From positions 1 through 64,000 of the forward strand of contig JAJCYP010000015.1 in NCBI GenBank assembly GCA_029262855.1: a stretch of 64,000 nt of DNA. Reading direction: 5' to 3'. Shown here in pieces: positions 1 through 64,000 of this stretch. Each line of letters opens with the position of its first letter. Position 1 is the first letter of the stretch. The notes beneath the pieces were generated by a model. It did no database searches. It worked only from the letters and a program-made list of their open reading frames with translations, and was not told where the DNA came from. Position numbers and translations under genes: made by a program. The stretch comes from Bacteroidota bacterium. Lineage in GTDB: Bacteria; Bacteroidota; Rhodothermia; Rhodothermales; UBA10348.

Positions 1-1
1 G

Positions 2-559
2 ATGTACGCCCGCACCCAAACCCTCGCCATGGAGACCGTTCTCCCCGAACAGCTTGACTTCCCGGATATCGTCCGGGACTACAAGCGCGGCGTGCTGTCG
101 CTGGCTCTGGATCTGACCGGCAATCTCCATGATGCCGAGGATCTCGCGCAGGAGGTGTTCATCAAGGCGCACCGGCATCTGGATACCTACCGGGGCGAAT
201 CCGGCCTCTATGCGTGGCTGCGCCGGATTGCGGTCAATACACATCTGAACAAGAAGCGGAAGAAGTCGGTGACGTTCATGCGCCTGTTCGGCGACGTGAC
301 GGGCAGCGACGACTGGGCCGACAACGGAGCCACCCCGGAGACGGGCGCCGAGTCGGGGAATCTCCGCGCACACATTGATCGCGCGCTCGAGTCTCTCACC
401 CCGCGCGAGCGAAGCGCATTTGTCATGCGTCACTACCAGGACATGTCCACACGCGATGTGGCGGATGCCATGGGAGTGGCCGATGGAACGGTGAAGAGCC
501 TTCTCTTCAGGGCCACCGGAAAACTGCGGTCATCGCTTCAATTTCTGAGGCAGGAATAA
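2..559 (+). CDS. ECF-type RNA polymerase sigma factor (sigma-70 family)
   Basis: Directs RNA polymerase to a dedicated set of promoters. Region 2 is visible at about residues 40-85 (DAEDLAQEVFIKA and YAWLRRIAVN). A region 4 helix-turn-helix is at about 130-180 (LTPRERSAFVMRHY, then VADGTVKSLLFRA). The 185-residue size and the lack of regions 1 and 3 fit the ECF class. The frame is open to the window edge, so the true start may lie upstream; an internal ATG at position 29 is an alternative. The stop codon overlaps the ATG of the anti-sigma gene by one base (TAATG), so the two are translationally coupled. It heads a run of four exported HEAT-repeat genes that it probably controls, which is inference from gene order. 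Confidence 0.9.
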   Translation: MYARTQTLAMETVLPEQLDFPDIVRDYKRGVLSLALDLTGNLHDAEDLAQEVFIKAHRHLDTYRGESGLYAWLRRIAVNTHLNKKRKKSVTFMRLFGDVTGSDDWADNGATPETGAESGNLRAHIDRALESLTPRERSAFVMRHYQDMSTRDVADAMGVADGTVKSLLFRATGKLRSSLQFLRQE

Positions 560-1353
560 TGGATGAAACAATGAACACATCGTGCCCCGAGTGGCAAGAG
601 GTCATGGTAGACGTTCTCTTCGGGGAGGCGTCCGTGGCAGACAGAGCGAGACTGGAGGCGCACACGACCGATTGCCAGGCGTGCGCTGCCGAATATGCAT
701 CGCTATCAGAGACCCTCGAACTCACGGCCGCCCGCCCGGAGGCAGACCTCGATGAGCCCAGGCTCGCCGCCTTGGAGCAGCGGATCCTGCTTCAGACCAG
801 CTCAGCGGCTGTTCAGGGCCCTCCCGTAAACGTCTACCGCCTTCCCGATTGGACACGAAAGGCCGCATCGGTAGCGGCTGTCCTGATCATCGGCGTCCTG
901 ATTGGCCGATCGCTGCCCGGGGATTCTCCAGCCAGCAATCCGGCCACCGATCCGGGATCGTCCGCGCTCCAACTCGTTGTCGAGGATCGGGCGCATGACT
1001 ACCTGGACCGCTCACGGACCCTGCTTCTGGGCGTCGTCAACTTCGACGGGGCCAGTGAGGACCCTGCGTCCCTGAACCTCCCTCAGCGCAGCGAGATTGC
1101 CCGTGAACTCCTGCACGAGGCGGACTATCTGAAGACCAGCCTGACGAAATCGGAACAGCAGCGTCTGCGAGCGCTGGTCTCCGAGCTCGAAGTGATTCTG
1201 CTGCAATTGGCCCACCTCGAGGCCCAAGCAGACATACCTGAGATCGAAATCGTCCAGTCAGGTGTGGACCAGACGGGACTCCTATTCAAAATTGAAGTGG
1301 AGAAAATGCGCAAGACCTCCGGCCCGAAAGAGCGGCCTGGACTATCGGTCTGA
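559..1353 (+). CDS. zf-HC2 anti-sigma factor, single-pass membrane protein
   Basis: Predicted to hold the upstream ECF sigma factor at the inner membrane. The N-terminus carries the anti-sigma zinc-finger signature H-x3-C-x2-C (HTTDCQAC, about residues 32-39). One transmembrane helix follows at about 96-111 (AASVAAVLIIGVLIG), and the C-terminal domain of roughly 150 residues would be periplasmic. That domain is predicted helical (LHEADYLKTSL, SELEVILLQLAHLEAQ) and has no family I recognise; it may be the sensor. The ATG overlaps the sigma stop codon. The next gene starts 35 bases downstream on the same strand. Confidence 0.85.
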   Translation: MDETMNTSCPEWQEVMVDVLFGEASVADRARLEAHTTDCQACAAEYASLSETLELTAARPEADLDEPRLAALEQRILLQTSSAAVQGPPVNVYRLPDWTRKAASVAAVLIIGVLIGRSLPGDSPASNPATDPGSSALQLVVEDRAHDYLDRSRTLLLGVVNFDGASEDPASLNLPQRSEIARELLHEADYLKTSLTKSEQQRLRALVSELEVILLQLAHLEAQADIPEIEIVQSGVDQTGLLFKIEVEKMRKTSGPKERPGLSV

Positions 1354-1388
1354 CGTCTTTTCATCGCCATCCTAAATCGAACGGAACT

Positions 1389-3173
1389 ATGTATTCCAAT
1401 AGAACACATTCCCTGAGGATTGCCTCGAGAGGCACCAGAGCCTGGATTCTGGTTGTCCTCACGGTGGCGGTTATACCATCGGCGGCCGTCGCTCAGTCCG
1501 CTCAAGAGGCCTATGCCACGGCGAATACCCTGATCCTGAATCAGCGTTGGAGCGAGGCCAGAGCCGCCATGATCAAGTACGCCCAGGACTACCCGGGAAC
1601 AGACCGCGCCGACGACGCCGGATTCTATTCCTGCTATGCCGTCGACCAGATGGCCTCGGCCCCGGCCGAGGCGTTCGAATGTTATTCCCGTTTCGTCGCC
1701 GATCACAGTCGCAGTAATTATGTCGACGATGCCAAGGGCGGAATGGTCCGCCTGGCTCGCCTCCTGAGCGAGACGGGGCAGCCGGAATACCAGAGCCGTA
1801 TTCGCGAGCTCGAACGGGGCGATGACGAGGACGTGGCCCTTGCCGCTCTGTACGCCTTGCAAAATCTGGGTGATGACACGGCCCTGGAGACGATTCTGAG
1901 TGTATACGACCGCTCCTCCAGCGAGCGCATTCGCGGCCGCATTGTCTATATGCTTGCCGACTTCGAAGGCGAGGACATCATTCCTCGACTGAAGGACATC
2001 GCCCTCACCGACGGTTCGCCGTCCGTGCGCAAGAACGCGGTATACGCAATCGGCAACCACGATCACCAGACCGAGGCCGCCGCGGCCCTTGCTGACATCA
2101 TGACATCGGACGCGGACATGGGTGTCCGAAAGGCCGCCGTCCATGCTCTTGGAAACCAGGATGGCGCTGGCATGGTCGGGATGTTGGCCGACGTGGCCCG
2201 CACTGGCGAGCCGGAATTGGGCAAAGCCGCGGTCTATGCCCTGGGTAACGTCGATTCCAGGGAGGCGCTTGACGCACTGCAGGCGGTCATTGCCGGGGGC
2301 GGCTCGGTGGACGTCAGGAAGGCCGCTCTGTACGCGATGAGCAATAACGAGTCTTCGGCATCCATTCCCTTCCTGGCGAACCTGGCCAAAACCTCCGACA
2401 GTGCCGACTTGGCCAAGGCTGCCACCTACGCCCTGGGCAATTTCGACGCGCCAGCCGCCTCGACGGCCCTGCTGGCGATAGTCTCAGAGGCCAGGTCCTC
2501 CGATGTTCGCAAAGCCGCGCTCTATGCCATTGGCAACCTGGGGTCATCCGATGCGCTAGCCAAACTCATCGATATCGCCACCAACGCGAATGATGCGGAG
2601 TTGCAGAAGGCCGCGGTTTACGCCATCAGCAATGTGGGGGGTGGGGAGGCGAGTCGCTCTCTGATTGTTCTCTTCCGAACTGCCACCAGCATCGAGGTCA
2701 AGAAGGCCATCATCCACAGCATCGGGAATCAGGGCGACTCCGGCGCCCGGGTGTTCCTGGTTCAGGTTGCGAAGGGCGATCCCGACCCGGATATCGCCAA
2801 GACGGCCGTATACGCCGTCGGGAATCTCATCGAAGGCGACGATCCGTCGGTGCTGATGGAGATCCTCTCAGACTCCAAGCATTCCGACGTCCGCCGGGCA
2901 GCGCTCCACGCCATAGGGAACTTTGGATCACCTGCCGCTCTGGATCTGCTGGATCAGATTGCCACCAGCGACCCGGATATCGAACAGCGCCGGGCAGCCA
3001 CCTTTGCCCTCGGCAATATCGATTCCGACCGAGCGGTGGACGCCCTCGTGCGGATCATCGAGAACGATTCCAGCACCCGGGTTCGCACAGCCGCGGTACA
3101 GGCCCTCGGCAACATCGGATCTGACAAGGCGAAGGCTGCCCTCCTGAAGATTCTGGAAGGCGGGGACGACTAG
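1389..3173 (+). CDS. Exported HEAT-repeat protein with about 14 repeats
   Basis: A signal peptide is visible (hydrophobic stretch AWILVVLTVAVIPSAAVAQ, cleavage likely after AVA near residue 36). A TPR-like helical segment of about 100 residues follows (LILNQRWSEARAAMIKYAQDYPG). From about residue 140 to the end there are roughly 14 tandem HEAT/PBS-lyase-type repeats of 31-33 residues, each with a core like VRKAALYAIGN. Such solenoids are protein-binding scaffolds; no catalytic motif is seen. It is the largest of four HEAT proteins behind the sigma/anti-sigma pair. The ligand is unknown. It could be a periplasmic assembly platform or a sensor partner for the anti-sigma factor. Confidence 0.85.
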   Translation: MYSNRTHSLRIASRGTRAWILVVLTVAVIPSAAVAQSAQEAYATANTLILNQRWSEARAAMIKYAQDYPGTDRADDAGFYSCYAVDQMASAPAEAFECYSRFVADHSRSNYVDDAKGGMVRLARLLSETGQPEYQSRIRELERGDDEDVALAALYALQNLGDDTALETILSVYDRSSSERIRGRIVYMLADFEGEDIIPRLKDIALTDGSPSVRKNAVYAIGNHDHQTEAAAALADIMTSDADMGVRKAAVHALGNQDGAGMVGMLADVARTGEPELGKAAVYALGNVDSREALDALQAVIAGGGSVDVRKAALYAMSNNESSASIPFLANLAKTSDSADLAKAATYALGNFDAPAASTALLAIVSEARSSDVRKAALYAIGNLGSSDALAKLIDIATNANDAELQKAAVYAISNVGGGEASRSLIVLFRTATSIEVKKAIIHSIGNQGDSGARVFLVQVAKGDPDPDIAKTAVYAVGNLIEGDDPSVLMEILSDSKHSDVRRAALHAIGNFGSPAALDLLDQIATSDPDIEQRRAATFALGNIDSDRAVDALVRIIENDSSTRVRTAAVQALGNIGSDKAKAALLKILEGGDD

Positions 3174-3211
3174 TCCTTCCCAATTCACATTAACACCCAC
3201 GAGGTAATGTC

Positions 3212-3856
3212 ATGAATATCAACAAAGTCCTGGGCTGGTCAGCCATCGTCGCTGCGAGCCTGCTCGTCGTGTCTCCATTCATCTCCAGTACCGGTGAAAC
3301 CGAGCCAGCGGATTCCACCAACGTCCACACGGTTTCAACTGCCACGGACACGGCCACTTCTGATGATCCGGAGGTAGCCAAGGCCGCGATCTATGCGCTG
3401 GCGAACTCCCTGGAGGAAAACCAGATCGACGTCCTGACACCGTTTGTAACCGAGGCCGCACACCCCGAGGTGCGGAAAGCAGCCATCTATGCGATTGGAA
3501 ATATAGGTGGCCCGGCGGCAGCCGAGTTTCTCCGGGAGACCGCAATCACCCATGCCGACATCCAGATCGCCAAGGCGGCCGTGTACGGGATGTCCAACCT
3601 CCTCGAGGATGACGACATCGCGCCGCTGGTATACATCCTGCAGAAGGCCGATCGCGTAGAGATCCGCAAAGCCGCGCTTTACCAGCTGGGCAACAGCGAC
3701 AGCGATGAGGCCGTGGCCGCGCTCGCGGATGTTGCCCGGAGTGGCGCTGATGGTGAACTCCGCAAAGCCGCCGTTTACGCGCTCGGCAACCACGAATCCG
3801 AGGCGGCACGCGACGTGCTGGTCGAGCTGCTTGGCAATCTCGGCGGACAGAAATGA
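3212..3856 (+). CDS. HEAT-repeat protein with N-terminal membrane or signal segment
   Basis: 214 residues. An N-terminal hydrophobic segment (VLGWSAIVAASLLVVSPFI, about residues 5-23) suggests export or membrane anchoring. After a Thr/Ser/Asp linker, about five HEAT repeats run from residue 50 to the end, each with the same KAAIYALGN-like core as the preceding gene. A GAGG ribosome-binding site lies upstream of the ATG, in the loop of a short inverted repeat (ACATTA at 3187-3192, TAATGT at 3205-3210). The stop overlaps the next start by four bases (ATGA). The strong likeness to its neighbours implies local duplication. Confidence 0.82.
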   Translation: MNINKVLGWSAIVAASLLVVSPFISSTGETEPADSTNVHTVSTATDTATSDDPEVAKAAIYALANSLEENQIDVLTPFVTEAAHPEVRKAAIYAIGNIGGPAAAEFLRETAITHADIQIAKAAVYGMSNLLEDDDIAPLVYILQKADRVEIRKAALYQLGNSDSDEAVAALADVARSGADGELRKAAVYALGNHESEAARDVLVELLGNLGGQK

Positions 3857-4659
3857 AAACCTCGGCATTCCTGCTTCTGCTCCTGGCCGTATGCATGCCG
3901 TCCGAGGGATTCAGCCAGGTTGTCATTCGTGCGCCTGCTGGTACCGGAGGCCTATCAGCAGCCTGGGAGTGGGCCATCAAACAGTCGGCGCCCCGCGCCG
4001 CGGAAGTGATCGCCGTAGTCTGGACCATCGATTCGGCCGGCGCGAACTGGCGATGGGACAACCAGGGGCCTCCGCTCTATGAACTCCTTGAACTTCCCGC
4101 AGCATCCGGAGCCAGAACGGCCATTGTCGCGATTGCAAAGAGGGGAGAGGTTACCAAGCTGAGCATACAGGACCTGGACTGGCCCCTTCGTCAAGGTGTC
4201 TCGCACGTGATTTTTTTGGGCGAAGCCTCCCAGGCGGAAAGCTTCGACTTGGTCTCAGAACTCGATCTGCGCTCGACCGATGTGCAAAGGGCCCGTCTAC
4301 ACGTTGCTGCGATTCACCACAACGTCCCAGCAGCCGGAACGATGATTCTGGAGGCACTGGGGTCCCAAAATCGAGACGTCCGAAAAGTGGCCGCCTACGC
4401 CTGGGCCCACTTTGGAGGGAAGGATGCACTGCCGCGTTTGACGGACTTGGCGGTGGGTGACACCGATGTGGCCGTGGCCAAGGCGGCGGCGTACGCGATT
4501 GGTTCGGTTGATGACACCGCATCCGTCGAAGCCCTCGTGGGCGTGCTGGACGACTCAACACGGCGCGAGGTTCGCAAGGCGGCGGCCTACGCGCTGGGCA
4601 ACTTGGGTTCGCCGGAAGCGAGGGCGGTCCTGATCCGCCTCATCCGCACAGAACAGTGA
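3853..4659 (+). CDS. Exported protein with C-terminal HEAT repeats
   Basis: 268 residues with a signal peptide (MKTSAFLLLLLAVCMPSEGFSQ). An N-terminal domain of about 120 residues has no family I recognise. About four HEAT repeats follow from residue 140; the last three have the cores VRKVAAYAWAH, VAKAAAYAIGS and VRKAAAYALGN. The start overlaps the stop of the preceding gene by four bases, so translation is coupled. It belongs to the HEAT group of the sigma-factor operon. The unique N-terminal domain distinguishes it from its paralogues and may give it a separate partner. Confidence 0.8.
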   Translation: MKTSAFLLLLLAVCMPSEGFSQVVIRAPAGTGGLSAAWEWAIKQSAPRAAEVIAVVWTIDSAGANWRWDNQGPPLYELLELPAASGARTAIVAIAKRGEVTKLSIQDLDWPLRQGVSHVIFLGEASQAESFDLVSELDLRSTDVQRARLHVAAIHHNVPAAGTMILEALGSQNRDVRKVAAYAWAHFGGKDALPRLTDLAVGDTDVAVAKAAAYAIGSVDDTASVEALVGVLDDSTRREVRKAAAYALGNLGSPEARAVLIRLIRTEQ

Positions 4660-5558
4660 TGCGGACCGTTGCCATCCTGGGCACCTTCCTGCTCTTGCCG
4701 GCTGCGTCCGGTCAGGTACACCATGCTCACGACCTGACGCTGGATCAGCTGTTCACGGCGTCCGCGACGTTGTCCCAGGAGACCGCGTCAGAGGCTGTCT
4801 GGGCCGGATATTCCATTCACCGCCAGATGTACGCAGATTCCCGGTTCGGGTGGTACAGCGCGGGCTCTGACCGCCCGGCCCTTGCCGAGATCCTTGGGGA
4901 CGGAACAACCCCGCATGGCCAGGAGGTGGCAGCGGCCGCCCGCCGCGCGCTGGCGGGTTTGGAGGACGAACAGCCTCTCGTGACAAAGGAGGTGGGGATC
5001 CTCTTCCAACTGATGCCAAGCCAGCAGACCATCAGCCAGATCCGCCTTGTTACCATGGACGCGCCAGCCCGCCTCGGCGGTGCCCCAATTCTGTGGGCAG
5101 GCAGTCGACCCGACAGCGAAAGTCTGGACTTTCTCGAGAGCCTTTGGACGGACCTGACCGACGAACTCCGTGAGGACGTCGTCACGGCAATCGGGGCGCA
5201 CGACCTACCGGATCGCGTCATGCCGTTGCTGGTAGAGGTGACGCGATCCTACGGGGATCGCGATGCAGGGGAGACCGCTCGGCACTGGCTGGCCGACCAC
5301 CTCTCAGTGGCGATGGGACTGCGGCCCGAATCGCGGGGCCGACGGACTTCTGATGACGAGGTTCGCCGCTCTGCCCTCTACGCCCTGGTGAATGTGGAGG
5401 AGGGGAGGGCCGGTGAAATGCTTGTCAGGCTTGTCACGTCCTCGCCGGACTCCAGGATTCGGCGCCTCGCCCTCATCCAATTGGCCCATCTCGATGGCCG
5501 TGCAGGCGAATCCGCGCTACTGAGAATGGCTGAGCGTTATGTACGAACCGGCGGTTGA
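4659..5558 (+). CDS. Exported protein with weak HEAT repeats, last gene of the sigma/HEAT operon
   Basis: 299 residues from the ATG that overlaps the previous stop (TGATG); a GTG one codon earlier is possible but less likely. A signal peptide is present (VAILGTFLLLPAASGQ). A His-rich stretch follows (VHHAHDLTLDQL). HEAT-like helical repeats are clearest near the C-terminus (VRRSALYALVNVEEG, IRRLALIQLAHLDG), and the middle is more divergent. No catalytic motif is apparent. The next gene is convergent and ends 25 bases away, so this is the operon's last cistron. Confidence 0.8.
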   Translation: MRTVAILGTFLLLPAASGQVHHAHDLTLDQLFTASATLSQETASEAVWAGYSIHRQMYADSRFGWYSAGSDRPALAEILGDGTTPHGQEVAAAARRALAGLEDEQPLVTKEVGILFQLMPSQQTISQIRLVTMDAPARLGGAPILWAGSRPDSESLDFLESLWTDLTDELREDVVTAIGAHDLPDRVMPLLVEVTRSYGDRDAGETARHWLADHLSVAMGLRPESRGRRTSDDEVRRSALYALVNVEEGRAGEMLVRLVTSSPDSRIRRLALIQLAHLDGRAGESALLRMAERYVRTGG

Positions 5559-5582
5559 AAAGCGGCCTCAGCCGCAAATCCG

Positions 5583-6026
5583 TTATCCAGGATAGGATCC
5601 GGAGATCAGGCTCTCAAGATGCTGTGCCTTGGCCTGGGTCTCGACGAGAAGGGCCTTCACAATGTCACCAATGGACAGAATGCCCACCAATTGGCCTTCC
5701 CGGGTGACGGGGAGATGGCGAATACGATGCGCCGTCATGAGCGCCATACAGTCCGGAATGGATGAGTTCGGCTCCACGGTAATGAGGTTCGACGTCATCG
5801 CCTCACTGGTCAACGTGGTACGCGATGTACGTCCCTGGAGTACAATCCGCCGCAGATAGTCCCGTTCGGTGAAGATGCCGACGGTTGCTCCTGCAGATGT
5901 CACAATAATGGACCCGACGCGCCTAGCCTCCATAATTTCAATGGCCTCGTAAACGGTGGCGTTCTCGTCCACCGTCAACACATCGCTGCCCTTTCTTCTG
6001 AGCAGGTCTTCTACGGTTCTCGTCAT
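5583..6026 (-). CDS. Tandem CBS-domain protein
   Basis: A stand-alone pair of CBS motifs (a Bateman module), 147 residues from the chosen ATG (MTRTVEDLL). The first motif is at about residues 8-62 (VYEAIEIMEARRVGSIIVT, then GIFTERDYLRRIV). The second is at about 75-130 (SIPDCMALMTAHRIRHLPVTREGQLVGILSIGDIVK). Such proteins bind adenine nucleotides and act as energy or ligand sensors. Upstream ATG (6062) and TTG (6083) starts would add residues that do not look like the family. It stands alone between convergent and divergent neighbours, so its partner is not evident. Confidence 0.85.
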   Translation of the reverse strand: MTRTVEDLLRRKGSDVLTVDENATVYEAIEIMEARRVGSIIVTSAGATVGIFTERDYLRRIVLQGRTSRTTLTSEAMTSNLITVEPNSSIPDCMALMTAHRIRHLPVTREGQLVGILSIGDIVKALLVETQAKAQHLESLISGSYPG

Positions 6027-6302
6027 CTCTAGTCCGGCATTGTGAACCCTCAATGAACGCATGAACGGGCGAAATACAAACAACTCACGAAGAAACAGTC
6101 GATATTCGTTGTAACGACTACTGGATCCAGGTCACGAATAGGCCCTTTCGCAGGCCACCATCGCGTGGTACGATGTTGCGCTGTGGCTCGAAATCGAGCG
6201 GGAGTTGGAAGGCCAATTCGCGTCGTTGGAGCTGGCCTGAGAGCCAGGCGCGGCACCGACCTCTGCCGGGATTCACAGACGCCATGCCTGCCGGACACTA
6301 TA

Positions 6303-7139
6303 ATGCGTCCCTCAGACCCCAATACGATGGAAATTCCTGCTTCAAAACAGTCACCAGCGTCCCGAAAGAGTGTTCAGGATCTTGCGCTGATCTTTATCGC
6401 GCTCGCTTACGGTGCTGACTCCGAACTCACCGACACCGAGATCGAGTCACTCACCGCGGCCATAGGAAGATGGAGACCCGACGATGAGCCGGACGAGATT
6501 CGCGAGATAGTGGTCGGCGCGCTCGCTGTGTTCGAGGCAGACGATTCAGGTGACGAGGTCGTCTCGGCCATCGAGTCGCTGGACGAACAACTCGTACCGT
6601 CATCCAAACAGCGTGCCCTGGAGGACGCCATGCTGATCGCTGAGGCGGACGGATTGTTGCTCAGCTCCGAGCGGACGCTGATATCCGTTCTTGCGGCTGC
6701 CTGGGACCTCCGTTCATCCGAGGCGGAGCTCATCGCAAAGACCACCGCCACGGTTGATGACCGTCCGGTCTGGACTCTGCTGCACGACATCGCGCTGCTC
6801 GCAATCGCAATAGCGCATGGCTCAGAGGGTGGAATTGATCGGCACGAGATCACGAGCATGATCACCAGACTCGGTGGATGGCGCTCTGATCTTGATCCAG
6901 ACGATTTGCAGGCCGTCATACGAACGGCTCTGGAAGTCTTTTCCGAGGTCAATCTTGTCGAAGTCCTGCAGCAGTGCGCCGTCAGTGTGCGGGAACGCCT
7001 GCCGCACGCCTTGCGCTTGATCGTGCTGGATGACCTGATTGCGGTCGCCGAGGCCGATGGCTCCATGAACCGCAACGAGGCCGACATGGTCGGCTCACTG
7101 GCGCAGGCCTGGCAGCTCGAGATTCGAATCGAGGCGTAG
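6303..7139 (+). CDS. Tandem TerB-like domain protein
   Basis: 278 residues from ATG 6303; a second ATG at 6327 is also possible. Two copies of an all-helical TerB-like (tellurite-resistance family) domain are visible, at about residues 20-140 and 150-275. Both end in the same acidic pattern (LEDAMLIAEADGLLLSSERTLI and LDDLIAVAEADGSMNRNEADMV), which shows an internal duplication. TerB domains bind divalent metal through acidic residues and often sit at the inner membrane face, but the role here is unknown. The 276 bases upstream, shared with the divergent CBS gene, show only a small palindrome (GCTCGA-AA-TCGAGC, 6186-6199). Confidence 0.7.
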   Translation: MRPSDPNTMEIPASKQSPASRKSVQDLALIFIALAYGADSELTDTEIESLTAAIGRWRPDDEPDEIREIVVGALAVFEADDSGDEVVSAIESLDEQLVPSSKQRALEDAMLIAEADGLLLSSERTLISVLAAAWDLRSSEAELIAKTTATVDDRPVWTLLHDIALLAIAIAHGSEGGIDRHEITSMITRLGGWRSDLDPDDLQAVIRTALEVFSEVNLVEVLQQCAVSVRERLPHALRLIVLDDLIAVAEADGSMNRNEADMVGSLAQAWQLEIRIEA

Positions 7140-7219
7140 GACCTTCTGAGGGCCGCCGGCGGCCGCGTGAAGTGCAACGATTCCAATTCTTTAACACCAC
7201 TTCTCCATCTCCTATTGCC

Positions 7220-7249
7220 AATGCAACATAATTAGCCTTATGTTGCATT
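7220..7249. other. dif: dif-like Xer recombination site
   Basis: A perfect inverted repeat of two 12-base arms around a 6-base centre: AATGCAACATAA, ttagcc, TTATGTTGCATT. The 6-base spacer and the inner ends CATAA/TTATG match the layout of chromosomal dif sites. The right arm matches 9 of 11 bases of the E. coli XerD half-site. It directly abuts the start codon of a Xer-type tyrosine recombinase, as in single-recombinase systems such as XerS/difSL. The alternative is an autoregulatory operator for that gene. Confidence 0.7.
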
Positions 7250-8215
7250 ATGGATGCAGAGCAACAGAATGAAGGACTGGTCCCTCGCCGGGACGCGAGG
7301 CCTGGATTGCCCGGCAGTTTGCCCCACGGGTCGTCCCACGGGTTATCCCGCAGTGCAGGCTCGGATGAGGAACTCATCAACCTCTGGCTACGCGGCAAGA
7401 GCAAGAACACGGCCGAGGCTTATCGGCGTGATGTGACGCAGTTCGCTCTCTTTTTCGGCGGCAGCCTGCACTACGTTCGTCTGGAGGATCTCTGGGACTG
7501 GCACGACGAGATCCGTGATGAAGGAAACTCCCTCGCGACCATCGCCCGCAAGATCGCTTCGCTCAAGAGCCTTTTCAGCTTCGGCCATCGCATCGGCGTG
7601 CTTCCCGTAAACGTTGGTGCGGCGTTCTCTCTGCCGAAGATCCCAAGCCACCTCTCTGAGCGGATCCTTACCGAGGACGAGACGCGTCAACTCCTGACCG
7701 ACGAGGGCTCAACCCGAAATACGGTCCTGCTTCAGCTCTTCTACGCTTCCGGTGCGCGTGTTTCTGAACTCGCCAGCCTCACATGGGCGTCCGTGAGAGG
7801 CCGCAAAACGGCAGAGGGACACAAAACCGGGCAGATATCGCTTCTGGGAAAGGGCTCAAAGACGCGATCTGTGCTGCTGTCAGCCAATACCTGGAACCAA
7901 CTCCTGGCTCTGAAGAACTCCGAACTGGCCGCGGGTCACGGCCAGGCCGAGGACCCCGTATTCCGTTCTGCCAAGGGCGGTCCGCTCTCCAGGCAGCAGA
8001 TGTGGCGCATTGTTCGCAATGCAGCGCGTCGCGTGGGCCTGTCGCAAAAGGTGTCTCCTCACTGGCTGAGGCACGCCCATGCCTCCCACGCGCTTGATCG
8101 GGGTGCACCGGTTCACCTTGTCAAGGAAACGCTGGGACACGAGTCGCTGGCAACCACGAGCAAGTACGCACACGCTCGGCCCGATGACTCTTCGTCGAAG
8201 TACCTGGACATGTGA
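7250..8215 (+). CDS. Xer-type tyrosine recombinase/integrase
   Basis: 321 residues. An N-terminal SAM-like core-binding domain spans about 38-125 (LINLWLRGKSKNTAEAYRRDV). The catalytic domain follows, with the full active-site set visible: Arg170 (ASGARVSEL), Lys201 or Lys204 (GKGSKTR), His271 and Arg274 (HWLRHA), His297 (LGHES) and the nucleophile Tyr306 (SKYAH), at the His-to-Tyr spacing of nine seen in XerD. About 35 extra N-terminal residues are unusual. The perfect 12-6-12 inverted repeat abutting its start codon is the probable recombination site, so chromosome-dimer resolution is the favoured role. An integrase of a decayed mobile element is possible, but no other element genes are nearby. 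Confidence 0.88.
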   Translation: MDAEQQNEGLVPRRDARPGLPGSLPHGSSHGLSRSAGSDEELINLWLRGKSKNTAEAYRRDVTQFALFFGGSLHYVRLEDLWDWHDEIRDEGNSLATIARKIASLKSLFSFGHRIGVLPVNVGAAFSLPKIPSHLSERILTEDETRQLLTDEGSTRNTVLLQLFYASGARVSELASLTWASVRGRKTAEGHKTGQISLLGKGSKTRSVLLSANTWNQLLALKNSELAAGHGQAEDPVFRSAKGGPLSRQQMWRIVRNAARRVGLSQKVSPHWLRHAHASHALDRGAPVHLVKETLGHESLATTSKYAHARPDDSSSKYLDM

Positions 8216-8290
8216 TGTCTGGCGGGCAGTGCTCGTCAGGCGCGGGGAGTCTGTCAAGTTCCTATCTTTCCCAGTACCAATATCTTCCGC

Positions 8291-8623
8291 ATGTCAGTTC
8301 CCGAAATTTCAGTCTCAGATCTGGCAGAACGCCGACAGGATGACCAGGCGCCAGAGTTCCTGCTTCTTGATGTGCGCCGGGAACAGGAGCGCAAGTTCGC
8401 CGACATTGGCGGCATCCACATCGAGATGTCGGAGATCCCAGGGCGCATTGGTGAACTGGAAGACTTCCTGGACCAGGAGATCGTGGTCTACTGCCGATCT
8501 GGTCAGAGATCCTCCCAGGTGGTCTACTTCCTGCGATCGCACGGCTTCTCTCGGGCCGTCAACCTGAGGGGCGGCATTCTGGCCTGGAGCCGCGAAATTG
8601 ATCCGGCCGTCCCACAGTATTGA
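8291..8623 (+). CDS. Single-domain rhodanese (sulfurtransferase)
   Basis: 110 residues forming one rhodanese domain. The active-site loop CRSGQRS (about residues 65-71, in VVYCRSGQRSSQVVYFLRSHGF) holds the catalytic Cys. The usual N-terminal LLDVRREQE strand and a C-terminal NLRGGILAW motif are present. It transfers sulfane sulfur to a thiophilic acceptor; the acceptor cannot be told from sequence. Its TGA overlaps the TTG start of miaA. The motif CRSGQRS rather than a phosphatase-like loop supports sulfurtransferase over arsenate-reductase activity. Confidence 0.88.
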   Translation: MSVPEISVSDLAERRQDDQAPEFLLLDVRREQERKFADIGGIHIEMSEIPGRIGELEDFLDQEIVVYCRSGQRSSQVVYFLRSHGFSRAVNLRGGILAWSREIDPAVPQY

Positions 8624-9567
8624 GCGCAGTATTGAGCACGCCGCGCATTCCGCTCCTCGCGGGTCCCACCGCGGCGGGAAAGTCTTCGGTTGCCATGGCG
8701 TGGGCAGAGCGCGAGTCGGGCGAAGTGGTTTCGTGCGACAGCCGGCAGCTCTACGCCGAGATGGAAGTCGGAACCGCCAAGCCCACCGGTGACGAACTCA
8801 AGCGGGTCCCGCACCACTTTGTCGGCGAAGCGAGCGTGGCAGATCCCTGGTCTGCCGGACGATTTGCCCGTGCGGCCGAAAAGCGCTTGACAGAGATTCT
8901 GGATCGGGATCACGCGCCCATCGTGGTCGGTGGCTCCACGCTCTACATCCAGGCACTCGTGGACGGCCTGGCGGATATTCCCCCAACCGACCCGGGCGTC
9001 CGGCAGGCTTTGAATGACAAGTTGACCCAGGTGGGCGCACAGGTGATGTATGAGGCCCTGCTTCGCGTCGATCCCGTATTCGCGGCCTCCCTGGATGAGA
9101 CCAAGAGTCAGCGCATCCTGCGCGGCCTTGAGGTCTACGCGTCAACCGGCCGACCGCTATCGAGCTATTTCGAGGCGGCTACACCTCCCTCCCACCGCTT
9201 CCACGTCATCGTCCTCAATATGGACAGGGAAACCCTGTACAGGAGGATCGATGCCCGAGTAGACCAAATGATGGCGGATGGGCTTCTGGCCGAGGTCCAC
9301 AGGCTCATGGAGGCCGGTTTTGATCCAAACGAGAATCCGCTTAGAACTATCGGCTACGCCGAACTGGCTCCGTGCCTGCTGGGTGAGCGGGAGGTCCCGG
9401 AAGCCGTCGCCCTGATCAAGCGTAACTCCAGACGCTACGCCAAGCGGCAGCTGACCTGGCTTCGGGGACGGGCAGATGCCGACTGGATGGAGGTGGATCC
9501 GGAGGCGCCGATCGAGCAGGCTGTTGAGACGTTAGACGGGATTCTGTCTGGGGACCAGGCGGAATAG
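8620..9567 (+). CDS. miaA: tRNA dimethylallyltransferase
   Basis: Transfers a dimethylallyl group to N6 of A37 in tRNAs that read UNN codons. The 315-residue length is typical. Key motifs are the P-loop GPTAAGKSS (about 15-23), DSRQLYAEMEVGTAKPT, and IVVGGSTLYIQALVDGL. The C-terminus (RNSRRYAKRQLTWLRG) carries the family's basic helix. A TTG start overlapping the rhodanese stop is chosen; another TTG lies four codons downstream, because a 12-base unit is tandemly duplicated here (CAGTATTGAGC at 8615 and 8627). The 3' end overlaps the convergent fusion gene by 36 bases. Confidence 0.93.
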   Translation: MSAVLSTPRIPLLAGPTAAGKSSVAMAWAERESGEVVSCDSRQLYAEMEVGTAKPTGDELKRVPHHFVGEASVADPWSAGRFARAAEKRLTEILDRDHAPIVVGGSTLYIQALVDGLADIPPTDPGVRQALNDKLTQVGAQVMYEALLRVDPVFAASLDETKSQRILRGLEVYASTGRPLSSYFEAATPPSHRFHVIVLNMDRETLYRRIDARVDQMMADGLLAEVHRLMEAGFDPNENPLRTIGYAELAPCLLGEREVPEAVALIKRNSRRYAKRQLTWLRGRADADWMEVDPEAPIEQAVETLDGILSGDQAE

Positions 9568-11382
9568 GTGCTTGCGGTGCAGGAGATTGTACCGGATCGA
9601 TTCGCCCGTAACCTCAAACCCTGCCTCCTCAAATCTGCCCCGCCAGCGGGCGGGGGATCCAAAGTGTGGAGGTGAGTCATCCCCACTGTCATCCCCTCTG
9701 TGGGGTTGGCGCAGACGATTGACCAGAGGGTCGAGAATCCGAAGTGCCCAGGACGAGACCGCGTCCGTCTGGACACTCTCGATCACAATCACCTCGCCAG
9801 AGACTGTACGACGGAGTTCGCGAAGACACGCCTGCGGATCCTTCGCATGGTGCAGACTGAAGACGGCGATGGCCGCGCTGAAGCTGTTGTCGCCGAATGG
9901 AAAAATCGAGCCGTCGTAGAGCACGAATTCGGGGGACCCATCGCCATCCGACACTTGGGGGCGCCCGTCCCGCACCTCCAGCACGGCCACCTGCTGATTC
10001 CTCAGGCGACCCAGGGCGGACGCCACATAGCCTTCTCCGCCTCCCAGATCGAGAATTGGGCCCGATCGTGTGGTCAGATAGGTGTCGGCCCACTCCGCCT
10101 TCCATCGCGCCCGCCTCCGAAGGGCACCGCTCACCCACCGGGGTCTGCCGGAGACGAGCCCCAGGACCAGCCAGCCCACCCAGCCGAGAACCACAAAAGG
10201 CCAATAGGGCCCGTCGACATACAGGAGATACGTCCCCAGCGACAGCACGCTCAGCCATTGCCAACCCCAGACCTCACGCCCTCGCAGTACTCCAAGCATC
10301 AGGAGCGGGTAGAGATACCACGGATGCACCGTCGTGGCAGTCACCAGGTAAAAGGCATAGGTATAGAACAGAACGTCCTCGAGACGAGGGCGACGACGCC
10401 ACGCCCAGAGTCCGATTCCCGAAACTCCCACCAGAAACAGCCATCGGAGAAACGGGCCCAGCTGCTTGCTCCAGTCCTCTCCGGTCAGGCTTCCGAGGAC
10501 TTCCTTGGCCGCGTAATACGGACCCGCGTTGAACTCGAAGTATCGGACGTAGAGGTCCAGGGACTGCCGGACGTTCTCAAGAACGAAGGGGGCGACAAAC
10601 GGCAGCGTCAGCACACCCGCAACCAGGATCCCGACAAGAACTGCGGTCCTTTTCCGAAGGAAGGCCGGTGCAACCAGCGCTGGCCATATTTTGATGAGGG
10701 CGGCCACGGCCACCAGGCCACCCGCGACGTTCCAGCGCCCTTTTCTGGAGAGCAGGACGGCAGCCGCCAGGGGCAGCGCAAGGAGAACATCCGTGTGACC
10801 CTGTCCGGCACCGGCGACCACCATGGCCGGATTCCAGGCAAAGAGCATGAGAAGGCCCGGACTGACGGCCCTCGCCAGCATGAACAGGGCAAGAACCTCA
10901 AGCAGCACGACGAGGGCCTTCCAGACGTAGAAGAATCGGGGGGAGCTTCCCCGACTGAGCCAGGACGTTGCGGCAAACAGGTACTGGGAGACCGGTGGGT
11001 AGACCGAATAGAATGCGGAGGAGTTGAGCGCCTCAAAGGTCGCCGCGCCGCGGTACCTGGCAAGTGCCGTATCTGCAGGCACGAACTGGTAGGGATTGAT
11101 GCCGTCCATCACCAGCATTCCGTCCCACGCGTAGCGGAACGTGTCGTCGGAGAGACCCGCGGGCACGGCCAGCCAACCGATTCGCACTACCACGGCCACA
11201 ACCAGCACGCTGCGAAGCCCTGGCGCTCCCCGCCAATGGATGAGGGCTACCAGTGCTGCGGCAGCGAACCAAGATGCCACCATCCAGGTCCAGAGCCCGC
11301 GGTCCAGAGCCGCAAAGATGGCCGCGGCCGAAAGCACCAGATAGGCACCGACGAGGAGCCGGGAGAGCCGGGAGGAGCTCAC
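9532..11382 (-). CDS. GT-C-type membrane glycosyltransferase fused to a SAM-dependent methyltransferase
   Basis: 616 residues. The first 410 or so are a polytopic membrane protein of the GT-C/GT87-like (DUF2029) kind, with about ten hydrophobic helices and the acidic loop LSDDTFRYAWDGMLVMDGINPY near residue 80. Such enzymes use polyprenyl-phosphate sugars. From about 430 a class I methyltransferase follows, with SAM motif I ILDLGGGEGY and a post-motif DNSFSAAIAVFSLHH. The GTG start overlaps the RsbW-like gene's stop (GTGA). A joint role in building and methylating a surface glycolipid is inference. The fusion is unusual: no stop or frameshift separates the two parts. Confidence 0.75.
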   Translation of the reverse strand: MSSSRLSRLLVGAYLVLSAAAIFAALDRGLWTWMVASWFAAAALVALIHWRGAPGLRSVLVVAVVVRIGWLAVPAGLSDDTFRYAWDGMLVMDGINPYQFVPADTALARYRGAATFEALNSSAFYSVYPPVSQYLFAATSWLSRGSSPRFFYVWKALVVLLEVLALFMLARAVSPGLLMLFAWNPAMVVAGAGQGHTDVLLALPLAAAVLLSRKGRWNVAGGLVAVAALIKIWPALVAPAFLRKRTAVLVGILVAGVLTLPFVAPFVLENVRQSLDLYVRYFEFNAGPYYAAKEVLGSLTGEDWSKQLGPFLRWLFLVGVSGIGLWAWRRRPRLEDVLFYTYAFYLVTATTVHPWYLYPLLMLGVLRGREVWGWQWLSVLSLGTYLLYVDGPYWPFVVLGWVGWLVLGLVSGRPRWVSGALRRRARWKAEWADTYLTTRSGPILDLGGGEGYVASALGRLRNQQVAVLEVRDGRPQVSDGDGSPEFVLYDGSIFPFGDNSFSAAIAVFSLHHAKDPQACLRELRRTVSGEVIVIESVQTDAVSSWALRILDPLVNRLRQPHRGDDSGDDSPPHFGSPARWRGRFEEAGFEVTGESIRYNLLHRKHLFRLVPRQNPV

Positions 11383-11786
11383 GACCCGGTCTTGAACCGC
11401 ATCACGACCCGACGGCCGCCGTTCTCGTACACGACCTCGTCCGCGATCTCCTCGATCAGGTAGACGCCTCGTCCCCCGTCCGCAAGGATATTTTCCTCCG
11501 CCAGCGGATTGGGCAGGTCGGTCGGGGCAAATCCGGACCCTTCATCCTCGACGGAAACCTCAACCAGCGTCGGTGTCGCCTCATACCGGATGTGTACGGA
11601 CTTGCTGGCGTCATGCCCATTGCCGTGCTCTATCGCATTCGTCACGGCCTCCGTGGTGACGAGCACGATGTTGTAGACCAACTCATCGTCCAGGCCGAGG
11701 GGGGAAAGGAACTGGTCCGTTTCCTCCACCACATTATCCATGTGCTCAAGCGAACTCTCGAGCTTCAGCTGACGATGTAGCCGCAT
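11379..11786 (-). CDS. RsbW-like anti-sigma factor / serine kinase (HATPase_c_2)
   Basis: 135 residues of GHKL ATPase fold. The N box is at about 45-56 (TEAVTNAIEHGN), G1 is DEGSGF at about 81-86, and G2 is GGRGVYLIEEIAD at about 103-115. Proteins of this kind bind a sigma factor or phosphorylate an STAS anti-anti-sigma protein in partner-switching pathways. No STAS protein, PP2C phosphatase or target sigma lies next to it. It sits between a cytosolic glycosyltransferase and the membrane GT-C fusion and overlaps the latter by four bases, so expression is coupled to envelope-sugar genes. Confidence 0.85.
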   Translation of the reverse strand: MRLHRQLKLESSLEHMDNVVEETDQFLSPLGLDDELVYNIVLVTTEAVTNAIEHGNGHDASKSVHIRYEATPTLVEVSVEDEGSGFAPTDLPNPLAEENILADGGRGVYLIEEIADEVVYENGGRRVVMRFKTGS

Positions 11787-11821
11787 CTGACGCGTGGGAT
11801 TTGGTCTGGGGGAGGCCGAAC

Positions 11822-13111
11822 TTATGAAGTAGCGCGGTCCAGAACATCGGCGAGTTTACCAGTTAGGACCTGCCGATCATAACCGGCCACAAAGGCGGGA
11901 TCCGGTTCTGGAAGCGCGCCCTTCTCCCAGGCCCTGAAGATGCGCGCGAGTGTCCGGTAGATCGCCTCCGGGTCGTCTGGATGTGCAGTCCACGAGGCGC
12001 CGTAGGCTTCGAGCATCTCGTGCGCCGCGCCGCGCGGGACGATGCCAAGGATGGGAATGGACGCCCCGGCATATGCGAACAGCTTTCCGGTCGAGATCCC
12101 CCGCTGTCCCGGCCCCTCCCCGACCACCAACCAGGCGACGTCCGCTCGAGAAACCCGAGACATCGCCTCTCGGTGCCTCTCGTAGGGAAGGATCTCCACG
12201 ACATCTTGGAGAGCGAGTGCCGAGAGAAGCGGCCTGCACTCATCGGGGAACAGCCCCACGAACGTCGCCCGGACACGTCCGGCGACATCGGGATTCCGGC
12301 GGATGAGTTCGGCTAGACCCCTCAGGAATGGCTCGGGCGTTTGCCGATCATAGAACACGCCCGTGTACATGAAATGCAGTTGGTCGGACTGCGGCGAAGG
12401 GTTCGCAGATGTCTTCGGGTAGTCATCCGGATCAAATCCCTGAGGAATGACCGTCACGGGGACTCCAAGACGATCGTAGATGGCTCCAGCGAGTACGGGG
12501 TTGATCGTAACGATTGCGTCAGCCTGCCCACCGGCCCGGCGCTCCAGGGCCCCGTGCGCGGCGCGATGGAGGGGGGTTGGATACACGTGGCGCGGGTTGC
12601 CGAGCCAATCGTCGCGGTAATCCAGAACCAGAGGCAGTCGAAACTTCCTGGCCAGTCTCGCGGCCACCATGTGACTGGAGTAGGGCGGCGCGGTCGAGAG
12701 TATGACGTCGAAAGCGCCCCCCCGAAGCAGGCGTGCCGCTTCCCGATAGGCGAAGGGCATCCAGCCGACCTTGTTGTCCGGCAAGAATATCCACTGGCTC
12801 AAGGTCGACAGAAGCTTTCGCCGTCCCTCCGGCGGCAACTTCACCGAGGTTGACGTGCCGAACACCCGGGTAGGATCCACAGACCGCGTGCGGTGGATCG
12901 GGATTCGCCTCTCGGTCAACTCGCGCAGGAGGTCCTCGTCGAAGGCAAAATACCCGCCCGGCTCGGCCGTCAGGACGGTTGGATTCCACCCGCTATCCGG
13001 GAGGTACTTGACAAATTTGGCGATCCGCTGGACTCCACTCAATCCGAGTGGCGGGAAGTAGTAGGCCAGGACCAATACGTTCCGCGGTGCGCCGGTCCGG
13101 ACATCTGTCAT
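11822..13111 (-). CDS. GT4-like glycosyltransferase
   Basis: 429 residues of GT-B fold. The N-terminal acceptor domain has the motif LVLAYYFPPLGLSGVQR, with the Gly-rich loop. The C-terminal donor domain contains LHFMYTGVFYDRQTPEPFL and the region GISTGKLFAYAGASIPILGIVP, which replaces the usual E-x7-E motif. Acceptor and sugar cannot be deduced. The start overlaps the nitroreductase stop by four bases (ATGA). It probably works with the downstream GT-C fusion on a cell-surface glycan, which is inference from colinearity. Confidence 0.85.
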   Translation of the reverse strand: MTDVRTGAPRNVLVLAYYFPPLGLSGVQRIAKFVKYLPDSGWNPTVLTAEPGGYFAFDEDLLRELTERRIPIHRTRSVDPTRVFGTSTSVKLPPEGRRKLLSTLSQWIFLPDNKVGWMPFAYREAARLLRGGAFDVILSTAPPYSSHMVAARLARKFRLPLVLDYRDDWLGNPRHVYPTPLHRAAHGALERRAGGQADAIVTINPVLAGAIYDRLGVPVTVIPQGFDPDDYPKTSANPSPQSDQLHFMYTGVFYDRQTPEPFLRGLAELIRRNPDVAGRVRATFVGLFPDECRPLLSALALQDVVEILPYERHREAMSRVSRADVAWLVVGEGPGQRGISTGKLFAYAGASIPILGIVPRGAAHEMLEAYGASWTAHPDDPEAIYRTLARIFRAWEKGALPEPDPAFVAGYDRQVLTGKLADVLDRATS

Positions 13112-13779
13112 CGAACGGTCGCGATGTCCTCGACCGGCTTCCGGGTCAATTCCGGAACCCGCGTACCGGCAGCCGCATGCCCCGTCACCAGAATCAGATA
13201 CGCCTGTTCCCTTTTAGGCCTCCCGAGGATCTCCCGGAGAAAGCTCATCGGGCTGGGCGTGTGCGTCAGTGTCGAGAGTCCAGACATGTGAAGCGCCGAG
13301 ATGAGCATGCCCGTGGCGATACCGACTGATTCCTGGACGTAATAATTCTTGATTCGGGCCCCTTCGCTGTCCTCACCATATCGCTCCGCAAACACCACGA
13401 TGAGTGCCGGTGCCGTCTCCAGGAACGGCTTTTCCGCGTCGGTACCCAGGGGCGCGAGGGCCTCAAGCCATTCGTCGGGGGCACGACCACTGTAGAACGC
13501 TCGCTCCTCTTCTTCGGCGGCCTCACGAATCTGCTTTTTAACGTCAGGATCCTGCACCACGACAAAGTGCCAGGGTTGCCTGTGAGCACCGCTCGGGGCG
13601 GTTCCGGCCGTCCGGATGCACTCGAGGAGAACTTCCGTGTCCACTGGGCGGGGCGCGTAGTCCCTCACTGTTCTGCGTCCGTCCATCTGCGCTCTGAAAC
13701 TGCGGGCGCGCTCCAGGCGCTCCGCGTCGTCGCATGGGAACGGATGCGAGTAGGGAATGGTGGGGAGTCTATTGGCCAC
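13108..13779 (-). CDS. Nitroreductase-fold flavoprotein resembling iodotyrosine deiodinase
   Basis: 223 residues of the FMN-dependent nitroreductase superfamily (RRTVRDYAPRPVD near 35-47; TAPSGAHRQPWHFVVVQDP near 60-78). The active-site lid carries Glu92, Tyr96 and Lys117. Their spacings, +4 and +21, equal those of the substrate-binding triad of mammalian iodotyrosine deiodinase (Glu157, Tyr161 and Lys182 in human). This supports a halotyrosine dehalogenase-like enzyme over a generic nitroreductase. It overlaps the downstream glycosyltransferase gene by four bases. Substrate and physiological role are unproven. Confidence 0.85.
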   Translation of the reverse strand: MANRLPTIPYSHPFPCDDAERLERARSFRAQMDGRRTVRDYAPRPVDTEVLLECIRTAGTAPSGAHRQPWHFVVVQDPDVKKQIREAAEEEERAFYSGRAPDEWLEALAPLGTDAEKPFLETAPALIVVFAERYGEDSEGARIKNYYVQESVGIATGMLISALHMSGLSTLTHTPSPMSFLREILGRPKREQAYLILVTGHAAAGTRVPELTRKPVEDIATVR

Positions 13780-13800
13780 AGCGGGTTGGGGTCTCTGGAT

Positions 13801-14886
13801 TCAGATCCTGACGAGGTCTCTTGGAACGTCCGTAACCAGATCGCACCCGCCTGGTCGGAGGACAACGATGTCCTCGATGCGAATCCCGAACTGGCCTTCA
13901 AGGTAGATACCGGGCTCCAGCGTCACCACACACCCATCAGGCAGCGCGGCTTCGGAGCGGAATGAAACAGACGGGGCCTCATGGATCTCCAGGCCTACGC
14001 CGTGGCCCAGGCTGTGGGAAAATGCGGGCCCCATGCCTCCCTTCTCGATGACCGAGCGCGCTACCGCATCCAGATCACAGGCCCGCATTCCGGCGTACGC
14101 CTTGTCGGCGGCTTGCCCGAGTGCGCACAAGACGAGGTCAAAACCGTCCAGAAACTCCTGGGCCGGCGTCCCAAACACCATCATGCGGGTCATGTCGCTG
14201 GCGTAGCCATCCAGGAAACAGCCCATGTCCACCAGAATCGGATCGCCGGCCTTCAATCGGCGCGGACCGGGCCTGCCGTGGGGCAGCGCGGCGTTCTCCC
14301 CGAATCCGACGATGGGGTCAAACGACATTCGCTGGGCTCCCGCTGACAGATGTCTGCAGGTGATCTCCGCGGCCAACTCGGATTCTGACATGCCCTCCCG
14401 AACCAGCCTCGGGAGTGTGCGGAATACAGACTCGGTCAACCGCTGTGCGCTCTCGATCGCCCCGAGTTCTACTGAGTCTTTGGTGGCCCTCAATGGAGAA
14501 ACCAAGTCCTTCTGATGGTGGAATACCAGATCGCGGCCCTCGGCGTCCTCCTCCAGGTCCTCCAATTGCGCCAGCGTGACGTGCTCAGCCTGCAACGTGA
14601 CCGTCGACCCTTCAGGAATAAGCGTGCCCACAGCGTGCCTCAGGAGGCCTCCCGCGGTGATGTGAACCTGGCAGGCGCTGACTTCCCGGGACGCCTGCTC
14701 GGTGTATCGCCCGTCGGTCAGAAGGTGGGCACGGTCGCTCAGAACCAGCACTCCGTTCGATCCCGAAAAGCCGGTAGCCCACCTGATATCCGGCAGAGAC
14801 GTCACAAGGACAACGCCGGGGGCACGCTCACGGATTCTCTGGAGCCGGCCGACCCAGTCAATCACTCCATCGGAGGTCCTCCCCAT
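13801..14886 (-). CDS. M24 family Xaa-Pro aminopeptidase
   Basis: 361 residues: a creatinase-like N-terminal domain (VVLVTSLPDIRWATGFSGSN) and a pita-bread metallopeptidase domain. The dinuclear metal ligands are visible in order: two Asp in ILVDMGCFLDGYASDMTR, His in SHSLGHGVGLEIHE, Glu in TLEPGIYL and Glu in FGIRIEDIVVL. It probably removes N-terminal residues before proline. The ATG overlaps the guaB stop (TGATG); a GTG one codon upstream is less likely. No signal peptide is seen, so it is cytosolic. Confidence 0.9.
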   Translation of the reverse strand: MGRTSDGVIDWVGRLQRIRERAPGVVLVTSLPDIRWATGFSGSNGVLVLSDRAHLLTDGRYTEQASREVSACQVHITAGGLLRHAVGTLIPEGSTVTLQAEHVTLAQLEDLEEDAEGRDLVFHHQKDLVSPLRATKDSVELGAIESAQRLTESVFRTLPRLVREGMSESELAAEITCRHLSAGAQRMSFDPIVGFGENAALPHGRPGPRRLKAGDPILVDMGCFLDGYASDMTRMMVFGTPAQEFLDGFDLVLCALGQAADKAYAGMRACDLDAVARSVIEKGGMGPAFSHSLGHGVGLEIHEAPSVSFRSEAALPDGCVVTLEPGIYLEGQFGIRIEDIVVLRPGGCDLVTDVPRDLVRI

Positions 14887-16394
14887 CACCGCCGGGAGGC
14901 GTAGTTGGGTGCTTCCTTCGTGATCATGACATTGTGCGGATGGCTTTCCGCGAATCCAGAGGCGGTGATTCTGACAAACTGCGCCTTTTCGTGGAGGTCA
15001 CGAATCGTGGGGCAACCGCAGTAGCCCATCGCCGCCCGGAGTCCTCCCACCATCTGGTAGGCCACCTCCCGTAGCGTTCCGGAGTAGGGCACCCGGCCCT
15101 CAATCCCTTCGGGGACGAGTTTCTTGATGTCATCCTCCACGTCCTGGAAGTATCGATCCTTGCTTCCATCTTCCATCGCGCCAATCGAACCCATGCCGCG
15201 GTAGGATTTAAACTTCCGACCCTCGAGGAGAATCGTCTCGCCGGGACTCTCCTCGACCCGTGCGAAGAGGCCTCCGATCATGACGCTCTCCGCGCCGGCC
15301 GCGAGCGCCTTGGGCACGTCGCCCGTGACCTTGATACCTCCGTCAGCAATGATCGGGATATCGGCGGCGCGTCCCACGGCGGCGCATTCCATAACCGCGG
15401 TCAACTGCGGCACGCCCACGCCGGCCACGATACGCGTGGTGCATATGGAGCCAGGACCGATGCCGACCTTTACCGCGTCGGCTCCTGCGTCGATGAGGTC
15501 CGCTGTGGCCTCGGCCGTAGCGACGTTGCCTGCCACGATGTCGAGGTCGGGATACTTGGACTTGACCGCCCGGACGGCACGGAGGACTCCTTCGGAGTGC
15601 CCATGAGCCGTGTCAATCGTGACGAAGTCGACATCAGCCGCCACCAGAGCCGCCACGCGGTCCAGAATGTCCGGCGTGATACCAACGGCGGCCCCGACAC
15701 GGAGTCTCCCGTGGTCGTCCTTGCACGCGTGGGGAAACTGCTTCTTCTTCTGTATGTCCTTGAACGTGATCAGGCCCTTCAGGCGACCCTCGGCATCCAC
15801 AACAGGCAGTTTCTCAATCTTGTGCTCCTGAAGCCTTGCCTCGGCTTCCTCCAGCGTGGTACCGATGGGCGCGGTCACCAGCGGCGCCGGCGTCATGATC
15901 TCGCTGAGCTTTGCGCTGCCGTCCATTTCGAACCGGAGATCCCGGTTCGTCACAATGCCCACCAACACGTCGTCTTTGTTCACCACCGGAATCCCACCGA
16001 TCGAGTACCGGGCCATCTGAGCACGGGCGTCGGCAACCGTGTCATCCGGCGCACTCGTGATGGGATCGATAATCATTCCGCTTTCCGAACGCTTGACGCG
16101 TCTCACCTCCGCCGCCTGCTGCTCGATACTCATGCTCTTGTGCAGGACACCGACTCCCCCCTCCCGCGCCAGCGCGATCGCCAGGTCGGATTCCGTCACG
16201 GTATCCATGGCCGCGGAGACCAGCGGAATATTGATCCTGATGTTGCGCGTCAGACGGCTCGCGGTGGAAACCTCACGAGGCATGACATCGGAGCGGGCAG
16301 GCACCAGGAGGACGTCGTCGTAGGTAAGGCCCTCGCCGCGTATTTTCGAGGACATGGCTGTGGCGGCCTGCTCCAGAAGATCCAGGGGCTGCAT
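14886..16394 (-). CDS. guaB: IMP dehydrogenase
   Basis: Oxidises IMP to XMP with NAD, the committed step to GMP. The (beta/alpha)8 barrel is interrupted by two CBS motifs (about residues 110-230: [20 protein letters not shown] and [19 protein letters not shown]). The catalytic Cys loop is [15 protein letters not shown] and the mobile flap region is [10 protein letters not shown]. Length (502) is normal. The ATG at 16394 lies one base after the upstream pseudouridine-synthase stop; an internal ATG at 16355 ([16 protein letters not shown]) matches the usual N-terminus and may be the true start. Confidence 0.95.
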
Positions 16395-16395
16395 A

Positions 16396-17259
16396 TTATC
16401 GTTTCATTTTGACGGCCCGATAGAGCCGACTTACTTCCTTGTCCGTCAGTTTGCGCCACTTGCCGCGACGCACACCACTGGTTGTCACCCCGGCATAGCG
16501 CACGCGCTCCAGTTGCTTGACTTCATGCCCGAGGGCTTCAAACATGCGCCGGACAATCCGGTTGCGGCCCGAGTGCATGGCAACTCCGACCTCAGTCAGA
16601 TCACCGGGCGTCAAATAGGCGGCCTGATCGGCTTGGGCCAGGCCGTCCTCCAGTCCGATGCCAGTCAGGAGGCGACCGATCTCCTGTTCGGTGACCTTGC
16701 GTCCCGTTCGCACTCGATAGAGTTTCTCCACCTCGTAAGACGGGTGCATCAGGCGATGTGCCAACTCCCCATCAGACGAAAGAAGCAGCGCACCCGTCGT
16801 ATCGCGGTCCAATCGGCCAACCGGAAATAGAGCCGACTTGATCTCCTCGGGTACGTCAATCAGGTCCAGCACTGTCTGCCTGCCCTTCTCGTCGCTCTTG
16901 GTGGTGATAGCCCCCGACGGCTTGTTGAGCAGGATATAAACGCCTCCTACGGCCGTGATCACCTTTCCATTAACCTTGACCTCGTTCGTGGCGAGGACCT
17001 GCGTCGAATAGTCGGATACGACTGCTCCGTCGAGTTCCACGAGTCCACTCTTGATCATCTCATCGGCCTCGCGTCTGGAGCAGACTCCCGAACGGGCTAT
17101 GAAGCGATTGATCCGCATCGGGAAAGACGCGGCATCCGCTTTGGGGACCTCGGTGGCCGGATCCTTGACGCGCTTGCCGTCCTTCCACCGGGGTGCCGGC
17201 TTTCGGGAACGGCTGCTGTCGGGCTTCGGCCGACGGGCTTTGGGATTCGGGCGCTTCAT
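16396..17259 (-). CDS. rluB: RluB-family rRNA pseudouridine synthase
   Basis: 287 residues. A basic Pro/Lys/Arg-rich N-terminal tail of about 45 residues comes first. An S4 RNA-binding domain follows (MRINRFIARSGVCSRREADEMI, about 48-100). The RsuA-type catalytic domain contains FPVGRLDRDTTGALLL, whose Asp is the nucleophile. This family modifies the 23S rRNA peptidyl-transferase region (U2605 in E. coli); the exact target is inferred. The start overlaps the scpB stop by four bases. The gene order scpA-scpB-rluB is widely conserved and supports the assignment. Confidence 0.92.
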   Translation of the reverse strand: MKRPNPKARRPKPDSSRSRKPAPRWKDGKRVKDPATEVPKADAASFPMRINRFIARSGVCSRREADEMIKSGLVELDGAVVSDYSTQVLATNEVKVNGKVITAVGGVYILLNKPSGAITTKSDEKGRQTVLDLIDVPEEIKSALFPVGRLDRDTTGALLLSSDGELAHRLMHPSYEVEKLYRVRTGRKVTEQEIGRLLTGIGLEDGLAQADQAAYLTPGDLTEVGVAMHSGRNRIVRRMFEALGHEVKQLERVRYAGVTTSGVRRGKWRKLTDKEVSRLYRAVKMKR

Positions 17260-18002
17260 TCGGTGGTGCGGTCGGGGCCGGTGTCGACGGGCTGGTCCGC
17301 CGCGGGTTCTGTGGGGCTGGGAGCATCCGAAGCGGGGCCCTCCGCGGGAGCGGCGGCCTGCATTTCGCTGAGACCGCTCTTCATCAGCAGGAGAGCGCGC
17401 TCCCGGTGGAACGCGGGGTCGTCGAGAATGGTCTCGATCTCGCGTAGGTTGGGCAGGTCATCGACGGAGTTCAGCCCGAAGAGCTCCAGAAACCGCCCCG
17501 TCGTCCCGTAGAGCAGAGGCCGACCGACGGACTCCGAACGCCCGAACACGTCGATGAGGCCCATTTCAAGGAGTCGCCGGATGGCGTAGTCACAATCCAC
17601 GCCCCGGACGAACTCGACTTCCGGCTTTGTCGTGGGCTGGCGGTAGGCCAGAATGGCCAACGACTCGAGCAGAGACCTGCTGAGCCGGCGCTGCTTCTGC
17701 TCCTGGAAGAGTTCCTTGATGTAGGGGGCGACCGCCCCGACGGTGGCCATGCGGAATCCACCACTCCACGCCTCTATCCTGAGTGGCCGCTCCTGCTCGG
17801 CATAGCGTTCGTTCAGTGTTTCCACGGCGTGCAGCACGTCCGTCTCCGAAGGGCGGTCCTGCCCGGACACCTCGGCCAGGATCTCGGCGATTCTGATGGC
17901 GCTGATGGGATGCTCGGCTGCAAATGCCAGGGCCTCGACCACCTGCTCCAACCGGTTGCTTCCGATGGCGCCGAATCCCGCGGGTTCGTTTCCTTCTTCC
18001 AT
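17256..18002 (-). CDS. scpB: Segregation and condensation protein B
   Basis: 248 residues with the tandem winged-helix arrangement of ScpB (VVEALAFAAEHPISAIRIAEIL near the start; LESLAILAYRQPTTKPEVEFVRGVD at about 115-140; GRPLLYGTTGRFLELFGL). It binds the kleisin ScpA in the SMC complex that compacts and separates chromosomes. A Pro/Ala/Glu-rich tail of about 40 residues extends beyond the core. Its ATG shares one base with the TAA of scpA, so the two are coupled. Confidence 0.93.
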   Translation of the reverse strand: MEEGNEPAGFGAIGSNRLEQVVEALAFAAEHPISAIRIAEILAEVSGQDRPSETDVLHAVETLNERYAEQERPLRIEAWSGGFRMATVGAVAPYIKELFQEQKQRRLSRSLLESLAILAYRQPTTKPEVEFVRGVDCDYAIRRLLEMGLIDVFGRSESVGRPLLYGTTGRFLELFGLNSVDDLPNLREIETILDDPAFHRERALLLMKSGLSEMQAAAPAEGPASDAPSPTEPAADQPVDTGPDRTTE

Positions 18003-18745
18003 TACGTGGTTGCGCCTTCCCCGCCGGTTGGGTTGCCAGAAGCCGAAAGGTAAAAATCCAGCGCCGAGCGCTCCACGAATATGCCAACAAGCCCGCTCCG
18101 AGCCATTTCCAGAACAGCGAGGAAGGTGGCAATGATGAAGCCGCGGGGGTTGCCGGACACGAGTTCGACGAACGAGTGCCTCTCCCCGTCTTGAAGAATG
18201 CCTGCGAGATACTCCTGCTGCCCCTCCAGAGACCAGGACTCTGGCTCTACCTCGTGAGTCACAACCTGGACCTCAGACTCAGTCAGTACGCGCCTCAGGG
18301 CCTGCACAAGGTCGAAGATGCTGGCCTCGGCCATCGTCTCACCGGTGTCCTGAAGCTCGGCAGCCGCATCCAACTCCTGTCCCCGCGTGAACTGCTCCTG
18401 TCTCCGGTCATGGGCCTCGGAGAGGATCTCGGAGGCCTCCTTGAACCGGACGTACTCAAGCAGGCGCTCGACCAACTCCTGACGCGGGTCGATGGGCTCC
18501 CCTTCTTCGTCCACTTCCTGGCCGGGCAGCAACATCCTGGTCTTGATGTTGATCAGCAGCGCCGCCATGTAAAGAAAGTCACCGACACCGTCGAGGTCGA
18601 CCTGTTCGAGAAGGCGGACGTAGGCCAGAAACTCGTCGGCGATTCCCGCAATCGGAATGTCATAGATATCCAGCTCATCACGCCGGATAAAGAACAGAAG
18701 CAGGTCCAGGGGGCCCTCAAATTGCTGGAGCCTTACCTCATACAT
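18002..18745 (-). CDS. scpA: Segregation and condensation protein A (kleisin)
   Basis: 247 residues from ATG 18745 (MYEVRLQQFEGPLDLLLFFIRRDELDIYDIPI), the canonical ScpA N-terminus that binds the SMC neck. The C-terminal winged helix that binds the SMC head (GFIIATFLAVLEMARSGLVGIF) is present. A longer frame begins at 18802, but the extra residues do not resemble the family and lie inside the upstream gene. The start overlaps the 3' end of the epimerase gene by eight bases. It works with ScpB and SMC; no smc gene is in the window. Confidence 0.93.
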   Translation of the reverse strand: MYEVRLQQFEGPLDLLLFFIRRDELDIYDIPIAGIADEFLAYVRLLEQVDLDGVGDFLYMAALLINIKTRMLLPGQEVDEEGEPIDPRQELVERLLEYVRFKEASEILSEAHDRRQEQFTRGQELDAAAELQDTGETMAEASIFDLVQALRRVLTESEVQVVTHEVEPESWSLEGQQEYLAGILQDGERHSFVELVSGNPRGFIIATFLAVLEMARSGLVGIFVERSALDFYLSASGNPTGGEGATT

Positions 18746-19682
18746 CGGCTCCGACGGCCTCGCGTCGGTTTCGGAACCACTCCAGAGTGGCTTCCAGGCC
18801 ATTGCGCACGTCTACCGTGGGCTGCCAGCCCAGCGCCTCCTGGGTGTGCGCATACGAGAGAACACTTCGCTTCTGTTCGCCGGGCTTGCCGGGGCCGTGA
18901 GCTTCCGGCAAGTCCGGATCGACCAGGTCCCGAAGCACGCGGAACAGCGTATTCACATCGGTCTCCACAGACGTCCCGACGTTGAAAATGCCAGACCCTT
19001 TGTGCGACATGGCAGCCACGTTAGCCGAGACCACATCCTGCACGAAAACGTAGTCTCTGGTCTGCTTGCCGTCTCCGTTGATGACGGTTGGCTCGCCGGC
19101 CAGAAGCCGCTCGGCAAAAATCGCCACCACCCCGGCCTCTCCGTGCGGATTCTGGCGCGGACCGTAGATGTTGCCGTAGCGCAGCGCCACGTACTCGATG
19201 CCGTATTGCTCCTTGTAAAAGAACAGGTACTTCTCCGAGGACAGCTTGGCTATCCCATAGGGCGACAACGGCTTGAGGGTGTGCTGCTCATCCTGAGGTA
19301 CATACTCCGGCTCCCCATAGATGGCCCCCCCCGTCGAGGCAAAGACCACTTTGCGAAGTCCATTGGAACGCCCGGCCTCAAGCAGATTCAACAGCCCGCC
19401 GATATTGACGTCGGCGTCGAATCGGGGGTCCGCGACGCTCTTCCGGACGTCCATTTGGGCGGCGTGGTGGACCAGAATCTCGAACTCCTCGGCCTCAAAC
19501 AATGCCGCCGCCTCCGGCGACCGGACATCCATCACGTGCAGAGTGGCTGCATCCGGGACGTTTCCCCTGTTGCCGGATGACAGGTCGTCCAGCACATGCA
19601 CCTCGTGTTCCTGCCCCACGAGGGCGTCGGCAATGTGTGAACCAATGAACCCGGCGCCGCCGGTGATGAGGACCTTGCTCAT
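18738..19682 (-). CDS. NAD-dependent sugar-nucleotide epimerase (GalE-like, extended SDR)
   Basis: 314 residues. The Rossmann NAD-binding motif GGAGFIGSH is at about 8-16 and the acidic adenosine-ribose contact is LDDLSSG. The catalytic Tyr-x3-Lys lies in SPYGIAKLSSEKYL (about 142-155), with the active-site Ser/Thr in FASTGGAIYG. UDP-glucose 4-epimerase activity is the likeliest, but related epimerases or dehydratases cannot be excluded. The 3' end overlaps scpA. Confidence 0.88.
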   Translation of the reverse strand: MSKVLITGGAGFIGSHIADALVGQEHEVHVLDDLSSGNRGNVPDAATLHVMDVRSPEAAALFEAEEFEILVHHAAQMDVRKSVADPRFDADVNIGGLLNLLEAGRSNGLRKVVFASTGGAIYGEPEYVPQDEQHTLKPLSPYGIAKLSSEKYLFFYKEQYGIEYVALRYGNIYGPRQNPHGEAGVVAIFAERLLAGEPTVINGDGKQTRDYVFVQDVVSANVAAMSHKGSGIFNVGTSVETDVNTLFRVLRDLVDPDLPEAHGPGKPGEQKRSVLSYAHTQEALGWQPTVDVRNGLEATLEWFRNRREAVGADV

Positions 19683-19730
19683 GTCTTCCTTATTGCACCC
19701 GCGACTTGGGCGGGAAATTGCGGGAAATGT

Positions 19731-21041
19731 CTATGCCGCTTTCGGCAACAGGGTAACGGTGGAGAACTCTTCAGGCCGGAACAGGAGCTGCGCCAGTTCC
19801 AGAACCTCTTCCTGGGTGACAGAGTCGACCTGCTCCAGAATCTCGTCCAGGCTCACATACTCACCGTAGTAGAGCTCCTGTCGGCCGAGGCGCATCATTC
19901 GGGAGCCCATGCTTTCGAGGCCCAGCATGATTGAGCCTTTGACCTGGCTCTTGGCCTGCTTGAGCATGCGATCGCTGACGGCGGTCTGCGCCAGTTTGTC
20001 CAACTCCCGGAAGATCAGCTTCTGCGCCCGCTCCACCTTGCCGGCGTCCGTACCCATGTAGATCCCGAACTCTCCGGTGTCGGAATACAGGTTGGTAAAC
20101 GAATAGATCTGATAGCAATAGCCGTATTTCTCGCGGATGTTCTGGTTTAACCGGCTGGACATCCCGCCGCCCACGATGGTATTCAGGACGGACATGGGGA
20201 TTCTCCGGGCATCGAAGACGTCCAGTGCCTGCCTGCCCAGGACCAGGTGGGCCTGCTGGATACCCCGACTCTCGCGGACGTGACGCGCGTCAGAAGACTG
20301 GACGGGGGCTCTGAGTGCGGTGGGTGACTTGGCCCTGACCGTGGAAAAGGCCTTCTCGACCAGCGACACGACCCGCTTGTGGTTCACATTCCCCGCAACC
20401 GATACGACGAGCCGATTCGGCGTGTAGCGGCGTCCGACATAGCCCAGCAACTGGGGGCGCGTGAAGGTGCGAACCGTCTCTTCAAACCCGATCACCGGCC
20501 GCCCCATGGAATGGTCCGGATACAGGGCGGACTCGAGCCGATCAAAGATCAATTCCTCCGGCGCGTCCTCGTACATCCGCATTTCCTCGACTACAACGTC
20601 CTTCTCCTTTCCCAACTCCCGCTCGGGAAAACTCGGAGACAGGACGAGATCACACACGGTGTCGATGGCTCGCGCCAGATACTCGTCGAGTGCGCGCGCA
20701 TAGTAGCAGGTGTACTCCTTGGCAGTAAAGGCGTTGAGATAGCCCCCAACGGCCTCCATCCGCTGCGCAATCTGGTGCATGCGCCGCTTCTCGGTGCCCT
20801 TGAACACCATGTGTTCAATGAAATGGCTTATACCGCTCTCAGAGGCTTCTTCGTCACGGCTGCCCGTGTCGATCCATACACCGACCGAAACGGACCGGAC
20901 GGAGGGTATGCGCTCTGTAACGATGCGAACACCATTATCAAGGGTGCTCTTCTCGAACTCTGGAAATGCGGTTGCGGTCAAGGAGAAGGGAATTGGTTCG
21001 CGATAACTGATACAGTAAAAACCGGGCGCAGGTCGATGCAA
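19731..21041 (-). CDS. M16 family zinc peptidase
   Basis: 436 residues with the inverted zinc motif HFIEH at about 73-77 (SGISHFIEHMVFKGT) and the distal metal-ligand Glu region VVEEMRMYEDAPEE about 75 residues later. Two M16 half domains are visible, which is the normal size for the mitochondrial-processing-peptidase-like bacterial family next to pnp. The N-terminal 25 residues are not conserved, so the true start may be later. It lies downstream of pnp, separated by a 128-base gap containing a nested inverted repeat (GGACGG 21085-21090, CCGTCC 21112-21117). Confidence 0.92.
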   Translation of the reverse strand: MHRPAPGFYCISYREPIPFSLTATAFPEFEKSTLDNGVRIVTERIPSVRSVSVGVWIDTGSRDEEASESGISHFIEHMVFKGTEKRRMHQIAQRMEAVGGYLNAFTAKEYTCYYARALDEYLARAIDTVCDLVLSPSFPERELGKEKDVVVEEMRMYEDAPEELIFDRLESALYPDHSMGRPVIGFEETVRTFTRPQLLGYVGRRYTPNRLVVSVAGNVNHKRVVSLVEKAFSTVRAKSPTALRAPVQSSDARHVRESRGIQQAHLVLGRQALDVFDARRIPMSVLNTIVGGGMSSRLNQNIREKYGYCYQIYSFTNLYSDTGEFGIYMGTDAGKVERAQKLIFRELDKLAQTAVSDRMLKQAKSQVKGSIMLGLESMGSRMMRLGRQELYYGEYVSLDEILEQVDSVTQEEVLELAQLLFRPEEFSTVTLLPKAA

Positions 21042-21084
21042 CGGGCAGTGCCCTCAACCGGGCTCTTCGTGGCTTAACTGCTGT

Positions 21085-21117
21085 GGACGGAATATACCAT
21101 ATACGGTAACGCCGTCC
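21085..21117 (-). terminator. Nested inverted repeat between pnp and the M16 peptidase gene
   Basis: GGACGG pairs with CCGTCC, and inside it TACC (21095-21098) pairs with GGTA (21105-21108). There is no T-tract, so this may be a weak terminator, an mRNA-stabilising hairpin, or chance. Confidence 0.3.
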
Positions 21118-21169
21118 GCCGCCCGAAGACGACAGACGGCGTACCATCCAACTCAAGGCCGGAGAACGA

Positions 21170-23557
21170 CTAGTCGTCGTTACGATCGCTGCCGCTGTCA
21201 CGGCTGCTGTCGCTGTCACGGCTGCTATCGCTGTCGCGGCTGCCGCCATCACGACTGCTACCGCCGTCACGACCACCGCGTCCGCTATCACGACCGCCGC
21301 GTCCGCCATCACGGCCACCACGTCCGCCGTCGCGACCACCGCGTCCGCCGTCGCGACCACCGCGTCCACGACCGCCGTCACGTCCTCGGCCGCCGGAGCG
21401 CTCGCGGGGGCGTTCTTCAAAGCCTTCCGGCTTCTCGAGAAGCGGCTTGCGGGAGAATCGCAGCTTGCCGTCTTGGCGAACCTCAATGAGGGACACCTTG
21501 ACCTTGTCGCCGACCTGCATGTAGTCCTCGACGCGCTCCACAAACCCGTAGTCGAGCTCGGAAACGTGCAGAAGGCCTTCCTTGCCGGGCATGATCTCGA
21601 TGATGGCGCCGAAGCCTTCCACCTTGCGGACTGTGCCTTCGTAGATCTCGCCCTCTTCGGGGACGGTCACGATGCCCTTGATGATCTCAAGGGCCGCGGC
21701 TGCATCAGCCTCGTTCGTCGCGGCAACGGTCACGATACCAACGCCATCCTCTTCCGAGATGTCGACGGAGGTGTTCGTGTCGCGCTGAATTCCCTGGATG
21801 ATCTTTCCACCTGGGCCGATCACCGCGCCAATGAAGCTGGAATCGATCGTGATCTGGGTCAGGCGAGGAGCGTGTGCCGACAGTTCCGGACGGGCCGCGT
21901 CCAGCGTCTCGTCCATGATGTCCAGAATGTGAAGACGTCCCTCGCGGGCCTGCATGAGAGCCTTCGAAAGCAGCTCGCGGGACAGGCCGTTGATCTTGAT
22001 GTCCATCTGGCAGGCCGTGATACCGTCTCGGGTACCGGTGACCTTGAAGTCCATGTCGCCCAGGTGATCCTCGGTGCCGAGGATATCACTCAGCACGGCG
22101 GCACGATCTCCATCTGCGATGAGGCCCATGGCGATGCCGCTGACGGCCTTCCTCATGGGTACACCCGCATCCATCAACGCCATCGAACCCGAACAGACTG
22201 AAGCCATGGAGCTGGAGCCGTTGGACTCGAGCACGTCACAGTTCAGGCGAATCGTGTACGGGAATTCCTCGGTGGGGGGCAGCATGGGCATGAGCGCACG
22301 CTCCGCCAGCATCCCGTGTCCAACCTCGCGGCGGGACGGCCCGCGCAGAAACTTGACCTCGCCAACCGAGAACGGCGGGAACCAGTAATGCAGGAAGAAT
22401 CGCTTGTCCTTGGTGTCGAAGATCTGATCCACCGGCTGGACGTCCTTTGACGTTCCAAGGGTGACCTGGGAAATCACCTGTGTTTCGCCGCGGGTAAAGA
22501 TTCCTGATCCGTGAACGCGCGGCAGGTAGCCGGTTTCGGTCCAGATATCACGTACCTGATCCAGGCCGCGACCGTCGATGCGTTTGCCCTCGTCCAGGAT
22601 CATGTCCCGGATGGCCTTTTTCTCGGCCTTTCCGGCTGCTTCCTTGATGTGCCCGGAGGTCCATCCCTCAGCCGTCTCGCTGACTGCATCGTCACCGGAA
22701 CCCAGCAGCGCCTCGACTGCCTTTGCCTTGATGGCGTCGACACCGCCGTAGAAGGTGGCCTTGTCATACGGGGCGCGGACGTGCGCCGCGAAATCGTCGG
22801 CGACGATCTCGGCAACCCGTGCCTCAACGCCGTCGGGAAGTGCCCGTGGGGTGAACTCGAACGGAGCCGCTCCGCCAGCATCGGCAAGCAGGTCCTGCTG
22901 GGCCTGGCAGAGCTTCTTGATGGCCTCATGCGCCAGGTCGAGCGCCTCCAGCATCTCGTCCTCGGAGACCTCATTCATTTCGCCTTCAACCATCACGATG
23001 GCGTCAGCCTTTCCGGCGACGATCAGGTTGAAATCCGTATTCTCGAGCTCGGAGAAGGTGGGGTTGAGAATGAACTCTCCATCAGCCCGGCCTACACGTA
23101 CCTCAGCAATCGGACCCTCGTACGGGGCGCCGGCGAGCATGAGTGCAGCCGAACAGCCGCAGGCTGCAACCACATCCGCGTCATTCTCCGGGTCGGCAGA
23201 CATCACCGTGGCGATGACCTGCACTTCGTTGAAGAAGCCTTCCGTGAACAGCGGGCGGATGGCCCGGTCAATCAGACGGGAGGTAAGCACCTCTTTGTCT
23301 GTCGGACGTCCCTCACGCTTGAAAAAGCCACCCGGAATCTTTCCGGCGGCCGAGTAGCGCTCCCGGTAATCCACCGAGAGCGGAAACCAGTTCTGGCCCT
23401 CACGGACCGAGTTGGCCATCGTTGCGGTGCAAAGCACCATGGTGTCGCCCATCCGGGCAACAACGGAACCGCCTGCCTGCTTCGCAAGGCGCCCGGTTTC
23501 CAATGTGATAGTCTTGCCTGGCGCGAACTCTATCTCGCGCGTGTGTCCATTTGCCAT
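21170..23557 (-). CDS. pnp: Polynucleotide phosphorylase with RGG-rich tail
   Basis: A 3'-5' phosphorolytic exoribonuclease of the RNA degradosome. 795 residues: two RNase PH domains flanking a helical domain, a KH domain (IDSSFIGAVIGPGGKIIQGIQ, about 555-610) and an S1 domain (GEIYEGTVRKVEGFGAIIEIMPGKEGLLHVSEL, about 630-700). An extra C-terminal tail of about 80 residues is built of GGRGGRD-type units followed by SRDSDS units. The tail is absent from E. coli PNPase and likely adds RNA binding. The start has a weak upstream GAGG. Confidence 0.96.
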   Translation of the reverse strand: MANGHTREIEFAPGKTITLETGRLAKQAGGSVVARMGDTMVLCTATMANSVREGQNWFPLSVDYRERYSAAGKIPGGFFKREGRPTDKEVLTSRLIDRAIRPLFTEGFFNEVQVIATVMSADPENDADVVAACGCSAALMLAGAPYEGPIAEVRVGRADGEFILNPTFSELENTDFNLIVAGKADAIVMVEGEMNEVSEDEMLEALDLAHEAIKKLCQAQQDLLADAGGAAPFEFTPRALPDGVEARVAEIVADDFAAHVRAPYDKATFYGGVDAIKAKAVEALLGSGDDAVSETAEGWTSGHIKEAAGKAEKKAIRDMILDEGKRIDGRGLDQVRDIWTETGYLPRVHGSGIFTRGETQVISQVTLGTSKDVQPVDQIFDTKDKRFFLHYWFPPFSVGEVKFLRGPSRREVGHGMLAERALMPMLPPTEEFPYTIRLNCDVLESNGSSSMASVCSGSMALMDAGVPMRKAVSGIAMGLIADGDRAAVLSDILGTEDHLGDMDFKVTGTRDGITACQMDIKINGLSRELLSKALMQAREGRLHILDIMDETLDAARPELSAHAPRLTQITIDSSFIGAVIGPGGKIIQGIQRDTNTSVDISEEDGVGIVTVAATNEADAAAALEIIKGIVTVPEEGEIYEGTVRKVEGFGAIIEIMPGKEGLLHVSELDYGFVERVEDYMQVGDKVKVSLIEVRQDGKLRFSRKPLLEKPEGFEERPRERSGGRGRDGGRGRGGRDGGRGGRDGGRGGRDGGRGGRDSGRGGRDGGSSRDGGSRDSDSSRDSDSSRDSGSDRNDD
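21173..21405 (-). repeat. Short tandem repeats encoding the RGG/SRD tail of PNPase
   Basis: About 21-base units (seven codons, Gly-Gly-Arg-Gly-Gly-Arg-Asp) repeat four to five times, followed by 18-base units for Ser-Arg-Asp-Ser-Asp-Ser. All stay in frame. Such repeats can expand or contract between strains. Confidence 0.8.
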
Positions 23558-23645
23558 GGAGTCTTTTCCTCTACTGTGTTCTTTCCTTTTCTGCTTCCTG
23601 CGCTACGCCGGGCCACCTGTAGATGACAAAGCGCACATACAGTAA

Positions 23646-23672
23646 GCGACATCCCCGGAGTGAGGATGTCGC
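23646..23672 (-). terminator. Hairpin in the rpsO-pnp intergenic region
   Basis: Perfect 9-base stem (GCGACATCC and GGATGTCGC) with a 9-base loop, just after rpsO and about 90 bases before pnp. No T-run follows, so an RNA-processing or attenuation element is as likely as a full terminator. Confidence 0.5.
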
Positions 23673-23683
23673 CAACGTTTCCG

Positions 23684-23950
23684 TTACTTACGGATGCCAA
23701 GCTCGGCGATGACGGTACGATACCGATCGATCTCCTTGGCCATCAGGTAGTTCAGCAACCGACGGCGCTTACCTACCAGTTTCAAGAGCCCGCGACGGGT
23801 CGAATGATCCTTCGGATGTCTCTTGAGATGATCTGTGAGTTCGCTGATACGCGTGCTGAAGATGGCGATCTGGACTTCGGCCTTGCCGGTGTCCTTCCCT
23901 GTTTCTCCAAACTGTTCAATCAGCTGTTCTTTCTTTTCCTTTCCAATCAT
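23684..23950 (-). CDS. rpsO: 30S ribosomal protein S15
   Basis: 88 residues, the standard size. It binds the central domain of 16S rRNA early in assembly. Conserved features include FGETGKDTGKAEVQIAIFSTRI, the LTDHLKRHPKDHSTRRGLL loop, and the terminal VGKRRRLLNYL helix. GGAG lies upstream of the ATG. Its position between ribF and pnp is the classic arrangement. The short hairpin following it may separate rpsO and pnp expression. Confidence 0.97.
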   Translation of the reverse strand: MIGKEKKEQLIEQFGETGKDTGKAEVQIAIFSTRISELTDHLKRHPKDHSTRRGLLKLVGKRRRLLNYLMAKEIDRYRTVIAELGIRK

Positions 23951-24037
23951 GGTCCGCTCCAGATTATATCATGCTAGAGTAGGCCGGGCGACGGTGGCTT
24001 CGCATTTCGATGCCTTTCGCATTCCCGCACATTCAGG

Positions 24038-24949
24038 CTATTGTAAGCCTTCCAGCAGCGACCTGCAACGCGATTCATCGGCCTTCAGTTGCTCAACGAG
24101 GGCCTCCATGCCGTCAAAACGACGCTCATCGCGCAATCTTTCCCGGAACTCCACAGTGAGGACCTCACCGTAGAGATCACCCTCAAAATCCAGAAGATGG
24201 ACTTCCTGACGTTGGCGCACACCGTCAAACGTGGGCCGGGTACCGACATTCATCATCCCGCCGGCCAGAGGGTCATTTCCGCGATGGACGGTCACCGCAT
24301 AGACACCGGCCCTGGGGATGATCTTCTGGGGTGCGACGGGGTCGAGGTTTGCAGTCGGATAGCCGATGGTTCTGCCGCGCTTGTCGCCGTCCACAACCAG
24401 CCCGCGCCACCGGTAGGGTCGGCCCAGAAGGCTCTCCGCGCGTGCTACGTCTCCGGTCTTGGTCAGGGATCGCCGGATCACGGACGAAGAGACCACTGTC
24501 GCGTCAACCGCCTGAGCCGGAATCACGTCAACCTCGAAGCCGAGGGAGGGGCCAAGCCGCTCGAGCAGGGCGCGGTTTCCCTTGCGTCCAGCCCCGAAAC
24601 CGTGGTCGTGGCCGATGACGATGCTGGAGGCGCCAATCTGGCCGACCAGAATGCGCTCAACAAACTCCTCGGCGGCCATGCGGGCCATGTCCCGGTCAAA
24701 AGGGATGATGACGGTCTCCTCTATGCCAAACCGGGCCACGAGCGCCGCCCTCTCCTGGGCTGTTGTCAGGAGGCCAACGGCCTTCCCGGACACCAATTCC
24801 CGCGGGTGTGGGTCAAAGGTGACGAGTACGGGCCTGCCGTTTCTGGCCCTGGCCCGCTCCACCAGGAACTGCAGAATTGCCTGATGGCCAAGATGTACAC
24901 CATCGAACGAGCCCATGGTGACCACGGCCGAGCGAGGACGATCAGCCAT
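24038..24949 (-). CDS. ribF: Bifunctional riboflavin kinase / FAD synthetase
   Basis: Converts riboflavin to FMN and then FAD. 303 residues: an N-terminal nucleotidyltransferase domain with TMGSFDGVHLGHQAIL (about 11-26) and VIGHDHGFGAGRKG, and a C-terminal flavokinase domain with VVDGDKRGRTIGYPTANL (about 185-202) and VEFRERLRDERRFD near the end. The start overlaps the truB 3' end by eight bases. The order truB-ribF-rpsO matches the conserved translation cluster. Confidence 0.95.
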   Translation of the reverse strand: MADRPRSAVVTMGSFDGVHLGHQAILQFLVERARARNGRPVLVTFDPHPRELVSGKAVGLLTTAQERAALVARFGIEETVIIPFDRDMARMAAEEFVERILVGQIGASSIVIGHDHGFGAGRKGNRALLERLGPSLGFEVDVIPAQAVDATVVSSSVIRRSLTKTGDVARAESLLGRPYRWRGLVVDGDKRGRTIGYPTANLDPVAPQKIIPRAGVYAVTVHRGNDPLAGGMMNVGTRPTFDGVRQRQEVHLLDFEGDLYGEVLTVEFRERLRDERRFDGMEALVEQLKADESRCRSLLEGLQ

Positions 24950-25685
24950 CCCGCTGCTCCTCCAACCGGCTCAGCAACTCGTCCAACTCCCAGGCGTGCT
25001 CCACGCGAAAGTCGCCGACTCCAGTGCGTCGGAGGCCCAGCAGGTGGCCGCCTACGCCCAGTTCGGCACCCAGATCGTGGGCCAGCGACCGGATGTACGT
25101 CCCTTTGGAGCAGGTCACCGAGAAGTCCACGTCAGACCCACGCATGGGGCTCACGTCGAAGGAATCCACGCGAACGCTTCTCAGCGGAAGCTCGATGTCC
25201 TCTCCCCGGCGAGCCTTCTTGTAAAGGCGCTCACCGCCAATCTTTATGGCCGAGAACGCGGGCGGGCGCTGGTCAATGGTGCCGATGAAGGGACGCGTTG
25301 CCGTTGCCACGTCGTCATCAGACAAGTGACCCGTCGCTCGTCGCTCGAGGACTTCGGACTCCGCGTCGTATGAGGGTGTCGTCTCTCCAAGCCTGATGGT
25401 GCCGGTGTAGATCTTGTCCTGGCCCATGAAACGCTCCATGGCCTTGGTCGCCCGACCGACGAGGACGATCAGGAGGCCCGTCGCCATGGGATCAAGAGTG
25501 CCAGCATGTCCCACTTTTCGGACCGGCACCCGGTGGCGAATGCGCTTGACAACCCCGAACGAGGTGATGCCAACGGGCTTGTCCACCAGGAGAACCGCGG
25601 CCTCCCAGGACTCCGGAAGGCCGTTCCTGTCAAAGACAGGGGGCTCAGACTCGGCGCTATTCCTGTTCTCGGCTGCTTCGCTCAT
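24942..25685 (-). CDS. truB: tRNA pseudouridine-55 synthase
   Basis: Forms pseudouridine 55 in the T-loop of tRNAs. 247 residues from ATG 25685 (MSEAAEN). The catalytic Asp is in GHAGTLDPMATGLLIVLVG (about 60-78). LLVDKPVGITSF and GTYIRSLAHDLG are also conserved. A longer frame from 25730 would lie within rbfA and is not favoured. The chosen start overlaps the 3' end of rbfA by 29 bases. Confidence 0.95.
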   Translation of the reverse strand: MSEAAENRNSAESEPPVFDRNGLPESWEAAVLLVDKPVGITSFGVVKRIRHRVPVRKVGHAGTLDPMATGLLIVLVGRATKAMERFMGQDKIYTGTIRLGETTPSYDAESEVLERRATGHLSDDDVATATRPFIGTIDQRPPAFSAIKIGGERLYKKARRGEDIELPLRSVRVDSFDVSPMRGSDVDFSVTCSKGTYIRSLAHDLGAELGVGGHLLGLRRTGVGDFRVEHAWELDELLSRLEEQRDG

Positions 25686-26028
25686 CACGGATCTTCTCAA
25701 AAAGGTCCTCGATGCGCTGCGCCTCGTCAAGCGTGCTGTCCAGGAAGAATCGAATTTCAGGCACCTTCTTCAGCTGGTGCCTGATGCGGGCGGCCAATGC
25801 CTTTCTGACTCGTGGCTGCAGTTCGTCGAGCCGCTCGAAAACCGACTGTTGCTCCTTCGGATCGTCGCCGAGGACGCTGACATACGTGTACACAATACCC
25901 AGGTCTTTGGTGACCCGGGTACCCGTCACGGTCACCATCCCCTGGAGTTGCTCAGCGAAATCGGTAACCAGGAGCCCGGCTATTTCACGCTGAAGCAGCC
26001 GCGCAACCCGTTCGGTTCTGATACTCAT
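25657..26028 (-). CDS. rbfA: Ribosome-binding factor A
   Basis: A KH-fold factor for 30S maturation and cold adaptation, 123 residues from ATG 26028 (MSIRTERVARLLQREIA), the usual RbfA beginning. A GTG at 26067, two bases after infB, would add 13 residues and is possible. The conserved PEIRFFLDSTLDEAQRIEDL motif lies near the C-terminus. It sits between infB and truB as in most bacteria. Confidence 0.92.
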   Translation of the reverse strand: MSIRTERVARLLQREIAGLLVTDFAEQLQGMVTVTGTRVTKDLGIVYTYVSVLGDDPKEQQSVFERLDELQPRVRKALAARIRHQLKKVPEIRFFLDSTLDEAQRIEDLFEKIRDERSSREQE

Positions 26029-26069
26029 CCGTCCTGTGGTTTCAGCGCCACCCGAGGCGGCACTCACGT

Positions 26070-29000
26070 TCAGGCTTCCAGGGTCCGGCGAGTCTCAACG
26101 ATTTCGTAGGCCTCGATCTGGTCGCCGACCTTGATGTCGTTGAAGTTTTCAATCCCCATTCCACACTCGTATCCGCTCTGGACTTCGCGGGCGTCGTCCT
26201 TGAAGCGTTTCAGTGAGGCGAGGCCACCCTCGTAGATCACGACACCATCGCGGATAAGGTGGACGCGATCGCTCCGCCTGATTTTCCCTTCGATGACGGA
26301 GCAGCCCGCAACGGTACCAATCTTCGGAACCTTGAAAATCTCCCGGACCTCTGCAGTCCCAAGGATTTTCTCGGAGCGCTCCGGCGACAACAGGCCTTCG
26401 AGCGCATCGCGCACTTCCTCGATGGCGTTGTAGATCACCGAGTAGAGGCGGATATCGATTTCCTCCTGCTCCGCCAAGACCCGCGCCGTCGGAACGGGGC
26501 GAACCTGGAATCCGATGATGATGGCATCCGAGGCCGAGGCCAGCATGATGTCACCGTCGTTGATGGCACCAACACCCTTGTGGACGATGTTGACCGCCAC
26601 TTCTTCAGTGGACAGCTTGAGAAGAGAGTCCGCGACGGCCTCGACTGAGCCACCCACATCGCCCTTGACGATGAGGTTGAGTTCCTGGAAGTCCCCTAGG
26701 GCCAGTCGGCGGCCGATCTCGTCGAGTGTGATGTGCTTGCGCTGGCGCATGGCCTGCTCACGATGGATCTGCTCACGCTTCCCGGCAATCTCACGAGCAT
26801 CCCGCTCGTCATCAAGCACCAGAAAGGAATCGCCGACATCCGGAGCTCCGGGAAGACCGGACACCAGAACCGGATGGCTCGGAGCAACCTCCAGAACGCG
26901 GCGGTCGCGCTCGTCGTACATGGCACGGACCCGACCCGAATAGGAACCAGCAACAAAGATGTCGCCGACCTTCAGGGTCCCTTTCTGGACCAGAACAGTG
27001 GCCACGTTACCCCTGCCCTTCTCCAGCCGGCTCTCGATCACGATGGCGACGGCATTTCGATCCGGGTTTGCCTTCAAATCGAGAAGCTCAGCCTCAAGCA
27101 GGACCTTCTCCAGGAGATCAGGAATGCCCTCGCCGGTCTTGGCGGAGACCATGGCGCTCTGCACCTTTCCGCCGTACTGCTCCACGAGCACGTTATTGTC
27201 AGCCAACTGCTGACGCACCCGATCGATGTTCGTATTGGGCTTATCGATCTTGTTGATCGCTACCACAATCGGGACGTCCGCGGCACGGGCATGATTGATG
27301 GCTTCCACGGTCTGGGGCATCACGGCATCGTCCGCCGCCACCACCAGAATGACCACGTCGGTTACCTGAGCACCACGTGCACGCATGGCCGTAAAGGCCT
27401 CGTGACCCGGAGTATCCAGGAACGTCACGTTGCGCCCGTCATCGAGTCCGACGTTGTAGGCACCAATATGCTGGGTGATGCCACCCGCCTCACCGGCGAC
27501 GACGTTCGTGCTACGAATATGGTCGAGAAGAGAGGTCTTACCGTGATCGACGTGACCCATGACCGTTACCACCGCAGCGCGGGGCTTCAGATCCTCGGGG
27601 AGGTCGTCGGCAATCTCAATCTCCTGCTCGTCGAACTCAGTGACGAACTCTACCTGATAGCCGAATTCATCGGCTACGATCGTAATGGTATCAGCATCCA
27701 GTCGCTGATTGATGGACACCATCATCCCGGATGAGAACAGCTTGCTGATGACGTCCGTGACCGGAACGTCCATCAGAGCAGCCAGCTCACCGGTGGAGAC
27801 AAACTCCGTAACACGGAGCACACCTTCCTCTTCGCGGCGCCGGGCGATATCCGCTTCCCGAGCGTCAGCGCGTTCGTCTCGACGCTGGCGCCGACGCCGC
27901 TGGCGGACGCGGCTGGCACCCTGCTCAAGCTCCCGCAGCGTCTCCTGCAGGGTCTTCTCGACGTCTGCCTGATCTACGTTGGCCGGGCGGGCCTTCGCCT
28001 TGACAGCCGGTTTCTTTTTCTTGGCTCCGCGTGTATTCGGTGTATCCGGGCCTGAGCCCTTATCGATGCGCTTGCGCTTCTTCTTCTTGCTTGCGTTCTG
28101 TTGAACACTGGTCAGATCGATCTTGCCCAGAATCTTGGTGCCGGTGAGCTTGTAGCGATCGGCGGAAAGGGTCTGCTGCGGTCCTGCTGGGGCCGATTCG
28201 GCTTCGCCGTCAGTGCCTTCAGTTGCGGCGCCTTCTCCGGGCTCAGCCGCGGATTCGGCAGCGGGCTCAGCGCCATCGGCCAAAGCCTCTGCGGCCTCCT
28301 GGGCGACGGGCTCCGTGGCCTTTTCGGCGACCGCGGTATCCACTTCGGCAACCTCCGTCTCAGCGACGGCTTCCGATTCCTTGCTGGCCTCCTCGACCAC
28401 GGCGGTGGGCGCTTCTTCGGCCTCGACGGTCGCCTCTGCGGCGGCATCGGCGACCACGGCCTCCTCAGCGGCCTCCGCCACGGTCGGTGCTGCTGCCTCT
28501 TCGGCTGCAGCTTCAGGTTCGGGCGCGGTTTCGGGCTCGGGCTCGGCTTCGGGCTCGGGTCCGGCTTCAGCCACCGGGTCCGGCTCTGCCACAGGCTCCT
28601 CGGCCACTTCCTCGGCAACCGCCTCAACGACAGGTTCTGCCTCGGCAACCGGCTCGGGCTCGGGTTCTGGCACCGGCTCAGGTTCCGGCTCTGGGACGGC
28701 CTCTACGACCGGCTCTGGCACCATGGCGGCCTCCGCCGCGATGGCCTCCGCTGCGCCCTCGGCGGCCACGCGTGCTGCGCGTTTTTTGCGGATACGTGCG
28801 GCGATCTCTGCGTCTTCCGCAAATTCCGCGACCAGTTCCTCGTACGCGTCCTCGTTGGTAATGGCAGCGTTGATGCCCGACCCCGTCAGTGCGTCTACGA
28901 AGCCTTGGGCCTCCAAATGCTCAACAAGCCCCTCCACGGAAATGTTTAATTCCCGGGAGACCTTAAAGAGTCGGACCTTCTTGAATTTCTTCTCTGCCAT
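26070..29000 (-). CDS. infB: Translation initiation factor IF-2
   Basis: GTPase that places initiator tRNA on the 30S subunit. 976 residues from ATG 29000 ([20 protein letters not shown]); a longer frame upstream lacks family likeness. After the IF2_N segment there is a long acidic Ala/Glu/Pro/Val-rich linker (about 75-300), then a basic Lys/Arg segment, a second IF2_N, and the G domain with [20 protein letters not shown] and NKIDK. Domains II-IV follow. The linker makes the protein longer than the 890 residues of E. coli IF2. Confidence 0.96.
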
Positions 29001-29019
29001 AAAGTCTGCTTTGTGGAAA

Positions 29020-30300
29020 CTACCCGTCGACCTCTTCCTGGGCCTCGCCCTCGGCTGCATCGTCGAATTCGGCTCTGATAATGCCGATGATGTGGCTGGC
29101 GGTCTCCTCGTCGAGATTGGCCCTCCGCATCAACTCTTCGCGCGACAGTTCAAGAACGGCACGGGCCGTATCACACCCGATATCCCTCAACCGCTGGAGG
29201 GTATCTGCTTCGATCTCGTCTGAGAACTCCTGGATTTCGATGTCTTCCTCGTCGTCCGCGATCTCCCTGTAAATGTCGATCTCGTATCCGGCGAGGGCCG
29301 AAGCCAGGCGAATGTTGATACCTCCCCGTCCGATGGCCTGACTGACCTCGTCAGCCTTGACCACGACCTTGGCACGGGGTGGAACCAGGTCGTCATTGAG
29401 CTGAACCTGCAACGGCGATGCCGGAGACAGCGCGCGCTTGATCAGGTCGTGTTTGTCGTCGATCCACTGGACCACGTCAATGTTTTCGTTGCCGAGCTCA
29501 CGCACCACGGCGTGAATCCGGGATCCCTTCATGCCGACGCAGGCGCCAACGGGATCGATGCGCTCGTCGTACGAGACGACGGCCACCTTGGCGCGATCGC
29601 CGGGCTCGCGCACAATGCGCTTGATCTCTACGATGCCCTCGTCGATCTCCGGCACCTCAAGTTCGAACAGACGCTCCATGAAGACCGGATCTGCACGGGA
29701 AATGATCACCTGGGGAGACCCGGCCGCGTCGCGGATCACTTCCTTGATGACTGCCCTGATCATGTCGCCCTTGCGATACCGATCGCGATAGATCTGCTCG
29801 GTGCGCGGAAGCACGAGTTCCACCTTGTTGTGGATCACCAGGACTTCCCGGCGGCGCATCTGATACACTTCGCCAACGACGATCTCGCCCACGAGCTCGG
29901 TGTACGCCTTGAAGACGTTGTCCTTCTCGATGTCGCGGATCCTCTGACGGAAGTTCTGCATGGCCGTCATCACGGCCCGGCGCCCGAAGTCCTGGATGTT
30001 GATCTCCTCGGCCACCTCGTCTTCGAGTTCGAAGTCATCGTCGATCTTCTTGGCCGCGGTCAACTCGATCTGGGTGACCGGGTCAAAGACGTCCCAGTCC
30101 TCGACCACCTCGCGGATATGCAGCACCTGCATATCTCCGTGGTCGGGGTTCAGAATGATCTCGAATGAATCGTCCGAGCCATACCGCTTGTTGATCATCA
30201 AGCGGAACACATCCTCCACGATGAGCTGCAGCGTGTCCCGGTCAATGCCCTTTTCCCGGGCAATTTCCGCAAACGACGATACGAGGTCTGAACTCTGCAT
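29020..30300 (-). CDS. nusA: Transcription termination/antitermination factor NusA
   Basis: 426 residues: an RNA-polymerase-binding N-terminal domain (1-125), an S1 domain (about 133-200, [24 protein letters not shown]), two KH domains (about 230-345, including [21 protein letters not shown] and [17 protein letters not shown]), and a short C-terminal HhH-like segment ([23 protein letters not shown]). Acting on pausing and intrinsic termination, it may control its own operon through the hairpin ahead of rimP. It lies between rimP and infB. Confidence 0.95.
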
Positions 30301-30329
30301 TCGTAGTGTATTGGTTTAGACCCTGGTGG

Positions 30330-30794
30330 TTACCAGGGTAGCACGACTCTTGCTTCCTGAATAGTCTCGAAGGCCAACTTGACCTCCTCCTTTCCTCTCT
30401 TCAGCGTGATGCCATCGTCATCCGCTGCTTTAAGGACTCCTTCCACGGAGTCTCCCTCGCTGCTCTTGACAGCCAGCTTCCGCCCAACGTGCTTCTTCAT
30501 CTGCCGCGGCATGCGAATCGGACGATCCGCGCCGGGAGACGACACATTGAGGCGATAGTGACCTTTGACGATTTCCTCCGCTTCAAGCAGAAACCCTACC
30601 TCTCGACTATAGGAAGCCAACTGGTCGAGTCCCACGCCCTCATCCGAATCCAGAAAGACCTCCACCACCCGCGAGCCCTGACGGCCGCGGACGACAATCT
30701 CGACGATGTAGACCTCATCCATCGGAACAACCGTTTCGACGATCTTCCGAACCCGGTCTACCAAGGCAAGCGCCGCTGGTGCTGGTTCGTGCAT
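30330..30794 (-). CDS. rimP: Ribosome maturation factor RimP
   Basis: 154 residues, normal for the family, with an N-terminal alpha/beta domain (VDRVRKIVETVVPMDEVYIVEIVV) and a C-terminal SH3-like barrel (HVGRKLAVKSSEGDSVEGVLKAADDDGITL). The conserved YRLNVSSPGADRPI is present. It assists late 30S assembly. As first gene of the rimP-nusA-infB operon it is preceded by a promoter and a terminator-type hairpin only 14 bases before its ATG. Confidence 0.95.
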   Translation of the reverse strand: MHEPAPAALALVDRVRKIVETVVPMDEVYIVEIVVRGRQGSRVVEVFLDSDEGVGLDQLASYSREVGFLLEAEEIVKGHYRLNVSSPGADRPIRMPRQMKKHVGRKLAVKSSEGDSVEGVLKAADDDGITLKRGKEEVKLAFETIQEARVVLPW

Positions 30795-30807
30795 TTTGCT
30801 TCAGTGC

Positions 30808-30838
30808 AAAAAACGCCCGATCCGCAATTGGACGGGCG
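30808..30838 (-). terminator. Intrinsic-terminator hairpin in the rimP leader (putative attenuator)
   Basis: Read on the minus strand, a CGCCCG/CGGGCG stem (30833-30838 with 30814-30819) extends through GGA/TCC with one bulge and is followed at once by six T (30813-30808). It lies between the probable promoter (30896-30928) and the rimP start at 30794, so it can only stop the operon's own transcript. A second, weaker hairpin with a T6 tract (30852-30857) precedes it. Confidence 0.7.
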
Positions 30839-30895
30839 CCTTCCGGCTGCAATAAAAAAGGGTGGCTGTCATCAACCCCCCTCCAATCGCAAGCC

Positions 30896-30928
30896 CAAAG
30901 ATACGGTGGAGACGGCCGGATTGGCAAG
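30896..30928 (-). promoter_or_regulatory. Bacteroidota-type promoter of rimP-nusA-infB
   Basis: The minus strand reads CTTG (30928-30925), 21 bases, then TATCTTTG (30903-30896), an exact match to the TAnnTTTG -7 element with a TTG-type -33 element at accepted spacing. Transcription would start near 30889, giving a leader of about 95 bases before rimP. Confidence 0.6.
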
Positions 30929-30977
30929 GCACGCGATGGGTCACGGGCAGAGCTGCTCCGGCAGGCTCAATCCCACC

Positions 30978-31009
30978 GACAATGCGGGTGAATGTTCCGC
31001 GCAATTGTC
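30978..31009 (-). terminator. Hairpin downstream of nadB
   Basis: GACAATGCG (30978-30986) pairs with CGCAATTGTC (31000-31009) with one bulged base. There is no T-run. It may end or protect the nadB transcript. The rest of the 260-base gap holds only the rimP promoter and leader. Confidence 0.35.
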
Positions 31010-31054
31010 CGCTCCCGGTGAAGCCTACAGGGGCCAACAGGCATTGGAAACCGA

Positions 31055-32641
31055 TCAGATGAACGTCGGATGTCGTTCCGACCCAACGAGATCAGGATAG
31101 TCCGTCATGTAGTGGAGCCCCCGGCTCTCCCTGCGCTGCGAGGCGGACCTGACAATCAGGTAGGCCACCGCGATCATGTTGCGCAACTCGCAAACCTCCA
31201 CCGACACCTTCGACTTCCGGTAGAAATCCTCCGTCTCCTCATAGAGCAGGCGGGTTCGCCGTCGCGCGCGCTCGAGACGGTGTACCGAGCGAACGATTCC
31301 TACATAGTCCCACATCACCCGCCGCAGTTCGTCGCGATTGTGAGAGACCAGCACCCACTCCGCCGGATACTCGGTCCCGGAATCGTCCCACTCCGGAACA
31401 TCGTCCTGGAAATGGCGAACGGCTGCCTGCTTGAGGGCGGAAGCCACGGCTCGTTGAGACAGGACGAGCGCCTCAAGCAGCGAGTTGCTGGCCAGTCTGT
31501 TGGCTCCGTGGAGCCCGGTGTAGGTAACCTCACCGCATGCCAACAGCCCGTGAATGGAGGTCTGCGCATCCACATCCGTGACTACGCCCCCGCACACGTA
31601 GTGCGCTGCCGGAACTACAGGGATCAGGTCCGTCGACATGTCCAGCCCGAGCGACGCACACTTCTCGTAGATGGTCGGGAAGTGCTCCTGGAGTTCATCC
31701 CGGCTCTCGTGCGTGATGTCCAGGTGGACGAACGCGTCACCGCGCTGCTTCAACTGATCGTCAATGGCGCGGGCTACGATGTCGCGCGCGGCGAGTTCAC
31801 ACCGGTCATCGTAGCCGGGCATGAAACGCTCTCCATCGGTGTTCCGAAGAAGTGCGCCGTGCCCCCGCACAGCCTCCGAGATGAGGAATGAGTCCGCTTC
31901 CGGGTGATGGAGCGATGTCGGATGGAACTGGACAAACTCCATGTTCGCTACCCGCGCCTTCGCCCGGTAGGCCATGGCGATGCCGTCCCCGGTTGCGATG
32001 GCCGGGTTGGTAGTGTGGAGGTACACACGCCCGGCGCCGCCCGTGGCCAGCATGGTGACTTTCGCCAACACCCTGTGCACCCGGTTCGATTCCTCGTCCA
32101 GGACGTAGGCTCCGTAGCAATGCTCCGCCGGTCTGGCACGCGAAACCGACTCGCCCAGGTGATGCTCGGTGATCAGCTCGACGGCGTAGTGGTACTCGAA
32201 GACCTGGATGTTCGGATGATCCCGAACCTGATCGAGCAGGGTCCGCTCGACTTCCCGGCCCGTTGCGTCTGCAGCGTGAACAATGCGGTTCGCCGAGTGC
32301 CCGCCCTCCCGGCCGAGGTGCAGTCGTTTGTTGCTCTCGGTAAACCCGGCCCCCTGAGCCATCAGCTCCGCAATGCGACGCGGCCCTTCCTTGACTACCA
32401 AACGGACGACGTCCTCGTCGCAAAGTCCAGCCCCCGCTATCAGGGTATCCCTGACGTGGGCCTCGACCGAATCTGCGGAATCGATGACCGCGGCAATGCC
32501 GCCCTGCGCGTAGTTGGTGTTGGACTCGGCGGATTCCTTCTTGGTGACCACACCGACGGATCCGTGCTCCGCGACGGCGAGGGCGAAAGACAGTCCCGCA
32601 GCTCCGCTGCCGAGCACCAAATAATCGAACCGATGGGCCAT
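31055..32641 (-). CDS. nadB: L-aspartate oxidase
   Basis: Oxidises aspartate to iminoaspartate for quinolinate and NAD synthesis. 528 residues from ATG 32641 (MAHRFDYLVLGSGAAGLSFA), whose FAD dinucleotide-binding GSGAAG is near the start. Conserved substrate and flavin segments include NTNYAQGGIAAV, HLGREGGHSANRIVHA and TGLHGANRLASNSLLEALV. The open frame continues upstream into prfB, but the extra residues are unlike the family. It starts five bases after prfB ends. No nadA or nadC is nearby. Confidence 0.95.
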   Translation of the reverse strand: MAHRFDYLVLGSGAAGLSFALAVAEHGSVGVVTKKESAESNTNYAQGGIAAVIDSADSVEAHVRDTLIAGAGLCDEDVVRLVVKEGPRRIAELMAQGAGFTESNKRLHLGREGGHSANRIVHAADATGREVERTLLDQVRDHPNIQVFEYHYAVELITEHHLGESVSRARPAEHCYGAYVLDEESNRVHRVLAKVTMLATGGAGRVYLHTTNPAIATGDGIAMAYRAKARVANMEFVQFHPTSLHHPEADSFLISEAVRGHGALLRNTDGERFMPGYDDRCELAARDIVARAIDDQLKQRGDAFVHLDITHESRDELQEHFPTIYEKCASLGLDMSTDLIPVVPAAHYVCGGVVTDVDAQTSIHGLLACGEVTYTGLHGANRLASNSLLEALVLSQRAVASALKQAAVRHFQDDVPEWDDSGTEYPAEWVLVSHNRDELRRVMWDYVGIVRSVHRLERARRRTRLLYEETEDFYRKSKVSVEVCELRNMIAVAYLIVRSASQRRESRGLHYMTDYPDLVGSERHPTFI

Positions 32642-32646
32642 GTCTC

Positions 32647-33757
32647 CTATTCGGCGTTCTGAAGCAGGTAGGCCCGAATGAAGGGTTCCAGGTCTCCGTC
32701 CATCACCGAGTTGAGGTCGGAAATTTTGGTCTCCGTCCGGTGGTCGTTGACCATGGTATAGGGCTGGAAGACGTAGGAACGAATCTGGGATCCCCACTCG
32801 ATCTTCTTCTTCGATCCCTCCACGACGTTCTTCGCCGCTTCCTGGATATCCTGCTCCAGTTTGTAGAGTCGGCTCTTGAGCATGGTCTTGGCCCGCTCCC
32901 GGTTCTGCAGTTGGCTGCGTTCCTCGGTGCACTCAGCCACCACACGTGCGTCCGACCCGTCGGAAAGTTGGCCGGTCCAGATCAGTCGAACACCGGTTTC
33001 CACCTTGTTCACGTTCTGGCCGCCCTTGCCGCCGGATCGGAATGTCTGCAGTTCCACCTGATCGGGGTGCAGCTCGATGTCAATCGTATCGTCGATCTCG
33101 GGATAGACAAACACGGAGGCGAACGAGGTGTGGCGTCGCCCACTGGAATCGAAGGGACTGATCCTGACCAGTCGGTGGACCCCCGATTCTCCTTTCAGGT
33201 AGCCGTAGGCGAATGAACCTGATACGCCGAGCGTGGCACTCTTGATGCCGGCCACCTCTCCTTCCTGGTACTCCATCAGGCGGACATCAAATCCATTTCG
33301 TTCACCCCAACGCGTGTACATCCGAACCAGGATGTCCGCCCAGTCCTGGGATTCGGTGCCGCCCGCGCCAGGATTGAGGGTAATGATGGCATCCCGCTGG
33401 TCGTCCGGTCCGGCGAGCATCCGCTTCAGTTCGAGTTGCTCCACCTCCCGGCCGAGTCGAGCGCTCTCGCGCGAGATCTCCGCCCCGAGGTCTGCGTCAT
33501 CCTCCTCGGCGGCCATCTCGACCAGCGTCTGGATGTCCTCTGCCCTGGACCGGATGGCATCCCAGGCATTGATCCAGACTTTTTGCGCGGCGATTTCCTT
33601 TTCGACACGCTGGGCATCCCCAGGATTGTCCCAGAAGCTGGGGTCAAGGCGGAGCTGCTCCAGCCGGTCTATCTCAGCTTGTCTTTGGTCGACGTCAAAG
33701 ATACCTCCCGAGCGTGAACGCACGCTCCAGCAATTCCGGGGTCTGTTCGTAATCCAT
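32647..33757 (-). CDS. prfB: Peptide chain release factor 2, with programmed +1 frameshift
   Basis: Terminates translation at UGA and UAA. The first 20 codons run from ATG 33757 to an in-frame TGA at 33697-33695. The canonical shift site (GGGAGG, TAT CTT TGA C) then moves ribosomes +1 into the main frame, giving 369 residues, close to the E. coli size. The GGQ motif (RSGGKGGQNVNK) and the SPF anticodon-like motif (ISPFDSSGRRH) identify RF2 rather than RF1. High RF2 stops at the TGA; low RF2 permits the shift, which is a known autoregulatory circuit. Confidence 0.95.
33686..33710 (-). promoter_or_regulatory. prfB programmed frameshift site
   Basis: An internal Shine-Dalgarno-like GGGAGG is followed by TAT, the slippery CTT, the in-frame stop TGA and C. 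The TGA is at 33697-33695 and the +1 frame resumes at GAC (33696-33694). This is the textbook RF2 arrangement. Confidence 0.9.
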
Positions 33758-33814
33758 GGTACTCCAATTGGGTGGGCCGACCGGAAAATCAGAAGGCCGC
33801 CGTTAACGTTCTAT

Positions 33815-34159
33815 CTACCGAACAATGTTTCGCAGAGAATGCCCGAGCCAGCCGGACACGGCCCCCAACAGGGCTCCGACCAGGAGGGTGGCCACAGGAA
33901 TCGCCGGTGGCGGCAGCCCACCGGCCAGTTGCCCGAGGGATCTTGCCATTTCGGCCGTCGGGCCGAAAGCCACGACAAAGCTGTACGCCACAATTCCCGC
34001 CCACGCCAGGAGCACCCCGGCGAGACCGGTCAGCCAGCCCTTGCCCTGACTGGCCATAGCGCCCAGGGCGGCGGCCGGGACGACGGCCCACCAACCCAAC
34101 AGCAGGTGGCTGGCCACCGACAGGCCCGCGACTAGAAGAATGCCCGTACGTTGGCTCAT
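33815..34159 (-). CDS. Small integral membrane protein of unknown function
   Basis: 114 residues with about four hydrophobic helices (ILLVAGLSVASHLLLGWW, AVVPAAALGAMA, LTGLAGVLLAWAGIVAYSFVVAF, AIPVATLLVGALLGAVSGWL). I do not recognise a family. It is probably real because its ATG overlaps the aminotransferase stop by four bases (ATGA), and it has the same high-GC codon use as its neighbours. No charged motif suggests an enzyme or transporter class. Confidence 0.7.
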   Translation of the reverse strand: MSQRTGILLVAGLSVASHLLLGWWAVVPAAALGAMASQGKGWLTGLAGVLLAWAGIVAYSFVVAFGPTAEMARSLGQLAGGLPPPAIPVATLLVGALLGAVSGWLGHSLRNIVR

Positions 34160-35367
34160 CCGGCCACCGGTGCAGCGCTCCGCATCTTTGCGGTAAAGTG
34201 CTGAATCCTGCGGACGGCCTCTTCAATCTTGTCCAAGGAGGTGGCATAGGAGCAGCGGACAAACCCGGCCCCGCTCGGTCCGAATGCGTCTCCCGGGACG
34301 ACTGCGACGTGCTCCTCCTGCAGGAGTGCCTGGGCGAATTCTTCAGAGTCGAGCCCGGTCGAGGTGATGTCCGGGAAGCAGTAGAAGGCCCCCTCTGGCT
34401 CGAAGGTCGGGCATCCCGCCGCGCGGAAGCCGTCCACAATCGTCCGTCTGCGCTGGTCATAGGCCAGGCGCATCCGCTCGACATCGTCCTGACAGTGAAG
34501 GAGGCCAGCCAGCGCGCCCCACTGACCCGCCGTAGGCGCGCTCATGATGATGTATTGATGGAGCTTGTACATCATGTCGTAGACCGCCTTCGGCGCACAG
34601 ACGAAGCCAACCCTCCAACCGGTCATGGCATATGCCTTGGAAAACCCTCCAAGGAGAATCGTGCGGTCCCGCAGCGCATCAATCGATGGAAGGCAGGTAT
34701 GTCCCGCCGCATAGGCTGAGCCATAGATGAGGCGGTCGTAAATTTCGTCCGAAAGCACCACCAGATCGTGCTTCACGATCACTTCGGCAATCTCCTCGAG
34801 GACCTCCCGGCGGAGCACTGCCCCGGTAGGATTGGAGGGATAGGAAAGGAAGACCATTTTGGTCCTCGGCGTGATCCTCGCCTCGATGTCGGCCGCCGTT
34901 ACCTGAAAATCGTTCTCGACCGACGTGGGCACGTAGACCACTTTGCCACCCGCAAAAATGGCTGTCGGGCCATAGGAAACGAAGCAGGGCTCGGGAATCA
35001 GGATTTCGTCTCCCGGATTCAGGAGCGCCAGCATGGCCAGTTGGAGGGCCTCAGAAACCCCGACGGTCACCAGGATTTCTGACCCAGGATCATACCGAAC
35101 GCCGTACAGCTGATCGATTTGATCCGAGATGCTGTCCCGAAGTTCGATGATCCCGGCATTCGATGTGTATCCCGTCTTGGCCTCATCCATGGAGGCCTTC
35201 GCCGCTCGGATGACCTCCGGCGGCGAAACAAAATCGGGCTCTCCGATCCCCAGGGAGATGACATCGTCCATGGTGGCGGCGATGTCGAAGAAGCGCCGAA
35301 TGCCGCTGGGGGGAACGCCCAGAACCCGGTCCGCCAGTCTGCTCTCAAACGAAAACCCGTCGCTCAT
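34156..35367 (-). CDS. PLP-dependent class I/II aminotransferase
   Basis: 403 residues of fold type I. The PLP Lys lies in GGFSKAYAMTGWRVGF (about 240), with SYPSNPTG (about 170) and DEIYDRLIYG before it and an Arg that binds the substrate carboxylate near the C-terminus (GFVRCSYATS). It groups with aspartate/aromatic aminotransferases of the PatA/AspB kind. The precise amino donor is not readable from sequence. It lies between the Na/Pi transporter gene (99-base gap) and the small membrane protein gene (coupled). Confidence 0.88.
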   Translation of the reverse strand: MSDGFSFESRLADRVLGVPPSGIRRFFDIAATMDDVISLGIGEPDFVSPPEVIRAAKASMDEAKTGYTSNAGIIELRDSISDQIDQLYGVRYDPGSEILVTVGVSEALQLAMLALLNPGDEILIPEPCFVSYGPTAIFAGGKVVYVPTSVENDFQVTAADIEARITPRTKMVFLSYPSNPTGAVLRREVLEEIAEVIVKHDLVVLSDEIYDRLIYGSAYAAGHTCLPSIDALRDRTILLGGFSKAYAMTGWRVGFVCAPKAVYDMMYKLHQYIIMSAPTAGQWGALAGLLHCQDDVERMRLAYDQRRRTIVDGFRAAGCPTFEPEGAFYCFPDITSTGLDSEEFAQALLQEEHVAVVPGDAFGPSGAGFVRCSYATSLDKIEEAVRRIQHFTAKMRSAAPVAG

Positions 35368-35466
35368 ATCCCTTCCGTATTTCCTGAAAAAGCCGATCCG
35401 GAGAGGCCCGGTATAGGCGGAGGCAGCCCCTCTGGAGCCATCTGGAACATACGGAATCGAAACACA

Positions 35467-37167
35467 TCAGGCGGCCGATTTCCGACCTGCCTTGTGGCCG
35501 TTCTGCTCCACGACTCCCTTGGCGATGCGCTTTGAGAAGTAGTACACGCGCCTCAGGTACTCGATCATTTCGCTCTCCAACGTGAATAACTGTAGTCGAT
35601 TCGCCTCATCGGCCGAAAGACGCTGCGAAATGTGCTCCTCGGCATCAGCCAGGCTTCGGTTGAGGGCTGGCTTCAGTTCGACGACTTTCTCGGCGATTGA
35701 GGCATCCTGGGCATCAAGGGCCTCCAGGGCCAGCATCAGGGCCTCAGTCACCGCCGCATGCAGGCTTGTCAGGTGCTCCCGTGTCCCATCGCTCACGGAG
35801 AGGCCTTTGGTCAGGCGCAGCCTGCCCTCGTCCACAAGATTGGTCTCGACCATGTCTCCAATGTTCTCGATTTGGTTCGCGGCTGCCATGTACTGCGACA
35901 TCTGGGCAGCTCCCCTTGCCGACATGTGCCCCACAGACAACCTGCCGAGGTAGGCGATAATGGCGGTGTGGAGTGCGTCCACCTCATCGTCTCTATCCGC
36001 CAGCGCATCCAGTTCCTCCTGCGATCCCGTCAGGGTGATCTCAAGGGAAGATGCCACCATATCGTGAGCCCGCTCTCCCATACGGCGCAGTTCCATGCGG
36101 ACCCGGTCGAGTGCCAGGGCGGGAGTATCCAGAAGGACCGGGTCGAGGTAGCGGGGCTGGATCACCTCGTCACCGGGCAGAAGGGGACGGTCCGGCACAA
36201 GCCTCGTGACCAACCAGGCGATGGGGGTGGTGAGCCAGATAAAGATGGCCGTATTCAGGACATTGAAGAGCGTGTGGGCATTTGCTATCTGCCGTGGAGT
36301 TTCCGCGCCAAGTCTATCGGCCCCGGTTAGCCCTGCCGCAGACGGCGAAAGCCACGTCACGGCCTGGGCAAGTTGGTCCACGAAGGCTACCCAAAGCAGG
36401 ACCCCCGCCACGTTGAACACGACATGCACAACCGCGGCGCGCACGGCCTCCCGGGACTTACCCGCCGAGGCAAGAAGGGCGGTAACACACGTCCCGATGT
36501 TGGCTCCGAAGATCAGGAGTATGCCGGCCTCCAGCGTGATGAATCCCTGGGCCGCGAGCACGATGACCACACCCGTGGTGGCAGAGGAGCTTTGGACAAT
36601 CGCTGTGAAGCCGGCCGAGAGGAGAATCGCGAGCCAGGCCGAGTCCATATGCTGCATGGCGGCGATGAACGGCTCGTAACTCCGCAACGGATAGGTGGCC
36701 TGACTCATCAGGTCCATACCGAAGAACACGAGCCCGAGGCCCATGATCATGTTTCCGTAGTGCCGCACGGCCGCCTTCTTGCTGAGGAAGGAGACCCCAA
36801 AACCGAGGGCCACCAGCACCAGCGCATACTTGGTCACCTTGAAGGCGACGATCTGAGCCGTGATGGTCGTCCCGACATTCGCGCCAATAATGACGCCAAC
36901 CGCACCGGCAAGGGACAAGAGTCCGGCGGAGACAAAGCCCACCACCAGGACTGTTGTGACCGAGGACGATTGAATGACTGCGGTCACCAGTGCGCCGGTC
37001 GCCGCCGCACGGATCCTGCCGCGCGTCATTCCTGCCAGCGCAGACTTCAGGCGCTGGCCTGCCACTATCTTCAGGGACTCGGTCAGCATATCCATCCCGT
37101 ACAGGAACAGCGCCAACCCACCGGCGAGACCAATCGCAAGGCCAAGCACGTCCAAAGAATCGTTCAT
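35467..37167 (-). CDS. Na+/phosphate cotransporter with C-terminal PhoU domain (NptA/YjbB family)
   Basis: 566 residues. The N-terminal 320 or so form a membrane transporter made of an inverted repeat, each half carrying the signature QSSS (AVIQSSSVTTVLVVGF and AIVQSSSATTGVVIVLA). From about 350 a soluble PhoU-like helical domain follows (LRRMGERAHDMV, NQIENIGDMVETNLV). It moves phosphate with sodium; direction can be uptake or efflux. It is divergent from the phosphate-regulon porin, with a Pho box in between, so co-control by phosphate is likely. Confidence 0.9.
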   Translation of the reverse strand: MNDSLDVLGLAIGLAGGLALFLYGMDMLTESLKIVAGQRLKSALAGMTRGRIRAAATGALVTAVIQSSSVTTVLVVGFVSAGLLSLAGAVGVIIGANVGTTITAQIVAFKVTKYALVLVALGFGVSFLSKKAAVRHYGNMIMGLGLVFFGMDLMSQATYPLRSYEPFIAAMQHMDSAWLAILLSAGFTAIVQSSSATTGVVIVLAAQGFITLEAGILLIFGANIGTCVTALLASAGKSREAVRAAVVHVVFNVAGVLLWVAFVDQLAQAVTWLSPSAAGLTGADRLGAETPRQIANAHTLFNVLNTAIFIWLTTPIAWLVTRLVPDRPLLPGDEVIQPRYLDPVLLDTPALALDRVRMELRRMGERAHDMVASSLEITLTGSQEELDALADRDDEVDALHTAIIAYLGRLSVGHMSARGAAQMSQYMAAANQIENIGDMVETNLVDEGRLRLTKGLSVSDGTREHLTSLHAAVTEALMLALEALDAQDASIAEKVVELKPALNRSLADAEEHISQRLSADEANRLQLFTLESEMIEYLRRVYYFSKRIAKGVVEQNGHKAGRKSAA

Positions 37168-37204
37168 GCCTATCGGTTCAGATCAACTTCCAAGAGGTGT
37201 GGCG

Positions 37205-37243
37205 TAACATAGCGGTAACATGGAACTAACAGAGACATAACCT
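37205..37243 (+). promoter_or_regulatory. Pho box: four 11-bp direct repeats
   Basis: TAACAT, TAACAT, TAACAG and TAACCT begin at 37205, 37216, 37227 and 37238, exactly 11 bases apart. This is the pattern bound by PhoB/PhoP-type response regulators. It lies between the divergent Na/Pi transporter and the porin-pst genes. A -7-like element TACTCTTG (37252-37259) lies 8 bases further on. Confidence 0.7.
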
Positions 37244-37245
37244 GC

Positions 37246-38256
37246 ATGGGATACTCTTGGCATCTCAATCTGATTGGCAAAGACAACCGGGCCCGGTTGA
37301 GTCCGGCCGTCCTCACTCGCCTGATCGCCGCGTCCATCTTGGCGCCCACGGCTTCTTCCCAGTCGTTGAAAACCTCGGAATCGCTTGAATTGAGCGGCCT
37401 CATCTACATGGACTACGCCTATGTCCTTCAAGAGGCCGACGGCTCGGCCGGCTACAACGGTTTCGCAAGTCGGCGCCTGTACCTGACCTCGGACTACGGG
37501 CTGAACCCGGACATGCGGTTTCGAGCACGCCTTGAAGCGGGCGCAGACGGTGAGCCGTTCATGAAGGACCTGTATCTCCGCTGGGACAACGCCCTGGCAG
37601 ATGGACACCGCCTGACGATTGGCATCTCGTCGCCTCCATCCTTCACCGTCTCCGAAGGATTCCTCGGATATCGTTCTCTGGAGAAGACCATCATGGACCG
37701 CGACAACATTGTGAGTTCCCGCGACTTCGGTGTCAAACTCTCCGGACCGCTCGGCTCGCTCAAGTATGCCGTCATGTTCGCGAATAACAACGGCCGCCGG
37801 TCAGAAAATAACCGGCAGAAGCGTGTCTACGGGCAGATCGAAGCGAATCCCGCCGAGCGCATCCAGTTGACGCTTGGTATGGACTACGCGGCTTTGGAAG
37901 CTGGCTCATCGATCACCACCAACGCATTCATCGGTTACCGCATGGACCGGGCCCGGCTCGGCGTAGAAGGCTACTTCAATCCCATCCGGCCGCATGAAGG
38001 CGATGGCACCGATCGCGTCGGCCTATCTGTGTTCGGTGCAGCGAGCATCGGCGAGAAGTCCGAACTCGTCGCGCGCTATGACTTCTCCAACATTGATCGC
38101 GCGGGTCAGACCGACGACGGCTCGTTCACCATGCTTGGTCTGGCCGTCTTCGTACGCGACAACGTGCGATTCATTCCAAACGTCCTGGTGGCCACCAGGG
38201 TGGGGGCCGATGATGCGCGCGTCACCGCCCGGGTCACACTCCACGTGGATTTTTAG
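37246..38256 (+). CDS. Outer-membrane porin, phosphate-selective (OprO/OprP-like)
   Basis: 336 residues from ATG 37246. A TTG at 37297 gives a cleaner signal peptide (SPAVLTRLIAASILAPTASSQ) and would fit the Pho-box promoter. The mature part is rich in alternating amphipathic strands typical of a 16-stranded barrel (ASRRLYLTSDYGL, MRFRARLEAGADG, SRDFGVKLSGPLGSLKYAVMF) and ends in Phe, as outer-membrane proteins do. Being first in the pst cluster supports phosphate or polyphosphate entry. Substrate is inferred from context. Confidence 0.8.
   Translation: MGYSWHLNLIGKDNRARLSPAVLTRLIAASILAPTASSQSLKTSESLELSGLIYMDYAYVLQEADGSAGYNGFASRRLYLTSDYGLNPDMRFRARLEAGADGEPFMKDLYLRWDNALADGHRLTIGISSPPSFTVSEGFLGYRSLEKTIMDRDNIVSSRDFGVKLSGPLGSLKYAVMFANNNGRRSENNRQKRVYGQIEANPAERIQLTLGMDYAALEAGSSITTNAFIGYRMDRARLGVEGYFNPIRPHEGDGTDRVGLSVFGAASIGEKSELVARYDFSNIDRAGQTDDGSFTMLGLAVFVRDNVRFIPNVLVATRVGADDARVTARVTLHVDF
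37252..37259 (+). promoter_or_regulatory. Possible -7 element of the porin/pst promoter
   Basis: TACTCTTG matches TAnnTTTG at all but one position and sits just past the Pho box, where an activator would replace the -33 element. If used, transcription starts near 37266 and the porin must start at the downstream TTG (37297). Confidence 0.4.
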
Positions 38257-38293
38257 GATCCCTCCTCTTCAGCAAACGAACACTACCAGAGCT

Positions 38294-39178
38294 ATGACTC
38301 TTAGAACCAATACAATCGCGCTGATCGCCCTCTTCCTCATGGCCGGCTGTGGCCGGCCCGAGGGCTCCGGCCGCATTGTGATCGAGAACAAGGGTTCTGA
38401 TACCCTCGTCAACGTTGCCCAGGCCTGGGCGGAAGAATATCAGACCGTGAACCCAAACCTGGCTGTCGCCGTGACGGGCGGAGGCTCGGGTACCGGAATC
38501 GCAGCGCTGATCAACGGCACCGTGGACATCGCCAATGCCAGCCGGCAAATCAAGGATTCCGAAATGGCCCAGGCGCGTGCAAACGGGCAGGAGCCCGTCG
38601 AGCACGTGGTTGGTTTTGATGCGCTGGCCATCTTCATCCACAACGATAACCCGTTGGACGAAATCAGCCTGACCCAGTTGGCCGAGATCTACGGGGAGGA
38701 CGGCACGTTCGAGTCTTGGCCGCAGTTGAACGTTGAGGTCCCGGGCTGCCGCGATCAGGAGATCATCCGTGTCTCGCGTCAGAACAACTCGGGTACGTAC
38801 GCCTACTTCCGGGGGACGGTGCTGGGTGACGGCGACTTCAAGCTCGGGTCTCGTGACATGCACGGATCAAAGGATGTCGTGGACCTCGTGCACGCCACGG
38901 CCTGCGCGATCGGCTACAGCGGTTTGGCCTACGCGAATGACGAGGTCAAAATGCCCTGCGTCAGCGACGGCACCTCCTGTGTCACGCCCAGCGTAGAGGC
39001 CGCCATCGACGGTAGCTACCCCATCGCCCGCCCTCTGTTCATGTACACCAACGGGCAGCCGACGGGTGCGGTCAAGGAATACCTTGACTGGATCTTGAGC
39101 GACGTAGGGCAGTGCATCATCAAGGCCAAGGGCTACGCACCAGCCACCACGGTGACCTGCGACGCACCAAGCGCCTGA
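38294..39178 (+). CDS. pstS: Phosphate ABC transporter substrate-binding lipoprotein
   Basis: 294 residues from ATG 38294. A lipobox LMAGC (about residues 14-18) anchors it to the membrane. Phosphate-binding segments are visible: IENKGSDTLVNVAQAW, VTGGGSGTGIAALINGTVDIANASR and SRQNNSGTYAYF. It captures phosphate and delivers it to PstC/PstA. A longer frame starting inside the porin gene is not credible. Four Cys in the C-terminal third (VPGCRD, ATACAIG, MPCVSDGTSCV) may form disulfides. Confidence 0.93.
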   Translation: MTLRTNTIALIALFLMAGCGRPEGSGRIVIENKGSDTLVNVAQAWAEEYQTVNPNLAVAVTGGGSGTGIAALINGTVDIANASRQIKDSEMAQARANGQEPVEHVVGFDALAIFIHNDNPLDEISLTQLAEIYGEDGTFESWPQLNVEVPGCRDQEIIRVSRQNNSGTYAYFRGTVLGDGDFKLGSRDMHGSKDVVDLVHATACAIGYSGLAYANDEVKMPCVSDGTSCVTPSVEAAIDGSYPIARPLFMYTNGQPTGAVKEYLDWILSDVGQCIIKAKGYAPATTVTCDAPSA

Positions 39179-39216
39179 GTGCGCTCCACCCCGTCTCCAC
39201 CTGATTACCTACCTAA

Positions 39217-40266
39217 ATGAGTTACTACGAGCAGCGCCTTTCCGAGGACACCGACCTTCTGATGCAGGAGGTCTCCCGGCTTGCCAACATGGTTGACAAG
39301 GGTCTCGAGGACGCCGTGAGAGCTCTGGATACAGGCAACCACAGTCTGGCCTACAGGACCATCCTGCGCGATGGTCCTGTGAACCGGCTGATGGAGACGG
39401 TCGAGGCAGACTGTCACCGGTTCATCGCCAAGCACCTTCCATCAGGGGCGCATCTGAGGTTCGTCAGTTCGACGATGCGGATCGCGCTGCTGCTGGAGCG
39501 CATGGGCGATTACGCGGTGACGATTTGTCGCCACGCCGTCCAGATCGAAAAACCGTTGCAGGGCACCTTCAAGCGTGAGGTGGCCTCTATGGCCGCCGAC
39601 GCGCTTCAGATGTTCAGGCAGGCGATGGACGCATTTCGGACCCGTGACGAATCCCTGGCCCGCGGCACCATGGGTTTCGCCGCCCAGGTGGACCGCGACT
39701 ATGTCAATGCGCTCGCAATGCTCCGTGACGAGGACCCCGAGAGGGTCGGTGTCGAGGATCTGTTCTCCAGACTGGTGATTATTCGCCAACTGGAGCGAGT
39801 CAGTGACCAGGCCAAGAACCTGTGCGAGGAAACGGTTTTTGCTCTCACCGGAGAGACCAAGAGGCGCGCGCCCGCTGCAATTCTGGTGGTCGACGAGAAG
39901 GACGATTCACTGACCCACCTGGTGACGGCCTTGGCGGAGCAACAGTATCCCGACAAGGCCGCGGTGACCTCGGCCGGCAAGAATCCGGCGGCGAAGCTTG
40001 ATGCCGATGCCCTGGCGTTCCTTTTGGAAAACGGCCACGATGTCAAGTCCAGGTCTCCGAAGGCGCTGGGCGAGCTCGCGAAGCCACTGAGTGATTTCAA
40101 GGCATTGGTCACCCTTTCAGGCCAGCCTTCGGACTACGTCGAGAGGATCCCCTTCCAGACCGTCGCCCTCCAATGGGAGGTATCCGACCGGACTGACCTG
40201 GAGAAATCATATCAGGAGTTGGCCTCGCAACTGGGCGATCTCGTGGATCTCCTGAGGGGCCGATGA
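39217..40266 (+). CDS. phoU: PhoU regulator fused to a degenerate LMW-phosphatase/ArsC-like domain
   Basis: 349 residues. Residues 1-213 form a PhoU two-bundle protein with the metal motifs E-x3-D (LERMGDYA, Glu94/Asp98, and LERVSDQA, Glu193/Asp197). It would damp Pst transport and phosphate signalling. Residues 218-349 resemble the low-molecular-weight phosphatase/arsenate reductase fold (VTSAGKNPAAKLDADALAFLLENGHDV, then PFQTVALQWEVSD). The catalytic C-x5-R loop after strand 1 is replaced by DEKDDSL, so this part is probably a binding pseudoenzyme. The stop overlaps pstC by four bases. Confidence 0.85.
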   Translation: MSYYEQRLSEDTDLLMQEVSRLANMVDKGLEDAVRALDTGNHSLAYRTILRDGPVNRLMETVEADCHRFIAKHLPSGAHLRFVSSTMRIALLLERMGDYAVTICRHAVQIEKPLQGTFKREVASMAADALQMFRQAMDAFRTRDESLARGTMGFAAQVDRDYVNALAMLRDEDPERVGVEDLFSRLVIIRQLERVSDQAKNLCEETVFALTGETKRRAPAAILVVDEKDDSLTHLVTALAEQQYPDKAAVTSAGKNPAAKLDADALAFLLENGHDVKSRSPKALGELAKPLSDFKALVTLSGQPSDYVERIPFQTVALQWEVSDRTDLEKSYQELASQLGDLVDLLRGR

Positions 40267-41189
40267 GCACCGCGCCCGGACCCGGCCTGCGCCCACCGGA
40301 AGACCGATTGGACCTGGCCTGGATAACCGACAAGGCTGTTCAGGTGCTGATGTTTATCGGCGGCATCTCGGCCATCATTTTCATCCTGGGTATCTTCGCG
40401 TTCATCATGCGCGAAGGGCTCTCCTTTGTCTTCGACCGGTTCGACTTTCTGGAGTTCTTTGCCTCAATCAGGTGGGCTCCAACGTCAAACAAGAACCCGA
40501 CCTACGGCGCACTTGCACTCATCGTGGGTACCGCGAGCGTAACCGGGGTCGCCATGCTGGTTGCCATTCCATTCTCCCTTGGAGCGGCCGTCTATATCTC
40601 GGAGTTTGCCAGTGGCAAAACGCGAGAGACCCTTAAGGTATTGGTCGAGATGCTGGCCGCTATCCCCTCTGTAGTATGGGGCTTCATCGGTCTGACCATC
40701 ATGAACGGGCTGATCATCGACCTATTTGATGTACCAATCGGTCTGAATGTCCTGAACGCAGGAATCATCCTGGGTCTGATGGCAGCGCCCATTATGACGA
40801 CCATTGCGGAAGACGCGCTGAAGGCGGTACCCGATCGATTCCGGGAAGCAGCCGAGGCGATGGGTGCCACCAAGTGGCAGATGATTCGGCAGGTAATCAT
40901 ACCGGCTGCCCGGAACGGCCTCGTTTCGGCGGTCCTCCTGGGCGTCGGCCGCGGGTTCGGAGAGACCATGGCGGTGCTCATGGCATCCGGCCATGCCATC
41001 AATATTCCGGATTCGGTGTTCGATTCGGTCCGGGCTCTCACGGCCACGATCGCAGCAGAACTGGGAGAAACGGCAGTCGGGTCAGACCACTACGGCGCTC
41101 TTTTCGCACTTGGCCTCTTCCTCTTCCTGGTGACCTTCGCCATCAACCTCACCGCGGACCTCGTCGTTCGGGGCATTCGGAAGCAGTAG
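40263..41189 (+). CDS. pstC: Phosphate ABC transporter permease PstC
   Basis: 308 residues with about six membrane helices. The cytoplasmic EAA coupling loop reads REAAEAMGATKWQMIRQVIIPAARNGLVSA (about 197-226), followed by the conserved GFGETMAV. It forms the channel with PstA. The start overlaps the phoU-fusion stop (ATGA) and its stop directly abuts the pstA ATG, so the genes are co-translated. Confidence 0.95.
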   Translation: MSTAPGPGLRPPEDRLDLAWITDKAVQVLMFIGGISAIIFILGIFAFIMREGLSFVFDRFDFLEFFASIRWAPTSNKNPTYGALALIVGTASVTGVAMLVAIPFSLGAAVYISEFASGKTRETLKVLVEMLAAIPSVVWGFIGLTIMNGLIIDLFDVPIGLNVLNAGIILGLMAAPIMTTIAEDALKAVPDRFREAAEAMGATKWQMIRQVIIPAARNGLVSAVLLGVGRGFGETMAVLMASGHAINIPDSVFDSVRALTATIAAELGETAVGSDHYGALFALGLFLFLVTFAINLTADLVVRGIRKQ

Positions 41190-42059
41190 ATGTTTACGGC
41201 AACCTCTCTCAACGAACGGAACGACCAGGTTCAGCGTCGCTTCAGGCTGCTGTTTCTGGTGATGACCCTTCTGCTGGTTTTGCCAGTATTGATCATCCTC
41301 ACCCTGCTGGTGGTGCGAGGAGCGCCGGCCATTTCACTCGAGTTTCTGCTCGCGTACCCAAAGAGCGGAATGACGGCTGGGGGCATTTTCCCTGCACTGC
41401 TCGGGACCATCTTCCTGGTCGCGATGGCGCTGCTCTTCTCCGTCCCGCTGGGGATCGCGGCAGCCATCTACCTGTCGGAGTATGCGCCTGACAACTGGCT
41501 GACGCGAATCATCAACCTGGCCATCATCAATCTGGCCGGCGTTCCGAGCATTGTGCACGCGCTCTTCGGCGTGGGTGCCTTCGTGATCTTCTTCGGATTT
41601 GGAACCAGCATTCTGGCAGCGAGCCTGACGCTGGCCATCATGACGCTTCCGGTGGTCATCGTGGCCACGCGAGAGTCCCTGCAGGCCGTGCCGCAGGCCT
41701 TTCGTGAAGCCTGTTGGGCACTTGGCGCGACCAAGTGGCAGACTATCCGCCGCATTGTGCTCCCGAACTCCATCAGCGGCATTCTGACAGGGGTGATTCT
41801 GGAGGTGAGCCGGACGGCGGGTGAAACGGCGCCGATCATGTTCACCGGGGCCGCGTTTTTCCTCCCTTTCCTGCCCGAGAGCGTCTATGACCAGACGATG
41901 GCGCTCTCCCTTCATCTGTTTGTCGTGGCCACGCAGGTCCCTGACGTACCCGACCACCTTCCCTACGGCGTTGCGCTTGTCCTGGTCGGGATTGTGCTGA
42001 TCATGAATGCTACCTCCATCGGGTTCAGGACCTATCTGCGGGGCAAGAAGAAATGGTAG
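41190..42059 (+). CDS. pstA: Phosphate ABC transporter permease PstA
   Basis: 289 residues with six predicted membrane helices and the EAA loop REACWALGATKWQTIRRIVLPNSISG (about 170-195), then SRTAGETAPI. It pairs with PstC. The start immediately follows the pstC stop, and its 3' end overlaps the first pstB by seven bases. The two different EAA loops (PstC and PstA) must each receive one ATPase, which matters because the two PstB proteins here are not equivalent. Confidence 0.95.
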   Translation: MFTATSLNERNDQVQRRFRLLFLVMTLLLVLPVLIILTLLVVRGAPAISLEFLLAYPKSGMTAGGIFPALLGTIFLVAMALLFSVPLGIAAAIYLSEYAPDNWLTRIINLAIINLAGVPSIVHALFGVGAFVIFFGFGTSILAASLTLAIMTLPVVIVATRESLQAVPQAFREACWALGATKWQTIRRIVLPNSISGILTGVILEVSRTAGETAPIMFTGAAFFLPFLPESVYDQTMALSLHLFVVATQVPDVPDHLPYGVALVLVGIVLIMNATSIGFRTYLRGKKKW

Positions 42060-42868
42060 ACCAGCTGAGATCGACCCCGACTGGAGGTCCCAATGCGGGC
42101 CCCGGAAAGGGCGCCCCCCTTGTGCTCCAGATCAAGGATCTGGGCGTGCGATACGGCGACAAAGCGGCCCTGACAGGCGTCTCTCTGGATATCCGGGAGA
42201 ACGAGATCTTCGGCATCATTGGCCCGGCCAATGCGGGGAAGACCTCATTTCTGAGGGCCGTGAATCGCATGGATGAGTTCGACTCCCATATGCACGTCTC
42301 CGGTGAGGTGCTTTACCATGGCGACAACATCCGGAACTGGCGGAATCCGTACGCGATTCGGCGCCGCATCGGCGTGGTCTTCCCACTTCCGGTTGGGCTT
42401 CCGCTCTCCGTCTACGAGAACGTGGCGTTTGCGCCCCGCATCCGGGGTGTTAACACGAAGAAAGACCTGGACATCATCGTGGAGCGATGCCTGCGACGCG
42501 CGGCGCTGTGGGATGAGGTAAAGGATCGCCTGGAGACGCTGGGGAGTCTCCTCTCCGGAGGCCAGCAGCAGCGCCTGACGATTGCACGGGCCCTGTCGCA
42601 GGAACCGACTATTCTCATGCTGGACGAGTTCTCGATTGCCGTTGATCCGGTGACGACCATGCGGATTGAGGCGGTACTGAAGGAGCTCAAGCATGAGATG
42701 ACCATCATTCTCGTCACGAACCTCGTGCAGCAGGCAAACCGCCTTGCGGATCGTACCGCGCTCTTTCTGAACGGGCGGTGCCACGAGATAGGTGACACCC
42801 AGGCGCTGTTTTCAGGCCACGTTCAGCACCCGGAAACCAAGGACTACATCGAGGGACGTTTTGGTTGA
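42053..42868 (+). CDS. pstB: PstB-type ABC ATPase, degenerate Q- and H-loops, intact signature
   Basis: 271 residues. Walker A is GPANAGKT (57-64), the ABC signature LSGGQQQR is intact (167-174) and Walker B ends in Asp191-Glu192. The Q-loop Gln is replaced by Pro111 (GVVFPLP in place of GMVFQKP). The H-loop His is replaced by Asn223 (LVTNLVQQA in place of IVTHNMQQA). Alone it could bind ATP, but its own hydrolysis site is impaired. With the next gene's product it would lend its good signature to the partner's good nucleotide site. It overlaps pstA and the second pstB. Confidence 0.92.
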   Translation: MVDQLRSTPTGGPNAGPGKGAPLVLQIKDLGVRYGDKAALTGVSLDIRENEIFGIIGPANAGKTSFLRAVNRMDEFDSHMHVSGEVLYHGDNIRNWRNPYAIRRRIGVVFPLPVGLPLSVYENVAFAPRIRGVNTKKDLDIIVERCLRRAALWDEVKDRLETLGSLLSGGQQQRLTIARALSQEPTILMLDEFSIAVDPVTTMRIEAVLKELKHEMTIILVTNLVQQANRLADRTALFLNGRCHEIGDTQALFSGHVQHPETKDYIEGRFG

Positions 42869-43673
42869 GATAGTAACTCCGGACAACCCAGGCACCGTGG
42901 TGGCAAGCAGCATTTCGGTCCGAACGCAGAAACTGAACCTCTGGTACGGGACGTTTCAGGCGCTGTTTGACGTAGACCTGGAGATCAAACAGGGCATCAT
43001 TACCTCGTTGATCGGCCCATCCGGCTGTGGCAAATCCACCCTGCTACGTTGCATGAATCGCATCAACGAGCGCCTTGGCTATGTCCGGACCGAAGGACGT
43101 GTGGACATCGACGGGCAGAACATCTACGCAGAGGAGATCGAACTCGCCCAACTCCGAAAGCAGGTCGGGATGGTGTTTCAGCGCCCCAATCCGCTCCCGA
43201 TATCCATTCGGGACAACGTGCTTTTCGGAACCCGAATCCACACTCCCAAGGCCGACAAACTGTCCAAGGAACAGGAGGAAGAGGTACTCGAGGGAGCGCT
43301 GCGAGAGGTCTTGCTCTGGGACAATGTCAAAGACAGACTGGACGACACGGCCACAAGGCTCTCGCTGGAGGAACAGCAAAAACTCTGCATAGCCCGCCTG
43401 CTTCCGCTCAAGCCCTCGGTCATCCTGATGGACGAGCCCTGCTCGGCGCTCGACCCGAAGGCCACCGAAGCCGTCGAGGAGCTGATTTGGCAAATGCGCG
43501 GCACCTACACCATCGTTCTGGTGACCCACAATATGGCACAGGCCAGACGCGCCAGTGATGAGTGCGTTTTCATGCTGATGGGCAAGATGATCGAACACAC
43601 CGAGACGGCGGACCTGTTCGTCACGCCGAAGGATTCCCGGACAGCCGACTACATCGAGGGGCGCTACGGCTGA
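42861..43673 (+). CDS. pstB: PstB-type ABC ATPase, intact catalytic loops, degenerate signature
   Basis: 270 residues from a TTG at 42861 that overlaps the previous stop; a GTG at 42897 is an alternative. Walker A GPSGCGKST (52-60), Q-loop Gln107 (GMVFQRPNP), Walker B Asp191-Glu192 (ILMDEPCSALDP) and H-loop His223 (VTHNMAQA) are canonical. The ABC signature is LSLEEQQK instead of LSGGQQQR: both glycines and the following Gln are lost. It complements the defects of the first PstB, suggesting an obligate heterodimer. Last gene of the pst operon. Confidence 0.92.
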   Translation: MVEIVTPDNPGTVVASSISVRTQKLNLWYGTFQALFDVDLEIKQGIITSLIGPSGCGKSTLLRCMNRINERLGYVRTEGRVDIDGQNIYAEEIELAQLRKQVGMVFQRPNPLPISIRDNVLFGTRIHTPKADKLSKEQEEEVLEGALREVLLWDNVKDRLDDTATRLSLEEQQKLCIARLLPLKPSVILMDEPCSALDPKATEAVEELIWQMRGTYTIVLVTHNMAQARRASDECVFMLMGKMIEHTETADLFVTPKDSRTADYIEGRYG

Positions 43674-43681
43674 TCCTACTC

Positions 43682-44902
43682 CTACGCGGGATTTTCGGCT
43701 GATCCGCTGAACACCCGTTCGGGGTCACCTTCGAACTCCTTCTCCAGGCGGTCTGCGATCACCCGCATCAGGCGACGCACCATTTCGTCGGGCTCTCGCT
43801 CCGTAATGATCGGCACATCGTGCTGGTCAGCCTCCGAGAGCAGAAACGTCTGCAGTTCCCAGATATCGTCCAGGTGATCCAGGTAGCGCTCCGCACGCCT
43901 GCTGCTGACAGAAGCACCGCGGCCCGCGAGCTGTTTCCGCAAGGATTTACGTTTGATGGTAGCAAGAAGCGACGGCACCACCACGGCGTCGACGCGATCA
44001 CTCAGCTCGTTTTGCAACGCTGGATGAAGGTGCACGCCTTCCATGACCATGGAAACCTGCTCTTGGACGGCTCGCTGGAACACCCCCTGAATGCCCACCG
44101 CTACCTCACCGGCCTGCATCAGGTACCCATCCTGCAGATGGGGTTCGACAGTCGTTCCGTCCTCCCGACCCCACCTCGGCAACACCCGGTGAGCGTTGAA
44201 CGATGATTCATGAAGGGATGGAATCAGCCGGCGCGGTACCATGCGCCGCATGACCTCACGAAGCATGTCCGTAGACTGGGTACGAATGATGCCCAGGCGA
44301 TGGGCAGTCAGCGAGGCAATCGTGCTCTTTCCGGTCCCGGTTACCCCCCCCACCAACAGGATGAGTGGCCGGGTCGTATCGGTGAATTCCTGCCAGCGCA
44401 GATAGCGCCTGGAGGACCGCTCACCCGCAGCGGCCACGAGGTGCTCGTACGTGACGCGCATCAGGGTCGGGCTGTCCACTTCCAACATGCCCTCGTCAAG
44501 CAGCCAGTTCTCAACCGCCGCTGCCACGCCGTATAGCAACTCTCTGGGCTCGGCGCAAACCTCAAGGGACTGAACGAGCGTTGACTTCGAGAACGGAACG
44601 ACATTGTCCCCCCGGTCCCGGACATAGAGAGACACACGTTCATTGCGAGGCGTCGCGTAGTGTTCGACCAGGGCCGGAAACCCCCGTTCTTCCAGGAAGG
44701 CAGCCACCGTCTCGCGAAGTTCGATGGTGGTGATTTCGTCCACCTCCGCGAGTCGATCGCGCAGGTCTGATGCGAGCTGGTAGGCATCCTCGAATGGCAC
44801 GCCGGTATCCTGAAGTGATCGCGTCAGGATTCCCCGGAGAAACGGGACCCGGGTCTCCTCGGCCTCATCGACCACAATAAGTTTGCCCTTCCGCGTCGTC
44901 AT
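43682..44902 (-). CDS. 2-phosphoglycerate kinase-like protein with ATP-cone
   Basis: 406 residues from ATG 44902 (MTTRKGKLIVVDE). The first 90 or so form an ATP-cone nucleotide-sensing domain (RVPFLRGILTRSLQDTGVPFEDAY). A P-loop kinase follows with GGVTGTGKSTIA (about 195-206), the downstream QSTDMLREVMRRMVP motif and VMEGVHLHP. This matches the archaeal 2-phosphoglycerate kinase that leads to cyclic 2,3-diphosphoglycerate. No cyclising enzyme is nearby, so the product's use is unclear; other small phospho-acceptors are possible. It converges on pstB with a gap of only eight bases. Confidence 0.75.
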   Translation of the reverse strand: MTTRKGKLIVVDEAEETRVPFLRGILTRSLQDTGVPFEDAYQLASDLRDRLAEVDEITTIELRETVAAFLEERGFPALVEHYATPRNERVSLYVRDRGDNVVPFSKSTLVQSLEVCAEPRELLYGVAAAVENWLLDEGMLEVDSPTLMRVTYEHLVAAAGERSSRRYLRWQEFTDTTRPLILLVGGVTGTGKSTIASLTAHRLGIIRTQSTDMLREVMRRMVPRRLIPSLHESSFNAHRVLPRWGREDGTTVEPHLQDGYLMQAGEVAVGIQGVFQRAVQEQVSMVMEGVHLHPALQNELSDRVDAVVVPSLLATIKRKSLRKQLAGRGASVSSRRAERYLDHLDDIWELQTFLLSEADQHDVPIITEREPDEMVRRLMRVIADRLEKEFEGDPERVFSGSAENPA

Positions 44903-44963
44903 TCCCGATGTGTCTAATGCCCGTATTATACGCCACCCCGTCCCCCCCGCTCCCGAAGGCCAC

Positions 44964-45911
44964 ATGGATCTCCGCTACATAGACGCAGCACGACTCGAGA
45001 AGAGTCTGGGGACGGAAGAACTCGTTGACAAGATCGAGCAGGCCTTTCGCGGATCCGCGCAGGCCTCGCCCCGACTACATCTGGACCTCGGAAACGGTTC
45101 GCTGCTCCTCATGCCGGCCTGGGTCCCGGGCGAGTACACCGGCGCCAAGCTCGTCACGATCCACCCCGGCAATCGCAAGAAGGGACTCGCCACAATCCAT
45201 GGCCTGTACGCCTTGTTCGACGGGAAAGATGGTCACCCCCTTGCTGTTCTCGATGGCCGAGTCCTGACGCTCAAGAGAACAGCTGCTACGTCGGCGCTGG
45301 CTGCGAAGTATCTCGCTCGGGAAGATGCGGCTACGCACTTGATGATTGGTGCCGGGGCGCTCGCACCCTATCTGGTCCGTGCGATGCGCTGCGTTCGCCC
45401 GATCGAGCGTATGCTGATCTGGAATCGGTCGGATGCCGCCCGCAATGACCTCGTGGCAGCGCTAAGTGCCGAAGGGCTCCCTGCCGAAGATGCAGGAGAT
45501 CTCGCGGAGGCCATTCGTCGGTCTGATATCATCTCGACCGCAACACAGTCACGGGAGCCGCTGGTTCGCGGCGCGCTGTTGGCACCCGGTACCCATCTCG
45601 ATCTCGTCGGTGCGTATGCCCCGGACATGTGTGAAGCGGACGGAGTGGCACTTGCCGGTGCCCGCATTGTGGTGGATACCTGGGAAGGGGCGCGCTGCGA
45701 GGCCGGAGATTTGATTCAGGCAATCGAGAAAGGCCACCTCGCTTGGGAGGACGTCGCGGGAGACCTGGCCGATCTGGTGCTGGGCCGATGCCCTGGGCGC
45801 ACCTCCGCGAGTGAGATCACCGCGTTCAAGTCCGTAGGTGCGTCGATCGAGGACCTCGCCGCGGCCGTTCTGGCCTGGGAACGCACGGAATCGAAGGCGG
45901 GGAAGCCGTGA
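44964..45911 (+). CDS. Ornithine cyclodeaminase / mu-crystallin family protein
   Basis: 315 residues from ATG 44964 (MDLRYIDAARLEKSLGTEELVD). The Rossmann NAD(P) site is HLMIGAGALAPYLVRAM (about 125-141). The substrate region includes LLLMPAWVPGEYTGAKLVT and LKRTAATSALAAKYLA, where Lys and Arg bind the carboxylate. Family members include ornithine cyclodeaminase, alanine dehydrogenase and ketimine reductase, and the exact reaction cannot be read. An earlier ATG (44883) would overlap the divergent kinase gene and lacks similarity. A hairpin follows the stop. Confidence 0.85.
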   Translation: MDLRYIDAARLEKSLGTEELVDKIEQAFRGSAQASPRLHLDLGNGSLLLMPAWVPGEYTGAKLVTIHPGNRKKGLATIHGLYALFDGKDGHPLAVLDGRVLTLKRTAATSALAAKYLAREDAATHLMIGAGALAPYLVRAMRCVRPIERMLIWNRSDAARNDLVAALSAEGLPAEDAGDLAEAIRRSDIISTATQSREPLVRGALLAPGTHLDLVGAYAPDMCEADGVALAGARIVVDTWEGARCEAGDLIQAIEKGHLAWEDVAGDLADLVLGRCPGRTSASEITAFKSVGASIEDLAAAVLAWERTESKAGKP

Positions 45912-45912
45912 A

Positions 45913-45940
45913 CGCCCTGCCGCCAGATGAGGACAGGGCG
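45913..45940. terminator. Hairpin between convergent genes
   Basis: A perfect 7-base stem, CGCCCTG and CAGGGCG, around a 14-base loop, just past the cyclodeaminase-family stop and before the convergent protease stop. There is no T-run on either side, so termination efficiency is uncertain. Confidence 0.4.
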
Positions 45941-45968
45941 CCCGCAAGCGGTTCGCTGTTGACCGGGC

Positions 45969-47426
45969 CTATAGCCGGTCCAGATCAATCACGAGATCGG
46001 TAAGCCCCTTCGGCGCCCGGTGAATCCGGTTGTTGCTGTCCTGTTTCAGGAAAGTCTCAATTCGGTGGGGCGAAGCGCCAGGCTCGGCTGCGAGAAGCAG
46101 CGCCACAGCTCCGGTCACGTGCGGGGCCGCCATCGAGGTGCCCGAGAGGACATTGGTCTTCGCCAAGTCAAACGGATCCAGAGAGTCGATCTGCTCCCCC
46201 GGAGCCCAAATGTCGATTCCGCGACCGGTGTTTGAGAAGGCTGAAATCTTCCATTGGTTTTTTTCTTGAGAGGCAGAGCCCACCGCGATAACGCCAGGGA
46301 CATGGGCCGGTGATACCTCCGACACGTCCACACCGGCATTGCCAGCGGCAGCCACAATCGTGATTCCCGTCTTGACTGCCAGCGCGACGACCTCATCGAG
46401 GCCATTGAATGACGTAGTTCCCACGTGCGCGCCGAGACTGAGATTGACAACCATTGGCGTCGAAGGGCTCGCCTCCTTTCTGGCGATGATGATCTCCAGT
46501 GCTTCGATCACGGCGCCGAAGTCACCGTTTCCTCCTTCATCCAGCACCCGGAAATCGTGAATGCGTGCTCCCGGGGCCACCCCGACGAGATCATCGGCGT
46601 CATCTATGGCTGCGATGGTGCCCGCGACGTGCGTCCCGTGTCCAATGGCATCGTTTGCCGGTGCAACCTCCCAGGCGAACCGCTCCATCAGGGCGAATCG
46701 CTCCAGAAGCCCGTACCGCTCCAGGATGTCTGTAGCGGACACGTCCACGCCCAACGAGGCAAAATCGATGCGTTCTACCACGTTCAAATCAGGATGGTCT
46801 ACCCCCGAGTCGATGACATATACGTCCACATCGACCGCCCCTGAACCATCTCCACTCACGGTACTGCTGGACATTCCTCCCACAGCCTTAATCCCATTGG
46901 GAATGCTTTGTCGGTTGTCGTGCATCACCCGAGAACCACTTCGACCTTGCGCCATGCGGCCTTCAGGCTCGAACCAGCGAACGCCCGGATCAGAATTCAT
47001 GTCCGCCATCCAGGCGACCTTTTGGGCGTCCGTCATCGCGCCGGTCTTTGCGGTGATGCCGTGGGTGGCTTTCTTGAAGACGCGACGTGGCTTCGCATTG
47101 AAGAGCAGGCTGTAACGCTCCATGAAGGCAAAGGCGTCAACCCCATCGACAAGACCCACCATCACCTGATCGGTCAGCTCGGTTGAGGTCGTCGGCGCTG
47201 TCGAACCGGACGTCTTTCCACCGCCCTTGGCTGCTGCATCCGAGGAGGCCACAGCCTGATTGCGGAACTTGGAGGCCGGCGCTTGCGACGTCTCTTGGCC
47301 TTCGGGCGAGACGATGCCGTCTGAGCAGCCGATCATTGCGACGGCGACAAGCACGTAAAGAAGCTTTTCCACTGGACCTGAGATTCTACTATTGGTTCTT
47401 CCGGGTGCGATCGGTCTTCGCTTCAT
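45969..47426 (-). CDS. Subtilisin-like (S8) serine protease, putative lipoprotein
   Basis: 485 residues. A hydrophobic segment ending MIGC (near Cys34) suggests a lipoprotein; the leading 20 residues may not be translated. An I9-like propeptide spans about 85-155 (DPGVRWFEPEGRM at its end). The catalytic triad is Asp206 (VIDSGVD), His266 (GHGTHVAGT) and Ser431 (SGTSMAAPHVTG), with oxyanion Asn363 (AGNAG). Between Asp and His lies an odd insertion, ILERYGLLERFALMERFA, that looks like a short periodic repeat. The ATG overlaps the stop of the paralogous protease gene upstream (TGATG). Confidence 0.9.
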   Translation of the reverse strand: MKRRPIAPGRTNSRISGPVEKLLYVLVAVAMIGCSDGIVSPEGQETSQAPASKFRNQAVASSDAAAKGGGKTSGSTAPTTSTELTDQVMVGLVDGVDAFAFMERYSLLFNAKPRRVFKKATHGITAKTGAMTDAQKVAWMADMNSDPGVRWFEPEGRMAQGRSGSRVMHDNRQSIPNGIKAVGGMSSSTVSGDGSGAVDVDVYVIDSGVDHPDLNVVERIDFASLGVDVSATDILERYGLLERFALMERFAWEVAPANDAIGHGTHVAGTIAAIDDADDLVGVAPGARIHDFRVLDEGGNGDFGAVIEALEIIIARKEASPSTPMVVNLSLGAHVGTTSFNGLDEVVALAVKTGITIVAAAGNAGVDVSEVSPAHVPGVIAVGSASQEKNQWKISAFSNTGRGIDIWAPGEQIDSLDPFDLAKTNVLSGTSMAAPHVTGAVALLLAAEPGASPHRIETFLKQDSNNRIHRAPKGLTDLVIDLDRL

Positions 47427-49951
47427 CAGTTCACCGGCCAGAAGATGTCTGTAATCGGCTTCGGTGCTTGCCGGAAGAAGAGTTCGTTGTGCCCCTGAGA
47501 CTTCCAGGACACATTGCCACCGGCTGTGATGTTGCCGTAAAGGGTCAGGTCACGAAGCACCATCACGCTGGAGTTGGTAAAGACGTGTGCAGCCACCGTG
47601 AGCCCGGAATTCTTGAACGTGATGCTGTTGTTGGCATACAGCCCCAGCATCGTTTCGGCTTTCATCTCGGCATTGGTAATGCTGTTGTTTATCGTGATGG
47701 TGCCCTTGGCCAGGAAGACACCGTAGCCGGAGAACGTGATGTCGCCGCGCGTGACCACGTTGCCATTCACGAACCAGACGGTCGGATTTTCCTTCGTACC
47801 CAGATCGTAATGACCGCTAAGCACCAGGTTCTTGTTGGTGACCCGATTCGCGTGGGTCTTCTGTAGGTTCACGTCCAGGATCGGGATCTCGATGGCATCC
47901 ACACTCACGTTGCCCGGAATACCGGCGGGGTTATAGTTCGGCTGCGGTACATGCTCCATCCAGGATGCCCATAGATCGGGTTGGGGGTCCTGCGTGTCGC
48001 TACCCCGGACGTAGGGTGCCGCGTTGTAGGAGAACCCGCGGATTCGGCTGTGAGGGTTATCCAGATCCAGGAATTGGTTGGCGAAGACGCTCGCGTTCCC
48101 GCTATTGGACGCGTCCTCGAGGCCCGCCCAAAGTGTGGTCTCCTCGTAGATGTCGATTCGGTTGCCCGAGGTGATGGCAAAGTTGTAGAACGGCGGAAGG
48201 CTGGTGTCCGTCGCAGTCGATCCACCCTCGCTCGGCTTCGAAGGACCTGCCCAGACCGAGAGCTTCGTCGTGCCAGCCGGCACACCCGCCACGCTCTCCC
48301 TTGCCTTCCCCATCAGGGCATCCGTGATGATGCCGGGAGATGACTGCGGGCTCGCTGCGAGTACCAGGGCAGCGGCTCCTGTCACGTGCGCCGCGGCCAT
48401 CGAGGTGCCACTCTCCAGGATCGCGTAGTTGCTCGCAATGTCCATCGGGTCGTTGGACAACGAGGCAATCATGTCGCCGGGTGCCTGCAGATCAACTACG
48501 GAGCCGAAGTTGGAGAAGCTCGACCGGCTGCCGCTCTGGCCGAAGGCGCCGACCGTCAAGGCCTCTTCAACGTGGGCTGGCGAGTAGGTGGCGGCGTCCA
48601 TCCCGCTGTTCCCTGCGGAAACAACGGAAAGAATGTTGTTCTGGTAGGCCCTGCGGATGGCCTCATCAAGCACGTTGTACGAGGTGGTCTCGATGTTCAT
48701 GCCGAGGCTGAGGTTCATCACCATCGGCGTCGTGGGATGGGCCAGTTTCTGGGCAATCACGTAGTCGATCGCAGCCATCAGCGTGGTGACGTCCGTCTCG
48801 CCGGTTTCCGTCATCACCTTCAGGCTGTGGATCTGCGCGCCGGGTGCGACTCCGACCACCTGCGTACCATTCGCAAGTGCCGCCACGGTGCCCGCGATAT
48901 GCGAGCCGTGACCCGTCTCGTCAACAGGGTTGCCCCCGTCGCCAGGATCAAAGAACGGCATCTCCATGATGGCCGTGTCGTCCAAGTGAGTCTGATCCCG
49001 GTTCAGGAAGAGCATCGTGAAGTCCTTCTCCTCCACGACGTTCAGGTCATTCCTGTACACACCCGAGTCGAGTACGAAGACGTGCACTCCAGAGGCATCC
49101 AAGTGAGCCGATTCACCCGAACCGATCGCGTCGACGCCCCATGGCGTCAGCTCCGCACTATCAATCGACTGGGAAATGGAACCCACCGAAGGGCCATAAA
49201 CGTGAAGGTCAATCTCTACAAATGCGATGTCGGAGTCGTCAGCAATTTCGTCAAGGAATGTCTCCAGGGACAGCGTGCCCAGGCTGATGAAGATGCCCGG
49301 ACGTGCGCTGTCAATCCGCACCTTCAGTCGAATGGTGCGCTCCCAGGCGGCCAGCGCCGCATCATAGTCGGCGTCGGAAAGGCCATACGCATCCAGCATT
49401 CGACGCGTCACGCCGTACTCCTCGAGGACTCTGCGCGAGACACCCTGCGCCTCGATGGTCTTCATGTCCGTACCGTAGCTACGCAGGAGACTCTGGGTGA
49501 TCTCGTAGCTGTGATCGGCCAGTACTTCGGCGGTGATCCCGTACGCGGCGAGTACGCGGCGCGTCACGCCATAGGCGTCCAGGACGCGCCGGCTGACTCC
49601 GTACTCCTCGAGGACACGGCGGGAGATACCGTAGGACTCCATAACACGGCGGGTTACGCCATACTCGGAAAGCACGCGTCGCGTGACGCCGTAACTGTCC
49701 AACATCCTGCGGGTAACCCCATCGGGCTCGTATTCGCTGAACGCCACGAAGAGGTGACTGTCGGTGGTGCCGTCCTTCCCAGCGGCGGAGCCGTCGCGGC
49801 CCTGAAGCTGGGGATGACGGAGTTTGCCTTCCGTCGGAGCATCGGGGCGCTCGATAACTGTGCTGTCCGAAGGGCCTTCTGAGAACATGTTCTCGGTGCA
49901 CCCTGCAAGGAGGATGGCAACGAGCGCGGAGAGGACGATTGAACGCAGCAT
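47426..49951 (-). CDS. S8 serine protease lipoprotein with decapeptide-repeat pro-region and C-terminal adhesin-like domain
   Basis: 841 residues from ATG 49951, giving a clean lipobox (LVAILLAGC). Residues about 78-192 contain about eleven copies of a ten-residue unit, YG[VI][TS]RR[VM]Lxx, placed inside the I9-type propeptide. The triad is Asp295 (VLDSGVY), His351 (GHGSHIAGT) and Ser517 (SGTSMAAAH). The last 240 or so residues are Asn/Ser/Thr-rich strands (GTITINNSITNAEM, YANNSITFKNSG), like a beta-helix or cell-surface module. The longer frame to 50005 lacks a signal peptide. It is coupled to the smaller protease gene. Confidence 0.88.
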   Translation of the reverse strand: MLRSIVLSALVAILLAGCTENMFSEGPSDSTVIERPDAPTEGKLRHPQLQGRDGSAAGKDGTTDSHLFVAFSEYEPDGVTRRMLDSYGVTRRVLSEYGVTRRVMESYGISRRVLEEYGVSRRVLDAYGVTRRVLAAYGITAEVLADHSYEITQSLLRSYGTDMKTIEAQGVSRRVLEEYGVTRRMLDAYGLSDADYDAALAAWERTIRLKVRIDSARPGIFISLGTLSLETFLDEIADDSDIAFVEIDLHVYGPSVGSISQSIDSAELTPWGVDAIGSGESAHLDASGVHVFVLDSGVYRNDLNVVEEKDFTMLFLNRDQTHLDDTAIMEMPFFDPGDGGNPVDETGHGSHIAGTVAALANGTQVVGVAPGAQIHSLKVMTETGETDVTTLMAAIDYVIAQKLAHPTTPMVMNLSLGMNIETTSYNVLDEAIRRAYQNNILSVVSAGNSGMDAATYSPAHVEEALTVGAFGQSGSRSSFSNFGSVVDLQAPGDMIASLSNDPMDIASNYAILESGTSMAAAHVTGAAALVLAASPQSSPGIITDALMGKARESVAGVPAGTTKLSVWAGPSKPSEGGSTATDTSLPPFYNFAITSGNRIDIYEETTLWAGLEDASNSGNASVFANQFLDLDNPHSRIRGFSYNAAPYVRGSDTQDPQPDLWASWMEHVPQPNYNPAGIPGNVSVDAIEIPILDVNLQKTHANRVTNKNLVLSGHYDLGTKENPTVWFVNGNVVTRGDITFSGYGVFLAKGTITINNSITNAEMKAETMLGLYANNSITFKNSGLTVAAHVFTNSSVMVLRDLTLYGNITAGGNVSWKSQGHNELFFRQAPKPITDIFWPVN
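49376..49723 (-). repeat. In-frame 30-bp tandem repeats encoding a decapeptide array
   Basis: About eleven 30-base units encode variants of Y-G-V-T-R-R-V-L-x-x. Third positions differ between copies while the protein pattern holds, which indicates selection at protein level. Two units in the middle are degenerate (one with 12 residues). Confidence 0.85.
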
Positions 49952-50014
49952 TATCGGCAGGTTGTGGGGTGTCGGGATACACCGGTGTCCCACGGGTATC
50001 GGCACAAATCCTCT

Positions 50015-50036
50015 TGACTTAAGCCTGACTTAAGCC
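50015..50036 (-). promoter_or_regulatory. Perfect 11-bp tandem direct repeat upstream of the protease pair
   Basis: TGACTTAAGCC occurs twice in immediate succession, about 65 bases upstream of the repeat-protease start codon. Tandem 11-bp units are typical targets of OmpR/PhoB-family regulators. Each unit also contains the palindrome CTTAAG. Confidence 0.5.
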
Positions 50037-50101
50037 GACGTCCCGACTGTCTGGAGCGGATCTTCTGCGGTTAATCGAATGCGCAAACTTGCCGATGGGC
50101 T

Positions 50102-50129
50102 GCCTGACGAGCGCGCCGGTTCGTCAGGC
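50102..50129. repeat. Inverted repeat near the end of the rpsA transcript
   Basis: GCCTGACGA (50102-50110) pairs perfectly with TCGTCAGGC (50121-50129) across a 10-base loop. It lies beyond the rpsA terminator and may be a second transcript-end structure or a protein-binding palindrome. Confidence 0.4.
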
Positions 50130-50147
50130 GAAGCGACGGCCAGCACG

Positions 50148-50187
50148 AAAAAAGGGGGCCGCCACCACAGTGACAGCCCCCTTTCTA
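50148..50187. terminator. Bidirectional intrinsic terminator after rpsA
   Basis: GGGGGC (50154-50159) pairs with GCCCCC (50176-50181). On the minus strand six T follow at once (50153-50148), ending the rpsA transcript about 60 bases after its stop; on the plus strand TTTCTATTT follows. Confidence 0.8.
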
Positions 50188-50215
50188 TTTGGGACCGAAG
50201 ATAGAGTCAGGGAGA

Positions 50216-52753
50216 CTAGGCCTCCTTCCCTGTGTCGGTTGCGTCATCGGCCACGGGAACGGCCTCGGCAACTGCATCCGTGGACTCGGCGGCAGGCGCC
50301 TCTTCCACGACGGCTTCAGCCACGGCTTCTTCGGCGTCAGCGGTTTCAGCCTCGGCTTCGTCGGCCGGCTCTGCCTTGGCCTTGGCCTTCGACTTCGGCT
50401 TGGCTTTTGCCGCGGGCTTGGCTTCTGTCGCGGGCTTGGCTTTGTCGGGTGCCTCGTCCTTTGCCTCTTGAGCCTCCATCTTGGCCTTCAGCGCCTCGAG
50501 GCCGCTCAGTTCACCCAGCGTGGTCGGGCCAGTGGCCGACTCATCGTGCGTGTACTTGGCGACGCTCTGGGCCTCTTCCTGACGCTCACGACGCTTCTCG
50601 GCGCGCTCTGCCCGGACAGCCTGGAACTGCTCTTCGCGCTGAGACGCGATCTCGGAGACGGTGATCTCCTTGTTAGCCATGTCAAAGCGGATGATGCGCA
50701 CGACTTCCAGTTTGTCGCCTTCGTGGTACGAGGCGTCAAAGGATGCCGAGTTCTTCAGCTCAGCCACCGGCATGAATGCTTCCACATCCATGGGCAGTTC
50801 GACGACGACTCCGCGGTCCTCGACCCGGATGACCGTGGCCTCCGAATCGGTACCGACGGCGTACATCTGCTGGAACTGGTTCCAAGGATTGGTGTCAACC
50901 TGCTTGTGACCCAACGAGATGCGACGATCATCCGAATCGATATTCAGAACGACGACGTCCAACTCCTGGCCCTTCTTCACCATCTCCGAGGGATGGCGAA
51001 CCTTCTTGGTCCAGGACAAGTCACTGATGTGAACAAGACCGTCGATGCCCGGCTCGATCTCAACAAATACACCGAAGTTGGTGATGTTGCGAACGCGACC
51101 GCGCATGACCGTTCCGGGCGGATACCGGTCGGCGATGTTTTCCCAGGGATCCGGCTCCAGCTGTTTCATGCCGAGCGAGATCTTCTTCCCGTCGTGGTCG
51201 ATGTTGAGAATCTTGACGTTCACAACCTGACCAAGTGCGACCATCTGACTGGGGTGGCGAATATGCTCGGTCCAACTCATCTCTGAGATGTGGACCAGGC
51301 CTTCGATGCCCTTCTCCAGTTCGACGAACGCGCCGTAATCCGTGATGGAGACCACCTTCCCTTCGACCTGGGTCTCGGGAGCGTACTTCTCCATGATGTT
51401 CTCCCACGGGTGCTCCTGCAGCTGCTTGAGACCCAGGGATATGCGCTGGCGCTCCTTGTCGTAGTCCAAGACCACCACGTTGAGCTTGTCATCCAGCTGA
51501 ACCAACTCGGACGGGTGCGTGACCCGGCCCCAGGAAAGGTCCGTGATGTGGAGGAGTCCGTCGACGCCACCGAGATCGATGAAGACACCGAAATCGGTGA
51601 TGTTCTTGACTGTACCCTCGAGAATTTGCCCCGGCTCCATGGTGGAGAGGATGGTCTCGCGCTGCTTCTGAAGGTCCTTCTCGATGAGGGCCTTGTGCGA
51701 GACAACGATGTTCTCGTTGGCAGGGTTGAGCTTGACGATCTTGAATTCCATTCGCTTGTCCAGGTACGCGTCGAAGTCGCGCACGGGGCGGACATCGATC
51801 TGCGATCCCGGAAGGAAGGCTTCGAGGCCTTCGAACAGCTCAACGATCATACCGCCCTTGATGCGGCGAACGATGGTACCCTCGAGAACGGTTTCGCCCT
51901 CGAATGCATCCTCGATCTTGCGCCAGCGGCGAACCGTGTCGGCCTTCGACTTGGACAGCACGAGCTGACCGAGACGGTCCTCCATGCGTTCCAGGAAGAC
52001 TTCGACTTCGTCGCCAATGGCCAAGTCCTCATCGAACTCGTTCTTGGCAACAATGCCGTCACTCTTGAACCCGATGTCGATGACGACATCCTTGTCGCCG
52101 ATAGCAACAATCTTGCCTGAGACGATCTCCTGCTCTTCCACCTTGGTGAAAGTGCCCTCAACCAGTTCACGAAGCTTGTCGTATCCGTCGCCACTGGCGA
52201 ACTGCTGCGAGTCCTCCGCAGGCTCGTCGAGTTCGTGCAGTTGGTAGACCCGGCCCGTGATCTCGCCGGTGAAACCCAGCGAGGTACGCTTCGGAGTCCC
52301 GGCGGGACCTTCGTCTGATACTGCGACTGGGACCTCTTCGACGGCCGCCACTTCAGCAGGAGCTTCCTCAGCAACGGCCTCGGCGGGTGCAGTCTCTTCG
52401 ACGGCCGCCACTTCGACAGGAGCTTCTTGGCCAGCAGCCTCTGGAGCCTCTTCCGATGGGGTCTCTTCGACGGCCGCCATTTCGACTACGGCCTCGGCAG
52501 CAGGTTCGGCGGGGGCGAGTTCGGCGGCAGCAGGTTCGGCGGGGGCGGGGGCCTCTTCGGCGGGGGCCTCTGCCTCCGGTGCCTCCTCGGTGGCCGGCCT
52601 GCTCGATTCAGGGGTTTCCGTGGCGGCTTCAGCGGCCACTTCCTCGGGGATCTCCGTGGGTTCGGCGGTTGCTACTTCAGCTGTCGCCTCTGCCCCGGTT
52701 TCTTGGACTGCCATATCGGCGGCAGCATCCGTTTTTTGCTGTTCGTCAGCCAT
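50216..52753 (-). CDS. rpsA: 30S ribosomal protein S1, extended
   Basis: Unwinds and holds mRNA on the 30S subunit. 845 residues against 557 in E. coli. The first 150 or so are Ala/Glu/Pro/Val-rich and acidic. Six S1 domains follow, for example GKIVAIGDKDVVIDIGFKSDG, GTVKNITDFGVFIDLGGVDGLLHITDLSWGRV, GKVVSITDYGAFVELEKGIEGLVHISEMSWTE and GRVRNITNFGVFVEIEPGIDGLVHISDLSW. The C-terminal 110 residues are Ala/Lys/Glu-rich. Its order after cmk is the conserved cmk-rpsA arrangement. A strong terminator follows. Confidence 0.95.
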   Translation of the reverse strand: MADEQQKTDAAADMAVQETGAEATAEVATAEPTEIPEEVAAEAATETPESSRPATEEAPEAEAPAEEAPAPAEPAAAELAPAEPAAEAVVEMAAVEETPSEEAPEAAGQEAPVEVAAVEETAPAEAVAEEAPAEVAAVEEVPVAVSDEGPAGTPKRTSLGFTGEITGRVYQLHELDEPAEDSQQFASGDGYDKLRELVEGTFTKVEEQEIVSGKIVAIGDKDVVIDIGFKSDGIVAKNEFDEDLAIGDEVEVFLERMEDRLGQLVLSKSKADTVRRWRKIEDAFEGETVLEGTIVRRIKGGMIVELFEGLEAFLPGSQIDVRPVRDFDAYLDKRMEFKIVKLNPANENIVVSHKALIEKDLQKQRETILSTMEPGQILEGTVKNITDFGVFIDLGGVDGLLHITDLSWGRVTHPSELVQLDDKLNVVVLDYDKERQRISLGLKQLQEHPWENIMEKYAPETQVEGKVVSITDYGAFVELEKGIEGLVHISEMSWTEHIRHPSQMVALGQVVNVKILNIDHDGKKISLGMKQLEPDPWENIADRYPPGTVMRGRVRNITNFGVFVEIEPGIDGLVHISDLSWTKKVRHPSEMVKKGQELDVVVLNIDSDDRRISLGHKQVDTNPWNQFQQMYAVGTDSEATVIRVEDRGVVVELPMDVEAFMPVAELKNSASFDASYHEGDKLEVVRIIRFDMANKEITVSEIASQREEQFQAVRAERAEKRRERQEEAQSVAKYTHDESATGPTTLGELSGLEALKAKMEAQEAKDEAPDKAKPATEAKPAAKAKPKSKAKAKAEPADEAEAETADAEEAVAEAVVEEAPAAESTDAVAEAVPVADDATDTGKEA

Positions 52754-52895
52754 GATGCGTAAACCGACTCGCTGACACGCGCAAAACAGGGAACAGCTGC
52801 TGCCATGAGTCTTCTGGAATGTTTAGTTACGATGATCGCAGCCTCCCTGGGGCCGCCCGTAATCTGTCCGGAACACAATCCCGTACAGACTGCGC

Positions 52896-53570
52896 TCATA
52901 CACGACCCTTTCGCCTGCGTTCCCCTGCCAGGGCAACAATCTGGGCTACCTGATCGGCGAAGGAAATGGAAGTGGTGTCGATTTCCACCGCGTCTGGGGC
53001 GCGCCGCAGCGGGGACGCCTCGCGGGTGGAGTCATTCCGATCACGTTGCGCCATTTCCTTCCGCACGGCACCCTCTTCCCCATCCCCCATCTGAGCTGTG
53101 CGGCGAGCCGCGCGTACCCGGAGATCTGCGGTCAAGAACACCTTCAGTTCGGCATTCGGAAACACGACGGTTCCTATGTCTCGGCCCTCCAGCACCACGC
53201 CGCGTCCCTCAGCCGACTCGGATTCCGCCATGCGTCGCTGCTCCTCCACCATCCGAGCGCGGACGGGCTCGAGCTGACTGACCCGGCTGGACATGGCCGT
53301 GACCTCGGGTGTTCTGATCAAATCGGAAACGTCCTCGCCTGACAAGCGCACGGTCAATCCGTCCGCACCGGGCACCATTTCCATGTTCAGGTTGGACAGG
53401 GCGTCCGGGGTCGCCTCAAGGCTCGCCTCGAGTCCCTGCCGGATGAACTGCAGTGCTACCGCCCGATACATGGCGCCGGTATCCAGATAGAAGAACCCGA
53501 GTCGGCGGGCCACTGCTCTGGCCGTGGTGCTTTTCCCTGAGCCTGCTGGCCCATCAATGGCGATGATCAT
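52896..53570 (-). CDS. cmk: Cytidylate kinase
   Basis: Phosphorylates CMP and dCMP. 224 residues with the P-loop IDGPAGSGKSTTARAVARRLG (about 4-24), YLDTGAMYRAVAL (about 29-41), GVVLEGRDIGTVVFPNAELKVFLTA (about 128-152) and a lid segment with RVRAARRTAQ and AQRDRNDSTREASPLRRAPDA. It precedes rpsA by 142 bases, in which I see no clear promoter or terminator. Divergent from the TrmH-family gene. Confidence 0.95.
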   Translation of the reverse strand: MIIAIDGPAGSGKSTTARAVARRLGFFYLDTGAMYRAVALQFIRQGLEASLEATPDALSNLNMEMVPGADGLTVRLSGEDVSDLIRTPEVTAMSSRVSQLEPVRARMVEEQRRMAESESAEGRGVVLEGRDIGTVVFPNAELKVFLTADLRVRAARRTAQMGDGEEGAVRKEMAQRDRNDSTREASPLRRAPDAVEIDTTSISFADQVAQIVALAGERRRKGRV

Positions 53571-53686
53571 GGATTAATCGTCTATTGCGTCAAAAGCTAT
53601 CCCGGGACGTCGAACTCCGGCAGGGTCCGTCCGGTAGAAGCCGTGAATATCAAGGTGCAAGATCTCGGCCGAGACGGCCGCTGCCC

Positions 53687-54229
53687 GTGCGAAAACTCAG
53701 TACACAAGAAATCGGCCGAGTGGATCCAGCGCAACTGGCCGGATCCCAACGACATCCCGTGTCGATTGTTGTCGAGAACGTGCGATCGGCATTCAACGTG
53801 GGCGCGATACTGAGGACGGCAGATGCCCTACGCGCGGCGCACGTCTATCTCACCGGATACTCCCCAGACGGAGATCATCGGGGCGTGCACAAGGCCGCAC
53901 TCGGCGCCCAGGAAACCGTCCCCTGGAGCAGGGTCCCCGATGCAGCCGGACTCATCCAGAGCCTCCGGAATTCCGGTCATACCTTGGCGGCCGTGGAAAT
54001 AACCGACACGCCCACGCAGCCAGGTGACCTGACTCTGGCCCGATTCCCACTCGTTCTCGTGGTCGGCAATGAGGTTCACGGTGTGTCTGTCCAGGCCCTC
54101 TCGCTATGTGACATTGCCATCGAAGTACCCCAGTATGGCGCAAAGCATTCCCTCAATGTATCCGTCGCCCTTGGTATTGTGGGGTACGACGTGGTCCGTC
54201 GCTGGCACAAACTGAATCCCTCCGCCTGA
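53687..54229 (+). CDS. TrmH/SpoU-family RNA 2'-O-methyltransferase
   Basis: 180 residues of SPOUT trefoil-knot fold. A GTG start at 53687 gives an N-terminus RKLSTQEIGRVDP that matches the family form common in Bacteroidota; a TTG at 53585 would add 34 unrelated residues. Motif 1 is VVENVRSAFNVGAILRTADAL, motif 2 LVVGNEVHGVS, motif 3 IEVPQYGAKHSLNVSVALGIV. It methylates a ribose 2'-OH of tRNA or rRNA; target unknown. Its stop shares one base with the mutA start. Confidence 0.88.
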   Translation: MRKLSTQEIGRVDPAQLAGSQRHPVSIVVENVRSAFNVGAILRTADALRAAHVYLTGYSPDGDHRGVHKAALGAQETVPWSRVPDAAGLIQSLRNSGHTLAAVEITDTPTQPGDLTLARFPLVLVVGNEVHGVSVQALSLCDIAIEVPQYGAKHSLNVSVALGIVGYDVVRRWHKLNPSA

Positions 54230-55467
54230 TGTTGCCCGACTCCTCAGAATCTCCGCGGTTGAAAGACCACTTTCCGCTTCCCTCCCTGGAGGCCTGGGAG
54301 GCGCGGGCCTGCAAGGACCTCGGTATCAGTACCCTGGCTGAGTCGGCGTGGGGTCCGGAGGGCGGGCCTTCCGTCCCCCCTTTGACCCGCTCGGTTGCCC
54401 CGGTCCCGATCCGGACCAGGCCGGGCTGGCGCTATGCCGAGCTTGTGGATGCGCAGCTTCCGGGACAGGCGGCTCTCGGCCTGCGTGACGCCTCGGGAGG
54501 AGCGGCCGATCTCGCGATTCTCCACTGTGGCGCTGGTGGACTGCCGATACGCCTCCTTCCCGATGTGATGCGTTCGACGCAGCTTCCTGTCGCTATTTCG
54601 GCGGGGGGCCTGTCGAAGGAGTCTGCGCAGATCCTGGCCCAGACACATTGCGTGGGATATCTGGTGGATCCGATTGCGGGCCATCTGCGCGGGGAGTCCG
54701 AGACAGACCTGCGATCCGCAGTCGACTCACCCCTCTCGGAGACCGGTCGCCGGTGCTACGCCGTGGACCTTCGAGCATGGGAGGAAGCGGGAGCCCCACC
54801 GGTCTATCTGGCTGCGGTTGCCTTTGCCGCTGTCGCCGACTGGATGGCGGCCCTCACCGAGCACGGAATGAACGGGAATGACGCCGCGGCCAGGCTCAGT
54901 GTCATCGTGCCGGCCAGCCATGAACTATTTCCGACAATCGCGCTGTTGCGGGCTGTTCGGGCCGGGCTGGCCAGGGTCCTGCGCGGGTTTGAGGCCTCAG
55001 CCGCCATCCCCATTGTGGGGGTCACCGCAGCTGCGGCACTGGAAGAGCGCGATCCGTATACAAACCTGATCCGGACCACCACCGCGGCGGTCGCCTCGGT
55101 GATCGGTGCGGTCGACTTCCTTTCCATTCGACCGTTTGACACAGTCGATACCTCGGAAGGCGATCGGGGCCGGCGCCTGGCGAGAAATATTGCCCATCTC
55201 CTCCGCCACGAGGGACACCTGGACAAGGTGGCTGATCCGGCTGCGGGATCCTTCTATGCGGAAGCCATGACGAGGGAACTGGGCGCGACAGCCTGGGACC
55301 TTTTTGCCGACTGGGAGACGCAGGGTGGCCTCACGGCCGTCCTTTCGAGCCTTGAGCTTGCAGAGATGCTCGGCACCTTCAGATCCGAACGGGAGCGGAA
55401 TCTGGAGAGCGGACAGATCAAAAGAATCGGCGTGAACCACTACGTGGAAGGTGAGGTGAGCGTATGA
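54229..55467 (+). CDS. mutA: Methylmalonyl-CoA mutase small subunit, short form
   Basis: 412 residues covering only the substrate-barrel part ([12 protein letters not shown] near 65; [54 protein letters not shown] at about 300-350). It ends at [15 protein letters not shown]. Usual bacterial small subunits are about 600 residues or more, with a second, cobalamin-domain-like half that is missing here. It should pair with the large subunit and stabilise it rather than catalyse. It overlaps mutB by four bases. Confidence 0.88.
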
Positions 55468-57641
55468 GACCGGACTTCACCCGCTCCAACCCGTTTCTCG
55501 AGACGTCGGTTGTCGAGCCGCGGCCAGGGGGCGAGCCGGGGCCGAGGGGCAAACCGCAGGCCGCAGCGGAACCCACCTACGTGACCGCGGAGCGCATTCA
55601 CTTACGTGCCCGCTACACTGCGGAGGACCTGTCCCCCGTGGAACACGGGAGCTATTTATCTGGTGTCCCGCCGTTCTTGGGCGGACCCTACCACAGTATG
55701 TATCTGAGCCGGCCCTGGACCATCCGGCAGTACGCCGGATTCTCAACGGCCCGCGAGTCGAACGCATTCTACCGACGAAATCTTGCGGCCGGCCAGCGCG
55801 GGCTGTCCGTGGCCTTCGACCTTGCCACCCATCGCGGATATGACTCGGATCATGCGCGCGTGACCGGTGACGTCGGGAAGGCTGGTGTGGCGGTGGATTC
55901 CGTGGAGGACATGAAGCTCCTCTTCGACCAGATTCCACTGGATCGCATGTCGGTCTCGATGACCATGAACGGCGCGGTATTGCCGGTGATGGCCTTCTAT
56001 ATCGTGGCGGCCGAGGAGCAGGGGATTTCGATCGATTCGCTCCGCGGCACCATCCAGAATGACATCCTGAAGGAGTTCATGGTCCGCAACACCTACATCT
56101 ATCCGCCGGGACCCTCGATGCGGATCGTGGGCGACCTGATGCGATACACCGCGGAGAGGATGCCCCTCTTCAACTCGATTTCGGTGAGCGGGTATCACAT
56201 CCACGAAGCGGGAGCAACGGCGGACATCGAACTCGCATATACGCTGGCAGATGGGTTGGAATATCTCCGCACCGGCCTTGATGCCGGTCTGGACATCGAT
56301 GCCTTCGCCCCCCGCATCTCTTTCTTCTTTGCGGTGGGCATGCACCACCTCATGGAGGTGGCGAAACTTCGCGCGGCGCGGCTGCTCTGGGCCCGCCTGG
56401 TCAAGCCCTTTGGCCCCTCGAAGGAGCGTTCGATGACGCTGCGCACCCATTGCCAGACCTCGGGGTGGAGCCTTACTGCCCAGGACCCCTTCAACAACGT
56501 CGCGCGGACAACGCTCGAGGCGATGGCGGCCGTGCAGGGACATACGCAATCGCTGCATACAAACGCCCTGGATGAAGCCCTGGCCCTGCCGTCGGACTTC
56601 TCCGCGCGAATCGCCCGAAATACCCAACTCGTCCTCCAGCATGAGACCGGTCTGACCAAGGCCATCGATCCGTGGGCCGGATCCTACTATGTCGAGCGGT
56701 TGACCCACGACCTGATGGCGCAGGCCTGGCGCCACATCCAGGAGGTCGAGGCCGTCGGAGGCATGGCCCGAGCCATCGAGAAGGGTCTGCCGAAGCGCCG
56801 AATCGAGGAGGCGGCGGCCCGCCGCCAGGCGCGGATCGACTCCGGCCTCGACGTGATCGTGGGAATCAATCGCTTCCGGTCCGACGAGGCCGAAGACATC
56901 GACCTGCTGGAGGTGGACAACGACGCCGTTCGGGTTGAGCAATTGGAGAGATTGGCGGCACTCAAGGCCTCTCGGGATTCCGAGGCAGTCGAAAACGCAC
57001 TCCACGAACTCCGGGAAGGAGCCCGCTCCAGCACCAATCTCCTGGATCTGGCCGTTCAGGCCGCGCGCGTCCGGGCTACCCTTGGAGAGATCTCATCGGC
57101 CCTCGAGGACGTGTTTGGACGGTATGTAGCCGATATTCCAACCATATCAGGCGTGTTTGCGGCGGAAATGATCGACAACAAGGAGTTTGGAGAGGCCAGG
57201 GCTCGGGCCGATCGGTTTGCATCCCGGCATGGAAGGCGCCCCAGGATTCTGGTAGCAAAACTCGGCCAGGATGGGCACGATCGTGGTGCGCGGGTCGTGG
57301 CGACCGCATTTGCGGACGTCGGCTACGATGTGGACGTCGGTCCCCTCTTCCAATTGCCCGAGGAGGCCGCCAGACAGGCGGTGGAGAATGACGTCCACGT
57401 CGTCGGCGTCTCAAGCCTGGCGGGCGGACACAAGACGCTGGTTCCTCAGATCATCCAGGCACTGAGCACGCTCGGGCGGCCAGACATTCTTGTGGTCGTT
57501 GGCGGCGTCATCCCGCCGAACGACTACGCGGCGCTGTTCGCATCCGGAGTCGCCGCGGTGTTTGGCCCCGGAACGGTGCTGTCCGATGCGGCGGTAGAAC
57601 TCGTCGACCTGATAGACTCCCGACAGACCAACGATGCCTGA
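55464..57641 (+). CDS. mutB: Methylmalonyl-CoA mutase large subunit (adenosylcobalamin-dependent)
   Basis: Interconverts succinyl-CoA and (R)-methylmalonyl-CoA. 725 residues. The substrate barrel has [24 protein letters not shown] (about 76-99) and [18 protein letters not shown] (about 112-129). The C-terminal cobalamin domain carries the base-off motif D-x-H-x2-G (GQDGHDRG, about 606-613) and [13 protein letters not shown]. The preceding small subunit and the following MeaB chaperone complete the module. The B12 source is not in the window. Confidence 0.95.
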
Positions 57642-58716
57642 TCACCGGAAGGAGTCCAGCCAGCGCGTCGGTTCAGCGAGTGGGGCGAGAAATCCTGCGC
57701 TGGGCCCATCGGTTCGTGCCGTCCCCTCCCTGGACGCGTTGGTTGACGGTCTGAAAGCCGGAGATCGGGCGATGCTCGGGCAGGCCCTCAGCCTTGTGGA
57801 GAGTACCCTCCCCGCCGATCAGGAAAGGGCCTCCACTCTTCTCTCGACGATTGGCACATCTGCCGGCGACGATACGCTGCGGATCGCAATCTCCGGTGCC
57901 CCCGGTGTCGGCAAGAGTACGCTGATCGACGCACTCGGCACCTGGTTGACGGCATCCGGGCACCGCGTGGCTGTTCTGGCCATAGATCCGACGTCCGCCC
58001 GGACCGGAGGCAGCATTCTCGGAGACAAGACCCGAATGCCACGCCTGGCCGTGGACGAGAAGGCCTTCATTCGGCCAAGCCCGACAAGCGGCACACTCGG
58101 AGGGGTGGCGAGGGCGACCCGCCCGGCTATATCCGTTCTCGAAGCGGCCGGATACGACATCATCCTGCTCGAAACCGTTGGCGTCGGTCAGTCCGAGACT
58201 TCGGCCCGGGACATGTCAGACTTCTTCCTGCTCCTCTCGCTCGCAGGCGCGGGAGACGAACTCCAGGGCATCAAGCGAGGAATCGTCGAAGTGTCCGACA
58301 CGGTAGTCATCACGAAGGCCGACGGTACCAATAGAGAGGCCGCTGCCGGGGCAGCCGCCCGCCTCCGCTCGGCACTGCGCCTCTTCCCTCAGGATGGATC
58401 AGGCTGGCGTCCACGGGTGCTGACCTGTTCCGCTACTGAGGCCGAGGGACTCGAGGAAATCTGGACGGCCGTTTCGGACTACAGACGAACCGCCCTTGAG
58501 ACGGGTTCTTGGTCCAATCGCCGAAAAGGCCAGCAGCTGTTGTGGTTCGACGAAGAGGTCCGCACCCGTCGCGAGGCATTGGAGGCCGGGAGCCTTGCCG
58601 CGGTCCGTATGAGACTACGCGGGGAGGTGGCCACAGGGGCAAAGCACCCATTCCTCGCCGCCGCGGAGTTCATCAGCGCAGTCGGAGCGTCGCACGCGGA
58701 ACGACGCAGCCTCTAG
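57634..58716 (+). CDS. meaB: MeaB/ArgK-type GTPase, methylmalonyl-CoA mutase chaperone
   Basis: 360 residues of the G3E P-loop GTPase family: Walker [19 protein letters not shown] (about 88-105), the switch region [30 protein letters not shown] (Walker B/switch II) and the base-specificity motif VITKADGTN. It protects mutase and gates loading of adenosylcobalamin. It overlaps the mutB 3' end by eight bases. Its TAG stop and the TAG stop of convergent gltX share a palindromic CTAG (58713-58716). Confidence 0.94.
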
Positions 58717-60191
58717 CCGAGCACTTGCGCCGCCCGGCGTAGTCGCCGCGCGCAGGTTTCCGACCCCAACAGCGCCATCATCTCGAAGAGCCCGGGACCC
58801 ATGGTCACTCCACTCACGGCCAGTCGGGCCGGGTGGATGAGTCGGCCTGCACCCACCTCTCGCGTCTCCGTCAGCTGGCGCAGGGCCTGCTCGAAGGCCT
58901 CCGGCGTGTCCTCGATTCCAGCTTCCAGGGTCGCGGCGTAGGCCACGACCAGCTCCGCCGAATCGTCCTTCCAACGCTTCTTGACGCCGTTCTCGTCGTA
59001 GGACATGGGATCGGAGAAGAAGTAGCCCGTGGTGGTAGCAAGTTCGGAGGCGAAGGCCACCCGCTCCTGCATCAGTCCCACCATTTCAGTCACGTAGGCC
59101 GCGTCAACCTCGATCCCAGTTGACGCCAGAGCAGTGGCTGTCCGCTCGGCGAGGTTCGCGACCGGCAAACGGCGGAGGTGTTGCCCGTTGAACCAGGCCA
59201 GCTTCTCCAGATCGAACTGCACCCCGGCGCTGCCGACGCGCTCGAGGGAAAAGACCTCGACCAGCCCGGCCAGATCAAATATCTCGCGGTCATCGCCGGG
59301 GTTCCAGCCCAGCAGAGCCAGGTAGTTGACCAGCGCCTCGGGCTCGTAGCCTGCATCCTGGTACTGCTTGACGAGTACCGGGATGCCCTGTCGCTCTGCC
59401 GCCCGCTTGGAGAGTTTGCCTCCGGTGGGGCTCAGGATCAGCGGCAGGTGAGCCATGGTCGGCGCGGTCCAGCCCAATGCCTCGTAAAGCAGGATGTGCT
59501 TGGGCGTCGATGAGAGCCATTCCTCCCCCCGGATCACGTGGGTGATGCTCATATAGTGGTCATCGACCACGTTCGCCAGATGGTAGGTGGGCATTCCATC
59601 CGACTTGACCAGAATCTGGTCATCGACCACCTCCGAGGCAAAGGAGACCTGATCCCGAACGGCATCGACGAAGCTGATTGTCTTTCCCGGCTCCACGAGC
59701 AGACGTACCACGTGTGGCGTTCCGGTCGCCAGCAGAGTGGCCACATCATCCGGGCTCAGCGTCAGGCTGTTGCGCATGTTGCCGCGGGTATGGCAGTCGT
59801 ACCGTGGCGAAGGATCCTGCGGCGATTTCAGCCGCTCGCGCATTGCGTCCAGCTCTTCCGGCGTATCGAATGCGTAGTACGCCGCGCCGCTATCAACCAG
59901 TTCGCTCGCGTGTCGGAGATACAACGCGGACCGCTCGGACTGACGATAGGGTCCGCACTCGCCCCCGGCCTCCGGACCCTCATCGACATCGAGCCCCGCC
60001 CACTTCAGCGTTGCCAGAATGTCATCCTCGGCATCGGCTACGAACCGCGTGCGGTCGGTGTCCTCGATGCGGAGAATGAACGTGCCGCCGGTTTGCCGTG
60101 CCAGCAGATAGTTATACAGGGCTGTACGGAGACCGCCGATGTGTAAGTAGCCAGTGGGACTCGGTGCAAATCGCACCCGGACCTGGGACAT
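58713..60191 (-). CDS. gltX: Glutamyl-tRNA synthetase
   Basis: 492 residues, class I. The HIGH-type motif is APSPTGYLHIGGLRTALYNY (about 8-27) and the KMSKS-type motif is GGKLSKRAAERQG (about 257-269). LRIEDTDRTR is the conserved glutamate/ATP contact. The C-terminal anticodon-binding helices end at [11 protein letters not shown]. The sequence alone does not tell whether it also charges tRNA-Gln. The 127 bases upstream hold a GC-rich stretch with no convincing terminator. Confidence 0.96.
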   Translation of the reverse strand: MSQVRVRFAPSPTGYLHIGGLRTALYNYLLARQTGGTFILRIEDTDRTRFVADAEDDILATLKWAGLDVDEGPEAGGECGPYRQSERSALYLRHASELVDSGAAYYAFDTPEELDAMRERLKSPQDPSPRYDCHTRGNMRNSLTLSPDDVATLLATGTPHVVRLLVEPGKTISFVDAVRDQVSFASEVVDDQILVKSDGMPTYHLANVVDDHYMSITHVIRGEEWLSSTPKHILLYEALGWTAPTMAHLPLILSPTGGKLSKRAAERQGIPVLVKQYQDAGYEPEALVNYLALLGWNPGDDREIFDLAGLVEVFSLERVGSAGVQFDLEKLAWFNGQHLRRLPVANLAERTATALASTGIEVDAAYVTEMVGLMQERVAFASELATTTGYFFSDPMSYDENGVKKRWKDDSAELVVAYAATLEAGIEDTPEAFEQALRQLTETREVGAGRLIHPARLAVSGVTMGPGLFEMMALLGSETCARRLRRAAQVLG

Positions 60192-60318
60192 GTGGACCAG
60201 CCAATTGTGGGACGATTCGCAAAATACCGTCCCGGCGCGGCCTGTCCGACGCGTTCACGGTGAATCCGCGGACCCGCGCGCAGCGACGGAGGTGGCCGCG
60301 GGCGCATGCCCCGCAGAC

Positions 60319-60843
60319 CTACGGGCCGTCGACAACCCGTGCACTCTCGACCGTCACTCCCGGTGCGATGACGTAGACGGTGTTGAGCACCCCGAATATG
60401 GGCGCCTCCAGATCCACCATCTCCTGCTCCCCGACTACCGTGGACACCGAACCCGCCGGCGCGACGCGAGGCAAATAAAGCCCCAGGATGAACAGGCAGG
60501 CGGCCATGACTACCGTGGTACCCAGACTGACCGATCTGCGCGACTGCCAGAGAGGCTCGCGGTCACCAATGCGATCCACGCGTTCCGCGCGCTCCTTCAC
60601 CTCCGCAAGCCGATCAAAAAAGGCCTCGTCGGCTGACTGCGGCACGGCGATGTATTCCTCGCGTGCCACCCGGCGAAAGGAAAGCACCGAATCCATGCTG
60701 CTGCGGCAGGCCGGGCAGTCGGCGAGATGGCCGAAGAGTGGTCCCTGTGCCGACAGCTCCAGTTCACCATCCAGGTAGCTGTGAAGTGCATCCTCCAGTG
60801 CCGGGCGCCGGTCCTCACCGGCCGTGCAATTCGTGGTTTTCAT
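60319..60843 (-). CDS. zf-HC2 anti-sigma factor, second pair
   Basis: 174 residues. The zinc-finger signature H-x3-C-x2-C is in GHLADCPACRSSMD (about 39-52). One transmembrane helix is at about 127-146 (VSLGTTVVMAACLFILGLYL). Only some 30 residues would be outside, so this is a much shorter sensor region than in the anti-sigma factor at 559. The start overlaps the stop of the ECF sigma gene by four bases. It probably binds that sigma factor. Confidence 0.85.
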   Translation of the reverse strand: MKTTNCTAGEDRRPALEDALHSYLDGELELSAQGPLFGHLADCPACRSSMDSVLSFRRVAREEYIAVPQSADEAFFDRLAEVKERAERVDRIGDREPLWQSRRSVSLGTTVVMAACLFILGLYLPRVAPAGSVSTVVGEQEMVDLEAPIFGVLNTVYVIAPGVTVESARVVDGP

Positions 60844-61430
60844 GCGTCGGCCCTCGTAACGGCGGCCGAAACCGTCGTCTTTTTCGTGGGGGGTTCAGCC
60901 ATGACCGGAGTGAGCATGCCGGCCAGTTTGCGGCGGGCCTTGAAGAGGCGCGACTTGACCGCGCTCACCGTGGAGCGCGTCACCGCGGCAATCTCGTCAT
61001 ACGAGAGGTTCTGGTACTCCCGAAGAATGAGCACTTCGCGGTAATCCGGCTTGAGGCGCATCAGGCACTCGCTGACCATTGCGATCCGCTCGCTCTTCTC
61101 CAGACGGGAGACCGGCGTGGAATCGCCGGGCACATCTTCGATACCATCTCCATAGCCCACCATGCGCTTGTCGCGCCGCATGGTATTCAGACACTGGTTG
61201 CGCGCGACCGTGAAGAGCCAGGATTTGAAACTGGACGACTTCAGAAGGCGATCGCGATTCTCGTACAGCCTCAGAAAGGTGTCCTGCATCACGTCCGCTG
61301 CCACTTCCCTGTCGGAAAGCATCTTGACGCAGAAGGCGTAGACCGGCCCCTTGTACCGATTGTACAGCGAGACGAACGCGAATTCATCTCCTGACTGGAA
61401 GGCCTCGATTAGCGGTTGATCGCCGGTCAT
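60840..61430 (-). CDS. ECF-type RNA polymerase sigma factor, second pair
   Basis: 196 residues from ATG 61430 (MTGDQPLIEAFQSGDEFAF). Region 2 is at about 10-80 (DREVAADVMQDTFLRLYENRDRL and SWLFTVARNQCLN) and region 4 at about 125-175 (LKPDYREVLILREYQNLSYDEIAAVTRSTVSAVKSRLFKARRKL). AAAGGAG lies about ten bases upstream of the ATG. A longer frame to 61664 runs into the divergent gene and is rejected. It is divergent from the folding-factor genes, a possible target set for an envelope-stress sigma factor. Confidence 0.9.
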   Translation of the reverse strand: MTGDQPLIEAFQSGDEFAFVSLYNRYKGPVYAFCVKMLSDREVAADVMQDTFLRLYENRDRLLKSSSFKSWLFTVARNQCLNTMRRDKRMVGYGDGIEDVPGDSTPVSRLEKSERIAMVSECLMRLKPDYREVLILREYQNLSYDEIAAVTRSTVSAVKSRLFKARRKLAGMLTPVMAEPPTKKTTVSAAVTRADA

Positions 61431-61583
61431 GTCGCACGTACTCCTTTGCCTGATATTGGTAGGACACACCGTATTCGGGAAAGTTGCTCGATCAGTTTCG
61501 GAACCGGTACGGGCACGTTGCGTCAGTGGGCGCGCTCCGGTCTGGCCGGGCTGTACCACATTCAGAACTTCCCTCTCTTGTCC

Positions 61584-63593
61584 ATGCGATTGGTTCTCCC
61601 CCTTGCTCTGACCGTGCTTCTCGCCGCCTGTACCGGGCTCGGCTCCGGGACGGATTCCGCGCAACCCGGTGATGCCGTCGTTGCGTCGATTGGCTCGGAA
61701 ACGATCACTCTTGCCGATTTTGAGCGTCAGTACGTGCGCTCTCTCCCCGACTCAGCCGAGGCGGCCGCCGACTCCCTGGCCGAGTATCAAGACTTCCTTC
61801 GGCGATACGTAGACTTTCGGCTGAAGGTGATGCTGGCCGATTCGGCCGGTTATGACACGCGTGAGGACCTGCTGACCGAAATGGCGCAGTATCGCAGTCA
61901 GCTCGCTCGGCCGTACCTGCTGGAACGTGAGGTGGTCGAGCCGCTCATCGAGGATCTATGGGCGAAGAAGCAGGAACTGGTGGACGTGAGCCACATCCTC
62001 CTGCGGGTCGAACCCGACGCTGTCCCCAATGACACGCTCCGCGCATACAGGCGCCTGGCCGGGATTGTCGATTCGGTCCGTGCTGGAGCTGACTTTGGCC
62101 AAATGGCCGCGCGCTATTCCGAGGACCCCTCGGCGAAGACTCCCAACAGACCTGGATACCAGGGACGGTTGGGATTCTATTCGGGCGGACGGATGGTCAA
62201 GCCCTTCGAGGATCGCATGTTTTCGACACCGGTGGATTCGGTATCGAGCATTTTCCGCACGCAGTTTGGCTACCACGTCCTCAAGGTGCACGCTCGGAAG
62301 GACGCACAGCCCGATCGCCGCATTGCCCACATCATGATCCAGCCGCGGGGTCAGACCGCCGCGGACAGCCTGGACTCAGCCACGCGAATGGAGGAAGCGC
62401 TGACTCGGCTCTCGGGCGGCGAAGACTTCGCTGACGTGGCTCGGGAGGCCTCAAATGACCAGCAGAGTGCCACCAGAGGCGGTGATCTGGACTTCATCGC
62501 TTATGACGGCTGGCTTCCTGCCCCGATGCGGGATGCCGCATTCGGGATTGATTCTGTCGGTGTCGTCGTCGGTCCGGTGCAAACGCAGTTCGGGCAGCAC
62601 CTGATCAAGCTCCTTGGGATCCGTCCCCGTCCGACCTTCGAGGAATCGTACGAGGCGCTGAAGTCGGAGCTCGCGAGGCTGCCCCGATCCAACGAGGCGG
62701 AGGCCGAGTTTGCCGCGAAGATCCGCACACGGGAAGGCGCCAGAACGGACACCGCCTGGGTCAATCAACTGATGGGCACGTCATCACCGGACTCGGTGCT
62801 GTTCTCCCTTACGAACAATACCGCCCCACCTGAACTGCAGAATCGACCGGTCGCGTTTCTTGGGGACTCGGTCTACACAGCGGCTCAGTTCGGGCGGTTC
62901 GCAGCGGGCTACAGCGGGGCGCGCGAGTTCTCGCCCCAGCGACGCTTTCATGCGACGCTGGACGCGTTCCTGAATGACCGAGCAATTGCCTTTGAGGTCT
63001 CGGCCCTGGAAGCCCGCGACGCCAATTTCCGGGAAACCATGCAGGAGTTCCGGGATGGCCTGATGCTCTTTCGCCTGATGGAGGATTCGGTCTGGACTGC
63101 CGCCAACACGGATTCGGCAGCCCTCGAAGCCCACTACGCGTCGAACCCGGAATCCTACGTATTTCCGGACCGCACGCGGATTCTTGGGATTGCCTCGTCG
63201 TCCGACTCGCTGATGCAGGTTGTCCACGGACTTCTCGAGGCGGGCACGCCATACGGCGCCATCCTCGACGCATATCGGACGGACTCGACCTCCGCGGTTC
63301 GCTTCGACACCACGTTTGTCGAGGGCGAGACTTCATCCATCTACGATCAGGCCATGGATCTGTCAAGGGGTGAGTTCACGCCCGTGCTGGCATACTCAGG
63401 TGGCCGCATTGTGCTGCTCAACGACGGTATCGACCCCTCGCGCCCCAAGGACTTCACGGAGGCAAGGGCCCAGGTTGTCTCGGAGTATCAGGAGATCCTG
63501 GAGACTCGTCTGCTCGAGCGCCTGCGCGCCGAATACTCGGTTCGACTGTACCCCGATCGTCTGTCGGCCGCATTTGGACGCCGGTCTGATTGA
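61584..63593 (+). CDS. Periplasmic peptidyl-prolyl isomerase lipoprotein with two parvulin domains (SurA/PpiD-like)
   Basis: 669 residues from ATG 61584, giving a lipobox LLAAC (about residue 15). A SurA-like N-terminal chaperone region comes first (ASIGSETITLADFERQYV). Parvulin domain 1 spans about 135-235 (VSHILLRVE, FGQMAARYSEDPSA, GRLGFYSGGRMVKPFEDRMF, TQFGYHVLKV). Parvulin domain 2 spans about 250-355 (AHIMIQPRG, DFADVAREASNDQ, FGQHLIKLLG). A long C-terminal helical region follows. It likely escorts outer-membrane proteins. The stop overlaps the next start. Confidence 0.88.
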   Translation: MRLVLPLALTVLLAACTGLGSGTDSAQPGDAVVASIGSETITLADFERQYVRSLPDSAEAAADSLAEYQDFLRRYVDFRLKVMLADSAGYDTREDLLTEMAQYRSQLARPYLLEREVVEPLIEDLWAKKQELVDVSHILLRVEPDAVPNDTLRAYRRLAGIVDSVRAGADFGQMAARYSEDPSAKTPNRPGYQGRLGFYSGGRMVKPFEDRMFSTPVDSVSSIFRTQFGYHVLKVHARKDAQPDRRIAHIMIQPRGQTAADSLDSATRMEEALTRLSGGEDFADVAREASNDQQSATRGGDLDFIAYDGWLPAPMRDAAFGIDSVGVVVGPVQTQFGQHLIKLLGIRPRPTFEESYEALKSELARLPRSNEAEAEFAAKIRTREGARTDTAWVNQLMGTSSPDSVLFSLTNNTAPPELQNRPVAFLGDSVYTAAQFGRFAAGYSGAREFSPQRRFHATLDAFLNDRAIAFEVSALEARDANFRETMQEFRDGLMLFRLMEDSVWTAANTDSAALEAHYASNPESYVFPDRTRILGIASSSDSLMQVVHGLLEAGTPYGAILDAYRTDSTSAVRFDTTFVEGETSSIYDQAMDLSRGEFTPVLAYSGGRIVLLNDGIDPSRPKDFTEARAQVVSEYQEILETRLLERLRAEYSVRLYPDRLSAAFGRRSD

Positions 63594-64000
63594 GGATTCT
63601 GAGCTCCATACCTGGTCTCCTGCTTGTCGCGTCCATCGCGGCCTGTGAGGGTCCTCCCGCTCCGCAGGAATTCGCCGCGAGACTGGGGTCGGAGATACTG
63701 AGCACCGCCGAGCTGGGGGAAGCGCTGGAGGGTCTGACCATTGAGATGGACTCAGCCGACGCGGCCCGACAGGTGGTCGAGCAATGGGTGACCAATCAAC
63801 TGCTTCTGGCTGAGGCCAGGCGCCGTGGCATCGATCGTGACCCACGGGTTCGGGCCCACGCTGCTGAGGCAGAGCGCGCGGTGGTGGTGGACGCTCTGCT
63901 CGGCGTACTGTACGAGGAATCCTCGGACGGGCCGACCGAGGCTGAGATGCAGGATTACTTCGAGCGCAATCGCGAGCGCCTTGCGCTGGCAGAGCCGTAC
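63590..64000 (+). CDS. SurA-N-like lipoprotein, partial at the window edge
   Basis: The TTG at 63590 overlaps the preceding TGA (TTGA), and the frame stays open to the window end (137 codons). A signal peptide with lipobox is visible (ILSSIPGLLLVASIAAC). The chaperone-like part follows (FAARLGSEILSTAELGEALEG, then QVVEQWVTNQLLLAEARRRGID). This N-terminal pattern is that of SurA/PpiC-type folding factors; whether a parvulin domain follows cannot be seen. It forms a folding-factor operon with the preceding gene. Confidence 0.8.
   Translation, partial: MRILSSIPGLLLVASIAACEGPPAPQEFAARLGSEILSTAELGEALEGLTIEMDSADAARQVVEQWVTNQLLLAEARRRGIDRDPRVRAHAAEAERAVVVDALLGVLYEESSDGPTEAEMQDYFERNRERLALAEPY

Follow-up and report, generated by a model that had tools for sequence, protein, structure and literature searches.

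A palindromic dif-like site abutting a single Xer-type recombinase gene in Rhodothermales: a candidate one-recombinase system for chromosome dimer resolution with plasmid and phage relatives

Few single-recombinase systems for chromosome dimer resolution have been described, namely XerS, XerH, XerA, and XerL, and a review has raised the question of whether such systems derive from XerC/XerD or from elsewhere (PMC5357621). In the XerS/difSL system of streptococci and lactococci, one Xer protein is encoded right beside its site, near the terminus (PMC5357621), and the XerH/difH system of Campylobacter and Helicobacter likewise combines one recombinase with a site that usually lies near its gene (PMC5357621, PMC2731167). 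The XerL/dif system of the Legionellales also has one recombinase, with a dif site made of long uninterrupted inverted repeats of 10 and 12 bp, and in Coxiella a plasmid-borne homologue serves the chromosome (PMC9765430). The locus described here comes from a genome of the order Rhodothermales and was analyzed within a stretch of 64,000 nucleotides (the window). We consider it very probable that a 30-bp palindrome in this window is the chromosomal dif site, located at the replication terminus, and that the adjacent gene encodes the one recombinase acting there.

The site spans positions 7220 to 7249 (no strand assigned) and reads AATGCAACATAATTAGCCTTATGTTGCATT. It consists of a left arm, AATGCAACATAA (7220 to 7231), a centre, TTAGCC (7232 to 7237), that is not self-complementary, and a right arm, TTATGTTGCATT (7238 to 7249). 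A first-pass annotation of this DNA had described a perfect 12-6-12 repeat next to a Xer-type recombinase gene; the letters confirm the repeat, and the open reading frame (7250 to 8215, plus strand) encodes a full tyrosine recombinase of 321 amino acids with intact catalytic residues, referred to here as W. The annotation had also left one base between the site and the start codon, which needs correcting, given that the site ends at 7249, the ATG begins at 7250, and there are zero bases between them. Its match of the right arm to 9 of 11 bases of the Escherichia coli XerD half-site was reproduced, and the left arm also matches at 9 of 11; the arms of E. coli dif served as the reference for both XerD-arm and XerC-arm matching. 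With up to three mismatches allowed, the 30-bp site has a single match in the window (0 expected from 100 shuffles) and is single copy in the whole 4.74-Mb genome. W has a SAM-like domain (Pfam Phage_int_SAM_1, 3e-10) and a catalytic domain (Phage_integrase, 1.9e-29), its residues R170, K201/K204, H271, R274, H297, and Y306 are invariant among 17 aligned orthologues, and a profile search returned the XerD structure 1a0p as its best solved relative. The surrounding slot is marked upstream by a gene for a TerB-like protein (6255 to 7139) and downstream by a rhodanese-like gene (8291 to 8623) and miaA, encoding tRNA dimethylallyltransferase (8620 to 9567), all on the plus strand; these genes provide context, and the TerB-like gene lies outside the proposed mechanism. 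Farther upstream, positions 1389 to 5558 contain consecutive genes of which at least the first is HEAT rich (seven HEAT_2 stretches), preceded at 2 to 1353 by what appear, as read by eye, to be an ECF sigma factor gene and an anti-sigma gene.

Each of the described systems differs from this arrangement in several respects. Whereas difSL is 31 bp long and has an 11-bp centre between imperfect arms, the W site has perfect 12-bp arms and a 6-bp centre, and XerS has 356 amino acids to the 321 of W, whose score against the XerS model is 60.3 bits (cut-off, 267). XerH proteins have 354 to 362 amino acids and align with W over the C-terminal part only in a profile search, which falls short of full-length homology. 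In Legionella pneumophila, xerL and dif are more than 400 kb apart, while W abuts its site; XerL is also longer, has its catalytic tyrosine at position 387 rather than 306, and is described as a clade of its own, although in the symmetry of the site the two systems are alike (PMC9765430). Against the archaeal XerA model, W reaches 156 bits (cut-off, 220), and it lies outside the XerA branch of our tree. The likeness to XerCD/dif is extensive, comprising a length of 28 to 30 bp, a 6-bp centre, CATAA/TTATG inner ends, an FtsK gamma domain, KOPS-like polarity, and a skew switch, but XerCD has two active recombinases and different arms, in contrast to the W system, in which a single active recombinase goes with a pair of XerD-like arms. 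W also scores far below the equivalog cut-offs for XerD (181.7 versus 329.6 bits) and XerC (171.1 versus 335.15 bits). By these comparisons of sequence, the W system would be classed as neither XerCD, XerS, XerH, nor XerA. It nonetheless has the general marks of a single-recombinase Xer/dif system, with a full catalytic set, a single-copy site with inverted arms, no second active conserved Xer and, in relatives, a skew switch.

W and its site are kept in four families of Rhodothermales, with W orthologues showing 54 to 79% identity in its own family, 58 to 59% in family f15, 47 to 50% in f4, and 43 to 48% in f13; most of the relatives that carry names are metagenome bins assigned to Rhodothermales or Bacteroidota. 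In most orthologue-bearing genomes, the site lies 30 to 155 bp upstream of the aligned W start, and the orthologues with such an upstream site range from 47 to 79% identity. The core pattern used for the site search, AACRTAAN6TTATGTT, was found in 30 of 114 Rhodothermales genomes, compared with a single genome for a reversed control pattern. It is single copy in nearly all carrier genomes (G040 has it in three places) and tracks W across 60 genomes (16/4/1/39; Fisher P = 5e-10). The search for further motif copies and for conservation that the annotation had proposed favors its reading, with a motif that is single copy and co-occurs with the recombinase. Across the sites compared, hardly any variation is seen in the seven inner bases of either arm. 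Both arms fit the E. coli XerD arm at 8 to 10 of 11 positions and the XerC arm at just 4 to 6 of 11. The centre lacks symmetry and is most commonly TTAACC.

In the window and in several relatives, the site lies directly against the ATG or a short distance before it, and we therefore considered whether the palindrome might be a mere operator for repression of the W gene by W, its location at the terminus being incidental. Against this, several f15 genomes have a palindromic site that lies 0.9 to 3.2 kb from the W gene or on a different contig, and this displaced site remains near rhodanese-miaA. A site that stays put while the W gene moves should fit a recombination site, and a mere operator would not be expected to do so. 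The 12-6-12 layout is, moreover, the core-site geometry of tyrosine recombinases, and the site coincides with the skew peak across families. An operator-only function is thus hardly credible, and we return to the palindrome as a dif site.

Placement of the site at the terminus was the central claim of the first-pass annotation, which had predicted a switch in the sign of the GC skew. The assembly itself comprises 146 contigs; the one that holds the window is 78.6 kb long and extends just 7 kb to the left of the site. On this contig, skew is near zero left of the site and negative right of it. In seven relatives, including the congener G001, the sign does switch at or near the site, with skew sampled in 20-kb pieces and measured peaks up to ~15 kb from the site. 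Cumulative skew on a 115-kb contig of G001 reaches its maximum at 54,760, which is 190 bp from the site (54,950). The corresponding maxima and sites are 1,870,843 and ~1,874,750 in G038, 304,776 and 291,942 in G019, 95,794 and 80,689 in G029, and 136,398 and 150,463 in G043. The flip in G015 falls between the 300- to 320-kb and 320- to 340-kb stretches (site at 311,868), and that in G071 falls between ~3.10 and 3.15 Mb, where the transition is broad (site at 3,136,374). Gene orientation in the window also agrees with what had been claimed, since the open reading frame lists show mostly plus-strand genes up to 9.57 kb and mostly minus-strand genes from 9.53 to ~37 kb. The E. coli KOPS sequence is GGGNAGGG. 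Pooled over G019, G001, G015, and the window, 79 copies of this sequence are oriented towards the site and 13 in the opposite direction; it showed the strongest polarity among the 21 six-G patterns tried, and its polarity exceeds that of other GGGN[CGT]GGG sequences (P = 8e-5). An FtsK gamma domain is encoded as well.

Whether W would act alone depends on the other Xer proteins of the order. No canonical dif site (CATAAN6TTATGTTAAAT, up to one mismatch) was found in the genome that contains the window, and none of 60 Rhodothermales genomes has a protein above the XerD equivalog cut-off, a result that is weak alone since just 4 of 14 control genomes pass. Just two XerD-profile matches at E ≤ 1e-20 are present in each of G001, G002, G040, G050, and G059. 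The sole other Xer conserved across the order, which we call type A, occurs in 56 of 60 genomes. Its presence in nearly all genomes makes it the candidate partner if W shared the site with a second Xer, each on one arm, as XerC does with XerD; a left arm that is somewhat more variable than the right in some relatives, and Salinibacter-type genomes in which W lies beside a gene of a different Xer type (T2-like, see below) with an asymmetric site between them, would also suit such a pairing. Type A, however, has lost its two catalytic arginines, as seen in every copy in which both boxes were readable. In nine aligned copies, serine replaces the first arginine and threonine the second; box II is HSLTH in 30 of 30 copies checked by pattern, where an active Xer is expected to have HxLRH, and box I is GLSEIE or GMSEIE instead of GLRxSE in the 26 of these 30 copies that the pattern caught (the 30 copies come from genomes with W or T2 outside f15). 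The Salinibacter-type T2-like protein has lost the catalytic tyrosine and the box II residues, and the window site has two identical arms, both XerD-like. A two-recombinase system is therefore improbable, though less so than an operator-only function.

The type A gene of this genome (G000:C86:38022-38846; L006; orthologues L104 to L132) is highly conserved and keeps its tyrosine, and in G038 type A is found at 1,022,158, away from the terminus; judged by its residues, type A appears to be a conserved pseudo-recombinase. Other tyrosine recombinases are encoded elsewhere in the genome, for example on C103 (400 amino acids) and C54 (419 amino acids); these look like mobile-element integrases, and such proteins may act as helpers of W. 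Because the other conserved Xer is without catalytic arginines and both arms are XerD-like, a single recombinase likely acts at the site. The annotation's call for a survey of other Xer proteins thus ended with none over the XerD cut-off and with type A apparently inactive, and neither of the outcomes that it had listed against its own reading (a skew switch with another dif site elsewhere, or canonical xerC and xerD genes with an unconserved repeat) occurred. The sequence evidence gives good support to the reading of a one-recombinase dimer resolution site located at the terminus.

Most genomes that lack W carry a different Xer, T2, which is 43 to 100% identical within its group and ~25% identical to W. 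At about half of the loci examined, T2 is accompanied by an upstream 12-6-12 palindrome of its own, of the type ...GATAA N6 TTATC.... W and T2 loci are alike in that (rhodanese-)miaA comes next in many genomes and a TerB-like gene is often upstream, so that miaA adjoins both W and T2. The two are nearly mutually exclusive among 60 genomes, with W only in 16, T2 only in 30, both in 4 (G007, G038, G048, and G057), and neither in 10; neither was detected in G027, G033, G035, G041, G044, G051, and G054, and about seven of the relatives with neither have good or nearly good completeness. Within family f1, the W/T2 state switches at least four times when mapped on the type A tree. In G042, T2 and the skew peak are ~13 kb apart; in G049, T2 is close to a transition that is broader. 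As a genome-wide marker, the bare T2 core TGATAAN6TTATCA was rejected as too short, since some genomes contain several matches to it and many T2 genomes contain no match. The W and type A trees broadly agree, and the W/T2 pattern may reflect either horizontal swapping or an ancestral tandem pair with repeated loss.

Several individual loci illustrate how the two genes co-occur. In G007 (C44:642-2464; L024, L100), W and a T2-type gene lie in tandem before miaA, and the T2 protein looks recombinant, with a C-terminal part nearly identical to that of a congener and a divergent N-terminal part. In G038 (C1:1873811-1874677 and 1875355 onward; L145), G048, and G057, a degenerate T2-like gene lies beside an intact W gene; a two-protein variant is possible in Salinibacter-type genomes, judging from the asymmetric site between the genes there. 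The T2 genome G031 has a W-like palindrome, AACATAA AGGACG TTATGTT, at C184:49836-49855, and a more distant tyrosine recombinase is encoded ~120 to 140 bp downstream of it (C184:49977-50801).

Outside the order, the nearest relatives of W are plasmid recombinases (82 PLSDB records, mostly cyanobacterial). These plasmid-borne enzymes are simple tyrosine recombinases, mainly from cyanobacterial plasmids; they are ~40 to 50% identical to W, several with similar upstream palindromes, and they possibly belong to the "Cyan" subgroup of such enzymes (PMC8138268). The nearest relatives also include proteins of two phages of acetic acid bacteria, of viral contigs, and of diverse genomes. Most are annotated only as "tyrosine-type recombinase/integrase". 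While these relatives sit on plasmids and phages, the W site is at a chromosome terminus. Our tree places W together with its outside relatives, the cyanobacterial ones included, and the plasmid and phage proteins in a single group (SH-aLRT, 98), and XerD, XerA, T2, and type A fall outside it. A separate origin of W in f4, suggested by a quick tree, was not supported, since the tree that keeps all W proteins together has the higher likelihood (p-AU, 0.785), and a single W clade is not rejected.

Upstream 12-6-12 palindromes were found far more often than in shuffled sequence, at 19 of 56 relatives' loci with at least 10 matching arm positions (~1 expected) and at 28 of 63 viral loci (~1 expected), near-copies being counted separately. 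The palindrome of a Gloeocapsa plasmid is AATGCAACATAA ATTATC TAGTGTTGCGTT, and that of a Synechococcus plasmid is AATGCAAGATTA CTCTTC TACTCTTGCACT; other than in the palindrome-bearing examples, none was found at the plasmids examined. Recombinases annotated as "integrase" with their own upstream dif-like palindrome were noted on plasmids and in diverse phyla (L237, L238, L239, L258, L272, L273, and L267) and at the plasmid loci L324, L325, L326, and L332. Palindrome-bearing recombinases of this kind are probably plasmid multimer resolution modules. Our literature search returned nothing specific on dif/Xer in Rhodothermales or Salinibacter or on such plasmid recombinases in cyanobacteria.

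That the closest outside relatives of W belong to plasmids and phages might indicate that W is the integrase of a mobile element inserted here, with the palindrome as its attachment site, rather than part of a housekeeping system. The address beside miaA is, however, conserved across genera, whole genera carry W, and each genome has one site, located at the terminus. Element genes are absent beside W, and the Rhodothermales site, as one pattern with the centre TTANCC, was not found in the viral contigs scanned, so that no element exploiting this dif site was found. We regard the mobile-element explanation as very unlikely. A plasmid-type module serving as the chromosomal dif system is the best reading of these sequences, and we infer the direction of transfer from the company that W keeps.

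From the sequence-based parts of this study (anatomy, conservation, terminus position in relatives, T2 exchange, and family relationship), we infer binding, catalysis, FtsK activation, and dimer resolution as follows. In a chromosome dimer, which has two dif copies, four W protomers would occupy the two XerD-like half-sites of each copy. FtsK would load on GGGNAGGG-like polar sequences converging on the site, gather the dif copies at the septum, and activate W. W would then cut at the edges of the 6-bp centre via Tyr306, with strands exchanged pairwise, and the dimer would be resolved because the asymmetric centre TTAGCC fixes the direction. Since the site occupies the 30 bases before the ATG, bound W may also restrict its own expression, and autoregulation may thus accompany recombination.

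By descent, W is a member of a clade of recombinases found on plasmids and phages, many with their own palindrome, and in Rhodothermales it sits at a chromosomal address between TerB-like and rhodanese-miaA genes that is held in other species by T2, often with a different palindrome. We give roughly even chances to the fuller history in which a multimer resolution module of plasmid or phage type became the chromosomal dif system in part of the Rhodothermales and was repeatedly traded with T2 at one address, the dead type A being kept. The presence of T2 in the same slot, the plasmid and phage kinship, and the persistence of the f15 site after the gene moves all go beyond the first-pass annotation.

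To the small set of described single-recombinase systems, W would add one that is distinct, related to plasmid and phage recombinases, and traded with T2 at one locus between species of one genus; exchange within one genus therefore makes a comparison before and after the swap possible. A short symmetric site for a single enzyme offers a handle for locating the terminus in draft genomes of Rhodothermales, and this type of site may help to recognise resolution sites on the many plasmids whose recombinase is labelled only as an integrase. If the proposed history is true, chromosome dimer resolution would be a replaceable cassette, and its intermediates would be G007, with W and T2 in tandem, and the Salinibacter-type genomes, in which an active W lies beside a dead T2-like gene.
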